From positions 1-57,200 of the forward strand of contig CANFXR010000007.1 in assembly GCA_947451035.1 (NCBI GenBank): a stretch of 57,200 bases of DNA, written 5' to 3'. The DNA comes from Burkholderiales bacterium (lineage in GTDB: Bacteria > Pseudomonadota > Gammaproteobacteria > Burkholderiales > Burkholderiaceae_C). The notes under the pieces are model-generated. The model did no database searches. It saw only the letters and a program-made list of their open reading frames with translations, and was not told where the DNA came from. The translations under genes and the position numbers were made by a program. Within the stretch, counting starts at the first letter, position 1; every line of letters begins with the position of its first letter. Below, piece by piece: positions 1-57,200 of the stretch.

Positions 1-2048
<2,048 letters not shown>

Positions 2049-2049
2049 T

Positions 2050-2072
2050 GGCGCCCACATCGAGTGGGCGCC
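2050..2072 (-). repeat. Perfect 9-bp inverted repeat between the ankyrin gene and the kinase gene
   Basis: GGCGCCCAC (2050-2058) and GTGGGCGCC (2064-2072) flank a 5-base loop. It has no U-run, so a classical intrinsic terminator is unlikely. It covers the region where the kinase ribosome-binding site or alternative starts would lie, so a role in translation or partial termination is possible. Confidence 0.6.
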
Positions 2073-2084
2073 CGTTGAGCCGCC

Positions 2085-2678
2085 TCAGTGCTCGGTAGGT
2101 TCCGTGGGCAGCTTGGCCAGCTTCAACTCGGTCATGCGGCGCGCGCCACGCTCGCGCATCAAGCGCAGGTGGTCGGGGCGCAGCCGCTCGTGCGCCACGG
2201 CCAGGCGGTCGAGGAATTCGAGCCACAGGCCGGAATCGAGCTGCTCTTCGGTGGTGGGCGTTTGCGGCGGCTTGTCTTCGCCCCAGACCTCGAACTGGTA
2301 GTCGGCTTCGGCCCAGTCGTACAGCGACTCGAACTCGGACTCCATTTCCATCGCGTTGGGGTCGGTGCCGGCGTCGAGCAGGATGCGAACCATCTCGGTG
2401 TCCATGGTCAACAGCGCAGCAAACAGCGGGCTGCTGCCTTCGTCGCTCAGGCGCTTGGGGTCGGCGCCCAGCTTGAGCATTTCGCGCACGACGTCGTGGC
2501 GCGGAACGTCTTCGGACAGGCCGAGTTCGCCGATCACTTCTTCGAGCAGCGTGGTGTCGGTGTCGAGGTCGTCGTTGAGGTCGAAACCTTCGGCGACCAT
2601 CTTGCGCATGGTCTCGAGGTTGCCCGCGCGGGCGGCGGCCTTGAACTCTTCGTACAGGTCTTCAGGATCGGCAGACAT
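2085..2678 (-). CDS. Ankyrin-repeat protein
   Basis: 197 residues, acidic, without signal peptide. Ankyrin-like units are visible: an N-terminal helix pair (LYEEFKAAARAGNLETMRKMVAEGF), a unit ending in KLGADPK, and a good consensus unit with GSSPLFAALL and VRILLDAGTDPNA at about residues 80-110. The last 70 residues are helical and charged and do not look like repeats. Ankyrin proteins mediate protein-protein contact; the partner cannot be told from sequence. The gene lies just upstream of the hybrid kinase in the same direction and the same frame, so co-transcription is likely, though any functional link is inference. Confidence 0.8.
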   Translation of the reverse strand: MSADPEDLYEEFKAAARAGNLETMRKMVAEGFDLNDDLDTDTTLLEEVIGELGLSEDVPRHDVVREMLKLGADPKRLSDEGSSPLFAALLTMDTEMVRILLDAGTDPNAMEMESEFESLYDWAEADYQFEVWGEDKPPQTPTTEEQLDSGLWLEFLDRLAVAHERLRPDHLRLMRERGARRMTELKLAKLPTEPTEH

Positions 2679-2803
2679 CGTCGGAAAACTCCACAGGGGG
2701 TTGGTTGAAACGCTAGCAGCGCGCGGGCGCGATGTTAGCGATCAGCGGGCCTGCTGCGCCAACCATTTGCACCGCGAGCCCCGCCGGGAGGCAAAAAAAC
2801 AGC

Positions 2804-3139
2804 TCAGAACGGCGGCGGCAGCAGCTTGAAGCCCGCGATCAGCACACCGATCACTGTGTTGACCACCACGCTGAGCACGCTGGGCACATAGAAGAAGGCC
2901 GACAGCACCTGCTCGCGCAAGCCGTGCTCGAAGAGCCAGCCCAGCGCAAACGACAAGGCGCCCAGCACCGCCCAGCGGCGCAGGTAGGTGAACAGCCAGT
3001 GCGCGCGCTCGAGGTTGTGGCGCCACGCAGCCGCGCGCTCGAACACGTTGCCCCGGTTCACGTCACGAAACAGCCAACTGAAGAACAGATAGCGGTAGAG
3101 CAGGGTGCGAAACGAGAGGAGCTGTTCGTCGGTGGACAT
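2804..3139 (-). CDS. Small two-helix membrane protein of unknown function
   Basis: 111 residues from MSTDEQLLSF. I chose this ATG over the one 12 codons upstream because the upstream residues look untranslated. The N-terminal 45 residues are basic and aromatic, with many Arg and Phe. Two hydrophobic segments follow, about 60-80 (WAVLGALSFALGWLF) and 88-106 (FFYVPSVLSVVVNTVIGVLI). No enzymatic motif is visible and I do not recognise the family. Its neighbours, the ankyrin gene downstream and the pca fusion upstream on the same strand, do not suggest a role. Confidence 0.6.
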   Translation of the reverse strand: MSTDEQLLSFRTLLYRYLFFSWLFRDVNRGNVFERAAAWRHNLERAHWLFTYLRRWAVLGALSFALGWLFEHGLREQVLSAFFYVPSVLSVVVNTVIGVLIAGFKLLPPPF

Positions 3140-3232
3140 GGTGGGAGCGCGCCTGCCAAACCCGGTGAGCGCCATGTTGCGCTCCAGGCCGGGGTTGGCG
3201 CATCAGGGTGTGCCTGATGCGCTTGACCGCTG

Positions 3233-4519
3233 TCAAAGACCTTGCAAAAACGCGCGCACCGCGGCTTCGAAGGCGGCCGGTTTTTCGAGCGCGCTCAGGT
3301 GCGCGGCGCCGTCGATCAGCGCCCACTGCGCACCGCCGATCGCGTCGGCCACGGCTTGCAGTTGCGCTGCCGGCAGGCTGGCATCGGCGCTGGCGGCCAC
3401 CACCAGCGTGGGCAGCGCGATGCGCGACAGGCGCGCGGTGGTGTCGTGGTTCATCACCGCGTGGCACGTGCCCAGGTAGCCGGCCTGCGGGGTGCTGACC
3501 AGGCGACGGCGCCAGCGCGCCACCGTGGCGGCCTGCGCCGCGCGAAAGCCGTCGCTGAACCAGCGCTCCATGGTGGCGTCGGCCACCGCTTCGAGGCCTT
3601 GCGCTTCGACGCTGGCGATGCGCTGCTGCCACTGCGTGCGCGCTGCGGCGTCGTAGCCGGCGCCTGCGTTGGCGATCACCACCGCCTTGAGCCGCTCGGG
3701 GCAGCGCACGGCGAGTTCCTGGCCGACCATGCCGCCCAGCGACAGGCCGATCCACACCACCGGGCCGCATTGGAAGCGGCTGTCGAGTTCGCCCAGCAGC
3801 CGCTCGGCGTCGCCGGCCAGATCGGCCAGGGTGTACGCGCCGCCAGGGGTGTCGGAGTCACCGTGGCCGCGGTGGTCGTAGCAGATCACGCGGTGGTGGC
3901 TCGACAGCGAGTTGGCCAGTTCGTCCCACATGCTGACGTCGCTGCCCAGCGCGTGGCTGAGCACGATGGTGTGCTGCGGCGTGGCGACCTGGCGCGGCTC
4001 GCGCACTGTGTAGTGCAAGGCGGGCGTGCCGGCGCTGCGAAAGGAGCGCCCGGTCGCGGGCATGGGCGCTTCGGTGGCGGCCAGCGGCGACGGCGGTTGG
4101 CCGATCTCGCGCAGCAGCCGCGCGGCGATGCCCATGCCAGTGTTGGCGGCGGGCACGCCGGCGTAGATGGCGGTTTGCATCAGCACTTCCTTGACGTCGT
4201 CGGGGCTGAGCTGCGTTTCGGGGTTGCCCGAGCCTTCAACGCCCGGCACGCCGCCGCCGGTGAGCGCGGCGCGCAGGTGCAGCTCGAACTCTTCCCAGCG
4301 GCCCAGCGAGGCGGTGATCGCCATCACGATCACGCGGCGCGTCTTGATGTCCAGGCCAGGGCGGCCCCAGATCTCATGCCAGGCGTAGCGGGTGATGAAG
4401 TTCTGGAATTCGGCGGTGAAGTCGTTGGCGCTGGCCACCGACTTGTCGACCCAGGCGTCGCCCAGCATGCGGCGCCGGTTGCGCATGCCGCGCTCGAGGT
4501 CGTGGTCGTAGGGATCCAT
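3233..4519 (-). CDS. pcaCD: Bifunctional 4-carboxymuconolactone decarboxylase / 3-oxoadipate enol-lactonase
   Basis: 428 residues that would carry out two consecutive steps of the protocatechuate branch of the beta-ketoadipate pathway: decarboxylation of gamma-carboxymuconolactone and hydrolysis of the enol-lactone. Residues about 1-140 are a carboxymuconolactone decarboxylase domain (AWHEIWGRPGLDIKTRR; HLRAALTGGG). Residues about 165-428 are an alpha/beta hydrolase with oxyanion region SHALGS, nucleophile elbow GLSLGG (Ser near 260), acid ASAD near 378 and His in GAAHLS near 406. The start at 4519 is chosen over an upstream ATG because GGAG lies 8 bases before it. No other pca gene is in the window. 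The domain order, PcaC first, is the reverse of the actinobacterial PcaL fusions as I remember them. Confidence 0.88.
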   Translation of the reverse strand: MDPYDHDLERGMRNRRRMLGDAWVDKSVASANDFTAEFQNFITRYAWHEIWGRPGLDIKTRRVIVMAITASLGRWEEFELHLRAALTGGGVPGVEGSGNPETQLSPDDVKEVLMQTAIYAGVPAANTGMGIAARLLREIGQPPSPLAATEAPMPATGRSFRSAGTPALHYTVREPRQVATPQHTIVLSHALGSDVSMWDELANSLSSHHRVICYDHRGHGDSDTPGGAYTLADLAGDAERLLGELDSRFQCGPVVWIGLSLGGMVGQELAVRCPERLKAVVIANAGAGYDAAARTQWQQRIASVEAQGLEAVADATMERWFSDGFRAAQAATVARWRRRLVSTPQAGYLGTCHAVMNHDTTARLSRIALPTLVVAASADASLPAAQLQAVADAIGGAQWALIDGAAHLSALEKPAAFEAAVRAFLQGL

Positions 4520-4862
4520 GAAGTCGTCTCCGTTGTAGGGAATCAGGATGATGGCCGAAAGTGGCCGCGTGGCATTCACGAAGCCGGATCGCAGTGCCTG
4601 TCAACACGGCCATATCCCTAGGCCTGTCAACCCGACCCCTGTCTAGGATCCGCCGGATGGAAAAGCAGTTGATTCCAAGTTACATGTGGCTCGCGGTGGA
4701 AACGCTGAGGGCAAGAATTCTCTACGCATCGCTGATGCGCAGGCTCGGAGTGGGGCCCGGCCCCCGACCGCCCTGATTCGCGCGGCGGGCGTGCGGTGTC
4801 AGTGAACCGAAAGGCGCGTCGGTAACATCCGGGGCTTCTTGTTCACACCAGCAGAGCCACCC
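4520..4862. other. 343-bp intergenic region between divergent pcaCD and ppa
   Basis: It must hold promoters for both genes but I cannot assign either securely. A direct repeat CCTGTCAAC occurs at about 4598 and 4622, followed by a third partial copy CCTGTC near 4639, in a stretch that also contains CCTAGG and CTAGGAT; a regulator site for pcaCD is possible. TAACAT at about 4822-4827 could be a -10 element for ppa. A 39-codon open frame (4657-4776) has no ribosome-binding site and no recognisable product. Confidence 0.4.
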
Positions 4863-5402
4863 ATGAGCTTCGACAAAGTCTCCCCCGGAAAGAAGGCCCC
4901 CGAGCAGTTCAACGTGATCATCGAGATCCCGATGAACGCCGACCCCGTGAAGTACGAGGTCGACAAGGAAAGCGGCGCGCTGTTCGTTGACCGCTTCATG
5001 AGCACCGCCATGCACTACCCGTGCAACTACGGCTATGTGCCGCAGACGATCTCTGGCGACGGCGATCCCGTCGACGTGCTGGTGATCACGCCGTTCCCGC
5101 TGGTCGCCGGCTGCGTGGTGACGTGCCGCGCGATCGGCATGCTCAACATGGAAGACGAAGCGGGCATGGACGCCAAGCTGCTGGCCGTGCCCATCGACAA
5201 GCTGCTGCCGATCTACTCGAAGTGGCAAAAGCCCGAAGACCTGCACGAGCTGCAGCTGCGCACCATCCAGCACTTCTTCGAGCACTACAAGGACCTGGAG
5301 CCCAACAAGTGGGTCAAGGTGCAGGGCTGGTCGGGCCCCGAAGCTGCCCACGGTGAAATCACCTCGGGCATGGCCAACTACAAGAAGTCGATCGCCGGCT
5401 GA
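4863..5402 (+). CDS. ppa: Soluble inorganic pyrophosphatase (family I)
   Basis: 179 residues, the usual length of bacterial family I enzymes. It hydrolyses pyrophosphate to phosphate in the cytosol and so pulls biosynthetic reactions forward. The family signature DGDPVDVLV is present at residues 66-74 with the metal-binding aspartates, as are VEIPMN-like ([14 protein letters not shown]), [13 protein letters not shown] and the C-terminal KKSIAG-type end. The ATG at 4863 begins the conserved MSFDKV; an upstream in-frame ATG adds eight residues with no similarity. It is probably a single-gene transcript: the next gene begins 106 bp later with its own signal peptide. Confidence 0.95.
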
Positions 5403-5508
5403 TCCCGGCGCGTTCCCGTGCCCGGCGCTGACCGCGCTGCCGGGCGGGGAACCGCGCACCGCTTTTCGCGCTCTGACCGACCTTCAACCCCGCCTGAAGG
5501 GCCATCCC

Positions 5509-8244
5509 GTGAATCCATCCGTGCGCGCTGTTGCCGTTGTGCTGTCTTTGAGTCTTGCGGCGCTGTGCGCGGCGCCGAGCGCTTCGGCGCAGGCGTTGCC
5601 GGCGGGCGTGAGCCGCTTGCAATCGGTCGAAGGCATCGACGAATACCGGCTGGCCAACGGCCTGCAGGTGCTGCTCATTCCCGATGACTCCAAGCCCACG
5701 ACCACGGTCAACCTGACCTATCACGTGGGCTCGCGCCACGAGAACTACGGCGAGACCGGCATGGCGCACCTGCTCGAGCACCTGTTGTTCAAGGGCTCGC
5801 CCAACCACCCCAAGGTGTGGGCCGATTTCACCCGGCGCGGCCTGGCTGCCAACGGCAGCACCTGGTTCGATCGCACCAACTACACCGCGAGCTTCTCGGC
5901 CAACGACGACAACCTGCGCTGGTACCTCGGCTGGCAGGCCGACTCGATGACCCACAGCTACATCGCCCGTCGCGACCTCGACACCGAGATGACGGTGGTG
6001 CGCAACGAGATGGAAATGGGCGAGAACAGCCCCGATCGCATCCTTTTCTCGAAGACGCTGGCCGCCATGTACCAGTGGCACAACTACGGCAAGGACACCA
6101 TCGGCGCGCGCAGCGACGTCGAAAACGTCGACATCCCGAGACTGCAGGCGTTCTACCGCCGCTACTACCAGCCCGACAACGCGACGCTGATCGTGTCGGG
6201 CAAGTTCCCGCGCCAGCGCATCCTGCCGTGGATCGCGCAGACCTATGGCGCCATCGCCAAGCCCGCGCGCGTGCTGCCCGCGCTGTACACGCTCGACCCG
6301 GTGCAAGACGGCGAGCGCAGCATCACGCTGCGGCGCAGCGGCGGCGTGCCGGTGCTCTACGCCGGCTACCACGTGCCGCCCGGCGCGCACCCCGACTACG
6401 CGGCGGTCGAGCTGCTTGACCTGATCATGGGCGAGGCGCCGGCCGGCCGGCTGCACAAGCGGCTCACCGAAAAGGGCCTGGCGGCCACCACCTTCGCGTT
6501 CTCGATGGGCCTGGCCGAGCCGGGCTTTGCGCTGTTTGGCGCGCAGCTTGGCCCCAACCAGGACGTGGATGCAGCGCGCAGCGAACTGCTGGCCACGCTG
6601 GAATCGGTGGCACGCGAGCCGATCACCGCGGAGGAACTCGAGCGCGCCAAGACCAAGTGGCTCAAGGGCTGGGATCTGGCCTTCACCAACCCCGAGACGG
6701 TGGGCATTTCGCTCAGCGAAAGCGTGGCCCAGGGCGACTGGCGGCTGTTCTTCCTGACGCGTGACCGGGTGCGCGACGTCACGCTGGCCGATGTGCAGCG
6801 CGTGGCCGAGCAAAGCCTGCTGACGTCCAACCGCACGCTGGGCGTGTACCTGCCCTCAGACCAGCCGCAGCGCGCACCGGTGCCGGCGCGCGTCGATGTG
6901 GCCGCCGAGTTGAAGGGCTTCAAGCCGCAGCTCGCGGCCGCCGCGGTCGAGGCGTTCGAGGCCACGCCGGCCAACATCGAGCAGCGCACGCAGCGCTTCA
7001 ACGTGGGTGGCGTGAAGGCGGCGCTGCTGCCCAAGGGCACCCGCGGCGCGGCGGTGCGCGCAACGCTGACCTTGCGCTTTGGCAACGAGAAGACGCTCTT
7101 CGGCCAGGCCGAAGTGGCCGAGATGGTGGCCGAACTGCTCGACAAGGGCAGCCAGACCCTGACGCGCCAGCAGGTGCAAGACCGGCTCGACGCGCTCCAC
7201 ACAGAAATGTCCATCGGCGGCGGCGCCGGCTTCGTGAGCGTGAGCCTGAGTTCGCGGCGCGATCAGTTGGCCGAGGCGATCGCGCTGGTGGGCGACTTGC
7301 TGCGCCACCCGAGCTTGCCGGCCGATGCCCTCGACGAGGTGCGCCGCCAGTCGCTGTCGGCGATCGAGCAGCAGCGCAAGGAGCCGCAGGCGGTGGTGGC
7401 CAACGCGCTGGCGCGGCTGGGCAACCCGTATCCGCGCGGCGACGTGCGCTACGCGCGCACCTTCGACGAGATCGTGCACGACGTGGGCAGCGTCACGCTC
7501 GAACAGGTGCGCGAGCACCACCGGCGCTTCTACGGCGCGTCATCCGGCGAGTTCGCCGCAGTGGGCGACCTCGACGTGGCGGCGGTGCGCAAGGCGCTGC
7601 AAGCGGCCCTGGGCGACTGGGCCAGCGGCGAGCCGTACACCCGCGTGCCCGATCCGCTGGTGCCGGTGCCGCCCGAGCGGCTGATGCTGGCCACGCCCGA
7701 CAAGCAAAACGCCACCATGCTGGTGGAGTACCCGCTGCCACTGACCGACAACCACGCCGACTACGTCGCGCTCACCATGGCCAACTACCTGCTGGGTTCG
7801 GGCGGCAACTCGCGGCTGTGGAAGCGCATCCGCGAGGTCGAGGGCCTGTCGTACGACGTGCGCAGCTCGATCGGCTGGAACAGCTTCGAGCCGAACTCCG
7901 AATGGAAGGCCAGCGCGATCTTCGCGCCGCAAAACCAGCCCAAGGTCGAAGCGGCGTTCCGCGAAGAATTGGCGCGCGCGTTGAAAGACGGCTACACCGC
8001 GCAGGAACTCGCCGAAGGGCAGCGCGGCTTGCTGAGCTACCGGCGGCTGTCGCGTGCACAGGACGCCACGGTGACCGGCGCGCTGGCCAACAACTTGCAC
8101 ATCGGGCGCACCTTTGCGCGCGCCGCCGAGGTCGATGCGCAGCTGCAAGCGCTCACGCTGGATCAGGTCAACGCGGCCTTGCGCCGGCACATCAAGCCCG
8201 AGGGCTTCGTGTTCGGCTTCGCGGGCGACTTCAAGAAGCCTTGA
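5509..8244 (+). CDS. Secreted M16 zinc metallopeptidase with two M16 domains
   Basis: 911 residues from a GTG preceded by GAAGG. Residues 1-25 form a signal peptide (hydrophobic VVLSLSLAALCAA, then SASAQA), so the enzyme works in the periplasm. The first M16 half has the inverted zinc motif HLLEH (His87, Glu90, His91) and the third ligand Glu167 in VVRNEME. The second half (from about residue 490) is the usual non-catalytic partner, and QLTNN-type sequences are replaced by FFGAS-like YGASSGEF. Length and layout fit the pitrilysin/PqqL-like group of proteobacteria. Its 3' end overlaps the convergent gene by 14 bp. Substrate unknown. Confidence 0.9.
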   Translation: MNPSVRAVAVVLSLSLAALCAAPSASAQALPAGVSRLQSVEGIDEYRLANGLQVLLIPDDSKPTTTVNLTYHVGSRHENYGETGMAHLLEHLLFKGSPNHPKVWADFTRRGLAANGSTWFDRTNYTASFSANDDNLRWYLGWQADSMTHSYIARRDLDTEMTVVRNEMEMGENSPDRILFSKTLAAMYQWHNYGKDTIGARSDVENVDIPRLQAFYRRYYQPDNATLIVSGKFPRQRILPWIAQTYGAIAKPARVLPALYTLDPVQDGERSITLRRSGGVPVLYAGYHVPPGAHPDYAAVELLDLIMGEAPAGRLHKRLTEKGLAATTFAFSMGLAEPGFALFGAQLGPNQDVDAARSELLATLESVAREPITAEELERAKTKWLKGWDLAFTNPETVGISLSESVAQGDWRLFFLTRDRVRDVTLADVQRVAEQSLLTSNRTLGVYLPSDQPQRAPVPARVDVAAELKGFKPQLAAAAVEAFEATPANIEQRTQRFNVGGVKAALLPKGTRGAAVRATLTLRFGNEKTLFGQAEVAEMVAELLDKGSQTLTRQQVQDRLDALHTEMSIGGGAGFVSVSLSSRRDQLAEAIALVGDLLRHPSLPADALDEVRRQSLSAIEQQRKEPQAVVANALARLGNPYPRGDVRYARTFDEIVHDVGSVTLEQVREHHRRFYGASSGEFAAVGDLDVAAVRKALQAALGDWASGEPYTRVPDPLVPVPPERLMLATPDKQNATMLVEYPLPLTDNHADYVALTMANYLLGSGGNSRLWKRIREVEGLSYDVRSSIGWNSFEPNSEWKASAIFAPQNQPKVEAAFREELARALKDGYTAQELAEGQRGLLSYRRLSRAQDATVTGALANNLHIGRTFARAAEVDAQLQALTLDQVNAALRRHIKPEGFVFGFAGDFKKP

Positions 8245-9385
8245 AGGGCACGCGCTCGTTGAGTTCGTCCATGTAGTGGTCGATGCCTGCGCCTTCGCGC
8301 TGCAGGAAATCGGCCACCGCCTGGGCGAACTGCGGATGCGCCAGCCAGTGCGCCGAGTGCGTTTGCACCGGCAGCAAGCCGCGCGCCATCTTGTGCTCGC
8401 CTTGCGCGCCGCCTTCAAAGCGCCGGTAGCCGTGCGCCATGCACCACGCCAGCGGCTGGTAGTAGCAGGCCTCGAAGTGCAGGCAGCTCACCGGCTCGGT
8501 GGCACCCCAGTAGCGGCCGAACGCCGTGCCGCGCTCGTCGTCGATGCCGATCAATGACGCGGCAATGCGCTCGCCCTCGCGGCTGGCGATGAACAGCAGC
8601 CAGTGTTCGGGCATCGTGCTCGCCATGCGGGTGAAGAAGTCGCGCGTGAGGTAAGGCGTGGAGCGGTGCGCCTGGTAGGTCAGCGTGTAGCAGCGGTAGA
8701 AGAAATCCCAGTCGGCCTCAGCGATCTCGAGCCCGCGCAGCGTTTCGAAGTGCACGCCGGCATCGACCACGCGGCGGCGCTCCTGCTGGATCTTCTTGCG
8801 CTTTTCGCGCTGCAAGCTGGCCAGGAAATCAGCGAAGTCGGCCCAGGGTTCGGCCTCGCGCTGCGTCCAGTGGAACTGCACCGTGCTGCGCATCATCCAG
8901 CCGGCGGAGCGCGCGGCCTCGGCGTCGGCTTCGTCCATGAACAGCAGGTGCGCCGATGACAAGCCGCCCTGGGTCGCGTACTGCTCCATGGCGCGCAGCA
9001 GCGCCACCCGTGAGGCCTGATCGCGCGCGAGCAGCCGTGGCCCCGGCACTGGCGTGAACGGCACCGCGTCCAGCAGCTTGGGGTAGTAGCCGAGACCGTG
9101 GCGCTGGTAGGCATCGGCCCAGGCCCAGTCGAACACGTATTCGCCGTAGGAATGGTCCTTGACGTACAGCGGGCAGGCTCCCACCAGTTGGTCGCCGTCG
9201 CGCAGCGACAGGAACTGCGCGCGCCAGCCGGTATCCGCGCAGGCGCTGAGCGAATCGTGCAGCGCCGACAGGTATTCGTGGCGCATGAACGGCGTGGCGC
9301 CAGCCTGCTCGGCGAGCAGCGCGTTCCACTGCGCGGCATCGACACCGGTGGGGTGGTCGTGGACCCGGATGACATAATTCTTCAA
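8231..9385 (-). CDS. FemAB-like / DUF482 acyltransferase family protein
   Basis: 384 residues of the DUF482 (FemAB_like, GNAT-fold) family, sometimes labelled peptidogalycan biosynthesis protein. Typical stretches are ATPFMRHEYLSALHDS near the N-terminus, CPLYVKDHSYGEYVFDWAWADAY, LQREKRKKIQQERR, FGRYWGA and the C-terminal FEGGAQGEHKMARGLLP. The natural acceptor is not known. The track-long reading frame upstream is out because it would run into nadE. I place the start at a TTG (9385) with GGTGA seven bases upstream; this leaves only 31 bp to the divergent nadE start. A GTG further upstream is possible. Confidence 0.82.
   Translation of the reverse strand: MKNYVIRVHDHPTGVDAAQWNALLAEQAGATPFMRHEYLSALHDSLSACADTGWRAQFLSLRDGDQLVGACPLYVKDHSYGEYVFDWAWADAYQRHGLGYYPKLLDAVPFTPVPGPRLLARDQASRVALLRAMEQYATQGGLSSAHLLFMDEADAEAARSAGWMMRSTVQFHWTQREAEPWADFADFLASLQREKRKKIQQERRRVVDAGVHFETLRGLEIAEADWDFFYRCYTLTYQAHRSTPYLTRDFFTRMASTMPEHWLLFIASREGERIAASLIGIDDERGTAFGRYWGATEPVSCLHFEACYYQPLAWCMAHGYRRFEGGAQGEHKMARGLLPVQTHSAHWLAHPQFAQAVADFLQREGAGIDHYMDELNERVPFKAS
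9370..9378 (+). promoter_or_regulatory. Candidate extended -10 promoter of nadE
   Basis: TGACATAAT fits an extended -10 element (TGN plus CATAAT), about 40 bp upstream of the nadE start. It lies inside the first codons of the divergent DUF482 gene. No good -35 was seen. Confidence 0.45.
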
Positions 9386-9416
9386 CGCTGTTTCACCCGG
9401 CGTAAGCACCCTGAAA

Positions 9417-11475
<2,059 letters not shown>

Positions 11476-11489
11476 TCGGCCCCGACCGC

Positions 11490-11518
11490 AAAAAAGCCCG
11501 CTGCGTGCGGGCTTTTTG
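11490..11518 (+). terminator. Intrinsic terminator after glnB
   Basis: AGCCCGC and GCGGGCT pair around a short loop, preceded by A5 and followed by T5. Because of the A-run it may also end the converging RDD operon. Confidence 0.85.
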
Positions 11519-11566
11519 TTGCCTGAATCTCGCGCAGCACGCTCGGCGCGGGTGCCGCGACAGCGC

Positions 11567-12103
11567 TCAGCGGCGCTTTTTTTCGGGGGGCGCGTCGATC
11601 AGTTGCGTGCCGCACAGCGCGTCGTGCCAGAACTGGCGCTGCGGGTGCAGCAAGGCCAGCAACGCGTAGGCGATCACGCCGACCGCGACGGCGGCCAATG
11701 CGTCCCAGCGCGTCCAGTGGTTGAGTGCTGCCAGGGCGGTGGCCGGCGCAAACCAGGCGCAACTGGCCAGGTAGCGCATCAGCGCACGTTGCTGCGACAG
11801 CGGCTGCCCGGACAGCGTCACCAGCCGGATGTGCCAGGTTTGCATGGGCAGTGTCTGACCGCGCCTGGACCAGAACCAGGTGAAGTACACGCCGTAGATC
11901 ACGAAGGCGATCACCCTCAGCGCAGCATCGCTTTGCAGAGGGTGGGTGTTCCCCGTCAAGGCGGTGAACAGCGCGCCGATCGCGCCCGGGATCAGGCCGA
12001 TGCCGAACAGCATCATGCCTTCGTAGACGAAGCAGGCCATGCGGCGTTTGAGGCCAGGAACGGTGCTGGCAACGGCCGACCCCATGGCGACACCGACGCT
12101 CAT
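11567..12103 (-). CDS. RDD family membrane protein
   Basis: 178 residues with the RDD signature near the start (RRMACFVYEGMMLFG) and three to four hydrophobic segments (IGLIPGAIGALF; IAFVIYGVYFTWFW; LASCAWFAPATAL; VAVGVIAYALLALL). QTLPMQTWHIRLV is typical of the family. RDD proteins sit in the inner membrane; no function is established. The ATG overlaps the stop of the DUF3106 gene (ATGA), so translation is coupled and this is the last gene of the sigma factor operon. It ends with a basic tail EKKRR. Confidence 0.85.
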   Translation of the reverse strand: MSVGVAMGSAVASTVPGLKRRMACFVYEGMMLFGIGLIPGAIGALFTALTGNTHPLQSDAALRVIAFVIYGVYFTWFWSRRGQTLPMQTWHIRLVTLSGQPLSQQRALMRYLASCAWFAPATALAALNHWTRWDALAAVAVGVIAYALLALLHPQRQFWHDALCGTQLIDAPPEKKRR

Positions 12104-12915
12104 GGGCGCACGGGCGCTGCCGACGCACCGGGGGTCACCACGGCGGCACCCTGAGGCCCGCTTTTCGGCAGCAGCGTCGACGGGTTCACGAAGTTCGGCG
12201 ACGCCGTGATCTTGGGCAGCCCTTCTTGCTGGTGGGCGGGCGGTGCTGCCCGCTTCGAGATCAGGTTGGTCGTGGCTCCTGCGGGCGCCTGAACGACCGC
12301 CGGCGCCACCGACCGCGGCTGGCGGCCGGGCACGGTCGACACCACATTCGATTTGGACTGCGCACCCGGTTGACTGGCGCTTTCGGCACGCAAGGCCCTG
12401 GTGCGGCTGGCGGATTCGGTTTGCGCCTGAGGCGGTGCTGCGCGCGAGGCCAGTTCTTTTTTCTGGTCGTCGCTCAGCGCCTGGTAGGCGTCCCAACGGG
12501 CCTGACGGTTGGTCGGAGCCAACTCCTTGGCCTGCTTGAACTGGAACCGGGCGGCGCCACGTTGCTCTGGCGTCAGCTTGGCCCATTCGGTCATGCGGGC
12601 CTGAATGCGCTGCCGCTCGTCAACGGACAGTGAGGGGAATTGAGCCGCCAGTTCCACCCACTTTTGCTTCTGATCGGCGTTGAAGGTGCTCCAGTCGTGC
12701 TCAAGCGGCTTGAGCGCCTCACGGTAGGCGGGAAGGAGTGACGTCCATTTGATCCCCTGGTCTGCCGCACGGGGCTGCGCTGTCGAAGCGACATCCTGAC
12801 CGGCCGGCGGGGCGGCGGGCGCTGGCAAGGCCAAGGCAACGAGCAAACCCCCGGCCATCAGGCGAGGCGCCAGCGCAGCGCGGGCCCATGACAGAAGTAC
12901 GTCGCTGAAGGGCAT
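12100..12915 (-). CDS. DUF3106 exported protein
   Basis: 271 residues. A hydrophobic stretch at about 18-36 (LMAGGLLVALALPAPAAPPA) looks like a signal peptide, so export to the periplasm is likely. The conserved part (about 55-150) is rich in Trp, Gln and charged helices: KWTSLLPAYREALKPLEHDW, then QKQKWVELAAQFP, then LTPEQRGAARFQFKQAKEL. This is the DUF3106 pattern, whose repeated helices resemble heavy-metal-resistance/CpxP-like folds, an impression rather than a result. The rest is Ala/Pro/Ser-rich and low in complexity. Third gene of the sigma factor operon. Confidence 0.8.
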   Translation of the reverse strand: MPFSDVLLSWARAALAPRLMAGGLLVALALPAPAAPPAGQDVASTAQPRAADQGIKWTSLLPAYREALKPLEHDWSTFNADQKQKWVELAAQFPSLSVDERQRIQARMTEWAKLTPEQRGAARFQFKQAKELAPTNRQARWDAYQALSDDQKKELASRAAPPQAQTESASRTRALRAESASQPGAQSKSNVVSTVPGRQPRSVAPAVVQAPAGATTNLISKRAAPPAHQQEGLPKITASPNFVNPSTLLPKSGPQGAAVVTPGASAAPVRP

Positions 12916-12926
12916 GCCCGAGACGT

Positions 12927-13376
12927 TCAGTCGGAAGATGTCTTGAGGAACTCGACGAAACCCGGGTCGTTGTAGGCCTCGGGCGGAAGGTCGTCGGACA
13001 GCAAGGCGGTATCAATCTCGGCCGCGGCTGAAATCTGCGCTTGCGAATGAAGGTGACCGATCAGAAAGAGGCCGCCCGCCAAGGCCAGAACCTGCAGCAG
13101 CGAGGCTGCAGGCCGCCACCAACCCGGGCCGCCCGATCCACGCGAGCCGAGCATGATGCTGGCCACGCCACCTGCGCTCGAACCGTACACATTGGCCGAC
13201 GATTGCGCCACTTGCGGCATGCGAGCCAGTGCCACGCCACGGGCGAACCGCAACCGCTCGGTGACATCGTGCGGCAGCCGCTCGGCGCCTTCCGACAGTC
13301 GTGCGGCCAGCCTGAACCCCAGACGCGACTCGACGGCAGCAATCTGGGCCAGGTTTCGGGTGGAGCTGTTCGTCAT
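12927..13376 (-). CDS. DUF3619 single-pass membrane protein, possible anti-sigma partner
   Basis: 149 residues. An N-terminal cytosolic part of about 95 residues (ESRLGFRLAARLSEGAERLP, then ERLRFARGVAL) precedes one transmembrane helix at about 98-117 (LLQVLALAGGLFLIGHL) and a short acidic periplasmic tail. This matches DUF3619. Its ATG overlaps the stop of the sigma factor gene (ATGA). A cytosolic helical head plus one membrane span encoded right after an ECF-type sigma factor is the layout of an anti-sigma factor, but that function is inferred from position only. Confidence 0.82.
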   Translation of the reverse strand: MTNSSTRNLAQIAAVESRLGFRLAARLSEGAERLPHDVTERLRFARGVALARMPQVAQSSANVYGSSAGGVASIMLGSRGSGGPGWWRPAASLLQVLALAGGLFLIGHLHSQAQISAAAEIDTALLSDDLPPEAYNDPGFVEFLKTSSD

Positions 13377-13939
13377 GGGACTATTCCTTTCGCCTTCAGA
13401 GCCTTGGCCAACGCATGAACCGCACGGGAGCAGTGCGTTTTCACGCTGCCCTCGGAGCAACCCATGGCCGAAGCCGTCTCAGCCACATCAAGTTCCTCCC
13501 AGTAACGCAGCAGGAACGCTTCTCGTTGACGGGCGGGCAATTCACCGATTTCGGCCTCAATCAGACCGAGTGCCTGACTGCGCGACAGTGCGTCAGCAGC
13601 ACTTTCCGAGCCCGCGCTGCCTTCGAGGGCTTCCAGGGTTTCGAGAATGTCGAAGTCCCCGTCCTCGCCGGCCGGCTCGAAGTCGGAGAAATTGCGGAAC
13701 AACGCGCCGCGCACCTTCTGGCGGCGGAACCAGTCCATCGTGGCATTGCCGAGGATGCGCTGAAACAGCGGTGGCCATTCAGAACTCGGCCGATCGGCGT
13801 AGTTCTCAGACAGTTTGATCATGGCGTCCTGGACGATGTCCAGCGCGGCGTCTTCATCGCGAACAGCGTAGACCGCTCGCTTGAACGCACGTTTCTCGAC
13901 GCTTTTCAGAAAGTCGGAGAGTTCTTTTTCGGAGGCCAA
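13373..13939 (-). CDS. ECF-like RNA polymerase sigma factor
   Basis: 188 residues. Region 2 lies at about 15-75 (YAVRDEDAALDIVQDAMIKL, then ILGNATMDWFRRQKVR) and region 4 at about 130-185 (LPARQREAFLLRYWEELDVAETASAMGCSEGSVKTH), separated by an acidic linker. There is no region 1 or 3, so it belongs to the sigma-70 ECF class. The start is TTG at 13939 with GAGG upstream; an in-frame stop lies just before. It heads an operon with DUF3619, DUF3106 and RDD genes. The target promoters are unknown. Confidence 0.9.
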   Translation of the reverse strand: MASEKELSDFLKSVEKRAFKRAVYAVRDEDAALDIVQDAMIKLSENYADRPSSEWPPLFQRILGNATMDWFRRQKVRGALFRNFSDFEPAGEDGDFDILETLEALEGSAGSESAADALSRSQALGLIEAEIGELPARQREAFLLRYWEELDVAETASAMGCSEGSVKTHCSRAVHALAKALKAKGIVP

Positions 13940-14037
13940 GGAGGGAATGCCTCAAAGCGGGGCGGCAAGGACGGTGGGGGAGTATCTCACCGCACCATGC
14001 TGGCCACTCAGGGAGGTGTGCCTCGACCGGTCGGGGA

Positions 14038-14046
14038 TGCCATAAT
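14038..14046 (+). promoter_or_regulatory. Candidate extended -10 promoter of the ilv genes
   Basis: TGCCATAAT is an extended -10 match about 145 bp upstream of ilvI, with no convincing -35. The long untranslated leader that would follow contains a Leu-rich open frame at 14071 and the palindrome GAGGCGCCTC at 14091-14100. Confidence 0.4.
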
Positions 14047-14191
14047 CACGAGTTGCACAACAGTTTGATCATGCTCGGTGACCTCGACCTGAGGCGCCTC
14101 CAGATGATCCAGCAGGCGCCACACCCGCTCCACAAGAGCGCGGAGAGGGCCACCGATGGTTTTTCGTTAGAGAAATTCGCAAAGGTTCCAC

Positions 14192-15973
14192 ATGGACATG
14201 TCTGACGCCGAGATCAAGGGCGCCGAAGCGGCGTCGTCTCAGCTTTCCGCCGGCGCTGCCGCCGAACCGAACGGGTCTGAAATCCTCGTTCGCTGCCTCC
14301 AGCTCGAAAACGTCAAGTACCTCTGGGGCTACCCCGGCGGCGCAGTGCTGTACATCTACGACGCGCTGTACAAGCAAGACACGATCGAGCATGTGCTGGT
14401 GCGCCACGAACAGGCGGCCGTTCACGCCGCCGATGGCTACGCCCGTGCCACGGGTGAGGTGGGAGTGGCTCTGGTCACTTCCGGCCCCGGGGTCACCAAT
14501 GCGATCACCGGGATTGCGACGGCCTACATGGACAGCATCCCGATGGTGATCATCACCGGTCAGGTGCCCACGCCGGCGATCGGTCTCGATGCGTTCCAGG
14601 AGTGCGACACGGTGGGCATCACCCGCCCGATCGTCAAGCACAACTTCCTGGTGAAGGACGTGCGCGACCTTGCGCTGACCCTCAAAAAGGCGTTCCACAT
14701 CGCGCGCACCGGACGCCCGGGTCCCGTGGTGGTGGACATCCCTAAGGACGTGTCGCTCAAGACCGCGCCGTTTTCCTACCCGACCACGTGCGAGATGCGC
14801 TCTTACAGCCCGGTTCGCAAGGGCCACGGCGGGCAGATTCGCAAGGCGGTTCAGTTGCTGATGGCGGCCAAGCGGCCTTACATCTACAGCGGCGGCGGCG
14901 TGATCCTCGGCGAGGCGTCGGCTGAGCTGCGCGAGCTGGTGAACCTGCTGGGCTACCCCTGCACGAACACGCTGATGGGTTTGGGCGCCTATCCGGCCAG
15001 CGATCCCAAGTTCCTCGGCATGCTGGGCATGCACGGCACCTACGAAGCCAACATGACGATGCAGAACTGCGACGTCCTGCTGGCGGTGGGCGCGCGCTTC
15101 GATGACCGCGTGATCGGCAACCCGGCGCACTTTGCGTCGGTCGAGCGCAAGATCGTTCACATCGACATCGATCCGTCGTCCATTTCGAAGCGCGTCAAGG
15201 TCGACATTCCGATCGTGGGTGACGTGAAGGATGTGCTGCAGGAACTGATCGCCCAGATCAAGGAATCACAGCTCAAGACCGACGGCCATGCGTTGTCGGC
15301 CTGGTGGTCGCAGATCAATGCCTGGCGTGGTCGCGAGTGTCTCAAGTACACCCACAGCGATGAGGTCATCAAGCCGCAGTTCGTGATCGAAAAGCTGTGG
15401 GAACTGACCAAGGACAGCGACGCCTACATCACGTCGGATGTCGGCCAGCACCAGATGTGGGCCGCCCAGTACTACCGCTTTGACCAACCGCGCCGCTGGA
15501 TCAACTCGGGCGGCCTGGGCACCATGGGCGTGGGCCTGCCCTACGCCATGGGCATCAAGCTGGCCAAGCCGGAGTCGGATGTGTTCTGCGTGACCGGCGA
15601 GGGCTCCATCCAGATGTGCATTCAGGAGCTGTCGACCTGCTTGCAGTACAGCACCGCGGTCAAGGTGATATCTCTCAACAACCGCTACCTCGGCATGGTC
15701 CGGCAGTGGCAGCAACTCGATTACGGCGGCCGCTACTCACACAGCTACATGGATGCGCTGCCCGACTTCGTGAAACTCGCCGAGGCCTACGGGCATGTGG
15801 GCTTCAAGATCGAGCGGCCGGCCGATGTGGAAGGCGCGCTGCGCGAGGCGATCCGCCTGAAGGACCGCACCGTGTTCCTCGACATCCGCACCGACCAGGA
15901 AGAAAACGTCTGGCCGATGGTCAAGGCGGGCAAGGGCATCAGCGAAATGCTGCTGGGTTCCGAAGACCTGTGA
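14192..15973 (+). CDS. ilvI: Acetolactate synthase, large (catalytic) subunit
   Basis: 593 residues. This ThDP enzyme makes 2-acetolactate or 2-aceto-2-hydroxybutyrate, the first common step of valine, leucine and isoleucine synthesis. The catalytic Glu73 lies in [19 protein letters not shown]. The ThDP motif reads GEGSIQM near residue 469-475, with Glu where E. coli has Asp, and ends in NNRYLGM; FAD-binding and central domains are intact. The N-terminal 25 residues are a low-complexity extension. The ilvH partner follows after 153 bp and ilvC after that. A biosynthetic, feedback-sensitive enzyme is expected because the regulatory subunit is present. Confidence 0.95.
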
Positions 15974-16126
15974 TGCGCTGAACGCTGGAGCGGCGCAGGC
16001 GTTACCGCGTCTGCCTAACCTCCGGCGGACGCCGCACGCGATCGGAATGGACAACAACTTAACTCAGGCGTCGCCTGAGGCCGGCACACACCCCTGCCGT
16101 GCCTTGAGAGCGATCCGACAAGACAC

Positions 16127-16618
16127 ATGAAACACATCATTGCGCTGCTGCTTGAAAACGAACCCGGTGCGCTTTCGCGCGTCGTGGGTCTTTTCTCGGC
16201 TCGTGGCTACAACATCGAGAGCCTGACCGTGGCAACGACCGAAGACCCGTCGTTGTCGCGCATGACGATCGTCACCACCGGCTCCGACGAGGTGATCGAG
16301 CAGATCACCAAGCACCTGAACCGCTTGATCGAGGTGGTCAAGGTGGTCGATCTCACCGAGGGCGCCTACACCGAGCGCGAACTGATGCTGATCAAGGTGC
16401 GCGCGGTGGGCAAGGAGCGCGACGAGATGACCCGCATGGCGGACATCTTCCGCGGCCGCATCATTGATGTGACCGAGAAAAGCTACACCATCGAACTGAC
16501 CGGCGACTCATCGAAGCTCGATGCTTTCATCGAGGCCATCGATCGAGCCGCCATTCTTGAAACTGTGCGCACCGGTACCAGCGGGATCGGTCGCGGAGAG
16601 CGCATCTTGCGCGTTTGA
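16127..16618 (+). CDS. ilvH: Acetolactate synthase, small (regulatory) subunit
   Basis: 163 residues, the normal length for IlvH. An N-terminal ACT domain (MKHIIALLLENEPGALSRVVGLFSARGYNIESLTV) binds valine for feedback inhibition, and a C-terminal domain (about 80-163) activates the catalytic subunit. The Gly and Asn positions of the valine site (NEPGALSRV, YNIESL) are present, so valine sensitivity is expected from the family. It lies between ilvI and ilvC in one transcription unit. Confidence 0.95.
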   Translation: MKHIIALLLENEPGALSRVVGLFSARGYNIESLTVATTEDPSLSRMTIVTTGSDEVIEQITKHLNRLIEVVKVVDLTEGAYTERELMLIKVRAVGKERDEMTRMADIFRGRIIDVTEKSYTIELTGDSSKLDAFIEAIDRAAILETVRTGTSGIGRGERILRV

Positions 16619-17674
<1,056 letters not shown>

Positions 17675-17685
17675 TCGACGACTTT

Positions 17686-17741
17686 GGGGCCTGATCGGCC
17701 CCAGGTTGTCAGCAAGCCGCGAGCCCAGCTCGCGGCTTTTT
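17686..17741 (+). terminator. Tandem hairpins ending the ilvIHC unit
   Basis: A first stem, GGGGCC (17686-17691) with GGCCCC (17697-17702), has no T-run. The second, AAGCCGCGAGC (17714-17724) with GCTCGCGGCTT (17728-17738), has an 11-bp stem, a 3-base loop and a T5 tail and is a textbook intrinsic terminator. Confidence 0.88.
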
Positions 17742-17769
17742 CATTAACACCACAGGTAGACTGCGCCGC

Positions 17770-18411
17770 ATGAATTACCCCCACCCGATCCTCGCCAAAG
17801 AAGGCTGGCCCTTCATTGCCATCGCGTTGTGCCTGGCGGTCGCCACCACTTGGCTGGGCCTGGGCTGGTTGTCGCTGCTGTGTTGGGTGGCGCTCGTGTT
17901 CGTGGTGCAGTTCTTCAGGGATCCTCCCCGCGCCATTCCGCAAGATGCGGATGCGATCCTTTCCCCCGCCGATGGCCGCATCGTCAAGGTCGAGATAGTT
18001 CGTGACCCGTACGCCGACCGTGACGCGCTGCTGATCAGCGTGTTCATGAATGTGTTCAACGTGCACAGCAACCGTGCCAGCGTCGATGGCCAGGTGACCC
18101 AGGTCACCTACTTTCCAGGACGGTTCGTCAACGCCGACCTCGACAAGGCTTCGACCGAAAATGAGCGCAACGCGGTGGTGATCACCTCGGGCCGCCACAC
18201 GGTCACGCTGGTGCAGGTGGCCGGGTTGATCGCGCGGCGCATCCTTTGCTACACGAAGGTGGGCGACGTCCTGACCCGCGGGCAGCGCTACGGCTTCATC
18301 CGTTTTGGCTCCCGCGTTGACGTGTATCTGCCGCTCACGGCGACAGTGAAAGTCGCTCCCGGCGACAAGGTGAGCGCCACCTCCACCGTGATTGCCACGC
18401 TCGCCCCATGA
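17770..18411 (+). CDS. psd: Phosphatidylserine decarboxylase proenzyme
   Basis: 213 residues, the short (archaeal-type) form. It decarboxylates phosphatidylserine to phosphatidylethanolamine at the inner membrane. An N-terminal hydrophobic stretch (about 13-47) anchors it. SPADGRIVK and [11 protein letters not shown] are family motifs. Self-cleavage between Gly180 and Ser181 in RFGSRVD would create the pyruvoyl cofactor and the two subunits. The stop overlaps the start of pssA (ATGA), so the two lipid enzymes are translationally coupled. Confidence 0.94.
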
Positions 18412-19238
18412 GCAGCCCGCAAGACATCCCCGAGCACGATCTGGACGAGGAACTGCCGCGCCGACGTCGCAAGGGTGTGTATGTGCTGCCCAACCTGTTC
18501 ACGCTTGCGGCCCTGTTCGGGGGTTTTTACGCCATCGTGATGGCCATGAACGGACGCTTCGAGCAGTCCGCGATTGGTGTGTTCTGTGCCATGGTGCTCG
18601 ACAGCCTCGATGGTCGCGTGGCGCGCATGACCAACACCCAAAGCACTTTCGGCGAGCAGATGGACAGCTTGTCCGACATGGTCTCGTTTGGTGCCGCGCC
18701 TGCCCTGATCGTCTATGAGTGGGCGTTGAAGGGGATGGGCAAGCTGGGCTGGCTGGCTGCCTTCATTTACTGCGCCTGCGCCGCTTTGCGCCTGGCGCGC
18801 TTCAACACCAACCTGAGCGTGGTGGACAAACGATTTTTTCAGGGACTGCCCAGTCCGGCCGCCGCCGCGCTGGTCATGGGGTTCATCTGGGTGATGGACG
18901 ACGCGGGCTACAAGGACATTGACGCGCAGCAGTCGTGGTTGATCTGGTCTGCGTTCACGCTCACGCTGCTGGCGGGTCTGACGATGGTGACCAATCTGCC
19001 GTTCTACAGCTTCAAGGAGTTCAGCCTCAAGCGCACGGTCCCGTTCGTCGTCACGGTGGCGATCGCGCTGACCATCGCGCTCGTCATGGTGCACCCGCCC
19101 ATCGTGCTGTTTGGCATCTTCTGCCTGTACGCCGGATCCGGCTATGGCGTGTACGCCTGGAAGAAAATGAAGGGGCGGCGCGCCAGCTTGATCGCCATCT
19201 CGACCGACGCGCCTGAGGAGGAGGGTCTGCACCGATGA
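18408..19238 (+). CDS. pssA: CDP-diacylglycerol-serine O-phosphatidyltransferase
   Basis: 276 residues, polytopic. It makes phosphatidylserine from CDP-diacylglycerol and serine. The CDP-alcohol phosphotransferase signature is complete: Asp68-Gly69, Ala72-Arg73, Gly82, Asp86, Asp90 (DGRVARM, then [10 protein letters not shown]). It is the membrane-embedded type, unlike the soluble E. coli enzyme. Six or more hydrophobic helices follow ([37 protein letters not shown]). Together with psd it gives a complete route from CDP-DAG to phosphatidylethanolamine. Confidence 0.94.
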
Positions 19239-19255
19239 AAATCGCGTGCTAGATT
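19227..19255 (+). promoter_or_regulatory. Possible promoter of the leu leader
   Basis: CTGCAC and TAGATT are separated by 17 bp. Transcription from it would begin close to the ATG of the leader peptide (19262), giving a nearly leaderless message, and the leader ORF indeed has no clear Shine-Dalgarno. The match is weak. Confidence 0.3.
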
Positions 19256-19261
19256 CGGGTC

Positions 19262-19321
19262 ATGTTTTCGATCTCGAGCCTTCTGCTGGACCTATCCGCA
19301 AGGACTTCCCGGGCCCGCTGA
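19262..19321 (+). CDS. leuL: Leu-rich leader peptide of leuA
   Basis: A 19-codon frame encodes MFSISSLLLDLSARTSRAR. Four leucine codons (CTT, CTG, CTG, CTA at 19280-19294, one Asp between) sit in the middle; CTA should be rare in so GC-rich a genome. A terminator hairpin follows 26 bases after the stop, and a CGGGCC stretch at the end of the leader can pair with its left arm. This is the layout of a transcription attenuation leader that measures charged tRNA-Leu by ribosome stalling. It is too short to have been found by ORF length; the call rests on codon content and the RNA structure. Confidence 0.7.
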   Translation: MFSISSLLLDLSARTSRAR

Positions 19322-19347
19322 TCGTTCTCGTTTTCTTCTTTCAGTGC

Positions 19348-19378
19348 CGGCCCGCTTGCTAACGCAACGGGCCGTTTT
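19348..19378 (+). terminator. leuA attenuator hairpin
   Basis: CGGCCCG (19348-19354) pairs with CGGGCCG (19368-19374). Inside, TTGC (19356-19359) pairs with GCAA (19364-19367) around a TAAC loop. T4 follows directly. Bases 19310-19315 (CGGGCC) in the leader ORF can pair with 19349-19354 and so would prevent this hairpin when a ribosome stalls on the Leu codons. Confidence 0.75.
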
Positions 19379-19404
19379 CATTGTTCAACCGCAGAGTCAA
19401 CACC

Positions 19405-20946
19405 ATGGCTGACAAGCTCATCATCTTCGACACCACCTTGCGCGATGGCGAGCAATCGCCCGGCGCTTCGATGACCCGTGATGAGAAGCTGCGCATCGCA
19501 CGACAGCTCGAGCGTCTGAAGGTCGATGTCATCGAAGCCGGATTTGCCGCCTCGTCAAACGGGGACTTCGAGTCCGTCAAGGCGATCGCACAGGCCATCA
19601 AGGACAGCACGGTGTGCTCTTTGGCTCGCGCCAACGATCGCGACATCTCGCGCGCGGCCGAGGCCTTGCAAGGCGGTGCTTCCACCCGCATTCACGTCTT
19701 TTTGGCCACCAGCGCGCTTCACATGGAAAAAAAGCTGCGCATGACGCCCGATCAGGTGTTCGAGCAGGCCAAGCAGTCGATCCGCTTCGCACGCAACCTG
19801 TCGGGGGATGTCGAGTTCTCTCCGGAGGATGGCTACCGCTCGGATCCTGATTTTCTGTGTCGCGTGCTCGAGGCGGTCATCGCCGAGGGCGCGACCACCA
19901 TCAACATCCCGGACACGGTGGGCTACGCGATCCCCGAGCTGTATGGCAATTTCATCCTCGACCTGCGGCAGCGCATTCCGAATGCGGACAAGGCGATCTG
20001 GTCGGTGCACTGCCATAACGACCTCGGTATGGCGGTGGCCAACTCGCTGGCGGGCGTCAAGATCGGCGGCGCGCGTCAGGTGGAGTGCACCATCAATGGC
20101 CTGGGCGAGCGTGCGGGCAACTGCGCCCTCGAGGAAGTCGTGATGGCGGTGCGAACTCGCCGCGACTACTTCGGGCTGGACGTGGGCGTCGATGCTTCGC
20201 AAATCGTGCCGGCCTCGCGGCTGGTGTCGCAGACCACCGGCTTTGTCGTGCAGCCGAACAAGGCGGTCGTCGGGGCCAACGCCTTCGCCCACGCTTCGGG
20301 CATTCACCAAGATGGCGTACTCAAAGCGCGCGACACCTACGAAATCATGCGCGCCGAGGATGTGGGCTGGGCCACCAACAAGATCGTGCTGGGCAAGTTG
20401 TCGGGGCGCAATGCGTTCAAGCAGCGTCTGAACGACCTGGGCATCGAACTGGCGTCAGAGACCGAGGTCAATGCGGCGTTTGCCAAGTTCAAGGAACTTG
20501 CCGATCGCAAGAGCGAGATCTTCGACGAGGACATCACTGCCCTGGTGATGGACGAATCCGTGACCGCTGAGCAGGAACACTACCGCTTGCTGGCCCTGTC
20601 TCAGCATTCCGAGATGGGCGAGCGGCCGCATGCCACGGTGGCATTTGCGGCAGGCGCGGACGAGTTCCATGCCGAAAGCGATGGCAACGGGCCGGTCGAT
20701 GCCAGCCTGAAAGCGATCGAGTCCAAGGTCCAATCAGGCGCGGAGTTGGTGCTCTATTCGGTCAACGCCATCACCTCGGGAAGCACAGAATCGCAAGGCG
20801 AGGTCACGGTGCGCTTGCAGTTGGGGGGGCGCGTGGTCAACGGTGTGGGCGCCGATCCGGACATCGTCGTGGCGTCTGCCAAGGCGTACTTGGCCGCACT
20901 CAACAAGCTGCACAGCAAGAACGATCGGGTGGCGGCGCAAGGCTGA
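19405..20946 (+). CDS. leuA: 2-isopropylmalate synthase
   Basis: 513 residues. It condenses 2-oxoisovalerate with acetyl-CoA, the committed step to leucine. The catalytic TIM barrel (about 1-270) shows [32 protein letters not shown] (metal-binding His pair) and [19 protein letters not shown] linker ([10 protein letters not shown]) precedes the C-terminal allosteric domain (about 390-505), where leucine feedback acts. I start at MADKLIIF; an upstream TTG adds eight residues overlapping the attenuator tail. Expression is likely controlled by the attenuator just upstream. Confidence 0.95.
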
Positions 20947-20997
20947 CCCCTACACAAGCGATATGGAACTTGAGGAAGCCTTCGTAAGTTTTTGATA

Positions 20998-21026
20998 TTG
21001 CAGGTTTTTTTCTTGTGTCATACACT
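20998..21026 (+). promoter_or_regulatory. Candidate sigma-70 promoter of the endopeptidase gene
   Basis: TTGCAG and TACACT lie 17 bp apart in an unusually AT-rich stretch, 29 bp before the GTG start. Confidence 0.4.
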
Positions 21027-21054
21027 CCGACCACGGTCGAAATCGAGGCTCTTT

Positions 21055-22104
21055 GTGACGATATTTTTCAGACATTTCTGCTCTGGTCTCATCGCGGCTT
21101 CGGTTTTGTTGCTGGGGGTTCCCGCGCATTGCGCTGAATCCGCAGGCACCGGCACGGAATCAGCCGTCAAGCCAAAGGCTTCGGCCGCACCCAAGAAGTC
21201 CAGCACCAGAAAGCCGGTGGCTCATACCAGGGTGTCTGCCAAGCTCGAGTCGCACAGCGCATCCGCCACACAGCCGCACTCGGCGCCCAAGGTCGTCGTC
21301 GCGGCGAAGCAGTCGATGGGCGAACTCGAGGGGTTGCGCGCGACGCATGACAGCCTCGCGCTCAAGTCAAGCGTTGCACTGGTGATGGATCAAGACACCG
21401 ACGAGGTTCTGTTCAGCAAGAACTCTCAGGCGGTTCTGCCCATTGCGTCCATCACCAAGCTGATGACCGCGGTGGTGGTGACCGATGCGGCATTGCCGCT
21501 CGATGAGGTGCTCACCGTCACCCAGGACGATGTGGACACCGAGAAGGGCAGCCGCTCGCGCTTGAGCGTGGGCACCCAATTGACGCGCGAGGAAATGCTC
21601 CACCTGGCGCTGATGTCGTCCGAGAACCGGGCGGCGCACGCGCTGGGCCGCAACTACCCGGGCGGCCTTGCTGTTTTCGTCAGTGCCATGAACGCCAAGG
21701 CGCGATCGCTGGGCATGAATGACACGCACTACGTGGAGCCCACGGGGCTGTCCAGTCTCAACCAGTCCAGCGCCCACGATCTGGCCACGCTGGTCAAGCT
21801 CGCGCACACCCATCCGCTGATTCGCGAGTTGTCGACATCACCTCAGTTTCTGGTCGACGTGGGCAGCCGCAAGCTCCAGTTCCACAACACCAATCGTCTG
21901 GTGAGCAACCCGACCTGGGACATCGGCCTGCAGAAAACGGGCTACATCACCGAGGCCGGTCGCTGCCTCGTCATGCAGGCCAGCCTGGCCGGGCGCAAGC
22001 TGATCATGGTGTTTCTCGACTCGAGCGGCCTCAATACACGTCTGGCCGATGCGGAGCGCGTGCGGCGCTGGGTCACGCAGATGACGCCCAAGCCGGTATC
22101 GTGA
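21055..22104 (+). CDS. pbpG: D-alanyl-D-alanine endopeptidase (PBP7/8 type)
   Basis: 349 residues of peptidase family S11. It cleaves D-Ala-mDAP cross-links of peptidoglycan in the periplasm. A signal peptide lies at about 1-27 (GLIAASVLLLGVPAHCAE), followed by a Lys/Ser/Ala-rich linker to about residue 95. The three penicillin-binding motifs are complete: Ser132-Ile-Thr-Lys135, Ser189-Glu-Asn191 and Lys294-Thr-Gly296. I chose the GTG with GAGG seven bases before it; an earlier TTG would put extra residues before the signal peptide. No C-terminal membrane-anchoring helix of PBP5 type was seen, which supports PBP7 over a carboxypeptidase. Confidence 0.9.
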   Translation: MTIFFRHFCSGLIAASVLLLGVPAHCAESAGTGTESAVKPKASAAPKKSSTRKPVAHTRVSAKLESHSASATQPHSAPKVVVAAKQSMGELEGLRATHDSLALKSSVALVMDQDTDEVLFSKNSQAVLPIASITKLMTAVVVTDAALPLDEVLTVTQDDVDTEKGSRSRLSVGTQLTREEMLHLALMSSENRAAHALGRNYPGGLAVFVSAMNAKARSLGMNDTHYVEPTGLSSLNQSSAHDLATLVKLAHTHPLIRELSTSPQFLVDVGSRKLQFHNTNRLVSNPTWDIGLQKTGYITEAGRCLVMQASLAGRKLIMVFLDSSGLNTRLADAERVRRWVTQMTPKPVS

Positions 22105-22152
22105 TCGGCCGATTCGGCCCGGCCCGGGTGGCTCGGGCGTGTGGCGCGGTGG

Positions 22153-22983
22153 CTATTTGCCCACGCGCCGGCGTAGCGGGTCAGCTTTGGCGCCAGGGCG
22201 CGCAGGCGCTTCATTCCGGTACCCGAGCGACGCAGAGATCTCCTCGGCTGTGGCCCTCAGGTGCTTGAGCCAGCTCTCTTCGAGTCGGTCGGCAGGCGCA
22301 GAGATCGAGAGCCCCGCCACCAACACCCCTTGATCGTCGAAGATGCCCGCGGCCATGCATTTCACGCCGACCTCAAGCTCCTCGTTGTCGCGCGCGGTAC
22401 CCAGGGCCAGCACCGTCGACAGTTCCCGTTCCAGTGCGGACACCTCGGTGATGCTGTTGCGGGTGTTGCCGATCAGGCCGCTGCGCGTGGCATAGGCGCG
22501 AACGCGCTGCGCTTCATCGTGCGCGAGAAACAACTTGCCCACCGACGTCAGGTGCAGGGGCGCGCGTCCGCCGATGGCGCGCACCACCTGCATGCCGGAG
22601 CGTTCGCTGTACGCGCGGTCGATGTAGACGATTTCGTCGCCTTGCCGCATCGAGAGATTGACGGGTTGTTGCGTGAGCTTGTGCAGCGCGCGCATCGGCT
22701 CCACCGCAGCGTCTCGCACATCGAGCCTTGCCTTCACGAGGTTGCCCAACTCGAGCAAGCGCATGCCAAGTCGGTAGGCACCAGCTTCAGGACGGTCCAC
22801 CAGACGGCCGCAGGCCAGATCGTTGAGGATGCGGTGAGCGGTCGACGGATGCAGTCCGGTTTGTTCGCTGATGGTCTTCAACGAAACCGGCCCCGGATGC
22901 TGGGCGAGCACGTCCAGCACCGCAAAGGTACGCGCCAGCACTTGAACTGCCGGGGTCTGCTGGGGGCTGCTCATGAGTGACAT
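22153..22983 (-). CDS. IclR family transcriptional regulator
   Basis: 276 residues. An N-terminal winged helix (about 12-65: AVQVLARTFAVLDVLAQHPGPVSLKTISEQTGLHPSTAHRIL) precedes the IclR effector domain (about 85-250) with GRAPLHLTSVGKLFLAH and the GVKCMAAGIFDDQGVLVAGLSISAP signature. IclR proteins bind small carboxylates or aromatics; the ligand here is unknown. It is divergent from the TIGR03790-like gene with 67 bp between starts, so it might regulate that gene or itself. A second ATG three codons in is an alternative start. Confidence 0.9.
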   Translation of the reverse strand: MSLMSSPQQTPAVQVLARTFAVLDVLAQHPGPVSLKTISEQTGLHPSTAHRILNDLACGRLVDRPEAGAYRLGMRLLELGNLVKARLDVRDAAVEPMRALHKLTQQPVNLSMRQGDEIVYIDRAYSERSGMQVVRAIGGRAPLHLTSVGKLFLAHDEAQRVRAYATRSGLIGNTRNSITEVSALERELSTVLALGTARDNEELEVGVKCMAAGIFDDQGVLVAGLSISAPADRLEESWLKHLRATAEEISASLGYRNEAPARPGAKADPLRRRVGK

Positions 22984-23050
22984 TTTCTCTCAGTGGATGG
23001 CCTTTTTGTATGGCGGAATGCTTTTTCGGTTTCACGCTGTATGGCGCGGC

Positions 23051-24202
23051 ATGAGCCGCCTGCTGTTCGTGACCTTGTTCGCCCTGGTCTTCGGCGGCGG
23101 CGCCAGGGCCGCGGAACCCGACGAGGGCGCATCACCGCGGCGCGAGCCGGCCGCGTCCGCTGAATCAGCCCCATCGGTGCCATCTGAGCCATCCACGCGG
23201 CGCCCTCCAGGCTTGAGCTTCATCGGCGTGCCTCGCATCACGAGCCGCCTGACCGCCCGTGATCTCGGCCTCGTGATCAACGTGAACGACCCGTACTCGG
23301 TCAAGGTGGGCCAGTTCTACATCGATGCCCGGCAGTTGACCGAGTCGCAGGTGCTGCGCGTCGAGTCGCCGGTGCGCGCCGAACTCACGCCAGATGAGTT
23401 CCGCGTGCTCGACGACCGCATCCGGCAATTCTTCGGCCCCGACATCCAGGCCCTCGCGCTGGCCTGGAGCCAGCCGTTTGCCGTGGAGTGCAACTCGATC
23501 ACCGGTGCGCTCACGCTCGGGTTCGACTCAGCCTTGTGCCGCTCGACTTGCGCGCCGTCGCGCAAGTCGACCTACCTCAATGCGTACACATCGCGGCCTT
23601 TCACCGACTTGCAGATGCGCCCGTCGATGCTGCTGGCAGCCAAAAGCGTGACGATGGCCGAGGACATGATTCGCCGAGGCGTCGCATCGGACCACACCCT
23701 GGGGCTGCGCGGATCGCCGCCGGTGAATGCGCATTTCCTCATCACCTCGGACGGTGCCCGCAGCAGCCGCGCCCCACTGTTTCCGCCGCCGGGTCTGCTG
23801 CGCGGCGTCGGGATCGACGTGCACGTCGAAAAGTCCAACGTGCTGCAGGGGGCCGAGCGGTTGCTGCTTTACGAGACCGGCTTGTCTCAGGTCGACAAGC
23901 TCGACACGTTGAAGTGGGTGCCGGGCGGCATCGGGGATCACCTCACGTCCTACGGCGGGCGCATCGACGGCAAGAATGGGCAGATGAGCGCGCTGGAGTG
24001 GATCGCCTCGGGCGCTACGGCCTCCTATGGAACTGTCTCTGAACCGTGCTCCCACCCGCAGAAGTTCCCGCACCCGCAGATCGTGCTGCTGCACTACGCG
24101 CAGGGGGCCAGCCTGATCGAGGCCTACTGGAAGAGCGTGGCCTGGCCGCAGCAGGGACTGTTCATCGGCGAGCCCTTGGCCGCGCCGTTCGCACGCCGGT
24201 GA
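23051..24202 (+). CDS. TIGR03790-like exported protein of unknown function
   Basis: 383 residues from MSRLLFVTLFALVFGGGARAAE, a clear signal peptide; frames upstream of this ATG overlap the divergent regulator. After a Ser/Pro/Glu-rich linker the conserved part begins LGLVINVNDPYSVKVGQFYIDAR and continues with CNSITGALTLGFD, MLAAKS-like MLLAAKSVTMAEDMI and a C-terminal PGGIGDHLTSYGG. I recognise this as the TIGR03790 pattern, an uncharacterised family I recall as being limited to genomes with exosortase; the match is from memory. No catalytic assignment is possible. Six cysteines, including CRSTC, could form disulfides. Confidence 0.7.
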   Translation: MSRLLFVTLFALVFGGGARAAEPDEGASPRREPAASAESAPSVPSEPSTRRPPGLSFIGVPRITSRLTARDLGLVINVNDPYSVKVGQFYIDARQLTESQVLRVESPVRAELTPDEFRVLDDRIRQFFGPDIQALALAWSQPFAVECNSITGALTLGFDSALCRSTCAPSRKSTYLNAYTSRPFTDLQMRPSMLLAAKSVTMAEDMIRRGVASDHTLGLRGSPPVNAHFLITSDGARSSRAPLFPPPGLLRGVGIDVHVEKSNVLQGAERLLLYETGLSQVDKLDTLKWVPGGIGDHLTSYGGRIDGKNGQMSALEWIASGATASYGTVSEPCSHPQKFPHPQIVLLHYAQGASLIEAYWKSVAWPQQGLFIGEPLAAPFARR

Positions 24203-24232
24203 TCGCGAGGCGTTGCTCGGTTGCCGCGTGGC

Positions 24233-25543
24233 TCACGGCCTGATGCCTTGACGCCAGATGCGCGCGGCGTTGACGCCTGACTGCACGGCGCCTTCCAGCG
24301 TTGCAGGGTAGGGGCCCTCGACATAGTCGCCCGCCGCCATCAGGCTGCCTGCGATGCGCGCTGCAGGCCTCGGCAGGCTTGGAGTGCAGCGAAACGTGGC
24401 GCGCTTTTCGGTCAGCACCTGCAGCGTGGTCAGCGGTGCCTTGAGGTGGCCGCTCAGTTGCGCCTGTGCCTGTGCAAACGTGGCCTGGGCGGTGGCGGCG
24501 AGCCCGGCCGCGACCCAGGGCTGCGCAGCGCTGATGACGAAACTCAGCAGACCTTGGCGGCCGCTGAGCCAGCCGTGATCGAACACGAACTGCGCCGGCC
24601 CTTCGACTTCACCCGAGCGCAGCAGGGTCATCGCCTGCTCGAGCCGAGTGCCTGCCGACATGGCGTACACGGTGACGATGGGTTCGTAGCGCAGTCCTGC
24701 AGCGCGTTCGGCCCATGGCGCTGCGTGGTCTCTCGCCAAGCGAGCCGCCTCGCCTGCCGTGCAGCACAACACCACCGCATCGAAACGATCCCCGTCGACG
24801 AGCCAACCCGAAGCGTCGGGTTCGATGTGCATCACCCGTGCTGATGTCCGCACCTTTGCACCGTGCTGCATCAGCCAGCGGGCCGCCGGCTCGGGCAGCA
24901 GTTCGCCCAGCGGGCGGCGCGGCAACAGCAGATCGGCCGATCCGCTGCCCGAGAACAGGGCATCGCGCAGCACCCGCAAGAACACGCTGGCGCTGGCCTG
25001 ATGCGCAGGCGTGTTGAGCGCTGCGACGCACAGGGGCTCGATCAGATCGCGTTGCAGCGCTGCGGGAAGACCGGCGCACAGATCACTGACCGCGAGCGTG
25101 GGGGGGCATCGGAAACCGGCGACAGCCCAGCGGGTGGCCACCCACAACAGCGACACGCGCTCACTCAGCGTCCAGCTGCCGTGAGACAGCACGCCACGCG
25201 CAAATGCCAGCAGCGCCGGCCCGCCCGGCAGGCGTAGCCCGCTGCCGCTGCCGTCGATCAAGGTGAGCGGTGTGCGCAACAGGGCAGCGTCGGGGTCCGC
25301 GCCCACTTCTCGCATCAGGCGCAAGGTCTCGCGGTAGGCACCGATCAGGATGTGCTGTCCGTTGTCGAGCGTCGTGCGCTCGGCACCTGCGCCCATCGGG
25401 ATGCTGCGCGCACGCCCACCCAACGTGGGCGCCATCTCGAACAGCGTGACGCGGTCACCGCCCTGCGTGGCTTCGATGGCCGCTGCCAGCCCCGCCCAAC
25501 CGCCACCGACCACAGCCAGTCGGGCGCTGGCGGTGCGGCCCAA
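24233..25543 (-). CDS. hpnE: Hydroxysqualene dehydroxylase
   Basis: 436 residues, FAD-dependent amine-oxidase fold. It reduces hydroxysqualene to squalene as the third enzyme of the HpnCDE route. The dinucleotide fold is at the N-terminus (LAVVGGGWAGLAAAIEA, then FEMAPTLGGRA), with DNGQHILIGAY next, and the C-terminal FAD contact is AGDYVEGPYPATLEGAVQSG. The start is TTG at 25543, immediately after the hpnD stop, with GGGG within hpnD as a possible ribosome-binding site. Last gene of the operon; it converges on the TIGR03790-like gene with a 30-bp gap. Confidence 0.93.
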   Translation of the reverse strand: MGRTASARLAVVGGGWAGLAAAIEATQGGDRVTLFEMAPTLGGRARSIPMGAGAERTTLDNGQHILIGAYRETLRLMREVGADPDAALLRTPLTLIDGSGSGLRLPGGPALLAFARGVLSHGSWTLSERVSLLWVATRWAVAGFRCPPTLAVSDLCAGLPAALQRDLIEPLCVAALNTPAHQASASVFLRVLRDALFSGSGSADLLLPRRPLGELLPEPAARWLMQHGAKVRTSARVMHIEPDASGWLVDGDRFDAVVLCCTAGEAARLARDHAAPWAERAAGLRYEPIVTVYAMSAGTRLEQAMTLLRSGEVEGPAQFVFDHGWLSGRQGLLSFVISAAQPWVAAGLAATAQATFAQAQAQLSGHLKAPLTTLQVLTEKRATFRCTPSLPRPAARIAGSLMAAGDYVEGPYPATLEGAVQSGVNAARIWRQGIRP

Positions 25544-26392
25544 TCAGCGCCCCTGCCAGTGGGTGCGCACGGCGATCCACAACTTGCGCAGGGGCGTCAG
25601 GGAGGTGCGCTGATGCAGCACCTGGAACCCGTCGGCTTCGATCTCGCGCAGCAAGGTTCGGTAGATGTTGGCCATCATCAGGCCGGGCTTTTGCGCTGGC
25701 CGGTCCACCGCGGGCAGCAGGGCGAACGCCTCGTCGTAGGCCTGGTGCGCGCGTTCGGCCTGAAAGCGCATCAGGGCGGTGAAGCGCTCGCTGTAGCCGT
25801 GCGGTGCCGTGCGCAGCAGCAGTTCGCTGGCCTTCACGTCGAAGCGCTGCAGCTCGGACACCGGCAGGTAGATGCGTCCGCGCCGCGCGTCATCGCCCAC
25901 GTCGCGGATGATGTTGGTCAGTTGCATGGCCAGACCCAGCCGGTGGGCGTACTGGATGGTTGCATCGTCGCTGCGGCCGAAGATGTTGGCCGCCACCTCG
26001 CCGACCACGCCGGCCACCAGATGGCAGTAGCGGGCCAGTCCGGGGAAATCCAGAAACCGTGTTTGGTCCAGGTCGGTCTGGCAGCCCTCGATCACGGCCA
26101 GCAGGTGGGCTGCCTCGATGGCATAAGCCTGCGTGTGAGGCATGAGCGCGCGCATCACCGGGTGGTTGGGCTGACCGTTGTAAGCGCTGACCACTTCCTG
26201 TCGCCACCAGGCGAGCTTGGCTGCGGCCACGCCAGCGTCGGTGGCCTCGTCCACCACATCGTCCACCTCGCGGCAGAAGGCGTAGAACGCCGTGATGGCC
26301 GCGCGCCGCGGTGGCGGCAGAAACAGGAATGCGTAATAAAAGCTCGAGCCGCTCTTGGCGGTCTTGTCCTGCACATACGCTTCAGGGGTCAT
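25544..26392 (-). CDS. hpnD: Presqualene diphosphate synthase
   Basis: 282 residues of the squalene/phytoene synthase family. It joins two farnesyl diphosphates to presqualene diphosphate. Both Asp-rich Mg2+ sites are visible: REVDDVVDEATD near residue 40 and NIIRDVGDDARRGRIYLP near 165-180. FYYAFLFLPPPRRAAITAFYAFCR is typical of HpnD. The ATG overlaps the hpnC stop (ATGA), which decides the start over one 18 codons upstream. Adjacent HpnC and HpnE support HpnD rather than a carotenoid enzyme. Confidence 0.94.
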   Translation of the reverse strand: MTPEAYVQDKTAKSGSSFYYAFLFLPPPRRAAITAFYAFCREVDDVVDEATDAGVAAAKLAWWRQEVVSAYNGQPNHPVMRALMPHTQAYAIEAAHLLAVIEGCQTDLDQTRFLDFPGLARYCHLVAGVVGEVAANIFGRSDDATIQYAHRLGLAMQLTNIIRDVGDDARRGRIYLPVSELQRFDVKASELLLRTAPHGYSERFTALMRFQAERAHQAYDEAFALLPAVDRPAQKPGLMMANIYRTLLREIEADGFQVLHQRTSLTPLRKLWIAVRTHWQGR

Positions 26393-27252
26393 GCGATCTT
26401 GCCTGTCAAAGGGGGTCGGGTTCGCCGCATGCCGGCGGCACGCCACAGCAGCAAGGGTGCATCCAGCGTTCCGATGTGCGGCCTGACGTTCAGCGTGGCG
26501 TGGTTCATGCGCTCGATTTTGTCGACGATTCGCAGCCCGCCTTGCACCACGAGCCGAAGTTCCCAGCCGGCCCGTCCCGCTACGCGGTGCACCAGGGGCG
26601 AGCCTTGCAGCATGAGCGTGCGTGCCCAGGCCGTGACATCGGCAATCAGCGCACGCGCCACCGGGCTGTCTTGCCGATCAAGCAACTCCTGTGGTGATGC
26701 ACCATGCGCCTCGATGTCGAGCTGCGGCACATAGAGCCGCTCGCGCGAGGTGTCGATGCTCAAGTCCTGCCAGAAGTTGATCAGTTGCAACGCGCTGCAA
26801 ATGGCATCCGACTGCCTCAGCGACGCGCTGTCGCGCACGCCGTAGAGGTGCAGCAGCAAGCGTCCGACCGGGTTGGCCGACCGGCTGCAGTAGTCGAGCA
26901 GTTCGGCGCGATCGTGGTAGCGGGTCTTGACGACATCCTGCTCGAAAGCGCTGAGCAGGTCGTGCAGCAATGACACGGGCAACTGCCACTGAGCGATCAC
27001 CGCAGACAGCGGCTCGAACACCGCTTGCCAGCGCGACGAGGCGCTGGCGTGGTTCTCGATCGCCGTGAGGTCTGCGCGAAACGCCGACAGGTCAGCCAGT
27101 CGCTGCGCGGGCGCTGCATCACCTTCGTCAGCCAGATCGTCTGCCGTGCGCGCGAAGTTGTAGATCGCCACGACACACGGGCGCAGCTCCTTGGGGCAAA
27201 GCCAGGAAGCGACGGGGAAATTCTCGTAGTGGTCAACGCTCACGCAGCGCAT
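26389..27252 (-). CDS. hpnC: Hydroxysqualene synthase
   Basis: 287 residues of the squalene/phytoene synthase family. It converts presqualene diphosphate to hydroxysqualene. ENFPVASWLCPKELRPCVVAIYNFARTADDLADEG at the N-terminus is characteristic of HpnC and carries the first Asp-rich motif (RTADDLADE); the second is NFWQDLSIDTSRERLYVP. The ATG at 27252 is the first that does not run into the tRNA; the open frame extends much further upstream but through tRNA-Leu in antisense. First gene of hpnCDE. A cyclase (shc/hpnF) is not in the window, so hopanoid production is inference. Confidence 0.93.
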   Translation of the reverse strand: MRCVSVDHYENFPVASWLCPKELRPCVVAIYNFARTADDLADEGDAAPAQRLADLSAFRADLTAIENHASASSRWQAVFEPLSAVIAQWQLPVSLLHDLLSAFEQDVVKTRYHDRAELLDYCSRSANPVGRLLLHLYGVRDSASLRQSDAICSALQLINFWQDLSIDTSRERLYVPQLDIEAHGASPQELLDRQDSPVARALIADVTAWARTLMLQGSPLVHRVAGRAGWELRLVVQGGLRIVDKIERMNHATLNVRPHIGTLDAPLLLWRAAGMRRTRPPLTGKIA

Positions 27253-27379
27253 TGTCCATGCGCCGGCCAAGGGCGCCGTGGTGGTGTGGCGCGCGCTGTT
27301 CAGGGGGATTCCACGCGCTTGCAAATCGACAGTCCGCACGCGCCGCCAGCGGTCGCCAGCGCGGTTAAACTGGCCGGCT

Positions 27380-27396
27380 TTCCGCGGTGCGCGGAA
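27380..27396. repeat. Inverted repeat between hpnC and tRNA-Leu
   Basis: TTCCGCG (27380-27386) and CGCGGAA (27390-27396) form a perfect 7-bp stem with a 3-base loop. It lies in the 190-bp gap between the divergent hpnC and tRNA gene, so it could be an operator or a structured leader. No T-run. Confidence 0.45.
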
Positions 27397-27442
27397 TTTC
27401 CGTTGGACGGCAGCGCCTGCTCCCGTCGTTTGAATTGGCCCC

Positions 27443-27529
27443 GCGCGGGTGGCGAAATTGGTAGACGCACCAGGTTTAGGTCCTGACGCCAGCAATGGTG
27501 TGCGGGTTCGAGTCCCGCCCCGCGCACCA
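27443..27529 (+). tRNA. tRNA-Leu (anticodon UAG)
   Basis: 87 bases including an encoded CCA. Acceptor stem GCGCGGG/CCCGCGC, class II with a long variable arm, anticodon loop TTTAGGT with TAG at 27477-27479, T-arm GGTTCGAGTCC. The first pair of the anticodon stem looks mismatched (C-A). It reads CTA and other CTN codons, including the CTA in the leuA leader. Confidence 0.95.
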
Positions 27530-27569
27530 GCCGCATCAACCAGCAATGTCTTAAGAAAGTTTTCTGATC

Positions 27570-28880
27570 ATGGCAGTCACCGTCGAAACCCTCGAAAAGC
27601 TTGAGCGTCGCATCACGTTGACGCTCCCGTTTGATGCGCTCCAGAGCGAAATCAGCAGCCGCCTCAAGCGGTTGGCCCTCACGACCAAGGCCGATGGATT
27701 CCGTCCGGGCAAGGTGCCGATGAGCGTGGTGATGCAGCGCTTTGGTAATTCGGTCCATGGCGAGGTCTTGAACGAGAAGGTCAGCCAGGCTTTCATAGAC
27801 GCGACCAAAGAGGCGGGTCTGCGCGTGGCCGGCAGGCCCCAGATTGCTGAAAAAGACACGGCCGAAGAAGGTCAGATGGTGTTCGAGGCCCTCTTTGAGG
27901 TCTATCCCGACATCACCCTCGGTGACCTGAGCCAGACCGAGGTCGAGCGTTTCTCGTCGGAAGTCACCGAGGCGGCCATCGACCGCACCATCGACATCCT
28001 GCGCAAGCAGCGCCGTACGTTTGCCGTGCGTGCCGAATCCGAGGGCGTCATGGAGTCGGATCGCGTGACGATCGACTTCGAGGGCAAGCTCGACGGCGTG
28101 CCATTCGAAGGCGGCAAGGCAGACGACTTCCAGTTTCTGGTCGGCGAAGGTCAGATGCTCGAGACCTTCGACCTGGCTGTTCGTGGCATGAAGAAGGGCG
28201 AATCAAAGACCTTCCCGCTGCGCTTCCCGGACGACTACCAGAGCAAGGATGTGGCCGGCAAGGAGGCTGACTTCCTGGTCACCGTGAAGAGCATCGAAGC
28301 TCAGCAACTGCCTGAAATCAACGACATGTTCGCCCGCTCGCTAGGCGCACTGGACGGATCCATGGAAACCCTGCGCAAGGACGTGGGCAAGAACCTCGAG
28401 CGTGAAGTCAAGGCACGGGTCATGTTGCGCAGCAAGCGCTCGGTGATGGAAGCGCTGCTCAAGAGCACCCAGTTCGATGCCCCAGCCACCCTGATCGAGG
28501 AAGAAGTTGGCAGGCAAGTCGAAGCGGCCCTCGCCGACATGAAAAAGCGCGGCATGCCGGATGTCGACAAGGCGCAAATCCCAGCCAAGATCTTCGAGGC
28601 TCAGGCCGAAAGCCGTGTGCGTCTGGCCCTGTTGGTGTCGGAACTCGTACGCGCCAATAATCTTCAGGCCAAGCCGCAGCAGTTGCAGGCTTACATTGAA
28701 GAGATGTCGCAAAGCTACGAGAACCCTGCCGAGGTCGTCAGTTGGTATCTGGGCGACCGCCAGCGTATGGCGGAAGTCGAGGCCGTGGTCGTCGAGATGA
28801 ACGTGTCCGAGTTCGTGATGGCACGTGCCAAGGTGACCGACAAGCAATTGCCTTTCGATGAACTGATGGCGGCAAACTGA
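27570..28880 (+). CDS. tig: Trigger factor, ribosome-associated chaperone and prolyl isomerase
   Basis: 436 residues, normal length. It binds nascent chains at the ribosome exit. The ribosome-binding domain (about 1-115) carries the signature as GFRPGKVPM near residue 43 in place of the E. coli GFRxGKVP. The FKBP-type isomerase domain (about 150-245) has [31 protein letters not shown]. The rest is the helical C-terminal domain with [22 protein letters not shown]. It starts 40 bp after the tRNA-Leu gene and leads clpP and clpX, the usual order. Confidence 0.96.
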
Positions 28881-28912
28881 TCGCCCGTCAACCTGACAAC
28901 AAGGAAGTACCC

Positions 28913-29521
28913 ATGAGCGCCATTCACACGCAAGGCTTGGGCATGGTGCCCATGGTCATCGAGCAATCAGGCCGCGGCGAGCGCGCCTACGACATCTACT
29001 CCAGGCTGTTGCGCGAGCGGGTGATCTTCCTGGTCGGGCCGGTCAACGACCAGACCGCCAACGTGGTGGTCGCGCAGTTGCTCTTCCTCGAAAGCGAAAA
29101 CCCTGACAAGGACATTTCGTTCTACATCAACTCGCCAGGGGGTTCGGTGAGCGCTGGCATGTCGATCTTTGACACCATGCAGTTCATCAAGCCGGATGTG
29201 TCGACCTTGTGCATGGGGATTGCGGCCAGCATGGGCGCGTTCCTGCTGGCGGCTGGCGCGAAGGGCAAGCGCTTCGCCCTGCCCAACTCGCGGGTCATGA
29301 TCCACCAACCTTCGGGCGGCGCTCAAGGGCAGGCCACCGACATCGAGATCCAGGCTCGCGAGATCTTGAAACTGCGCGAGAGTCTCAACACGATCCTCGC
29401 CGAGCGCACCGGCCAGACGCTGGAAAAGATCCGCGCCGATTCCGAGCGTGACTTCTTCATGTCTGCCGATGAGGCCCGTGACTATGGACTGATCGATCAG
29501 GTGATTTCGAAGCGGAGTTGA
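28913..29521 (+). CDS. clpP: ATP-dependent Clp protease proteolytic subunit
   Basis: 202 residues. This serine peptidase forms the two-ring chamber that works with ClpX. The catalytic Ser106 lies in [13 protein letters not shown] and His131 in [10 protein letters not shown]; an Asp near 180 ([14 protein letters not shown]) completes the triad. [12 protein letters not shown] is the handle/oxyanion strip. AAGGAAG precedes the ATG. A short N-terminal propeptide is expected to be removed by autoprocessing. The terminator after the stop suggests that tig-clpP messages can end before clpX. Confidence 0.97.
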
Positions 29522-29550
29522 CCGCCATAAGCGCACGATGAGAACAGTCA

Positions 29551-29588
29551 ACGGGGCCTTTCTTCACAGCAAGGCTCCGTTTTCTTTT
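29551..29588 (+). terminator. Terminator between clpP and clpX
   Basis: ACGGGGCC (29551-29558) pairs with GGCTCCGT (29573-29580), one G-U pair included, and is followed by a T-rich tail. TATTAT at 29593-29598 just after could be a -10 for clpX, so clpX may be separately transcribed. Confidence 0.7.
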
Positions 29589-29632
29589 GCTCTATTATCA
29601 AATTAGCAAGTCCGCTGCCTGGTACCCATTTC

Positions 29633-30901
29633 ATGGCCGAAAAAAAAGGCTCTTCGAGCGAAAAAGTCTTGTACTGCTCCTTCTGCGGCAAAAGCCAGCA
29701 TGAGGTGAAAAAGCTCATTGCGGGGCCGTCTGTGTTCATCTGTGATGAGTGCATCGAGCTTTGCAACGACATCATCCGTGACGAGATCCCCGCAGAGTCT
29801 GCTGACGCCAAGGCAGCGAAGTCCGACCTGCCGATCCCCAGCGAAATCAAGGCCAGCCTGGATCAGTACGTGATCGGGCAGGAGCCTGCCAAGCGCACCT
29901 TGGCGGTGGCGGTCTACAACCACTACAAACGACTCAAGCACATCAGCGTCAACAAGGACGAGGTCGAGTTGTCCAAGAGCAACATCTTGCTGATAGGGCC
30001 CACCGGCTCGGGCAAGACGCTGCTCGCGCAAACGCTCGCCCGGTTGCTCAATGTGCCGTTTGTCATCGCGGATGCCACCACTCTGACCGAGGCTGGCTAT
30101 GTGGGCGAAGACGTCGAGAACATCATTCAGAAGTTGCTGCAGAACTGCAATTACGACGTCGAGAAGGCGCAGCGCGGCATCGTCTATATCGACGAGATCG
30201 ACAAGATTTCGCGCAAGGCCGACAACCCGTCGATCACGCGCGACGTGTCGGGCGAGGGCGTTCAGCAAGCCTTGCTGAAGCTGGTCGAAGGCACCATGGC
30301 CAGCGTACCGCCGCAAGGCGGGCGCAAGCACCCGAATCAGGACTTCCTGCAGATCGACACGACCAACATCCTGTTCATCTGCGGCGGCGCCTTCGACGGG
30401 CTTGAGAAGGTGATTCAAAACCGGTCCGAGAAGTCGGGTATCGGTTTTGGCGCCAACGTCAAGAGCAAGGCCGAACGCAAGGTCAGCGAGGTGTTTCGCG
30501 ATGCCGAGCCCGAGGATCTGATCAAGTTCGGTTTGATTCCTGAACTGGTCGGGCGCCTGCCTGTGATGGCCACGCTGGGCGAACTCACCGAGGACGCATT
30601 GATCCAGATCCTCACCGAGCCCAAGAACGCACTGGTCAAGCAGTATCAGAAACTGTTCAACATGGACGGCGTCGATCTGGAAATCAGGCCTTCAGCGCTG
30701 GCTGCGATTGCCCGCAAGGCACTGGCCAGAAAGACCGGAGCGCGCGGCCTGCGTTCGATCATGGAACAGTCGCTGAACGACACCATGTTCGATCTGCCCG
30801 CGCTCGAGGGCGTTGTCAAGGTGGTGCTCGACGAGCACACCGTCGAGGACGATGCCAAGCCACTGCTTGTTTACCGAGAGCAGGCCAAGGCCAGCGCCTG
30901 A
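29633..30901 (+). CDS. clpX: ATP-dependent Clp protease ATP-binding subunit ClpX
   Basis: 422 residues. This hexameric AAA+ unfoldase feeds substrates to ClpP. The N-terminal zinc-binding domain has four cysteines (YCSFCGKS and ICDECIELC, residues about 14-43). Walker A is GPTGSGKT near 122, Walker [11 protein letters not shown] near 183, and sensor 2 sits in GARGLRS. The IGF-type ClpP-docking loop appears as SGIGFGANV near 264. All parts are intact. No ribosome-binding site is evident before the ATG. Confidence 0.97.
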
Positions 30902-30918
30902 AAGGGTGATCGCGGCCC

Positions 30919-30935
30919 GTCGTGATTTTCACGAC
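30919..30935. repeat. Inverted repeat downstream of clpX
   Basis: GTCGTGA (30919-30925) and TCACGAC (30929-30935) form a perfect 7-bp stem with loop TTT. It lies between clpX and the candidate lon promoter and could be a weak terminator or a binding site. Confidence 0.45.
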
Positions 30936-30952
30936 AACGCGTCGACGGCTTC

Positions 30953-30980
30953 TTGTAATTCAAGTCTCGAGCCGTAAATA
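30953..30980 (+). promoter_or_regulatory. Candidate promoter of lon
   Basis: TTGTAA and TAAATA are 16 bp apart, 23 bp before the lon start. CTTG in the -35 region recalls heat-shock promoters, but the CCCCAT-type -10 of sigma-32 is absent, so a housekeeping promoter is likelier. Confidence 0.45.
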
Positions 30981-31002
30981 GGTTCGACAAAGAGAGGTCT
31001 TC

Positions 31003-33438
<2,436 letters not shown>

Positions 33439-33470
33439 ACTTTTTGCATCGAGAGACTGGGCTTTCGATG

Positions 33471-33476
33471 TAGAAT
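33471..33476 (+). promoter_or_regulatory. Candidate -10 element of the tRNA-Gly gene
   Basis: TAGAAT lies 29 bp before the tRNA in an AT-rich patch after lon. TTGCAT at 33444 is at a poor spacing of 21 bp. A small stem (CTCTG with CAGAG) follows before the tRNA. Confidence 0.35.
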
Positions 33477-33504
33477 ATGGGCTCTCTGTTTCGCAGAGAA
33501 GTGT

Positions 33505-33580
33505 GCGGGATTAGCTCAGTTGGTAGAGCGATACCTTGCCAAGGTATAGGTCGAGAGTTCGAGTCTCTTATCCCGCTCCA
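33505..33580 (+). tRNA. tRNA-Gly (anticodon GCC)
   Basis: 76 bases with encoded CCA. Acceptor GCGGGAT/ATCCCGC, D-arm GCTCAGTTGGTAGAGC, anticodon stem ATACC/GGTAT around TTGCCAA (anticodon 33538-33540), T-arm GAGAGTTCGAGTCTC. Confidence 0.97.
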
Positions 33581-33587
33581 AGAATTG

Positions 33588-33615
33588 AAAAAGGGAAGCT
33601 GATGCTTCCCTTTTT
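33588..33615 (+). terminator. Terminator between tRNA-Gly and tRNA-Cys
   Basis: A 12-bp stem, AAAAAGGGAAGC (33588-33599) with GCTTCCCTTTTT (33604-33615), with a 4-base loop. Its symmetry lets it work in both directions. tRNA-Cys would need its own promoter or read-through. Confidence 0.8.
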
Positions 33616-33637
33616 CGTCACTGAGGTGGACCCTCAT

Positions 33638-33711
33638 GGCGCGATAGCAAATCGGTTATGCAACGGATTGCAAATCCGTCTAGCCCAGTTCGACTCTGGG
33701 TCGCGCCTCCA
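33638..33711 (+). tRNA. tRNA-Cys (anticodon GCA)
   Basis: 74 bases with encoded CCA. Acceptor GGCGCGA/TCGCGCC, anticodon stem ACGGA/TCCGT around TTGCAAA (anticodon 33670-33672), T-arm CCCAGTTCGACTCTGGG. Confidence 0.96.
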
Positions 33712-33751
33712 AACAAATGTCTTTTGCGGCAAGCATCTGGTCGCTGTGGAC

Positions 33752-33776
33752 AAGCCCGGCTGGTCCGGGCTTTTTT
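33752..33776 (+). terminator. Terminator after tRNA-Cys
   Basis: AAGCCCGG (33752-33759) pairs with CCGGGCTT (33765-33772) around a 5-base loop, with a T6 run. Confidence 0.85.
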
Positions 33777-33917
33777 GCGCCTGCACGTTGTGATCGACGA
33801 CGGATGTCAGTCTGTTTCTCGAAACGCGGCTGGAAGGGTGCGGGTCTATACGGCCGGCGCAGCGCAATGGATTGGCATGCAGTTTCGGGCCGGCTTTCCC
33901 CTCGCACGGGCAGCGGG

Positions 33918-34334
33918 TCAGTTCAGTATCTTGGTGACCGACAGCCGGTTCCAGCCGGCCTCGCGCCGGTAGGTCACGCTGTCCATCAGTTCGCGAACCA
34001 GGAACACGCCCAACCCACCGATGGGGCGATCGTCGATGTCGGCGTCGAGGTCGGGCGCCGGGGCTTGCAGCGGGTCGAAGGCGACACCGTCGTCGGCGAT
34101 CTCCATGGCCAGCGCCACACCCTCTTGAGCCAGATGCAGTCGCACCTGCGGAGTGGTGACGCCATCGGACCCGTAGGAAATGACGTTCATCATGATTTCC
34201 TCGAGCACCAGCCTGAGTTGGAACAGCGCCGTCTCGGACCACGCCATGCGCGCGGCGAATGCGTCGAGTGCCCGGTCGGCCTCTTCCAGAGCGGCCATAT
34301 TGGCCATCAATTCAAGGGTGATCTGCTGTGACAC
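33918..34334 (-). CDS. RsbW/SpoIIAB-like serine kinase (anti-sigma-type ATP-binding protein)
   Basis: 138 residues, a GHKL ATPase fold alone, as in RsbW and SpoIIAB. The N-box is EEIMMNVISYG (about 54-64), the G1 box ADDGVAFDP and the G2 box GGLGVFLVRELMDSV. In partner switching such proteins bind a target (often a sigma factor) and phosphorylate an STAS antagonist. The start is a GTG with GAGG eight bases upstream; the frame is open further upstream without any similarity. It is divergent from the STAS gene at 34524 (189 bp between). No sigma factor gene is adjacent, so its target is unknown. Confidence 0.87.
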   Translation of the reverse strand: MSQQITLELMANMAALEEADRALDAFAARMAWSETALFQLRLVLEEIMMNVISYGSDGVTTPQVRLHLAQEGVALAMEIADDGVAFDPLQAPAPDLDADIDDRPIGGLGVFLVRELMDSVTYRREAGWNRLSVTKILN

Positions 34335-34523
34335 GTGTTGGACCTCAGGGAGGGTTTTAACCCACATTCTCGGCGGACCCCACCCGCAGGGTGACGTGGT
34401 CCGATCGGGCGCACGCGGGGTTGTGAATGACGCCGGCCCGCTCGCAGCAAAGAGAGGTAAAGTGAGCCGCCTTCTCCGGGCACCCAGCCGCCCGCCACCA
34501 CACACTTTCATGGACGCTACAAC

Positions 34524-34805
34524 ATGAGCTCGACATCCTACAAACTCGCCGGCCGTCTTGATGGAGCCAGCTCTGCCGCGCACGAGAAGGCGCTGCAGTC
34601 GCTGCTCGTGGACGATGTCGATTCGATTGACATCGATCTGTCGGAACTGGACTACGTCAGCAGCGCGGGTCTGCGCGTGTTGCTGGTGGCGGCCAAGGCG
34701 GCCAAGGCCAAGGGCGGCAAGGTCACGCTGCTCTCGCCCAAGCCTTCCACGCTGGAAGTGCTCAAGATCAGCGGCTTCGACAAGATCATCGCCATTCAGG
34801 CCTGA
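34524..34805 (+). CDS. STAS domain anti-sigma factor antagonist
   Basis: 93 residues, a single STAS domain like SpoIIAA/RsbV. The phosphorylation segment is LDYVSSAGLRVLL, with the candidate phosphoserine in the pair Ser46-Ser47. By family logic, the unphosphorylated form binds the RsbW-like kinase encoded divergently and phosphorylation releases it; a PP2C phosphatase resets it. A suitable phosphatase (receiver-PP2C) is at 46385. The GPP34 gene starts eight bases after the stop, so the two are co-transcribed. Confidence 0.92.
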   Translation: MSSTSYKLAGRLDGASSAAHEKALQSLLVDDVDSIDIDLSELDYVSSAGLRVLLVAAKAAKAKGGKVTLLSPKPSTLEVLKISGFDKIIAIQA

Positions 34806-34813
34806 GCACCACC

Positions 34814-35476
34814 ATGACAACCCACACCCAACTCACGCTGGCCGAAGAGCTGGTGCTGATCGCGCTTGATGACGAAAGCGGCTCGCTCATCAGCCTGCCG
34901 CAGTTCTCACTCGAGTTTGCCTTGGCAGCGGCTTTGGTGATGGAGTTGACCTTGGTCGGGCGCATCGACACCGATCCCGAAAAATTGTTCGTTCTGTCAT
35001 CCGAACCCACGGGCAATGCCCTGTTGGACGACGCGCTGTCACAGATCAGCGCCGAGCCTCAGGTTCAGCCGACCGGCGTGTGGCTGCGCCGGCTGTCCCA
35101 GCCGGGTCCGGCGCTGTGCGAGCGCGTGATTGGCGGGCTGGTCGATCGAGGCGTGCTGCGCTCGGTCGAGAAGCGCTTGCTTTGGGTGTTCAAGACCCGC
35201 GTCTATCCGCCCACCAGCGGCCTCGAAGAGCGCGAGGTCAAGAGCCGCGTCATGACGCTGCTCAACAACGACGAGATCCCTGACACGCGCGATGCGTTGT
35301 TGATCGGCCTGTTGCGCGCCACCGGCATCATCGAACGGTTGCTCAGCACCACCGAACTGCACCGCCTCAGCCCGCGTATCAACCAGATCTCCAACCTCGA
35401 AGAAATCAGCCGTGAGCTGAGCAGCACCATCGCCGAGTTGCAGGCGGTGCTGGCTTCGGCGTTCATGTTCGGCTGA
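34814..35476 (+). CDS. GPP34 (GOLPH3/Vps74-like) family protein
   Basis: 220 residues, no signal peptide or membrane helix. The start LTLAEELVLIALDDESGSLI is the recognisable GPP34 opening, and the alternation of amphipathic helices (LEFALAAALVMELTLVGRI; ERVIGGLVDRGVLRSVEKR; DALLIGLLRATGIIERLLS) continues the family pattern. In eukaryotes GOLPH3 binds phosphatidylinositol 4-phosphate and sorting signals; bacterial members, best known in actinobacteria, have no established role. Placement directly after STAS suggests use in the partner-switch pathway. Family call from memory of the N-terminal motif. Confidence 0.78.
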   Translation: MTTHTQLTLAEELVLIALDDESGSLISLPQFSLEFALAAALVMELTLVGRIDTDPEKLFVLSSEPTGNALLDDALSQISAEPQVQPTGVWLRRLSQPGPALCERVIGGLVDRGVLRSVEKRLLWVFKTRVYPPTSGLEEREVKSRVMTLLNNDEIPDTRDALLIGLLRATGIIERLLSTTELHRLSPRINQISNLEEISRELSSTIAELQAVLASAFMFG

Positions 35477-35541
35477 CGCTCAGGCGTCGGTTTGCGCCCC
35501 GAGAACCCCGGGGAGTTCGGCCAGCCACGTGCGTTGCCCAG

Positions 35542-36504
35542 ATGACCAACATATCCGAGCTGGCGAGCTTCCTCACGCATCTACACGAGAAACACCGTTC
35601 GAACGACGAGGGTGAGGTAGCGACCTACATCCCTGAACTGGGCAAGGCCAACCCCGACCATTTCGGCATCAGCATGGTCACGGCGGATGGCGAGGAGTTC
35701 TCGGTCGGTGATGTCGATCAGGAGTTCACCATCCAGTCCATCTGCAAGCCGCTGGCTTTCCTGATGGCGCTCGAGCAGCACGGCCGCGACAAGACGCTGT
35801 CACATGTGGGCATCGAGCCGAGCGGCGATGCCTTCAATTCGGTGGAGTTGTGCCCCAAGGTCAAGCGCCCGTTCAACCCCATGGTCAACGCCGGCGCCAT
35901 TGCCACGGCTTCGTTGATCAAGGGGGTGTCTGCCGAAGCCGGCGTGACCGCGTTCGTGGATTGCCTGAGCAAGGCAGCCGGCAGGCCGTTGCGGGTGGAC
36001 GAACTTGTGTTTGCATCGGAGGCATCCACCGGGAACCGCAACCGCGCCATTGCCTATCTGCTGCGCAATTTCGATGTCATCGATGAGCATGTCGATCACA
36101 CCTTGCACCAGTATTTTGCGCAGTGCTCGGTGCTCGTGAACTGCCGCGACCTCGCCGCGATCGGCGCCACCTTGGCCAACGTGGGCGAGAACCCGCAGAC
36201 CCACACGGAGGTGTTCGACGCCTTCTGTGTGCGCGACGCGCTCGCAGCCATGTTCACCTGCGGCATGTACGACTACGCGGGCGAGTGGGCCTTCCGCGTG
36301 GGTGTGCCGGCCAAGAGCGGCGTGGCCGGCGGCATCATGGCGGTGGTCAACCGTCAGTTGGGATTGGCTGTCTATTCACCGCGGCTTGATGAGCGCGGCA
36401 ACAGCGTGCGCGGCATCAAGGTGTGCGCGGATCTTTCCGATGAATTCGGGCTGCACGCCTTCGACTGCACGAACTTCGGATCGAGCCTGCTGCGAACCTT
36501 GTAG
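35542..36504 (+). CDS. glsA: Glutaminase A
   Basis: 320 residues, close to the usual 305-310. This serine-dependent enzyme hydrolyses glutamine to glutamate and ammonia in the cytosol. The beta-lactamase-like fold has Ser66-Ile-Cys-Lys69 in FTIQSICKPLAF, the NAGAIA segment (PFNPMVNAGAIATASLI), NRNRAIAYLLRNF and the C-terminal GVPAKSGVAGGIMAVV. No STAS or cyclic-nucleotide domain is fused, though such fusions exist in other glutaminases. It sits 65 bp after the GPP34 gene and before the chemosensory genes. Two hairpins follow it. Confidence 0.93.
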   Translation: MTNISELASFLTHLHEKHRSNDEGEVATYIPELGKANPDHFGISMVTADGEEFSVGDVDQEFTIQSICKPLAFLMALEQHGRDKTLSHVGIEPSGDAFNSVELCPKVKRPFNPMVNAGAIATASLIKGVSAEAGVTAFVDCLSKAAGRPLRVDELVFASEASTGNRNRAIAYLLRNFDVIDEHVDHTLHQYFAQCSVLVNCRDLAAIGATLANVGENPQTHTEVFDAFCVRDALAAMFTCGMYDYAGEWAFRVGVPAKSGVAGGIMAVVNRQLGLAVYSPRLDERGNSVRGIKVCADLSDEFGLHAFDCTNFGSSLLRTL

Positions 36505-36571
36505 CGGTTCGTCGGCGACTCTCGAACCGCATGGCGCGGCGGGATTTCGCCTTGAGCGGGCGTGCTCAAGG
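36504..36571 (+). repeat. Two consecutive perfect hairpins after glsA
   Basis: GCGGTTCG (36504-36511) pairs with CGAACCGC (36523-36530), and CCTTGAGC (36550-36557) with GCTCAAGG (36564-36571). Both stems are 8 bp. Neither has a T-run; they may act as a Rho-assisted end or protect the 3' end. Confidence 0.55.
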
Positions 36572-36667
36572 TGTCACCGTGAGCGGCGCATACTGCGCGC
36601 CTTCCAGGATGAATCCCAAGTGGTGCTTTGGCTTTCATTCGTCTGACCCATCGAGCATTCCGCACTC

Positions 36668-37402
36668 ATGACCAAACTCAACACGTCCGAACAGGCTGTC
36701 TTTCGGCGATCACTGATCAATCTGGCCAGCCTGATGCTGCTCATGGTGCTGACCACGGGGATCGCCGGCTTGTTTGCGGCCTGGTCGCTGAGCGAGTTCC
36801 ATCTGCGCATCGAGAAATCGGTCACCGAAGCCTCCTCCGTGGTCAACGATGCTCGCTTGGTTCAAGCCGAATTCAAGGCGAAGGTAGAGGCTTGGAACAA
36901 GATCCTGCTGGCGGGATACGTCTTGGAAGATCGCGATCGCCTGAGCTCTGCCTATCGCACGCAAGCCAAGAAAACCATCGACTTGCTGCAGTCGCTGCCG
37001 GCCAAGGTGGATCGGTTGGCACTCCTGACCAAGGCTGATGAGCCCTACAAGCTGGCCGATGCAGTCGATGTTCCAAAAATCCTTGCTGAACTGCGGGCGC
37101 TCAACGAGCGCTACGAGACTGCCCTTGCGGCGGCATCGGCCGAGGACGCCATGGACGGCTGGGATCCGATGCTGGCTGACGGGCAGGTTCGCGGCGCCGA
37201 CCGGCCGGTGAGCGAGGCCATGGAGCCCATTCCTGCCGCAATCCTCAGTGCCGTTGAGGTGAATTTGCTCAGGTCGCAGCAACTGGGAGCAGCCCGGTTT
37301 GAAACCCTGCTGCGATTCGTCTGGTCCGCCATCATCTTCGCGCTCGCGATGGTGGCGATCATGATCTGGCGCATCCTCAGGCATCCGGCGCTCACCCGAT
37401 GA
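36668..37402 (+). CDS. Orphan periplasmic four-helix sensor protein, no signalling domain
   Basis: 244 residues. Transmembrane helix 1 is at about 16-40 (LINLASLMLLMVLTTGIAGLFAAW), a helical periplasmic region at about 41-215, helix 2 at about 217-238 (FVWSAIIFALAMVAIMIW), then a six-residue cytosolic tail. The segment VQAEFKAKVEAWNKILLAGYVLEDRDRLSSAY resembles the ligand-binding domain of betaproteobacterial MCPs. HAMP and methyl-accepting domains are absent, with no sign of a frameshift because the frame ends by overlapping the next start (ATGA). It may pair with the transporter or with the HAMP-less MCP; that is inference. Confidence 0.72.
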   Translation: MTKLNTSEQAVFRRSLINLASLMLLMVLTTGIAGLFAAWSLSEFHLRIEKSVTEASSVVNDARLVQAEFKAKVEAWNKILLAGYVLEDRDRLSSAYRTQAKKTIDLLQSLPAKVDRLALLTKADEPYKLADAVDVPKILAELRALNERYETALAAASAEDAMDGWDPMLADGQVRGADRPVSEAMEPIPAAILSAVEVNLLRSQQLGAARFETLLRFVWSAIIFALAMVAIMIWRILRHPALTR

Positions 37403-39003
37403 GTGAGGTGGGCGTCACGGCCTGGGCGGGTCTGGGGCTGTTTTTCGTGGGCATGCGCATGATCAGCACGCACGTTCGCCAACTGGGCGGGGGCAGTTTT
37501 CACGCCTTCCTGGTTCGCAGCTTGGTGCGTCCGATGGCGCCGCAGTCGGCAGGCCTGATGTTCGGCGCCTTGACCCAGTCCACCGGGGCCGTCACCTTCG
37601 TGACTTCGGGCCTGGTCGCCGCGGGTGCGCTGACGATGGAGCGCGCGCTGCCCATGCTGTCGTGGGCCAACGTGGGCACTTCGGCGCTGGTGCTGCTCGC
37701 GGCCGTCAACATCCACTCGATGGTGCTGCTGCTGCTGGGCACCGTCGGGTTGGCGGTTTTCCTGGGCATCGAGCAGTCAGACCGCTACCGTCACGTGGTG
37801 TTTGCGCTGCTCGGCCTGGGTCTGCTGCTGTTTGGTCTGATGATGCTCAAGGGCAGCATTGCCGCGCTGGGCAGCGAGCCCTGGATGCGCGAGTTCGTCG
37901 AGTTCGCGGGCTCTGGCGTGGCCATCGCGCTGGTGGCCGGTTTCGTCATCGCGGTGGCAGTGCAGTCGTCTTCGATCGTCACGGTGCTGGCGTTGCCGCT
38001 CGTGCACGAGGGGCTGCTCAGCCTCGATCAGACAGTGCTGATGATCTACGGCGCCAGCGTGGGCTCTGGCTTTGCCGTGCTGCTGCTGGCCTCCGGCATG
38101 GAGGGCACGTCGCGGCAGTTGTCCTTGTGCCAGGCTGTCTTGCGGGCGATGACGGCGCTGGTGCTGCTGCCGCTGTTCTTCATCGAGAAGGGCGCCGGCG
38201 TGCCGCTCGTGCTGGCGCTGTTGCGTGCGGTGTCCGACGCCCCTGCGACCCAATGCGCGGTGGCCTATGTGCTGTTTCAGCTGATCCTGGTGCTGACCAG
38301 CCAGATCAGCGCGCGGTGGCTGCTGGGACTGGCGCGCAAGCTGGCGCCGCCCTCGCTCGAGGAGGTGCTCATGAAGCCGCACTACTTGTTCGAGGAAGCC
38401 GCGGGCGATCCCGCCACCGCGCTGTCGCTGGTGGAGCTCGAGCACCGCCGGCTGGTGAGCCTGCTGCCGGACTTTCTCGAAGATCTGCGCCCCGAGGAGG
38501 AGCGTTCGGCGCAAGCCGCGCCGTTGACGCTGCGTGCGGCCGCCAGTGAGGCCATTGCCGAAGAGATGGACCGCTTCCTGAGCGCGACGATCCGGGCCAA
38601 CCCCGATATGGCCGACATCGACCTGGTGTTCGCCGCGCGCAGCAGGCTGCAAACGCTGCGCCCGCTGCAAGCGGCCTTGCACCAGTTCGCATCCGAGCTC
38701 ATTGAAGTTCCGCGGGCCGAAAGACCGGTTTTTGCCGGGCACATGGTCGAGGGTTTGCATGCCATCCTGATGGTGGCCGCCGACACCGCCACCGACGATG
38801 GCGCCGATGCGGTCGAGATGCTATTCATCCTGACCGAGGAACGCAGCGCGCTGATGGAGCGCGTGCGTGAAGAGCTTCTTGGCGGCGGCACCAGCATCGG
38901 CGGGCGCGAATCCCTGCTGTCGGCGACGCTGACCTTCGAGCGGATCATCTGGTTGCTGCGCCGTTTGGCGCCAGCGCCTGCTGCCGCTGTGGTCCTCGCC
39001 TAG
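37399..39003 (+). CDS. Na/Pi cotransporter family protein with PhoU-like tail
   Basis: 534 residues. The first about 310 residues hold eight or so hydrophobic helices with the two Gln-Ser-Ser/Thr repeats typical of the NptA/PNaS family (GALTQSTGAVTFVTSGLVAAGAL and VAVQSSSIVTVLALPLV). The remaining about 220 residues are cytosolic helices like PhoU/DUF47 (EDLRPEEERSAQ; EMDRFLSATIRANPD). Sodium-driven phosphate import is the family function, though many bacterial members are untested. Its start overlaps the sensor gene by four bases, and cheA begins 46 bp after it. Confidence 0.87.
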   Translation: MSEVGVTAWAGLGLFFVGMRMISTHVRQLGGGSFHAFLVRSLVRPMAPQSAGLMFGALTQSTGAVTFVTSGLVAAGALTMERALPMLSWANVGTSALVLLAAVNIHSMVLLLLGTVGLAVFLGIEQSDRYRHVVFALLGLGLLLFGLMMLKGSIAALGSEPWMREFVEFAGSGVAIALVAGFVIAVAVQSSSIVTVLALPLVHEGLLSLDQTVLMIYGASVGSGFAVLLLASGMEGTSRQLSLCQAVLRAMTALVLLPLFFIEKGAGVPLVLALLRAVSDAPATQCAVAYVLFQLILVLTSQISARWLLGLARKLAPPSLEEVLMKPHYLFEEAAGDPATALSLVELEHRRLVSLLPDFLEDLRPEEERSAQAAPLTLRAAASEAIAEEMDRFLSATIRANPDMADIDLVFAARSRLQTLRPLQAALHQFASELIEVPRAERPVFAGHMVEGLHAILMVAADTATDDGADAVEMLFILTEERSALMERVREELLGGGTSIGGRESLLSATLTFERIIWLLRRLAPAPAAAVVLA

Positions 39004-39049
39004 ACTCTCGCAGTCGCGACGACGCAGCATTGGGCGAGACATTGAAGCC

Positions 39050-41332
39050 ATGAATCCGCTTACAGGCGCACCGTGGACCCCGGAGAATCTGGAGGTCGCG
39101 GCCACATTGATAAGTCAGCTGGCCGAAGAGTTGGCGTTTGTGGTGCCGGATCAGGATTCCGGGCTGCTCGCCATCAATGCGCTGTGCATGGATCTGGAGC
39201 AACTGATCGAGGCCGAGGCCGGCGCGCCGGTGGCGCTCGCCAGCGGCGTGGCGGTGCTGCGCCGGTGGATCGACGAGATTCTGGGCGGGCCGGTGCGCTT
39301 CAACCGTGTTTCGATCGATCTGCTGGGCGAGTGGCACCACTGGGCCAGCTCGGTGCTGGTCGCGATCGATCAGGGTGAGCCTGCGGGCGAGATGCCGCCG
39401 GGCTGGTCATCGACCGACCTGTCGGACACCGCCGCCGCCGCGCCCGAGGCCAGCCCGATGGCCGACTCGGCGGCCGAGCCCATCGTGCCGATCCTGCTCG
39501 ACTTGAGTCAGGATCAGGAGTTGCTGCGCGAGTTCTATGGCGAATCGATGGAACTGCTCCAGGACATCGAGCGCGGCGTGCTCGTGCTGGAAGAAAACCC
39601 CGGCGACAAGGGCACGATCAATTCGATCTTCCGCGCCTTTCATACCTTCAAGGGCAGCGCGGGGTTCTTGCACCTGGCTCCGCTGGGCGAACTCGCCCAC
39701 GAACTCGAGACCCTGCTCGACGCCGTTCGCCGGGCCGATCTGAGCATCAACCGCGAGATCATCGATTCGATCCTGGCCGGAGCCGATGCGCTCAACCAGT
39801 TCACGACCGAGATCGGCAGCCAACTGGATGGACGCAAGGTGGCTGATCCCATCTCGGTGCCCATCCGGCACATCCTGATGCGCGTTCGCGCGGCCCTGCG
39901 CGCAGAGTCGCCGGCGCCTGCGGTGGTGGTTGCCGCCCCGGTTGCGCCCGTCGCGCCCGTTGTGCCGCAGCCGCCAGCGATGGCGCCCGAGGTGCCGGCC
40001 TCGCAGCCCCGCGCCCCACAGGCAGCGCCCGCTGTGTCTGCCGTGCCGCCGGCCCCGCCGGTGGCCGAGCGTGCGGGCGGTGCCGAGCCACCGAAGGGTG
40101 CGCGCGACGCTGGAGCCGCCGGTGCCAGCGGTGGTTTCGTCAAGCTCGACACCGAAAAGCTCGACGCGCTGGTGAACCTCGTCGGTGAACTGGTGATCGC
40201 GCAGTCGATGGTGGTGCAAAACCCCGATGTGCAAGGCATCACCAGCTTGCAGTTGTCGCGCAGCCTGCGCCAGCTCAGCCGCGTGACCTCGGAGCTGCAG
40301 CGCAATGCGATGTCGATGCGCATGGTGCCCATCCGTGGTTTGTTCCAGAAGATGAGCCGGCTGGTGCGCGATCTGGGCGTGTTGCAGGGCAAGCAGGTGC
40401 AACTGGTGCTCGAGGGCGAAGAAACCGAGCTCGACCGCAACATCGTCGAGAAGATGAGCGATCCGCTGATCCACATGATCCGCAACGCGGTGGACCACGG
40501 GCTCGAACATGCCGCCGATCGCGTCGCCAGCGGCAAGCCGACCACCGGCACCATCCGGCTGTCGGCGGCCCATCAGCGCGGCGGGATCGTGATCCGCATT
40601 CAGGACGATGGCCGCGGGCTTGATGCCCAGCGCATCCTGGCCAAGGCCGTCGACCGCGGGCTGGTCCCCAACGGCGCCGTGCTGACCCAGTCCGAGATCT
40701 ATGCGCTGATCTTCCTGCCGGGCTTTTCGACGGTGGAAACCGTGACCGAACTGTCGGGCCGTGGCGTGGGCATGGACCTGGTGCTCGACCACATCCAGAC
40801 GCTGCGCGGCAAGGTCGAGATCGAGTCCGAGCCGGGAGCGGGCACCACGTTCACCATCTTGCTGCCGCTGACGCTGGCGATCATTGACGGGCTGCTGGTG
40901 GGCATCGGCGACGACCGCTACATCATCCCCACGCTGTCGGTGTGCGAGTCGTTCCGGCCCCGCGCGGCCATGATCAGCACCGTGCACGAGCGCGGTGAAA
41001 TGGTCAGCGTCAGGGGGCGCCAGATGCCGTTGCTGCGCCTGGGCAATCACCTCGGCGTCAAGTCGCGTGCGGTGACGATCGAGGAAGGCATCATCGTGGT
41101 GGTCGAGTCGGGCGGCGCGTCGCGTGCGCTGCTCGTCGACCAGTTGATCGGCAAGCAAGAGGTGGTGATCAAGAGCCTGGGCCGTGCCTTCGAAAACCAG
41201 AATCTGGTGGCGGGCGGTGCGGTGCTCGGAGACGGCTGGGTCGGGCTGATCCTCGATGTGGACACGTTGGTCAAACTGCCGCTGGACAATCGAGCGGGCC
41301 TCGCGCCGGCATCCACAGGGACTCACCCATGA
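39050..41332 (+). CDS. cheA: Chemotaxis histidine kinase CheA
   Basis: 760 residues. Residues 1-115 form a helical domain I do not recognise. The Hpt domain (about 150-260) has phospho-His198 in FRAFHTFKGSAGFLHL. A Pro/Ala linker (about 285-355) comes next, then the dimerisation segment from about 365 (FVKLDTEKLDALVNLVGELVIAQSM) and the kinase with NAVDHGLEH, DDGRGLD and GRGVGMDLV. The C-terminal CheW-like regulatory domain runs from about 610. No P2 domain is evident. The stop overlaps cheW (ATGA). All catalytic boxes are present. Confidence 0.95.
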   Translation: MNPLTGAPWTPENLEVAATLISQLAEELAFVVPDQDSGLLAINALCMDLEQLIEAEAGAPVALASGVAVLRRWIDEILGGPVRFNRVSIDLLGEWHHWASSVLVAIDQGEPAGEMPPGWSSTDLSDTAAAAPEASPMADSAAEPIVPILLDLSQDQELLREFYGESMELLQDIERGVLVLEENPGDKGTINSIFRAFHTFKGSAGFLHLAPLGELAHELETLLDAVRRADLSINREIIDSILAGADALNQFTTEIGSQLDGRKVADPISVPIRHILMRVRAALRAESPAPAVVVAAPVAPVAPVVPQPPAMAPEVPASQPRAPQAAPAVSAVPPAPPVAERAGGAEPPKGARDAGAAGASGGFVKLDTEKLDALVNLVGELVIAQSMVVQNPDVQGITSLQLSRSLRQLSRVTSELQRNAMSMRMVPIRGLFQKMSRLVRDLGVLQGKQVQLVLEGEETELDRNIVEKMSDPLIHMIRNAVDHGLEHAADRVASGKPTTGTIRLSAAHQRGGIVIRIQDDGRGLDAQRILAKAVDRGLVPNGAVLTQSEIYALIFLPGFSTVETVTELSGRGVGMDLVLDHIQTLRGKVEIESEPGAGTTFTILLPLTLAIIDGLLVGIGDDRYIIPTLSVCESFRPRAAMISTVHERGEMVSVRGRQMPLLRLGNHLGVKSRAVTIEEGIIVVVESGGASRALLVDQLIGKQEVVIKSLGRAFENQNLVAGGAVLGDGWVGLILDVDTLVKLPLDNRAGLAPASTGTHP

Positions 41333-41874
41333 GCAACAACCTCGCCACTTCGACTCCAGCGGGCACTGCTGCGCTCGCCGGGCGTTACCTGACGTTCATG
41401 CTCGGGACCGACTCCTACGGGCTGCCGGTGCTCAACGTGCGCGAAATCATCCGCCTGTGCCCGATCACCCCCGTCCCGCGCATGCCCGAATACGTCAAGG
41501 GCGTCATCAACCTGCGCGGCACGGTCATCGCCGTGATTGACCTGCGTGCCAAGTTCGAGATGCCGGCGTCGACGCTGGGAGACCGCTGCTGCATCATCAT
41601 CGTGCAGATCCGCTCGCTGAGCGGCGGTGCCAGCACGCTCATGGGCGCTGTCGTCGATGCGGTCGAAGAGGTGGCCAACCTGGCTGGCGCAGACATTGAG
41701 CCCACCCCCGATTTCGGCGGCACGCTCGACACGCGCTACATGCTGGGCGTGGCCACCATCCGCGGCGGCGTCAAGACGCTGCTCGACATCGAGAAGATCT
41801 TTCAGGAAGACGGCAGCCTGGCGATGTCGGCCGCGTCCAACTCCACCCCCGCTGTACCAGCCAAGGCATCATGA
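41329..41874 (+). CDS. cheW: Chemotaxis coupling protein CheW
   Basis: 181 residues, a single CheW domain linking CheA to receptors. After a 20-residue Ser/Thr-rich start come [31 protein letters not shown] and the conserved [22 protein letters not shown]. The C-terminal 20 residues are low complexity. It overlaps cheA and the MCP gene by four bases on each side, so the three are coupled and probably made in fixed ratio. Confidence 0.95.
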
Positions 41875-43562
41875 ACATGAACAACTGGACCATCTCGCGA
41901 CGCATCACGGCGGGCTTGAGTGCCCTGGTGCTCCTGACCCTGCTGATTGGCACGTTCGCTTTCCTGCGCATGCAGGAGATGTCGCAGTCCATCACCTTTC
42001 TGTCGGACTCGACCGTGCCCAGCCTCGTGACGCTGCATGAGATCAGCCGATCCGTGCGCCGGCAAGCGGTCGCGCACGATGACATCGCCAGCGCCGATGC
42101 CAACCGGCGTGCGCCGCTGCAAGAGGCACTCGCCAAAGAGCAGGCCGCGCTCAAGGGCTTGCTGGACAGGTACGAGACCTCGCTGATCGCTGACGACGAA
42201 GACCGGCGGCTTTTTGGCGATATCAAGCTGAGTCTGGCTGACGTGCAGGCCACCGCACGTCAATACGCGGAAAAGCCCGACGTCCAGGGCGCGCCGGCTT
42301 CGGCGTCCGCCGCCAGCGCTGTCGAGCCGCGCACAGAGTTGCGCGTGCTGCTCTCGCCGGCGCAAAACAAGTTGATCGTCGCCATCGACGAGAGCGTGCG
42401 CTACAACGAAAAGGTCGGTCGCGCCGCCGGCGATCTGGGCAAGTCCGTCTCGGCCTCGGCCATGCAGGTGCTGAAGATCTCGGTGGCCGTGGTGGTGTTG
42501 CTGGCCATCGGCATCAGCTTTTTCATCGTGCGCTCGACGACTCGCGTGCTGGGCGAAATCATTGGCAGTCTGGACGCCAGCGCCTTGCAGACGGCGTCTG
42601 CCGCCCGCCAGGTGTCGATGGCCAGCCAGATGCTGTCATCGGGCGCCAGTGATCAGGCCTCGGCGATCGAGGAAACCAGCGCCTCGCTGGAAGAGATTTC
42701 CAGCATGGTGCGCGCCACCGCCGACAACGCCGAGCGGGCCAAGGATCTGGCCGCGCAGGCGCGCGGCGTCGCCGAGGGTGGCAGCAAGATCATGGTCGAC
42801 ATGAAACTGGCGATGACGGCCATCGACGAGTCGAGCGCTGAGGTGGCCAAGATCGTCAAGAACATCGACGAGATCGCGTTCCAGACCAACATCCTTGCGC
42901 TCAATGCGGCCGTCGAGGCCGCGCGAGCCGGCGAGGCTGGTGCCGGCTTCGCCGTGGTGGCCGACGAGGTTCGCTCGCTCGCGCAGCGCAGCGCCGCGGC
43001 CGCCCGGGAAACCGCCGACAAGATCGATGCGGCCATCGCCAACAGCCGCCGTGGCGCCGACTGCACGGCGCAGGTCGGTCGTGCGCTCGAGCAGATCACC
43101 GACAAGGTCACCGCCACCGACTCGCTGGTGGGTGAAATCGCCGGCGCTGCCAGCGAGCAGGCCCAAGGCATCGGACAGGTCGGCGTGGCCGTCAATCAGA
43201 TGGAGCAGATCGCCCAGAGCAACTCCATCAGCTCCGAAGAAAGTGCGGCGGCTGCGGAACAGCTCGACGCTCAGGCCGAGATGATGAAAACGCTGGTCGA
43301 CCGCCTGCGTGCGCTCATCAGCGGCGGCGCCGCGTCGGAGTCGGTGTCGAACGCCCGAGACGCTGCCGGCGCAGGCACTTCCGCGCGCTACAGCCGGCCG
43401 ATCAAGCCGACCGCGGCGCCGGCGGCTGCGCCACGCAGCCGGCCGGCACCGGCGCCTGCCGCCATCAGCGGCTCGCGCATGCAAGCCCTGGGCAACATCC
43501 CGATGCCCGAGCCGCGAGATGGCGACGGCGAGCCAGGCGGCGGCAGCTTCCGCAATTTCTGA
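41871..43562 (+). CDS. Methyl-accepting chemotaxis protein without HAMP domain
   Basis: 563 residues. Transmembrane helix 1 is at about 16-36, the periplasmic part (about 37-195) is helical with an Ala/Ser-rich interruption, and helix 2 is at about 200-221 ([18 protein letters not shown]). The methyl-accepting coiled coil starts almost at once ([43 protein letters not shown]), so the roughly 50-residue HAMP linker is missing. The CheA/CheW-binding tip is intact ([35 protein letters not shown]). The Pro/Ala-rich tail ends FRNF, not a clear CheR-tether pentapeptide. Ligand unknown. Confidence 0.9.
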
Positions 43563-43591
43563 GTCGAGCCGCGTCGCTGCCGTCCCGGCCC

Positions 43592-44431
43592 GTGAACACG
43601 GTCGCCCATGAGTTGTCGGATCAGGCCTTCCGGATCCTGGTGGACCTCGTCTATGAGCACAGCCACATCCGTGTGGGGCCCGACAAGCAATTGATGCTGG
43701 CCAACCGGTTGCGCAAACGCGCCCGTGGGCTCGGTTTTGACACCTGCAGCGATTACGCGGTCGCACTGGCGCAACGCGGAGATTCCGACGAAGTCGAAGA
43801 ACTGGTGGATCTGGTGTCCACCAACCACACCCAGTTCTTTCGCGAGTCCGAGCACTTCGAGTTCCTGGCCAAGACGGCGATCCCGCAGTTTCTGCCGGCT
43901 GCCTTGGCCTCGGGTTCGCCGCTGCGGGTGTGGTCGGCCGCAGCGTCGTCCGGCGAGGAGCCCTATTCGATCGCGGTGACGCTGGCCGAGCAGTTGCGCG
44001 GCCATCCCCAGGTGCAGTGGGAGGTGCTGGCCTCCGACATCTCGAAGCGCATGCTGGCTCATGCGCAACTCGGCGTGTACCGGATGGACCGTGTGCATGC
44101 CGTTCGGCCGGAATGGTTGCAGCGACATTTCGAACAGGGCTTTGCCGAGTCGCACGGCCAGTGCCGCGTGCGCGCCGAGTTGAAGCGGCACGTGCAGTTC
44201 GAGCGCATCAACCTGTTCCAGGACCGCTACCCCATCGCAGCGCGTCAGCACGTCATCTTTTGCCGCAACGTCATGATCTATTTCGACTTGAACTCGCGCG
44301 CTGCAGCGGTCGAAAAACTCGCGGCGCAGCTGGTGCCCGGCGGCTATCTGGTGATCGGCTATTCGGAGAGCTTGCTGGGGATCAAGCACGCCTTGCAGCC
44401 GGTCGGGCAGGGGATCTACAAGCTGCCATGA
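43592..44431 (+). CDS. cheR: Chemotaxis protein methyltransferase CheR
   Basis: 279 residues. It transfers methyl groups from S-adenosylmethionine to receptor glutamates. An N-terminal helical domain (about 1-85) leads to the SAM domain, with TNHTQFFRESEHFEFL, the SAM loop VWSAAASSGEEPYSIA and IFCRNVMIYFD; the final YSESLLG is typical. The start is a GTG 29 bp after the MCP gene without a strong ribosome-binding site. The stop overlaps cheB (ATGA). Confidence 0.94.
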   Translation: MNTVAHELSDQAFRILVDLVYEHSHIRVGPDKQLMLANRLRKRARGLGFDTCSDYAVALAQRGDSDEVEELVDLVSTNHTQFFRESEHFEFLAKTAIPQFLPAALASGSPLRVWSAAASSGEEPYSIAVTLAEQLRGHPQVQWEVLASDISKRMLAHAQLGVYRMDRVHAVRPEWLQRHFEQGFAESHGQCRVRAELKRHVQFERINLFQDRYPIAARQHVIFCRNVMIYFDLNSRAAAVEKLAAQLVPGGYLVIGYSESLLGIKHALQPVGQGIYKLP

Positions 44432-45483
44432 ACAGCCCGGCCAGGATCCGCGTACTGGTGGTCGATGACTCGGCCATCGCCCGGCGTTCGATCACGCAGG
44501 CGCTGGCACGCGACCCGGCGATCGAGGTCGTTGGCGTGGCCAGCGATCCCTACGTGGCGCGCGACCGCATCCTGGCCTTGCGTCCCGATGTGCTCACGCT
44601 CGACCTCGAGATGCCGCGCATGGACGGCCTGACCTTCCTGAAGATCTTGCAGGAGCATCACCCGATTCCCGTGGTGGTAATCAGCTCGGCCACCCCGGCC
44701 GGTTCGGCCATGGCCATGGAGGCGCTGGCCGCCGGTGCCGTCGATGTGGTGGGCAAGCCCGATGGCAGCCAGGCGCTCGGCGAGGTGGCCAGGCACCTCG
44801 CGCAACTCGTCAAGGCGGCTGCCCGGTCGCACCGCTGGCAGGGCGCGCCGGCGACGGCAGAAGCGCAGCCCGCGCTGCAAGGCGGTGGCGTGGCCAGCGT
44901 GCCCGGTCGCGTCATCCTGATCGGGGCTTCCACGGGCGGTGTCGAGGCGCTGCGCTTTGTGTTGCCCCGCCTTCCGGCGGACCTGCCGCCGATCCTGGTG
45001 GTGCAGCACATCCCACCACGCTTTTCCCGCACGATGGCCCAGCACCTTGATGAGCTGTGCCCGTTCCCCGTGCGTGAAGCCGAAGACGGCGAGGAGGCGT
45101 CCTGGGGTACCTGTCTGGTGGCGCCGGGAGACTTCCACATGGCGCTCGTCAAGACGGCGGGCGGCTACCGCGTGCGGCTCGCGCAGTCGCCGCCCGTGCA
45201 CCACTGCCGCCCGGCCGTCGATGTGCTGTTCCGCTCGGCGGCGGAGCACGCGGGCCAGGACGCGGTGGCCGTGCTGCTGACCGGCATGGGCGTTGACGGC
45301 GCGCGCGGCATGCTCGCGCTGCGCACGCTGGGCGCTCGCACGCTGGCCCAGGACGAGAGCAGTTGCGTTGTGTTCGGCATGCCGCAAGCCGCGATCAAGC
45401 TCGGTGCCGCCGAGAAGGTGGTGCCGCTGCACCGCATGCCTCAGGCCATCATGCACGCCCTGACGGGAAGGCATCCGGAGTGA
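44428..45483 (+). CDS. cheB: Chemotaxis protein-glutamate methylesterase CheB
   Basis: 351 residues. The receiver domain (1-125) has VVDDSAIAR and acceptor Asp59 in TLDLEMPRMDGL. The esterase domain (about 155-345) has nucleophile Ser168 in IGASTGGVEAL, His in VVQHIPPRFS and the Asp in LLTGMGVDGARGM. Phosphorylation by CheA would activate demethylation of the MCP. The start is set by the ATGA overlap with cheR. The 3' end overlaps the CheX-like gene by four bases (GTGA). Confidence 0.95.
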   Translation: MNSPARIRVLVVDDSAIARRSITQALARDPAIEVVGVASDPYVARDRILALRPDVLTLDLEMPRMDGLTFLKILQEHHPIPVVVISSATPAGSAMAMEALAAGAVDVVGKPDGSQALGEVARHLAQLVKAAARSHRWQGAPATAEAQPALQGGGVASVPGRVILIGASTGGVEALRFVLPRLPADLPPILVVQHIPPRFSRTMAQHLDELCPFPVREAEDGEEASWGTCLVAPGDFHMALVKTAGGYRVRLAQSPPVHHCRPAVDVLFRSAAEHAGQDAVAVLLTGMGVDGARGMLALRTLGARTLAQDESSCVVFGMPQAAIKLGAAEKVVPLHRMPQAIMHALTGRHPE

Positions 45484-45968
45484 AGACCTCTGCAGGCCAG
45501 CCGCAACTGGCGCCCATCGTCGCCAATGCGCTCAGCCATGTGCTGAACACGCAGTTCAATCTGAGCGCCCAGGCCCTGAGCGAGCCACCTGCCGTCCCGG
45601 ACGGGTACGCATCGAAGCTGCAAAGCCGCATTGACCTGTCGGGCGCGCGGGTCCAAGGCGAGATCGTGCTTTCGCTGCCCGATGCGCTGGCCAACCTGCT
45701 GGTGGCGCACATGCTCGGCTTGCCCGACACGGCCACCGCCTCGGATGCCGACAAGCTGGACCTGGCCGGCGAGTTCTGCAACATGCTGGCTGGACAGATC
45801 GGCGGCGCGTTGACGTCCAGCGGCTACATCAATGACCTCAGCACACCGAGGGTGCAGCGCCTGGAGGCGGGCGCATCCCCGGGTGCAGACTCCGACTTCA
45901 ACGGCGCCTGGTGCTGCGCCGGCCAGCCATTCACCTTGTCACTGTCTTTAAGGTTCGAGCCCACATGA
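45480..45968 (+). CDS. CheX/CheC-like CheY-P phosphatase
   Basis: 162 residues from a GTG overlapping the cheB stop. The CheC/CheX/FliY phosphatase motif D-x3-E-x2-N is present once, as Asp94, Glu98, Asn101 in DLAGEFCNMLAGQ. One motif and a single domain suit CheX, which dimerises. It would dephosphorylate the CheY encoded next, giving signal termination without CheZ. The family call is by motif and position; sequence similarity outside the motif is low. Confidence 0.8.
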   Translation: MKTSAGQPQLAPIVANALSHVLNTQFNLSAQALSEPPAVPDGYASKLQSRIDLSGARVQGEIVLSLPDALANLLVAHMLGLPDTATASDADKLDLAGEFCNMLAGQIGGALTSSGYINDLSTPRVQRLEAGASPGADSDFNGAWCCAGQPFTLSLSLRFEPT

Positions 45969-46348
45969 ATCCCAAGATCCTCAGCGTCGATGACAGCGGC
46001 CTCGTGCGCAAGGCCGTCTCCAGGGTGTTCAACCGCTTCGAGTGCACCATGATCGAAGCCGAGAACGGCGAGGTCGGCCTGCAGCAAACGATGGAGCATC
46101 GGCCCGATCTCATCATCCTGGACTACAACATGCCGGTGATGGACGGCGTCGAGATGCTCAAGCGGCTGCGCGCCGACGAGTCCCTGAAAAAGACCAAGGT
46201 CATCATGCTCACGGCGAACTCCAACCCCGAAACCATCGCCACGGTGGCCCGACTGGGTGTTCGCGACTACATCACCAAGCCGTTTGTCGACGAGCAACTG
46301 CTGGCCAAGGCGGCCCGGTTGGTCCCGCTCGTTCCCAAGCCGACCTGA
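45965..46348 (+). CDS. cheY: CheY-like single-domain response regulator
   Basis: 127 residues, one receiver domain. The acidic pair is at Asp9-Asp10 (SVDDSG), the acceptor Asp53 in ILDYNMPVMDG, the conserved Thr in MLTANS and the Lys in ITKPFVDEQ. The ATG overlaps the CheX-like stop (ATGA). Output could be a flagellar motor, but no flagellar gene is in the window, so it may instead be a phosphate sink or act on another target. Confidence 0.93.
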   Translation: MNPKILSVDDSGLVRKAVSRVFNRFECTMIEAENGEVGLQQTMEHRPDLIILDYNMPVMDGVEMLKRLRADESLKKTKVIMLTANSNPETIATVARLGVRDYITKPFVDEQLLAKAARLVPLVPKPT

Positions 46349-46384
46349 TCACCCTCACGCAGCACCCGCACGCCGGAGCACCCC

Positions 46385-47635
46385 ATGAATCAATCCACCC
46401 CCGCCAGCGACGCGCCAGCAGCCAGCCCCGAACGCTTGTCGCACGCCGATTTGCTGCAAAACGCCTGTGTCCTCGTGGTCGACGACAGCCGCATGATGCG
46501 GCTGGCGCTGGTGCGTGCGCTCAATGACCTGGGCGTCACCAACATCCTGGAGGCGCGCCACGGTCTGGACGCGCTGAACCAGATCCGCGCCAAGTCGTTC
46601 GACTTGATGCTGCTCGACATGGAAATGCCCGAGATGAGCGGCATCGAACTGCTGCTGGCCCTCAAGGCCGAGCCCGCGCTCGGTGCGCCGCCGGTGATCG
46701 TGATCTCGGGCGTCGACCAGATCGAAAACGCCGTTCAGTGCATCGAAGCGGGCGCCGAGGATTACCTGACCAAGAACTTCAACCCAACGTTGCTGCGCGC
46801 GCGCGTGACGTCGTCGCTCGAGAAAAAACGCCTGCGTGACGTCGAGCAACTGCAGCGTGCCCAGTTGGTGCAGGAAAAAGAGCGGCTCGAGCGCACCCAG
46901 CGCCGGCTCGATGAAGAACTCAACGAGGCGCTGAGGTACGTGCGCTCGATCTTTCCGCCGCCTGCCGAGGTGCCGCTCAAGATCGACTGGTTCTATGAGC
47001 CGTCGGCCGAACTCGGCGGCGACTCGTTCGGCTACCACTGGATCGATGACGAGCACTTCGCCATCTACCTGCTCGACGTGTGCGGCCACGGAGTCGGCCC
47101 GGCGCTGCTGTCGGTGACTGCCATCAACCAGATCCGTTCGGGCTCGATTCCCAACGTCGACATGCGCGACCCGGGCGCCGTGCTCGCCGCGCTGAGCAAC
47201 ATCTACCTGATGTCGAAGCAAAACGACATGTACTTCACGCTGTGGTACGGCGTGTATCACGCACCCACGCGCACCATCCGGCATTCGAGCGGCGGCCACC
47301 CGGCCGCGCTGCTGCTGATTCCGCAAGCCGACGGCAGCGTCGTGACCGAGCGGCTGCTGTCGTGCAACCTGATCATCGGCGCGTTCGAGGACGTGCCCTA
47401 CGACTCGCAGACCCACGTGGTGCCGCCGGGTGCCAAGCTGGTGGTGTTGTGCGACGGCTGCTTCGAGATCTGCGACACCGAAGGCACCGAGCTGACCTAT
47501 GAAGACTTCGAGGATTTCATGCGCCTCAACGGGCAAGCCCCCGACGCGCTGGAAGCCCTGTTCCGCTGGGCCCAGATGAAGCACGGGCCGGGCCCGCTCG
47601 ACGACGATTTCTCGATCGTTCGCGTTCAGCTTTAG
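46385..47635 (+). CDS. Receiver-PP2C (RsbU/SpoIIE-type) phosphatase response regulator
   Basis: 416 residues. The receiver domain (about 27-145) has VVDDSRMM, acceptor Asp78 in LLDMEMPEMSG and Lys in YLTKNF. A coiled coil (about 150-190, Gln/Arg/Glu-rich) links to a PP2C domain (about 200-416) with its metal-binding acids intact: GGDSFGYH, LLDVCGHGVGPALLS, LCDGCFEICD and LDDDFSIV. Such proteins dephosphorylate STAS antagonists. It closes the chemosensory operon, 36 bp after cheY with GGAG before the ATG. CheA is the obvious phosphodonor and the STAS protein at 34524 the obvious substrate; both are inferences. Confidence 0.92.
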   Translation: MNQSTPASDAPAASPERLSHADLLQNACVLVVDDSRMMRLALVRALNDLGVTNILEARHGLDALNQIRAKSFDLMLLDMEMPEMSGIELLLALKAEPALGAPPVIVISGVDQIENAVQCIEAGAEDYLTKNFNPTLLRARVTSSLEKKRLRDVEQLQRAQLVQEKERLERTQRRLDEELNEALRYVRSIFPPPAEVPLKIDWFYEPSAELGGDSFGYHWIDDEHFAIYLLDVCGHGVGPALLSVTAINQIRSGSIPNVDMRDPGAVLAALSNIYLMSKQNDMYFTLWYGVYHAPTRTIRHSSGGHPAALLLIPQADGSVVTERLLSCNLIIGAFEDVPYDSQTHVVPPGAKLVVLCDGCFEICDTEGTELTYEDFEDFMRLNGQAPDALEALFRWAQMKHGPGPLDDDFSIVRVQL

Positions 47636-47657
47636 CGCGTCGCCGCGCCGGTTTTTT
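47635..47657 (+). terminator. Probable terminator of the chemosensory operon
   Basis: A short GC stem, GCGCG (47635-47639) with CGCGC (47644-47648), is followed by CGG and T6. The stem is only 5 bp, so the call is moderate. CATAAT at 47670-47675 may be the -10 of the next tRNA. Confidence 0.45.
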
Positions 47658-47683
47658 CCCTGCCACGCCCATAATTCAAGCGG

Positions 47684-47775
47684 GCCCGGGTGGTGAAACT
47701 GGTAGACACAGCGGACTTAAAATCCGCCACTTCCTGAGAAGGGGTGTACGGGTTCGACCCCCGTCCCGGGCACCA
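47684..47775 (+). tRNA. tRNA-Leu (anticodon UAA)
   Basis: 92 bases with encoded CCA, class II. Acceptor GCCCGGG/CCCGGGC, anticodon stem GCGGA/TCCGC around CTTAAAA (anticodon TAA at 47718-47720), long variable arm, T-arm CGGGTTCGACCCCCG. Confidence 0.96.
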
Positions 47776-47852
47776 TCGGTTCGCGCTGCGGCGAACTGTC
47801 TCAATTTTCCCGTTCGGGCCTGCCGCCAGGCCCGACCCAAGGAGCGATTTGC

Positions 47853-48602
47853 ATGAAGGTTCTGGTCGCGGTCAAGCGCGTCGTTGACTACAACGTCAAG
47901 GTGCGCGTCAAGTCTGACGGGTCGGGTGTTGATCTGGCCAACGTCAAGATGAGCATGAACCCGTTCGATGAAATCGCCATCGAAGAAGCCGTGCGGTTGC
48001 GCGAGCAAGGCGTGGCCACCGAGGTCATCGCCGTGTCGTGCGGCGTGGCGCAGTGCCAGGAAACCCTGCGCACGGCCATGGCCATCGGTGCCGATCGCGC
48101 CATCCTCATCGAGACCGATGTCGAGTTGCAGCCGCTGGCCGTGGCCAAGCTGCTCAAGTCGCTGGTCGATCGCGAGCAGCCGGGTCTGGTGATCCTGGGC
48201 AAGCAGGCGATCGACGACGACTGCAACCAGACCGGGCAGATGCTCGCAGCCCTCGGGGACTGGCCGCAGGCCACCTTCGCCTCGAAGGTCGAGGTGGCCG
48301 ACGGCCACGCGCTCGTCACGCGCGAAGTCGATGGAGGTCTCGAAACCTTGCGCTTGTCGCTGCCCGCGATCATCACCACCGACTTGCGGCTCAACGAGCC
48401 GCGCTACGTCACCTTGCCCAACATCATGAAGGCCAAGAAAAAGCCGCTCGAGATGCTCACGCCGGCCGCGCTGGGTGTGGACGTGGCGCCGCGCATCAAG
48501 ACGCTGAAAGTGACCGAGCCGCCCAAGCGCGCCGCCGGCATCAAGGTGCCCGATGTGGCCACGCTGGTGTTCAAACTCAAGAACGAAGCAAAGGTGATCT
48601 GA
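47853..48602 (+). CDS. etfB: Electron transfer flavoprotein, beta subunit
   Basis: 249 residues. With EtfA it carries electrons from acyl-CoA dehydrogenases to ETF-quinone oxidoreductase. [20 protein letters not shown] at the N-terminus, [16 protein letters not shown], and the conserved ETF-beta signature region [30 protein letters not shown] are present. The AMP-binding segment ([17 protein letters not shown]) is intact. AAGGAG lies eight bases before the ATG. etfA starts one base after the stop. Confidence 0.96.
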
Positions 48603-48603
48603 C

Positions 48604-49542
48604 ATGACCACGCTGGTGATTGCCGAGCATGACCACGCATCCTTGAAGGGTGCAACGCTCAATACCGTGGCCGCGGCGCTGAAGATCGGCGGCGACGTGC
48701 ACGTGCTGGTGGCCGGCCATGAGGCGGGCGCTGCCGCGCAGGCGGCCGCGCGGATTGCGGGTGTCACGCAAGTGCTGCACGCCGATGCACCGGCCTTCGC
48801 TCACGCGTTGTCCGAAGCGGTGGCCGCGCAGGTGCTGGCGCAGGTGGCTGCAGGCGGCTACTCGCACGTGCTGTTCGCCGCCACGGCGTCGGGCAAGAAC
48901 ATCGCCCCTCGGGTGGCCGCGCGGCTCGATGTGGCGCAGCTGTCCGACATCACCGCCGTCATCAGCGCCGACACTTTCGAGCGTCCGATCTACGCCGGCA
49001 ACGCGGTCGCCACCGTGCAAAGCGCAGACGCCGTCAAGGTCGTCACCGTGCGCGCGACCGGCTTCGATCCGGTGGCCGCTGATGGCGGCTCGGCGAGCGT
49101 CGTGGTGGTCGCCGCGGTGGCCGATGCGGGAAGCTCCGCCTTCGTGCGCAGCGAGATCGCGCGCAACGACCGCCCCGAACTGACCGCCGCCAAGATCATC
49201 GTCAGCGGCGGGCGGGCCATGGGCAGCCCCGAAAAATTCAACGAGGTGCTGATGCCCTTGGCCGACAAGCTCGGCGCCGCACTCGGTGCCAGCCGCGCGG
49301 CGGTCGATGCCGGCTACGCGCCCAACGACTGGCAGGTCGGGCAAACCGGCAAGATCGTCGCACCCCAGCTGTATGTGGCGTGCGGCATCAGCGGTGCGAT
49401 CCAGCATCTGGCCGGCATGAAGGACAGCAAGGTGATCGTCGCCATCAACAAGGATGGCGAAGCGCCGATCTTCAGCGTGGCCGACTACGGGCTCGAAGCC
49501 GATCTGTTCGTCGCGGTGCCTGCGCTGGTCGCAGCGCTCTAG
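48604..49542 (+). CDS. etfA: Electron transfer flavoprotein, alpha subunit
   Basis: 312 residues. The C-terminal FAD-binding domain (about 190-310) has the family signature: [15 protein letters not shown], then [57 protein letters not shown]. The N-terminal Rossmann-like domain is shorter and variable. The ribosome-binding site AAGGTGA is inside the end of etfB. A 16-bp palindrome separates it from the acyl-CoA dehydrogenase gene, which is likely one of its electron donors. Confidence 0.96.
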
Positions 49543-49554
49543 TTCCACGCACCG

Positions 49555-49570
49555 ACGCTGCGCGCAGCGT
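49555..49570. repeat. Perfect 16-bp palindrome between etfA and the acyl-CoA dehydrogenase gene
   Basis: ACGCTGCGCGCAGCGT is fully self-complementary with no spacer. It is 33 bp before the next start and not followed by Ts. Two-fold symmetry fits a dimeric repressor site, but chance in GC-rich DNA is possible. Confidence 0.5.
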
Positions 49571-49602
49571 GCGGTCTGCAGGTGTGATTCAAAGGAGTTC
49601 TC

Positions 49603-51411
49603 ATGGGCTACGCCGCACCGGTCGCAGACATGCTGTTTTGCATGAAGGAGCTGGCCGGGCTGGAAGCGCTGAGCCAGTTGCCGGGCTTCGAGGACGCCGG
49701 CCTGGAGACCGCCGAGGCGGTGCTCACCGAGGCCTCGCGCTTTTGCGCCGAGGTGGTCGAGCCGCTCAACGCGCCGAGCGACCGCCAGCCCCCCGTGTGG
49801 AACCAGGGCACGGTGACCACATCGGCCGGCTTCAAGCAGGCCTTCCGGCAGTTTGCCGAGGGTGGCTGGCAGGGCTTGCAGCACCCGCTTGAATTCGGCG
49901 GCCAGGGTCTGCCCAAGACGATCGGTGCGGCCTGCGCCGAAATGCTCAACAGCGCCAGCCTGAGCTTCGCGCTGTGCCCGCTGCTCACCGACGGTGCGAT
50001 CGAAGCGTTGCTCACGGCGGGCAGCGCCGAGCAGCGCCGCACCTACCTGCCGAAGATGATCGACGGCACCTGGACCGGCACCATGAACCTGACCGAGCCG
50101 CAAGCCGGCTCCGATCTGGCGGCGGTGCGCACGAAGGCGGTGCCGCAAGGCGATGGGTCTTACCGCATCAGCGGCCAGAAGATCTACATCACCTACGGCG
50201 AGCACGACATGGCCGACAACATCGTGCACCTCGTGCTGGCGCGCACGCCCGATGCACCGGCGGGCGTCAAGGGCATCAGCTTGTTCCTGTGCCCGAAGTT
50301 CGTGGTGGGCGCCGATGGCGCGCTCGGTGCGCGCAACGACGTGTACTGCGCGTCCATCGAGCACAAGCTGGGCATCAAGGCCAGCCCGACGGCGGTGCTG
50401 GTGTTCGGCGATGACCTGGGCGGCGTCGGTGCCGGCGCCATCGGCCACCTGATCGGCGAGGAAAACCGCGGCCTCGAATACATGTTCGTGATGATGAACG
50501 CCGCGCGCTTTTCGGTGGGCGTGCAAGGCATCGGCGTGGCCGAGCGGGCCTATCAGCGCGCCGTGGACTACGCGCGCCAGCGGGTGCAAAGCCGCCCGGT
50601 CGATGCCTCGCTGCCGGCCGGTGCGACCATCATTCACCACCCCGACGTCAAGCGCATGCTGATGGCCATGCGCGCGCACATCGAGGGTTGCCGCGCGCTG
50701 GCGTGCGTGTCGGCCGCCGCGTTCGACACCGCGCACCACCACACCGATGCCGCGGTGCGCCAGCAGCAGCAGGCGTTCCACGAATTCACCGTGCCGCTGG
50801 TCAAGGGGTTCAGCACCGAGATGAGCATCGACGTCACCAGCCTGGGCATCCAGGTGCATGGCGGCATGGGTTTCATCGAGGAAACCGGCGCCGCACAGCA
50901 TTTCCGCGATGCGCGCATCCTGGCCATCTACGAAGGCACCACCGCCATCCAGGCCAACGACCTGGTCGGGCGCAAGACGCTGCGCGATGGCGGCGCCACC
51001 GCGCGTGGCATCGCGCAGCAGATCGCCCAGACCGAAGCGGCGCTGTCGTCGAGTTCCAGCGCCGCCGCGCAGGCGATGCACAAGCGCTTGCAAGCGGCCC
51101 GTGTGGCGTTCACCGAGGTGGTCGACTTCGTGGTGGCCCACACCCGTTCGCAACCCGGCGCGGTGTTTGCCGGTTCGGTGCCTTACCTGATGCTCGCGGG
51201 GCGCTTGCTGGCGGGCTGGCAAATGGCCCGCGCGCTGCTGATCGCTGAAGGCGAACTGGCCGCCGGGCAGGGCGACGCCGCCTTCTGGCGCGCCAAGATC
51301 GCCACCGCGCGCTTTTTTGCCGAGCACATCCTGAGCACCGTGCCGGGCACGCGCGACGCCATCATCGACGGCGCCGAAAGCGTCAACGCGCTGTCCGTGG
51401 ATTCGTTTTGA
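49603..51411 (+). CDS. Acyl-CoA dehydrogenase with C-terminal extension (DmdC-like group)
   Basis: 602 residues, longer than the usual 380-400, with a C-terminal helical domain (about 470-602) as in DmdC and very-long-chain-type enzymes. The first step of fatty acid or acyl-thioether oxidation is expected, with electrons passed to the neighbouring ETF. FAD-binding motifs include MNLTEPQAGSDLAAVRTKA and YRISGQKIYITYGEHD; the late segment has LGIQVHGGMGFIEE and the catalytic-base region AIYEGTTAIQANDL. Chain length and substrate cannot be told. AAAGGAG precedes the ATG. The 3' end overlaps the flavin oxidoreductase gene (TTGA). Confidence 0.92.
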   Translation: MGYAAPVADMLFCMKELAGLEALSQLPGFEDAGLETAEAVLTEASRFCAEVVEPLNAPSDRQPPVWNQGTVTTSAGFKQAFRQFAEGGWQGLQHPLEFGGQGLPKTIGAACAEMLNSASLSFALCPLLTDGAIEALLTAGSAEQRRTYLPKMIDGTWTGTMNLTEPQAGSDLAAVRTKAVPQGDGSYRISGQKIYITYGEHDMADNIVHLVLARTPDAPAGVKGISLFLCPKFVVGADGALGARNDVYCASIEHKLGIKASPTAVLVFGDDLGGVGAGAIGHLIGEENRGLEYMFVMMNAARFSVGVQGIGVAERAYQRAVDYARQRVQSRPVDASLPAGATIIHHPDVKRMLMAMRAHIEGCRALACVSAAAFDTAHHHTDAAVRQQQQAFHEFTVPLVKGFSTEMSIDVTSLGIQVHGGMGFIEETGAAQHFRDARILAIYEGTTAIQANDLVGRKTLRDGGATARGIAQQIAQTEAALSSSSSAAAQAMHKRLQAARVAFTEVVDFVVAHTRSQPGAVFAGSVPYLMLAGRLLAGWQMARALLIAEGELAAGQGDAAFWRAKIATARFFAEHILSTVPGTRDAIIDGAESVNALSVDSF

Positions 51412-52376
51412 GCGAACGCCGCGCGGCGTTCGACGAGGTGCTCAAGCGCCTGGCGGTGCCGGTCATCGGCTCGCCGATGTTCCTCATCAGCCACCCGCAG
51501 CTGGTGATCGAACAATGCAAGGCCGGCGTGGTGGGCTCGATGCCAGCGCTCAATGCGCGGCCCGCATCGCAGCTCGACGACTGGCTGGTCGAGATCACCG
51601 AAACGCTGGCCGCGCACAACGCGCTCAACCCGCAGCGCCCAGCGGCGCCGTTTGCGATCAACCAGATCGTGCACAAGAGCAACGACCGGCTCGAGCACGA
51701 CATGGCGCTGTGCGTGAAGCACCGCGTGCCCATCATCATCACCTCGCTGGGCGCGCGTCCCGAGATCAACGATGCAGCGCACAGCTACGGCGCGGTGGTG
51801 CTGCACGACGTCATCAACAACGCCTTTGCCCACAAGGCGATCGACAAGGGCGCCGATGGCCTGATCGCGGTGGCTGCGGGTGCGGGTGGCCACGCGGGCG
51901 TGAAGAGCCCGTTCGCGCTGATCCAGGAAATCCGCGAGTGGTTCGACGGCCCGCTGGTCTTGAGCGGCGCCATCGCCACCGGCGCGGCGGTGCTCGCGGC
52001 GCAGGCGATGGGCGCGGACGCGGCCTACATCGGCTCGGCCTTCATCGCCACCACCGAGGCGCAGGCGCCGGCCGCCTACAAGCAGTTGATCGTCGACAGC
52101 TCGAGCGACGACATCGTCTACAGCAACTTGTTCACCGGCGTGCACGGCAACTATCTCAAGGGCTCGATCCGCAACGCCGGTCTTGACCCCGACGCGCTGC
52201 CCGAGGGCGACCTGCGCACGATGAACTTCGGCGGTGATGCGCCCAAGGCCTGGCGCGACATCTGGGGCAGCGGCCAGGGCATCGGCTCGGTGCACCAGGT
52301 GCTGCCGGCGCGCGAACTCGTGGCAAGGCTGGTGGCCGAATACGCTCAGGCCCGTGCCCGGCTGGCTCTGGCCTGA
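51408..52376 (+). CDS. NPD/nitronate monooxygenase-family flavin oxidoreductase
   Basis: 322 residues, an FMN TIM barrel of the 2-nitropropane dioxygenase family. Visible are LAVPVIGSPMFLISHPQLVIEQCKAG at the start, the FMN-binding segment IAVAAGAGGHAGVKSPFALIQEI (the His is the usual catalytic position) and VLAAQAMGADAAYIGSAFIATTEA. The family includes nitronate oxidases, enoyl reductases and quinone reductases; because it is coupled to an acyl-CoA dehydrogenase, a role in lipid catabolism is plausible. The start is a TTG overlapping the previous stop. Confidence 0.88.
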   Translation: MSERRAAFDEVLKRLAVPVIGSPMFLISHPQLVIEQCKAGVVGSMPALNARPASQLDDWLVEITETLAAHNALNPQRPAAPFAINQIVHKSNDRLEHDMALCVKHRVPIIITSLGARPEINDAAHSYGAVVLHDVINNAFAHKAIDKGADGLIAVAAGAGGHAGVKSPFALIQEIREWFDGPLVLSGAIATGAAVLAAQAMGADAAYIGSAFIATTEAQAPAAYKQLIVDSSSDDIVYSNLFTGVHGNYLKGSIRNAGLDPDALPEGDLRTMNFGGDAPKAWRDIWGSGQGIGSVHQVLPARELVARLVAEYAQARARLALA

Positions 52377-52392
52377 GCCCGCTGACGCGGTC

Positions 52393-52731
52393 TCAGTCGC
52401 CGGGCTGCGCGTCGGAGTCGCAGCCGGTGCCGGCCGAAATCATCCGCCGTGCCAGCGCCGACAGCGCCTGACCGATCCGGCCAGATCCGACCCCCAGGTA
52501 GCGCTCGGGCGCGCTGACCACACCGCACACGTAGCGCCGCTCGGCGTCGCGCCACTCCAGAGCCTTGCACGAACCCGTGCGCCGGCCCGACACCAGCACG
52601 CCGACCGGGCAGGGCTCGGCGGCGCAGCACACGCCGCAGCCGTTGCATGCTGCGCCCCAGTCGGGTTTGGGCGGTGCCGCGGCATGGATGCGGATGGTCT
52701 GGTGCTGCGTCATGGTGGGTTTGTTTGTCAT
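52393..52731 (-). CDS. Small cysteine-cluster protein, possible Fe-S or zinc protein
   Basis: 112 residues. A ferredoxin-like cluster CNGCGVCCAAEPCPVG at about residues 29-44 supplies five cysteines; two more (SCKALEW, YVCGVV) and one near the C-terminus follow. There is no membrane helix. The pattern recalls YkgJ-type CxxCxxCC proteins but I cannot place the family. I chose MTNKPTM with GGGG upstream over an ATG 19 codons earlier; an ATG six codons later is also possible. It is convergent with the flavin oxidoreductase gene and divergent from sucA. Confidence 0.7.
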   Translation of the reverse strand: MTNKPTMTQHQTIRIHAAAPPKPDWGAACNGCGVCCAAEPCPVGVLVSGRRTGSCKALEWRDAERRYVCGVVSAPERYLGVGSGRIGQALSALARRMISAGTGCDSDAQPGD

Positions 52732-52962
52732 GGATCTTGCACCCCGCTGACGCGGTGATAACAGGCTGCAACGCCGGCTAAATGCCAATGTTCGTTCGAG
52801 GGTCGGGTGGTAGAGTGCTCGAGTTGACTCAACAGGTCCTTCCCGTCCCCTGGGCTGTTTTACAACTCAGGCGGGTCGCTAGTCCGCACACCGGTGAAGC
52901 CGGGACGCGGAAGGTTTTTTAACCCACTATCGCGCTGGAAACCGGCGCACGAGGTGAGCGAA

Positions 52963-55821
52963 ATGATGCAGGAATACAGAGCGAATTCGCATCTGTTCGG
53001 TGGCAATGCGCCATACGTTGAAGAGATGTACGAGGCCTACCTCGACAACCCGGGTTCCGTCGCCGAAAACTGGCGCACCTACTTCGACGCGCTGCAGCAT
53101 CTGCCGGCGGTCGATGGATCCAACGAACGCGATGTGGCGCATGCGCCGGTCGTCGAATCGTTCGCCCAGCGCGCCAAGGCCAACGCCTTCGGCTCCAAGG
53201 CCAGCAGCGCCGATCTGGCGGTGGCCCGCAAGCAAGTGCACGTGCAGTCGCTGATCGCGGCGTACCGCTTCCTCGGTTCACGCTGGGCGGATCTCGATCC
53301 ACTCAAGCGCCAGGAGCGCCCCAAGATTCCCGAACTCGAGCCGGCGTTCTACGACCTGACCGAGTCCGACATGGACATCTCGTTCAGCGCGACCAACACC
53401 TATTTTTCGACCGCCGAGCACCTGACGCTGCGGCAGATCCTGCAGGCGCTGCGTGAAACCTACTGCGGCTCGATCGGCGCCGAGTACATGCACATCACCG
53501 ACCCGGCTGAAAAGCGCTGGTGGCAGACGCGGCTCGAGTCGATCCGCTCCAAGCCGAACTTCACGGCAGACCAGAAGAAGCACATCCTCGAGCAGCTCAC
53601 GGCGGCCGAGGGCCTCGAGCGCTACCTGCACACCAAGTACGTGGGCCAGAAGCGCTTCTCGCTCGAAGGCGGCGAGAGCTTCATCGCCTCGATGGACGAG
53701 CTGGTGCAGCGCGCCGGTCAGGCCGGCGTGCAGGAAATCGTGATCGGCATGGCCCACCGCGGCCGTCTCAACGTGCTGGTCAACACCCTGTGCAAGACCC
53801 CGGCCGAGTTGTTCTCCGAGTTCGATCACACCGCGCCCGAGAACCTCCCCTCCGGCGACGTGAAGTACCACCAGGGCTTCTCCAGCGATGTCACCACCCC
53901 GGGCGGTCCGGTGCACCTGAGTCTGGCGTTCAACCCGTCGCACCTCGAGATCGTCAACCCGGTGGTCGAAGGCTCGGTCAAGGCGCGATTGGACCGCCGC
54001 GGCGACGCTACGGGTCATTCGGTGCTGCCGATCCTGGTGCACGGCGACGCGGCCTTTGCCGGCCAGGGCGTCGTGATGGAAACGCTGGCGCTGGCGCAAA
54101 CGCGCGGCTACTTCACCGGCGGCACGGTGCACGTGGTCATCAACAACCAGATCGGCTTCACCACCAGCGATCCGCGTGACACGCGCTCGACGCTGTACTG
54201 CTCCGACGTCGTGAAGATGATCGAAGCCCCCGTGCTGCACGTGAATGGCGACGACCCCGAAGCGGTCGTGCTGGCCACGCAATTCGCACTCGACTACCGC
54301 CAGGAGTTCTCCAAGGACGTGGTGGTCGACATCGTGTGTTTCCGCAAGCTCGGCCACAACGAGCAGGACACCCCGGCGCTCACGCAGCCGCTCATGTACA
54401 AGACGATCGCCCAGCACCCGGGCACGCGCAAGCTGTACGGCGACAAGCTGGTGACGCAAGCCGTGCTGCCTGCCGATGGACCGGATGGTCTGGTCAAGGC
54501 GTTCCGTGCCGCGATGGATGAAGGCAAGCACGCCTACAGCCCGGTGCTGACCAACTACAAGAGCAAGTTCGCCGTCGATTGGGCGCCCTTCCTCGGCAAG
54601 AAGTGGACCGATGCGGCCGACACCGCGCTGCCGCTGTCCGAGGTCAAGCGCCTGGCCGAGCGCATCACCACCGTGCCCAAGGGCTTCAAGCCTCACTCGC
54701 TGGTCGAGAAGGTGCTGGCCGATCGCGCAGCGATGGGGCGTGGCGAGCTCAACGTCGACTGGGGCATGGGCGAGCACCTCGCCTTCGCGTCGCTGGTCGC
54801 CAGCGGCTATGCGGTTCGCCTGTCGGGCGAGGACTGCGGTCGCGGCACCTTCACGCACCGCCATTCGGTGCTGCACGACCAGAACCGCGAGAAGTGGGAC
54901 GAAGGCACCTACACCCCGCTTCAGCATGTGGCCGACGGGCAAGCGCCCTACGTCGTGATCGATTCGCTGCTGTCCGAAGAAGCGGTGCTCGGGTTTGAGT
55001 ACGGCTATGCCTCGGCCGAGCCGAACACCCTGGTGATCTGGGAAGCGCAGTTCGGCGACTTCGCCAACGGCGCGCAAGTGGTGATCGACCAGTTCATCGC
55101 TTCGGGTGAAGTCAAGTGGGGCCGCTCCAACGGCCTCACGCTGATGCTGCCGCACGGCTATGAAGGCCAGGGCCCCGAGCACTCGTCGGCACGCCTCGAG
55201 CGCTTCATGCAATTGGCGGCCGACAACAACATGCAGATCGCGCAGCCGACCTCGGCCAGCCAGATCTTCCACCTGTTGCGCCGGCAGATGGTTCGCCCGT
55301 TCCGCAAGCCGCTGGTGATCCTCACGCCGAAATCGCTGCTGCGCGCCAAGGATGCAGCCTCGCCGCTGAGCGAATTCACCCGTGGCGAATTCCGCACGGT
55401 GATCGGATCCAACAACAGCGAACTCGATCCGGCCAGCGTCAAGCGGCTGGTGGCCTGCTCGGGCAAGGTGGCCTACGACCTGATGAAGCGTCGCGAAGCC
55501 AAGAAGCACAACGACACGGCCATCGTGCTGGTCGAGCAGCTGTATCCGTTCCCGCACCGGGCCTTTGCCGCCGAGCTGAAGAAGTTCCCGAACGTCACCG
55601 AGATCGTGTGGTGCCAGGACGAGCCGCAAAACCAGGGCGCCTGGTTCTTCGTGCAGCACTACATCCACGAAAACATGCTCGAAGGCCAAAAGCTCGGCTA
55701 CGCCGGTCGTCCGGCGTCAGCGTCGCCGGCCGTGGGCTACTCGCACCTGCACCAGGAACAGCTGAAGTCGTTGCTGGACCAGGCATTCGGCAAGCTCAAG
55801 GGATTCGTCCTCTCCAAGTGA
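52963..55821 (+). CDS. sucA: 2-oxoglutarate dehydrogenase E1 component
   Basis: 952 residues. This ThDP-dependent decarboxylase of the TCA cycle works in complex with SucB and Lpd. The N-terminal segment ([32 protein letters not shown]) docks the E2 core. The catalytic parts include [29 protein letters not shown] with ThDP contacts [23 protein letters not shown], and the late [19 protein letters not shown]. The start at 52963 has GAGG eight bases upstream; an open frame 23 codons longer lacks such a site. sucB follows after 58 bp. Confidence 0.96.
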
Positions 55822-55879
55822 TCCGTACCGCCGGCCGTGTATCGGTCTGGCGGTCGCTCGAAAGACAAGAAAGAACACC

Positions 55880-57148
55880 ATGTCCATCGTTGAAGTCAAA
55901 GTCCCGCAGTTGTCCGAATCGGTCGCTGAAGCCACCTTGCTGGTGTGGAAGAAAAAGCCCGGCGAGGCCGTGCAGATCGACGAGATCCTCGTTGAAATCG
56001 AAACCGACAAGGTCGTGCTGGAAGTGCCCGCCCCGGCAGCCGGCGTGCTGTCCAAGTACGTGAAGAACAACGGCGACAGTTGCATCGCCGAAGAGGTGAT
56101 TGCGCTCATCGACACCACGGCCACCGCCGTCGAGCACGAGCAGTTCAAGAAAGGGCTCGACCTGGGCTCCGACGATCCGGCGCCTGCGGCCGCCGCCAAG
56201 GCAGCGTCTTCGGCGGCCGGCGTGGCGATGCCCGCCGCCGCCAAGTTGATGGCTGACAACAACCTGGCGGCCGGCTCGGTCGCCGGCACCGGCAAGGACG
56301 GTCGCGTCCTCAAGGGCGATGTCACCGGCGCACTGGCAGCCCCCGCTGCGCCAGCACGCGCCGTGGCTTCCGTGGTGGCCCCGGTGGCCGCCTCGGTGGC
56401 CAAGCCGCTGCCCTCGGTGGCCGCACCGATCACCGTCAATCTGGGCGACCGCCCGGAGCAGCGTGTGCCGATGTCGCGTCTGCGTGCCCGAGTGGCCGAG
56501 CGGCTGCTGCAATCGCAGGCCACCAACGCCATCCTGACCACCTTCAACGAAGTCAACATGGCCCCGTTGATGGAAATGCGCAAGCGCTTCCAGGAGAAGT
56601 TCGAGAAGGAGCACGGCGTGAAGCTGGGCTTCATGAGCTTCTTCGTGAAGGCCGCAGTCGCCGCGCTCAAGAAGTACCCGGTGATCAACGCCAGCGTTGA
56701 CGGCAACGACATCGTGTACCACGGCTACTTCGACATCGGCATCGCCGTGGGTTCGCCACGCGGTCTGGTGGTGCCCATCTTGCGCAATGCCGACCAGATG
56801 AGCTTTGCCGACATCGAAAAGAAGATCGCCGAGTTCGGCAAGAAGGCCGGCGAAGGCAAGCTGTCGCTCGACGACCTCACCGGCGGCACGTTCTCGATCA
56901 GCAACGGCGGCACCTTCGGCTCGATGCTGTCCACGCCGATCATCAACCCGCCGCAGTCGGCCATCCTGGGCGTGCACGCCACCAAGGAACGCGCGGTGGT
57001 CGAGAACGGTCAGATCGTGATCCGTCCGATGAACTATCTCGCGATGTCGTACGACCACCGCATCATCGACGGCCGTGAAGCCGTGCTGGGCCTGGTCACC
57101 ATGAAAGAAGCGCTGGAAGACCCATCGCGCCTGTTGTTCGACATCTGA
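55880..57148 (+). CDS. sucB: Dihydrolipoyllysine-residue succinyltransferase (2-oxoglutarate dehydrogenase E2)
   Basis: 422 residues. One lipoyl domain (1-80) with lipoyl-Lys44 in [15 protein letters not shown], an E3/E1-binding domain at about 112-150 ([31 protein letters not shown]), an Ala/Val/Pro linker, and the catalytic domain from about 190 with His393 and Asp397 in [28 protein letters not shown] is the usual start of the catalytic core. It transfers the succinyl group to CoA. Second gene of the operon, with lpd starting 11 bp after. Confidence 0.96.
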
Positions 57149-57159
57149 GGAAACTGTTC

Positions 57160-57200
57160 ATGAGCCAGCAATTTGATGTGGTGGTGATCGGTGGCGGGCC
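57160..57200 (+). CDS. lpdA: Dihydrolipoyl dehydrogenase, first codons only
   Basis: Only 13 full codons are in the window: MSQQFDVVVIGGG, the start of an FAD dinucleotide fold. Position right after sucB with GAGG upstream makes E3 of the 2-oxoglutarate dehydrogenase complex by far the likeliest identity. The sequence itself shows only an FAD-binding N-terminus. Confidence 0.8.
   Translation, partial: MSQQFDVVVIGGG

Follow-up and report, generated by a model that had tools for sequence, protein, structure and literature searches.

Gene content of the block

The stretch of DNA analysed here, called the window (57,200 nucleotides of contig CANFXR010000007.1 from a Burkholderiales bacterium), harbours an inserted block of 13,972 bases (33712..47683, no strand assigned) in which 14 genes lie between a tRNA-Cys gene (33638..33711, + strand) and a tRNA-Leu gene (47684..47775, + strand), both recognized by ARAGORN. 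Within this block, a chemotaxis-type sensor array seems to be tied to a protein-phosphorylation switch.

The genes from cheA to the receiver-PP2C gene all lie on the + strand, as the original prediction had it, and their domains are assigned by Pfam. They include cheA (39050..41332), whose product carries an N-terminal extension, Hpt His198, and dimer, ATPase and CheW domains, with no P2 domain reported by Pfam; cheW (41329..41874); a chemoreceptor gene, mcp, with a 4HB_MCP sensor domain (41871..43562); cheR (43592..44431); cheB with a receiver domain (44428..45483); a CheX-type phosphatase gene (45480..45968; Pfam 7.1e-10), which has the ExxN motif of such phosphatases at residue 98; and cheY (45965..46348). 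By Pfam the block has a single cheW and no cheD. The row ends with a receiver-PP2C gene of the SpoIIE type (46385..47635), the proposed output of the array. In its product Pfam finds a receiver and a SpoIIE domain and no kinase domain, the kinase being a separate gene. Asp78 had been correctly placed in the receiver, and Asp213, 231, 357, 407 and 408, taken here to be the metal ligands, are identical in 21/21 aligned proteins. The description of these genes as mostly joined by 4-base overlaps holds for five pairs (cheA/cheW, cheW/mcp, cheR/cheB, cheB/cheX and cheX/cheY) but not for mcp-cheR and cheY-PP2C, which are separated by 29 and 36 bases. Directly 3' of the receiver-PP2C gene is a terminator-like hairpin with a T run (47635..47648, +), a consensus match only, such sites numbering 16 against 8.0 in shuffles.

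The partner-switch genes stand at the other end. The RsbW-like serine kinase gene (33918..34367, − strand; coding 33921-34367 plus stop; 149 aa; HATPase_c_2, Pfam 3.1e-25) is divergent from the STAS gene. The open reading frame 33918-34820 extends beyond the proper start, for which the ATG at 34367 is chosen here. The N and G boxes of the kinase are kept (E56, E57, N61, D92, G117, G118 and G120 in 17/17 aligned), and D93 and G94 vary in the same alignment. The STAS protein, which is RsbV/SpoIIAA-like (34524..34805, +; Pfam; aligned to PDB 1auz), has a Ser47 that aligns with the phosphorylated serine of SpoIIAA and is conserved in 23/23 aligned STAS. The hallmarks of an RsbU-RsbV-RsbW circuit, namely the PP2C aspartates, the STAS serine and the GHKL kinase boxes, are present. 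Every gene originally named is thus found, with its catalytic residues intact in the block and kept in the aligned relatives.

The module is larger than first reported. Between its two ends lie four genes that had gone unmentioned; their products are a GPP34 protein, a glutaminase, a membrane protein with four helices and a symporter of the Na/Pi family. The GPP34 gene (GOLPH3/Vps74-like; 34814..35476, +), a candidate effector, starts 8 bases after the STAS gene; its domain (Pfam 4.4e-46) scores 157.9 bits against a cut-off of 29.1, and the protein matches Vps74 and GOLPH3 at 1e-8 to 1.4e-7. The PI4P-binding positions of Vps74, which we take to be W88, R97, K178 and R181, appear unconserved in it when the alignment is judged by eye. 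The glutaminase gene glsA (35542..36504, +; Pfam 2.2e-114) is a second candidate effector. It is followed after 163 bases by the 4-helix (4HB) gene (36668..37402, +), which overlaps by 4 bases the NptA-like gene of the Na/Pi symporter family (37399..39003, +; Pfam; NCBIfam NF037997 above cut-off). The 4-helix protein has no Pfam match and hence no signalling domain by Pfam; it is modelled as a helical bundle (pLDDT 86.5), probably with N- and C-terminal transmembrane helices as read by eye. Its structural matches are all weak and include the sensor domains of NarQ, the QseG-QseE complex and Tar; a known fold is rejected, no structural match reaching E ≤0.001.

Insertion and recurrence in other genomes

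The tRNA-Cys/tRNA-Leu pair is intact in sister species, and in five congeners without the block the two tRNA genes are spaced by only 42-45 bases. Two other congeners (G002 and G011) hold exactly the same 14 genes bordered by the same two tRNAs, and a third (G005) has the 14 genes and shares the right border with the source genome. The block being whole in some congeners and the tRNAs nearly adjacent in others, the array and the partner-switch genes arrived together. The block is flanked by what is usual in the genus (trigger factor, clpP, clpX, lon and tRNAs at one end, etfB and etfA at the other), which, together with its presence in three further assemblies, rejects a binning artefact. Integration of the tRNA type with att repeats is likewise rejected, as there is no integrase among the 14 genes and no exact direct repeat of at least 10 bases between 33601-33960 and 47561-47800.

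RsbW of the block type (83-86%) occurs in 3/14 congeners, and the same three also carry GPP34, the receiver-PP2C gene and a fourth CheA, a concordance that follows from all these genes sitting in one block. Beyond the genus, the components turn up again in rearranged form in other Proteobacteria and in Verrucomicrobia. In all, RsbW lies on the array contig in eight genomes (the source, the three congeners, G107, G109, G112 and G118) with varied gene orders. The co-occurrence of CheA-array, receiver-PP2C, STAS and RsbW that the original prediction would have is therefore found in several arrangements, with joint insertion in this genus; a chance neighbourhood is rejected by the common insertion and by this recurrence.

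Homologous arrays end with a receiver-PP2C, a receiver-cyclase or a receiver-hybrid-kinase gene, so that the output is swappable. STAS/RsbW genes lie near 13/18 of the PP2C arrays as against 1/9 of those with other outputs (Fisher p 0.004, kinship ignored; only versions followed by 1.9 kb or more of sequence were counted). Without the additional sequence retrieved for three of the PP2C loci, the figures are 10/18 against 1/9 (p 0.042); extra flanks for three of the nine other-output arrays brought no further STAS/RsbW. Such linkage follows the PP2C output more than the cyclase or hybrid kinase, which supports a path from CheA through the receiver-PP2C protein to STAS/RsbW.

Several observations count against a single system. 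The array of G115 has at least 10 kb on each side without RsbW or STAS, both being on another contig, and the halves are also on different contigs in G122. In several array carriers (L113/G126, L114/G108, L118/G129, L124/G128 and L134/G117), the RsbW-STAS pair adjoins another PP2C away from the array, and this other PP2C could serve the pair. The genus is flagellated, the source genome having FlhA, so cross-talk of the block's CheY with the flagellum is possible. These points, and the 163 bases after glsA, would suit two separate neighbours, the array acting via CheY on motility or pili and another PP2C serving a GPP34/glutaminase switch. This is quite improbable in view of the linkage of STAS/RsbW with the PP2C version, the joint insertion, the repeated linkage in other gene orders, and the array carriers without an FlhA match, which make up 11/17 of the array-family carriers and 8/12 of the PP2C-version carriers outside the genus (genomes of unstated completeness). 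A flagellar chemotaxis cluster as such is rejected by the same 11/17 and by the lack of flagellar genes in the block; occurrence of the array in genomes without an FlhA match agrees with a non-flagellar (ACF) chemosensory system.

Relation to known systems

In Wsp-type arrays the last response regulator bears an enzymatic output, GGDEF in the case of WspR, and in this they resemble the block. Two Wsp-like arrays (L041 and L042) are laid out in much the same way and carry a receiver-PP2C gene, which they likewise combine with RsbW and STAS. The che2 cluster of Pseudomonas aeruginosa presumably lies near SiaABC(D). The latter is described as a partner switch with a presumed enzyme output and not a sigma factor; the output is a diguanylate cyclase and, unlike in the block, array genes are unnamed in the available part of the source (PMC7647112). 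In Nostoc punctiforme, PP2C, STAS and RsbW-type proteins (HmpU/V/W) serve the same process as the chemotaxis-like Hmp system, and STAS is thought to be the output (PMC6495340, PMC8256260); that system is cyanobacterial and concerns hormogonium development, and GPP34 is unmentioned in the portions of these sources at hand.

F7 stage 1 clusters, as far as the accessible text describes them, include genes for STAS proteins and for a serine phosphatase among the che genes; they open with an anti-sigma antagonist and CheY and also contain two CheW-like genes, an aer2-like receptor and CheD (PMC7184735); the block differs in having CheX, one CheW, a 4HB_MCP receptor and the receiver-PP2C gene last. 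The closest likeness is to the che1 locus of Shewanella oneidensis, which also joins a PP2C-bearing response regulator, CrsR, to a STAS antagonist, CrsA, and for which a non-chemotaxis role is proposed (PMC9855816). According to the excerpts available, CrsR unites receiver, PP2C and kinase in a single protein (PMC6482189), and che1 has CheD, no CheX and an RpoS output; the block has CheX, a separate RsbW and linked genes for GPP34, glutaminase and NptA, and it lacks CheD and a sigma factor. Membership in F7 or Crs is rejected on gene content and domain make-up (no CheD, one CheW, 4HB_MCP receptor, separate kinase). The original description of such a combination as uncommon needs qualifying in the light of these two published precedents, che1 and F7 stage 1. 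The kind of system is already known, and what is new is the other array type, the separate RsbW, a block that lacks any sigma factor, and GPP34 as the likely effector. Among the matches listed from the open-access literature, GPP34 is not linked to STAS or to an array.

A probable signalling route and its output

The block probably encodes a single signalling pathway together with the targets of that pathway. From the observed gene content, residues, insertion, linkage, output swapping and fusions we infer its phosphotransfer and binding steps, its direction of control and its effector as follows. The receptor, and perhaps also the 4-helix protein, would control CheA, which would phosphorylate both CheY and the receiver-PP2C protein, the latter on Asp78; CheR and CheB would adapt the array, and CheX would drain CheY-P. 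RsbW would phosphorylate Ser47 of STAS, and the phosphorylated receiver-PP2C protein would strip that phosphate. Unphosphorylated STAS would then bind RsbW and, going by the fusions, act on GPP34 and possibly also on glutaminase. GPP34 (or glutaminase) would in turn tune membrane transport or metabolism, not flagella or a sigma factor. The originally proposed reading from CheA to STAS/RsbW thus gains support from comparative genomics (co-occurrence, joint insertion and PP2C-linked STAS/RsbW), but the output probably goes beyond the release of an RsbW target, given the missing sigma factor and the STAS-GPP34 fusions.

These fusions, found in five genomes (G011, G111, G554, G562 and G571), suggest that STAS acts on GPP34 and make GPP34 the likely effector; for the C-terminal domain of STAS-X proteins no family name was found. 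GPP34 elsewhere adjoins or is fused to transporters. For example, G109 has a fusion of GPP34 with an MFS transporter, and in G011 an amino acid permease gene follows the STAS-GPP34 fusion. Two findings count against GPP34 as effector: of 27 Verrucomicrobiota genomes in which GPP34 passes the cut-off, 20 have no STAS within 1.5 kb of the inspected locus, and G102 has array, RsbW, STAS, 4HB and NptA with no GPP34 in the stretch examined. STAS-glsA pairs without an intervening GPP34 also occur in Verrucomicrobia.

The same transporter associations would fit 4HB-NptA as the real output, the symporter being gated by STAS or GPP34. Two Opitutaceae loci (L033 and L039) have the order 4HB-NptA-STAS-receiver-(HisKA-receiver-PP2C), and the only che operon gene in the stretch is that of a CheY-like receiver. 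Since 4HB could equally be a sensor subunit, and STAS-GPP34-glsA and 4HB-NptA stand 163 bases apart in the block, this is somewhat unlikely. Still less probable is a classical output. Here STAS, its phosphorylation state governed by the array, would release from RsbW a sigma factor or another regulator whose gene lies outside the block, in the manner of CrsR/CrsA and RpoS in Shewanella; GPP34 and glutaminase would then be passengers or belong to the regulon. This reading draws on RsbW of PDB 6m36, the only solved relative of the kinase at E ≤0.01, and on RpoS as the target of the nearest precedent in the published text available. The STAS-GPP34 fusions argue against it, as do the anti-sigma equivalog models, against which the kinase scores 39.4 bits, far below the cut-off of 145. 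Pfam domains and gene reading find no sigma factor gene among the 14 genes, a target encoded elsewhere being possible, and linked sets in other genomes were searched only with models of the block's own genes.

In the preferred reading, comparison with relatives suggests that the switch acts on GPP34, the bacterial counterpart of a Golgi protein, and on transporters, and not on swimming or transcription. The fullest form of this reading is tentative: a mobile array may control, via a phosphatase-STAS switch, a GPP34 acting on membrane transporters, homologous arrays sharing the receiver platform and exchanging the output domain between lineages. The arrays offer a natural experiment on how outputs are gained: one family ends in any of three outputs (phosphatase, cyclase or hybrid kinase), and the partner-switch genes tend to accompany the phosphatase version. 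They also give a concrete and testable clue to what GPP34 proteins do in bacteria. If the reading is right, receptor arrays would directly control transport or metabolism through a reversible protein switch; bacterial GPP34 would thereby gain its first function, and chemosensory output would extend beyond motility, pili, c-di-GMP and sigma factors.

Gene content of the block and its insertion in the genus

Between tRNA-Cys (33638-33711) and tRNA-Leu (47684-47775), the window carries a block of 14 genes: an RsbW-like kinase gene (rsbW) on the minus strand, the genes of a STAS protein, a GOLPH3/Vps74-like protein (GPP34), a glutaminase (glsA), a 4-helix membrane protein (4HB) and a Na/Pi symporter (nptA), and then cheA, cheW, a chemoreceptor gene, cheR, cheB, cheX, cheY and a gene for a receiver domain joined to a PP2C phosphatase (receiver-PP2C). 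A renewed reading of genes and domains agrees with the gene list and the 4-base overlaps of the original prediction, which had set the RsbW start too early and left the four middle genes unmentioned. The source genome (2.95 Mb, 88% complete, 164 contigs), of which the window forms an entire contig of 57,200 bases, has four CheA genes; hence, the array of the block is an additional one.

The block is absent from its site in several congeners. In G003, G009, G010, G012, and G014, the two tRNAs are separated by 42-45 bases and flanked by lon and etfB, and G008 (L187) likewise shows a short lon-etfB distance. The same 14 genes lie between the same tRNAs in G002 and G011. G005 has the same genes and right border (tRNA-Leu, etfB), and the 2.5 kb to the left of its rsbW lack lon, tRNAs and any similarity to the window. 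The site in G007 (L192, G007:C2:69000-72788) holds other content from tRNA-Cys to etfB: ORFs lacking similarity to the window and, on the opposite strand, a tRNA-Leu (taa) 87 bases long, with neither lon nor block genes in the ~2.6 kb upstream of etfB. Given this different content, it could be a hot spot. The etfB probe had no match in G001 and G013.

Only the window's genome, G002, G005, and G011 have window-type RsbW (83-86% identity; 4/15 of the genus), while seven other congeners have weaker relatives. The same four genomes carry GPP34 above the cut-off (4/299 searched, own included), receiver-PP2C above 890 bits (4/100), and CheA of the block type (4/9 tested). As these genes are adjacent in one block, the concordance reflects its joint gain or loss and not independent co-selection. 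The G002 bin contains two receiver-PP2C copies, on contigs C120 (L009) and C38 (L011). The protein of one copy matches the window's at 100% identity, and the 8.7-kb contig that carries it may have strayed in from the species of the window.

Relatives beyond the genus

The receiver-PP2C protein was scanned against one genome per species (84,980 species), where 257 stretches matched and 232 relatives were obtained. The best 80 of these 232, which were kept, come mainly from metagenome bins and fall in Burkholderiales, other Proteobacteria, and, in many cases, Verrucomicrobia. The closer relatives are, for the most part, the final gene of a homologous che operon, and partner-switch and accessory genes recur in changed orders. 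For example, L017 and L022 have rsbW-STAS-gpp34 with 4HB and nptA directly 3' of the array, and G109 (L108, L019) has rsbW-STAS-gpp34-(gpp34-MFS) and 4HB-nptA ahead of it. STAS-glsA and nptA-4HB precede cheA in L018/L140, 4HB-nptA-STAS lies 3' of the array in L026 and L029, and rsbW adjoins receiver-PP2C in L028. The rsbW-STAS-4HB-nptA set of G102 (L127) is on a different contig from the array and looks adjacent to it, as both contigs end in nptA; G105, G115, and G122 have the rsbW-STAS-gpp34 set on a separate contig. HATPase_c_2 was found in 34 of the 35 genomes searched (three of them congeners), 32 at 2.4e-17 or better. In some array carriers (loci L113, L114, L118, L124, and L134), RsbW and STAS adjoin a different PP2C protein at a distance from the array.

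A quick tree of CheB (SH-aLRT 84-100 at the relevant forks, several long branches) places proteobacterial sequences in two groups amid verrucomicrobial ones, with L083 (Limnohabitans) outside. This suggests transfer between phyla, though bins may be mislabelled. The genome of the window and 13/14 congeners have FlhA, which was not found in G005 (74% complete). Among 17 carriers of the array family outside the genus (12 with PP2C, five with cyclase or kinase versions), FlhA was found in six and not in 11, which include 8 of the 12 PP2C carriers.

Other STAS architectures were also observed. A STAS family with a conserved ~300-residue C-terminal domain lies mostly near rsbW genes (L026:9831-11069, L109:6390-7679, L114:11649-12917, L115:4697-6076, L116:4679-6031, L130:14019-15287, L131:13437-14702, L134:8552-9880); Pfam named the STAS part alone in the six members scanned. 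Just 3' of a che operon with receiver-PP2C, L014 encodes STAS fused to TCAD9/APH-like (L014:11411-13711) and to APH-like kinase domains (L014:15105-16397). L132:2718-5576 joins Cache-like, SpoIIE, and RsbW-like domains in a single reading frame, so that a partner-switch phosphatase is fused to its kinase.

Exchange of output and conserved residues

At 14 loci, the homologous array ends with the same receiver but a different output. This is a class III nucleotide cyclase by Pfam in L050, L054, L055, L058, L063, L064, L066, L083, and L084 and by sequence in L051, L060 (truncated), and L077, and a hybrid histidine kinase in L052 and L056. Among loci with at least 1.9 kb downstream, STAS (at least 40 bits) or RsbW (at least 100 bits) lies on the same contig stretch in 13/18 PP2C versions versus 1/9 others (Fisher p 0.004, kinship ignored). 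Search effort was initially unequal; without the extra stretches the counts are 10/18 versus 1/9 (p 0.042), and extra flanks of three of the nine non-PP2C loci contained no STAS or RsbW. In the lone exception, L056, the STAS domains adjoin a second receiver-PP2C gene.

In four Wsp-like clusters (L041, L042, L038, L045), receiver-PP2C stands at the end instead of a GGDEF regulator. L041 and L042 (CheA with receiver) carry rsbW, rsbW, and STAS upstream; L038 and L045 have an array of the same kind and receiver-PP2C, with no RsbW or STAS in the stretch. The Opitutaceae loci L033 and L039 show 4HB-nptA-STAS-receiver followed by HisKA-receiver-PP2C, with no che operon in the stretch; thus, the input side is exchanged too. 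Near the che clusters L061 and L070 of Polynucleobacter and Limnohabitans, a receiver ~50% identical to that of the window is joined to a class III cyclase; L062, L067, L069, and L071-L076 appear similar.

Receiver Asp33, Asp34, Asp78, and Lys130 and PP2C Asp213, 231, 357, 407, and 408 are identical in 21/21 aligned receiver-PP2C proteins. RsbW E56, E57, N61, D92, G117, G118, and G120 are kept in 17/17, D93 and G94 being variable. STAS Ser47, kept in 23/23 including five fusion proteins, aligns with the phosphosite Ser of SpoIIAA. The 4-helix protein of the window (36668-37402) reads VEAWNKILLAG against VQ[EN]WK[ND]xLLRG in all ten aligned relatives, and may be degenerating or have changed its ligand.

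Precedents and candidate effectors

The general idea is already known. Shewanella che1 includes an RpoS partner switch formed by crsR and crsA (PMC9855816), F7 stage 1 clusters, known from gamma- and beta-proteobacteria, hold anti-sigma antagonists and a serine phosphatase (PMC7184735), and CrsR and HsbR each unite receiver, PP2C, and kinase in one protein (PMC6482189); Nostoc Hmp combines chemotaxis-like and partner-switch parts. No printed precedent was found for this type of array, a kinase encoded separately, GPP34, the joint insertion, or output swapping, and none of the open-access papers listed treats GPP34 together with STAS or an array.

The GPP34 of the window matches Vps74 and GOLPH3. 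The Vps74 positions that contact PI4P look unconserved in it. A second, divergent GPP34 domain is found in a 555-residue reading frame of the same genome (G000:C48, L150:1129-2793). GPP34 exceeds the cut-off in 27/288 Verrucomicrobiota genomes; of 30 loci inspected, 7 have STAS fused or no more than 1.5 kb away, and 23 do not. STAS and GPP34 share one reading frame in congener G011 (L149), where an amino acid permease gene lies 3', and in Verrucomicrobiota G111, G554, G562, and G571. In G109, GPP34 forms a fusion with an MFS transporter, and STAS adjoins glutaminase with no GPP34 between them in L018/L140, L023, and L130. No sigma factor gene is present among the block's 14 genes. Taken with the STAS-GPP34 fusions, the transporter links, and the STAS-glutaminase pairs, this points to GPP34 as the putative effector of the switch, for which glutaminase or the symporter would be the alternatives.
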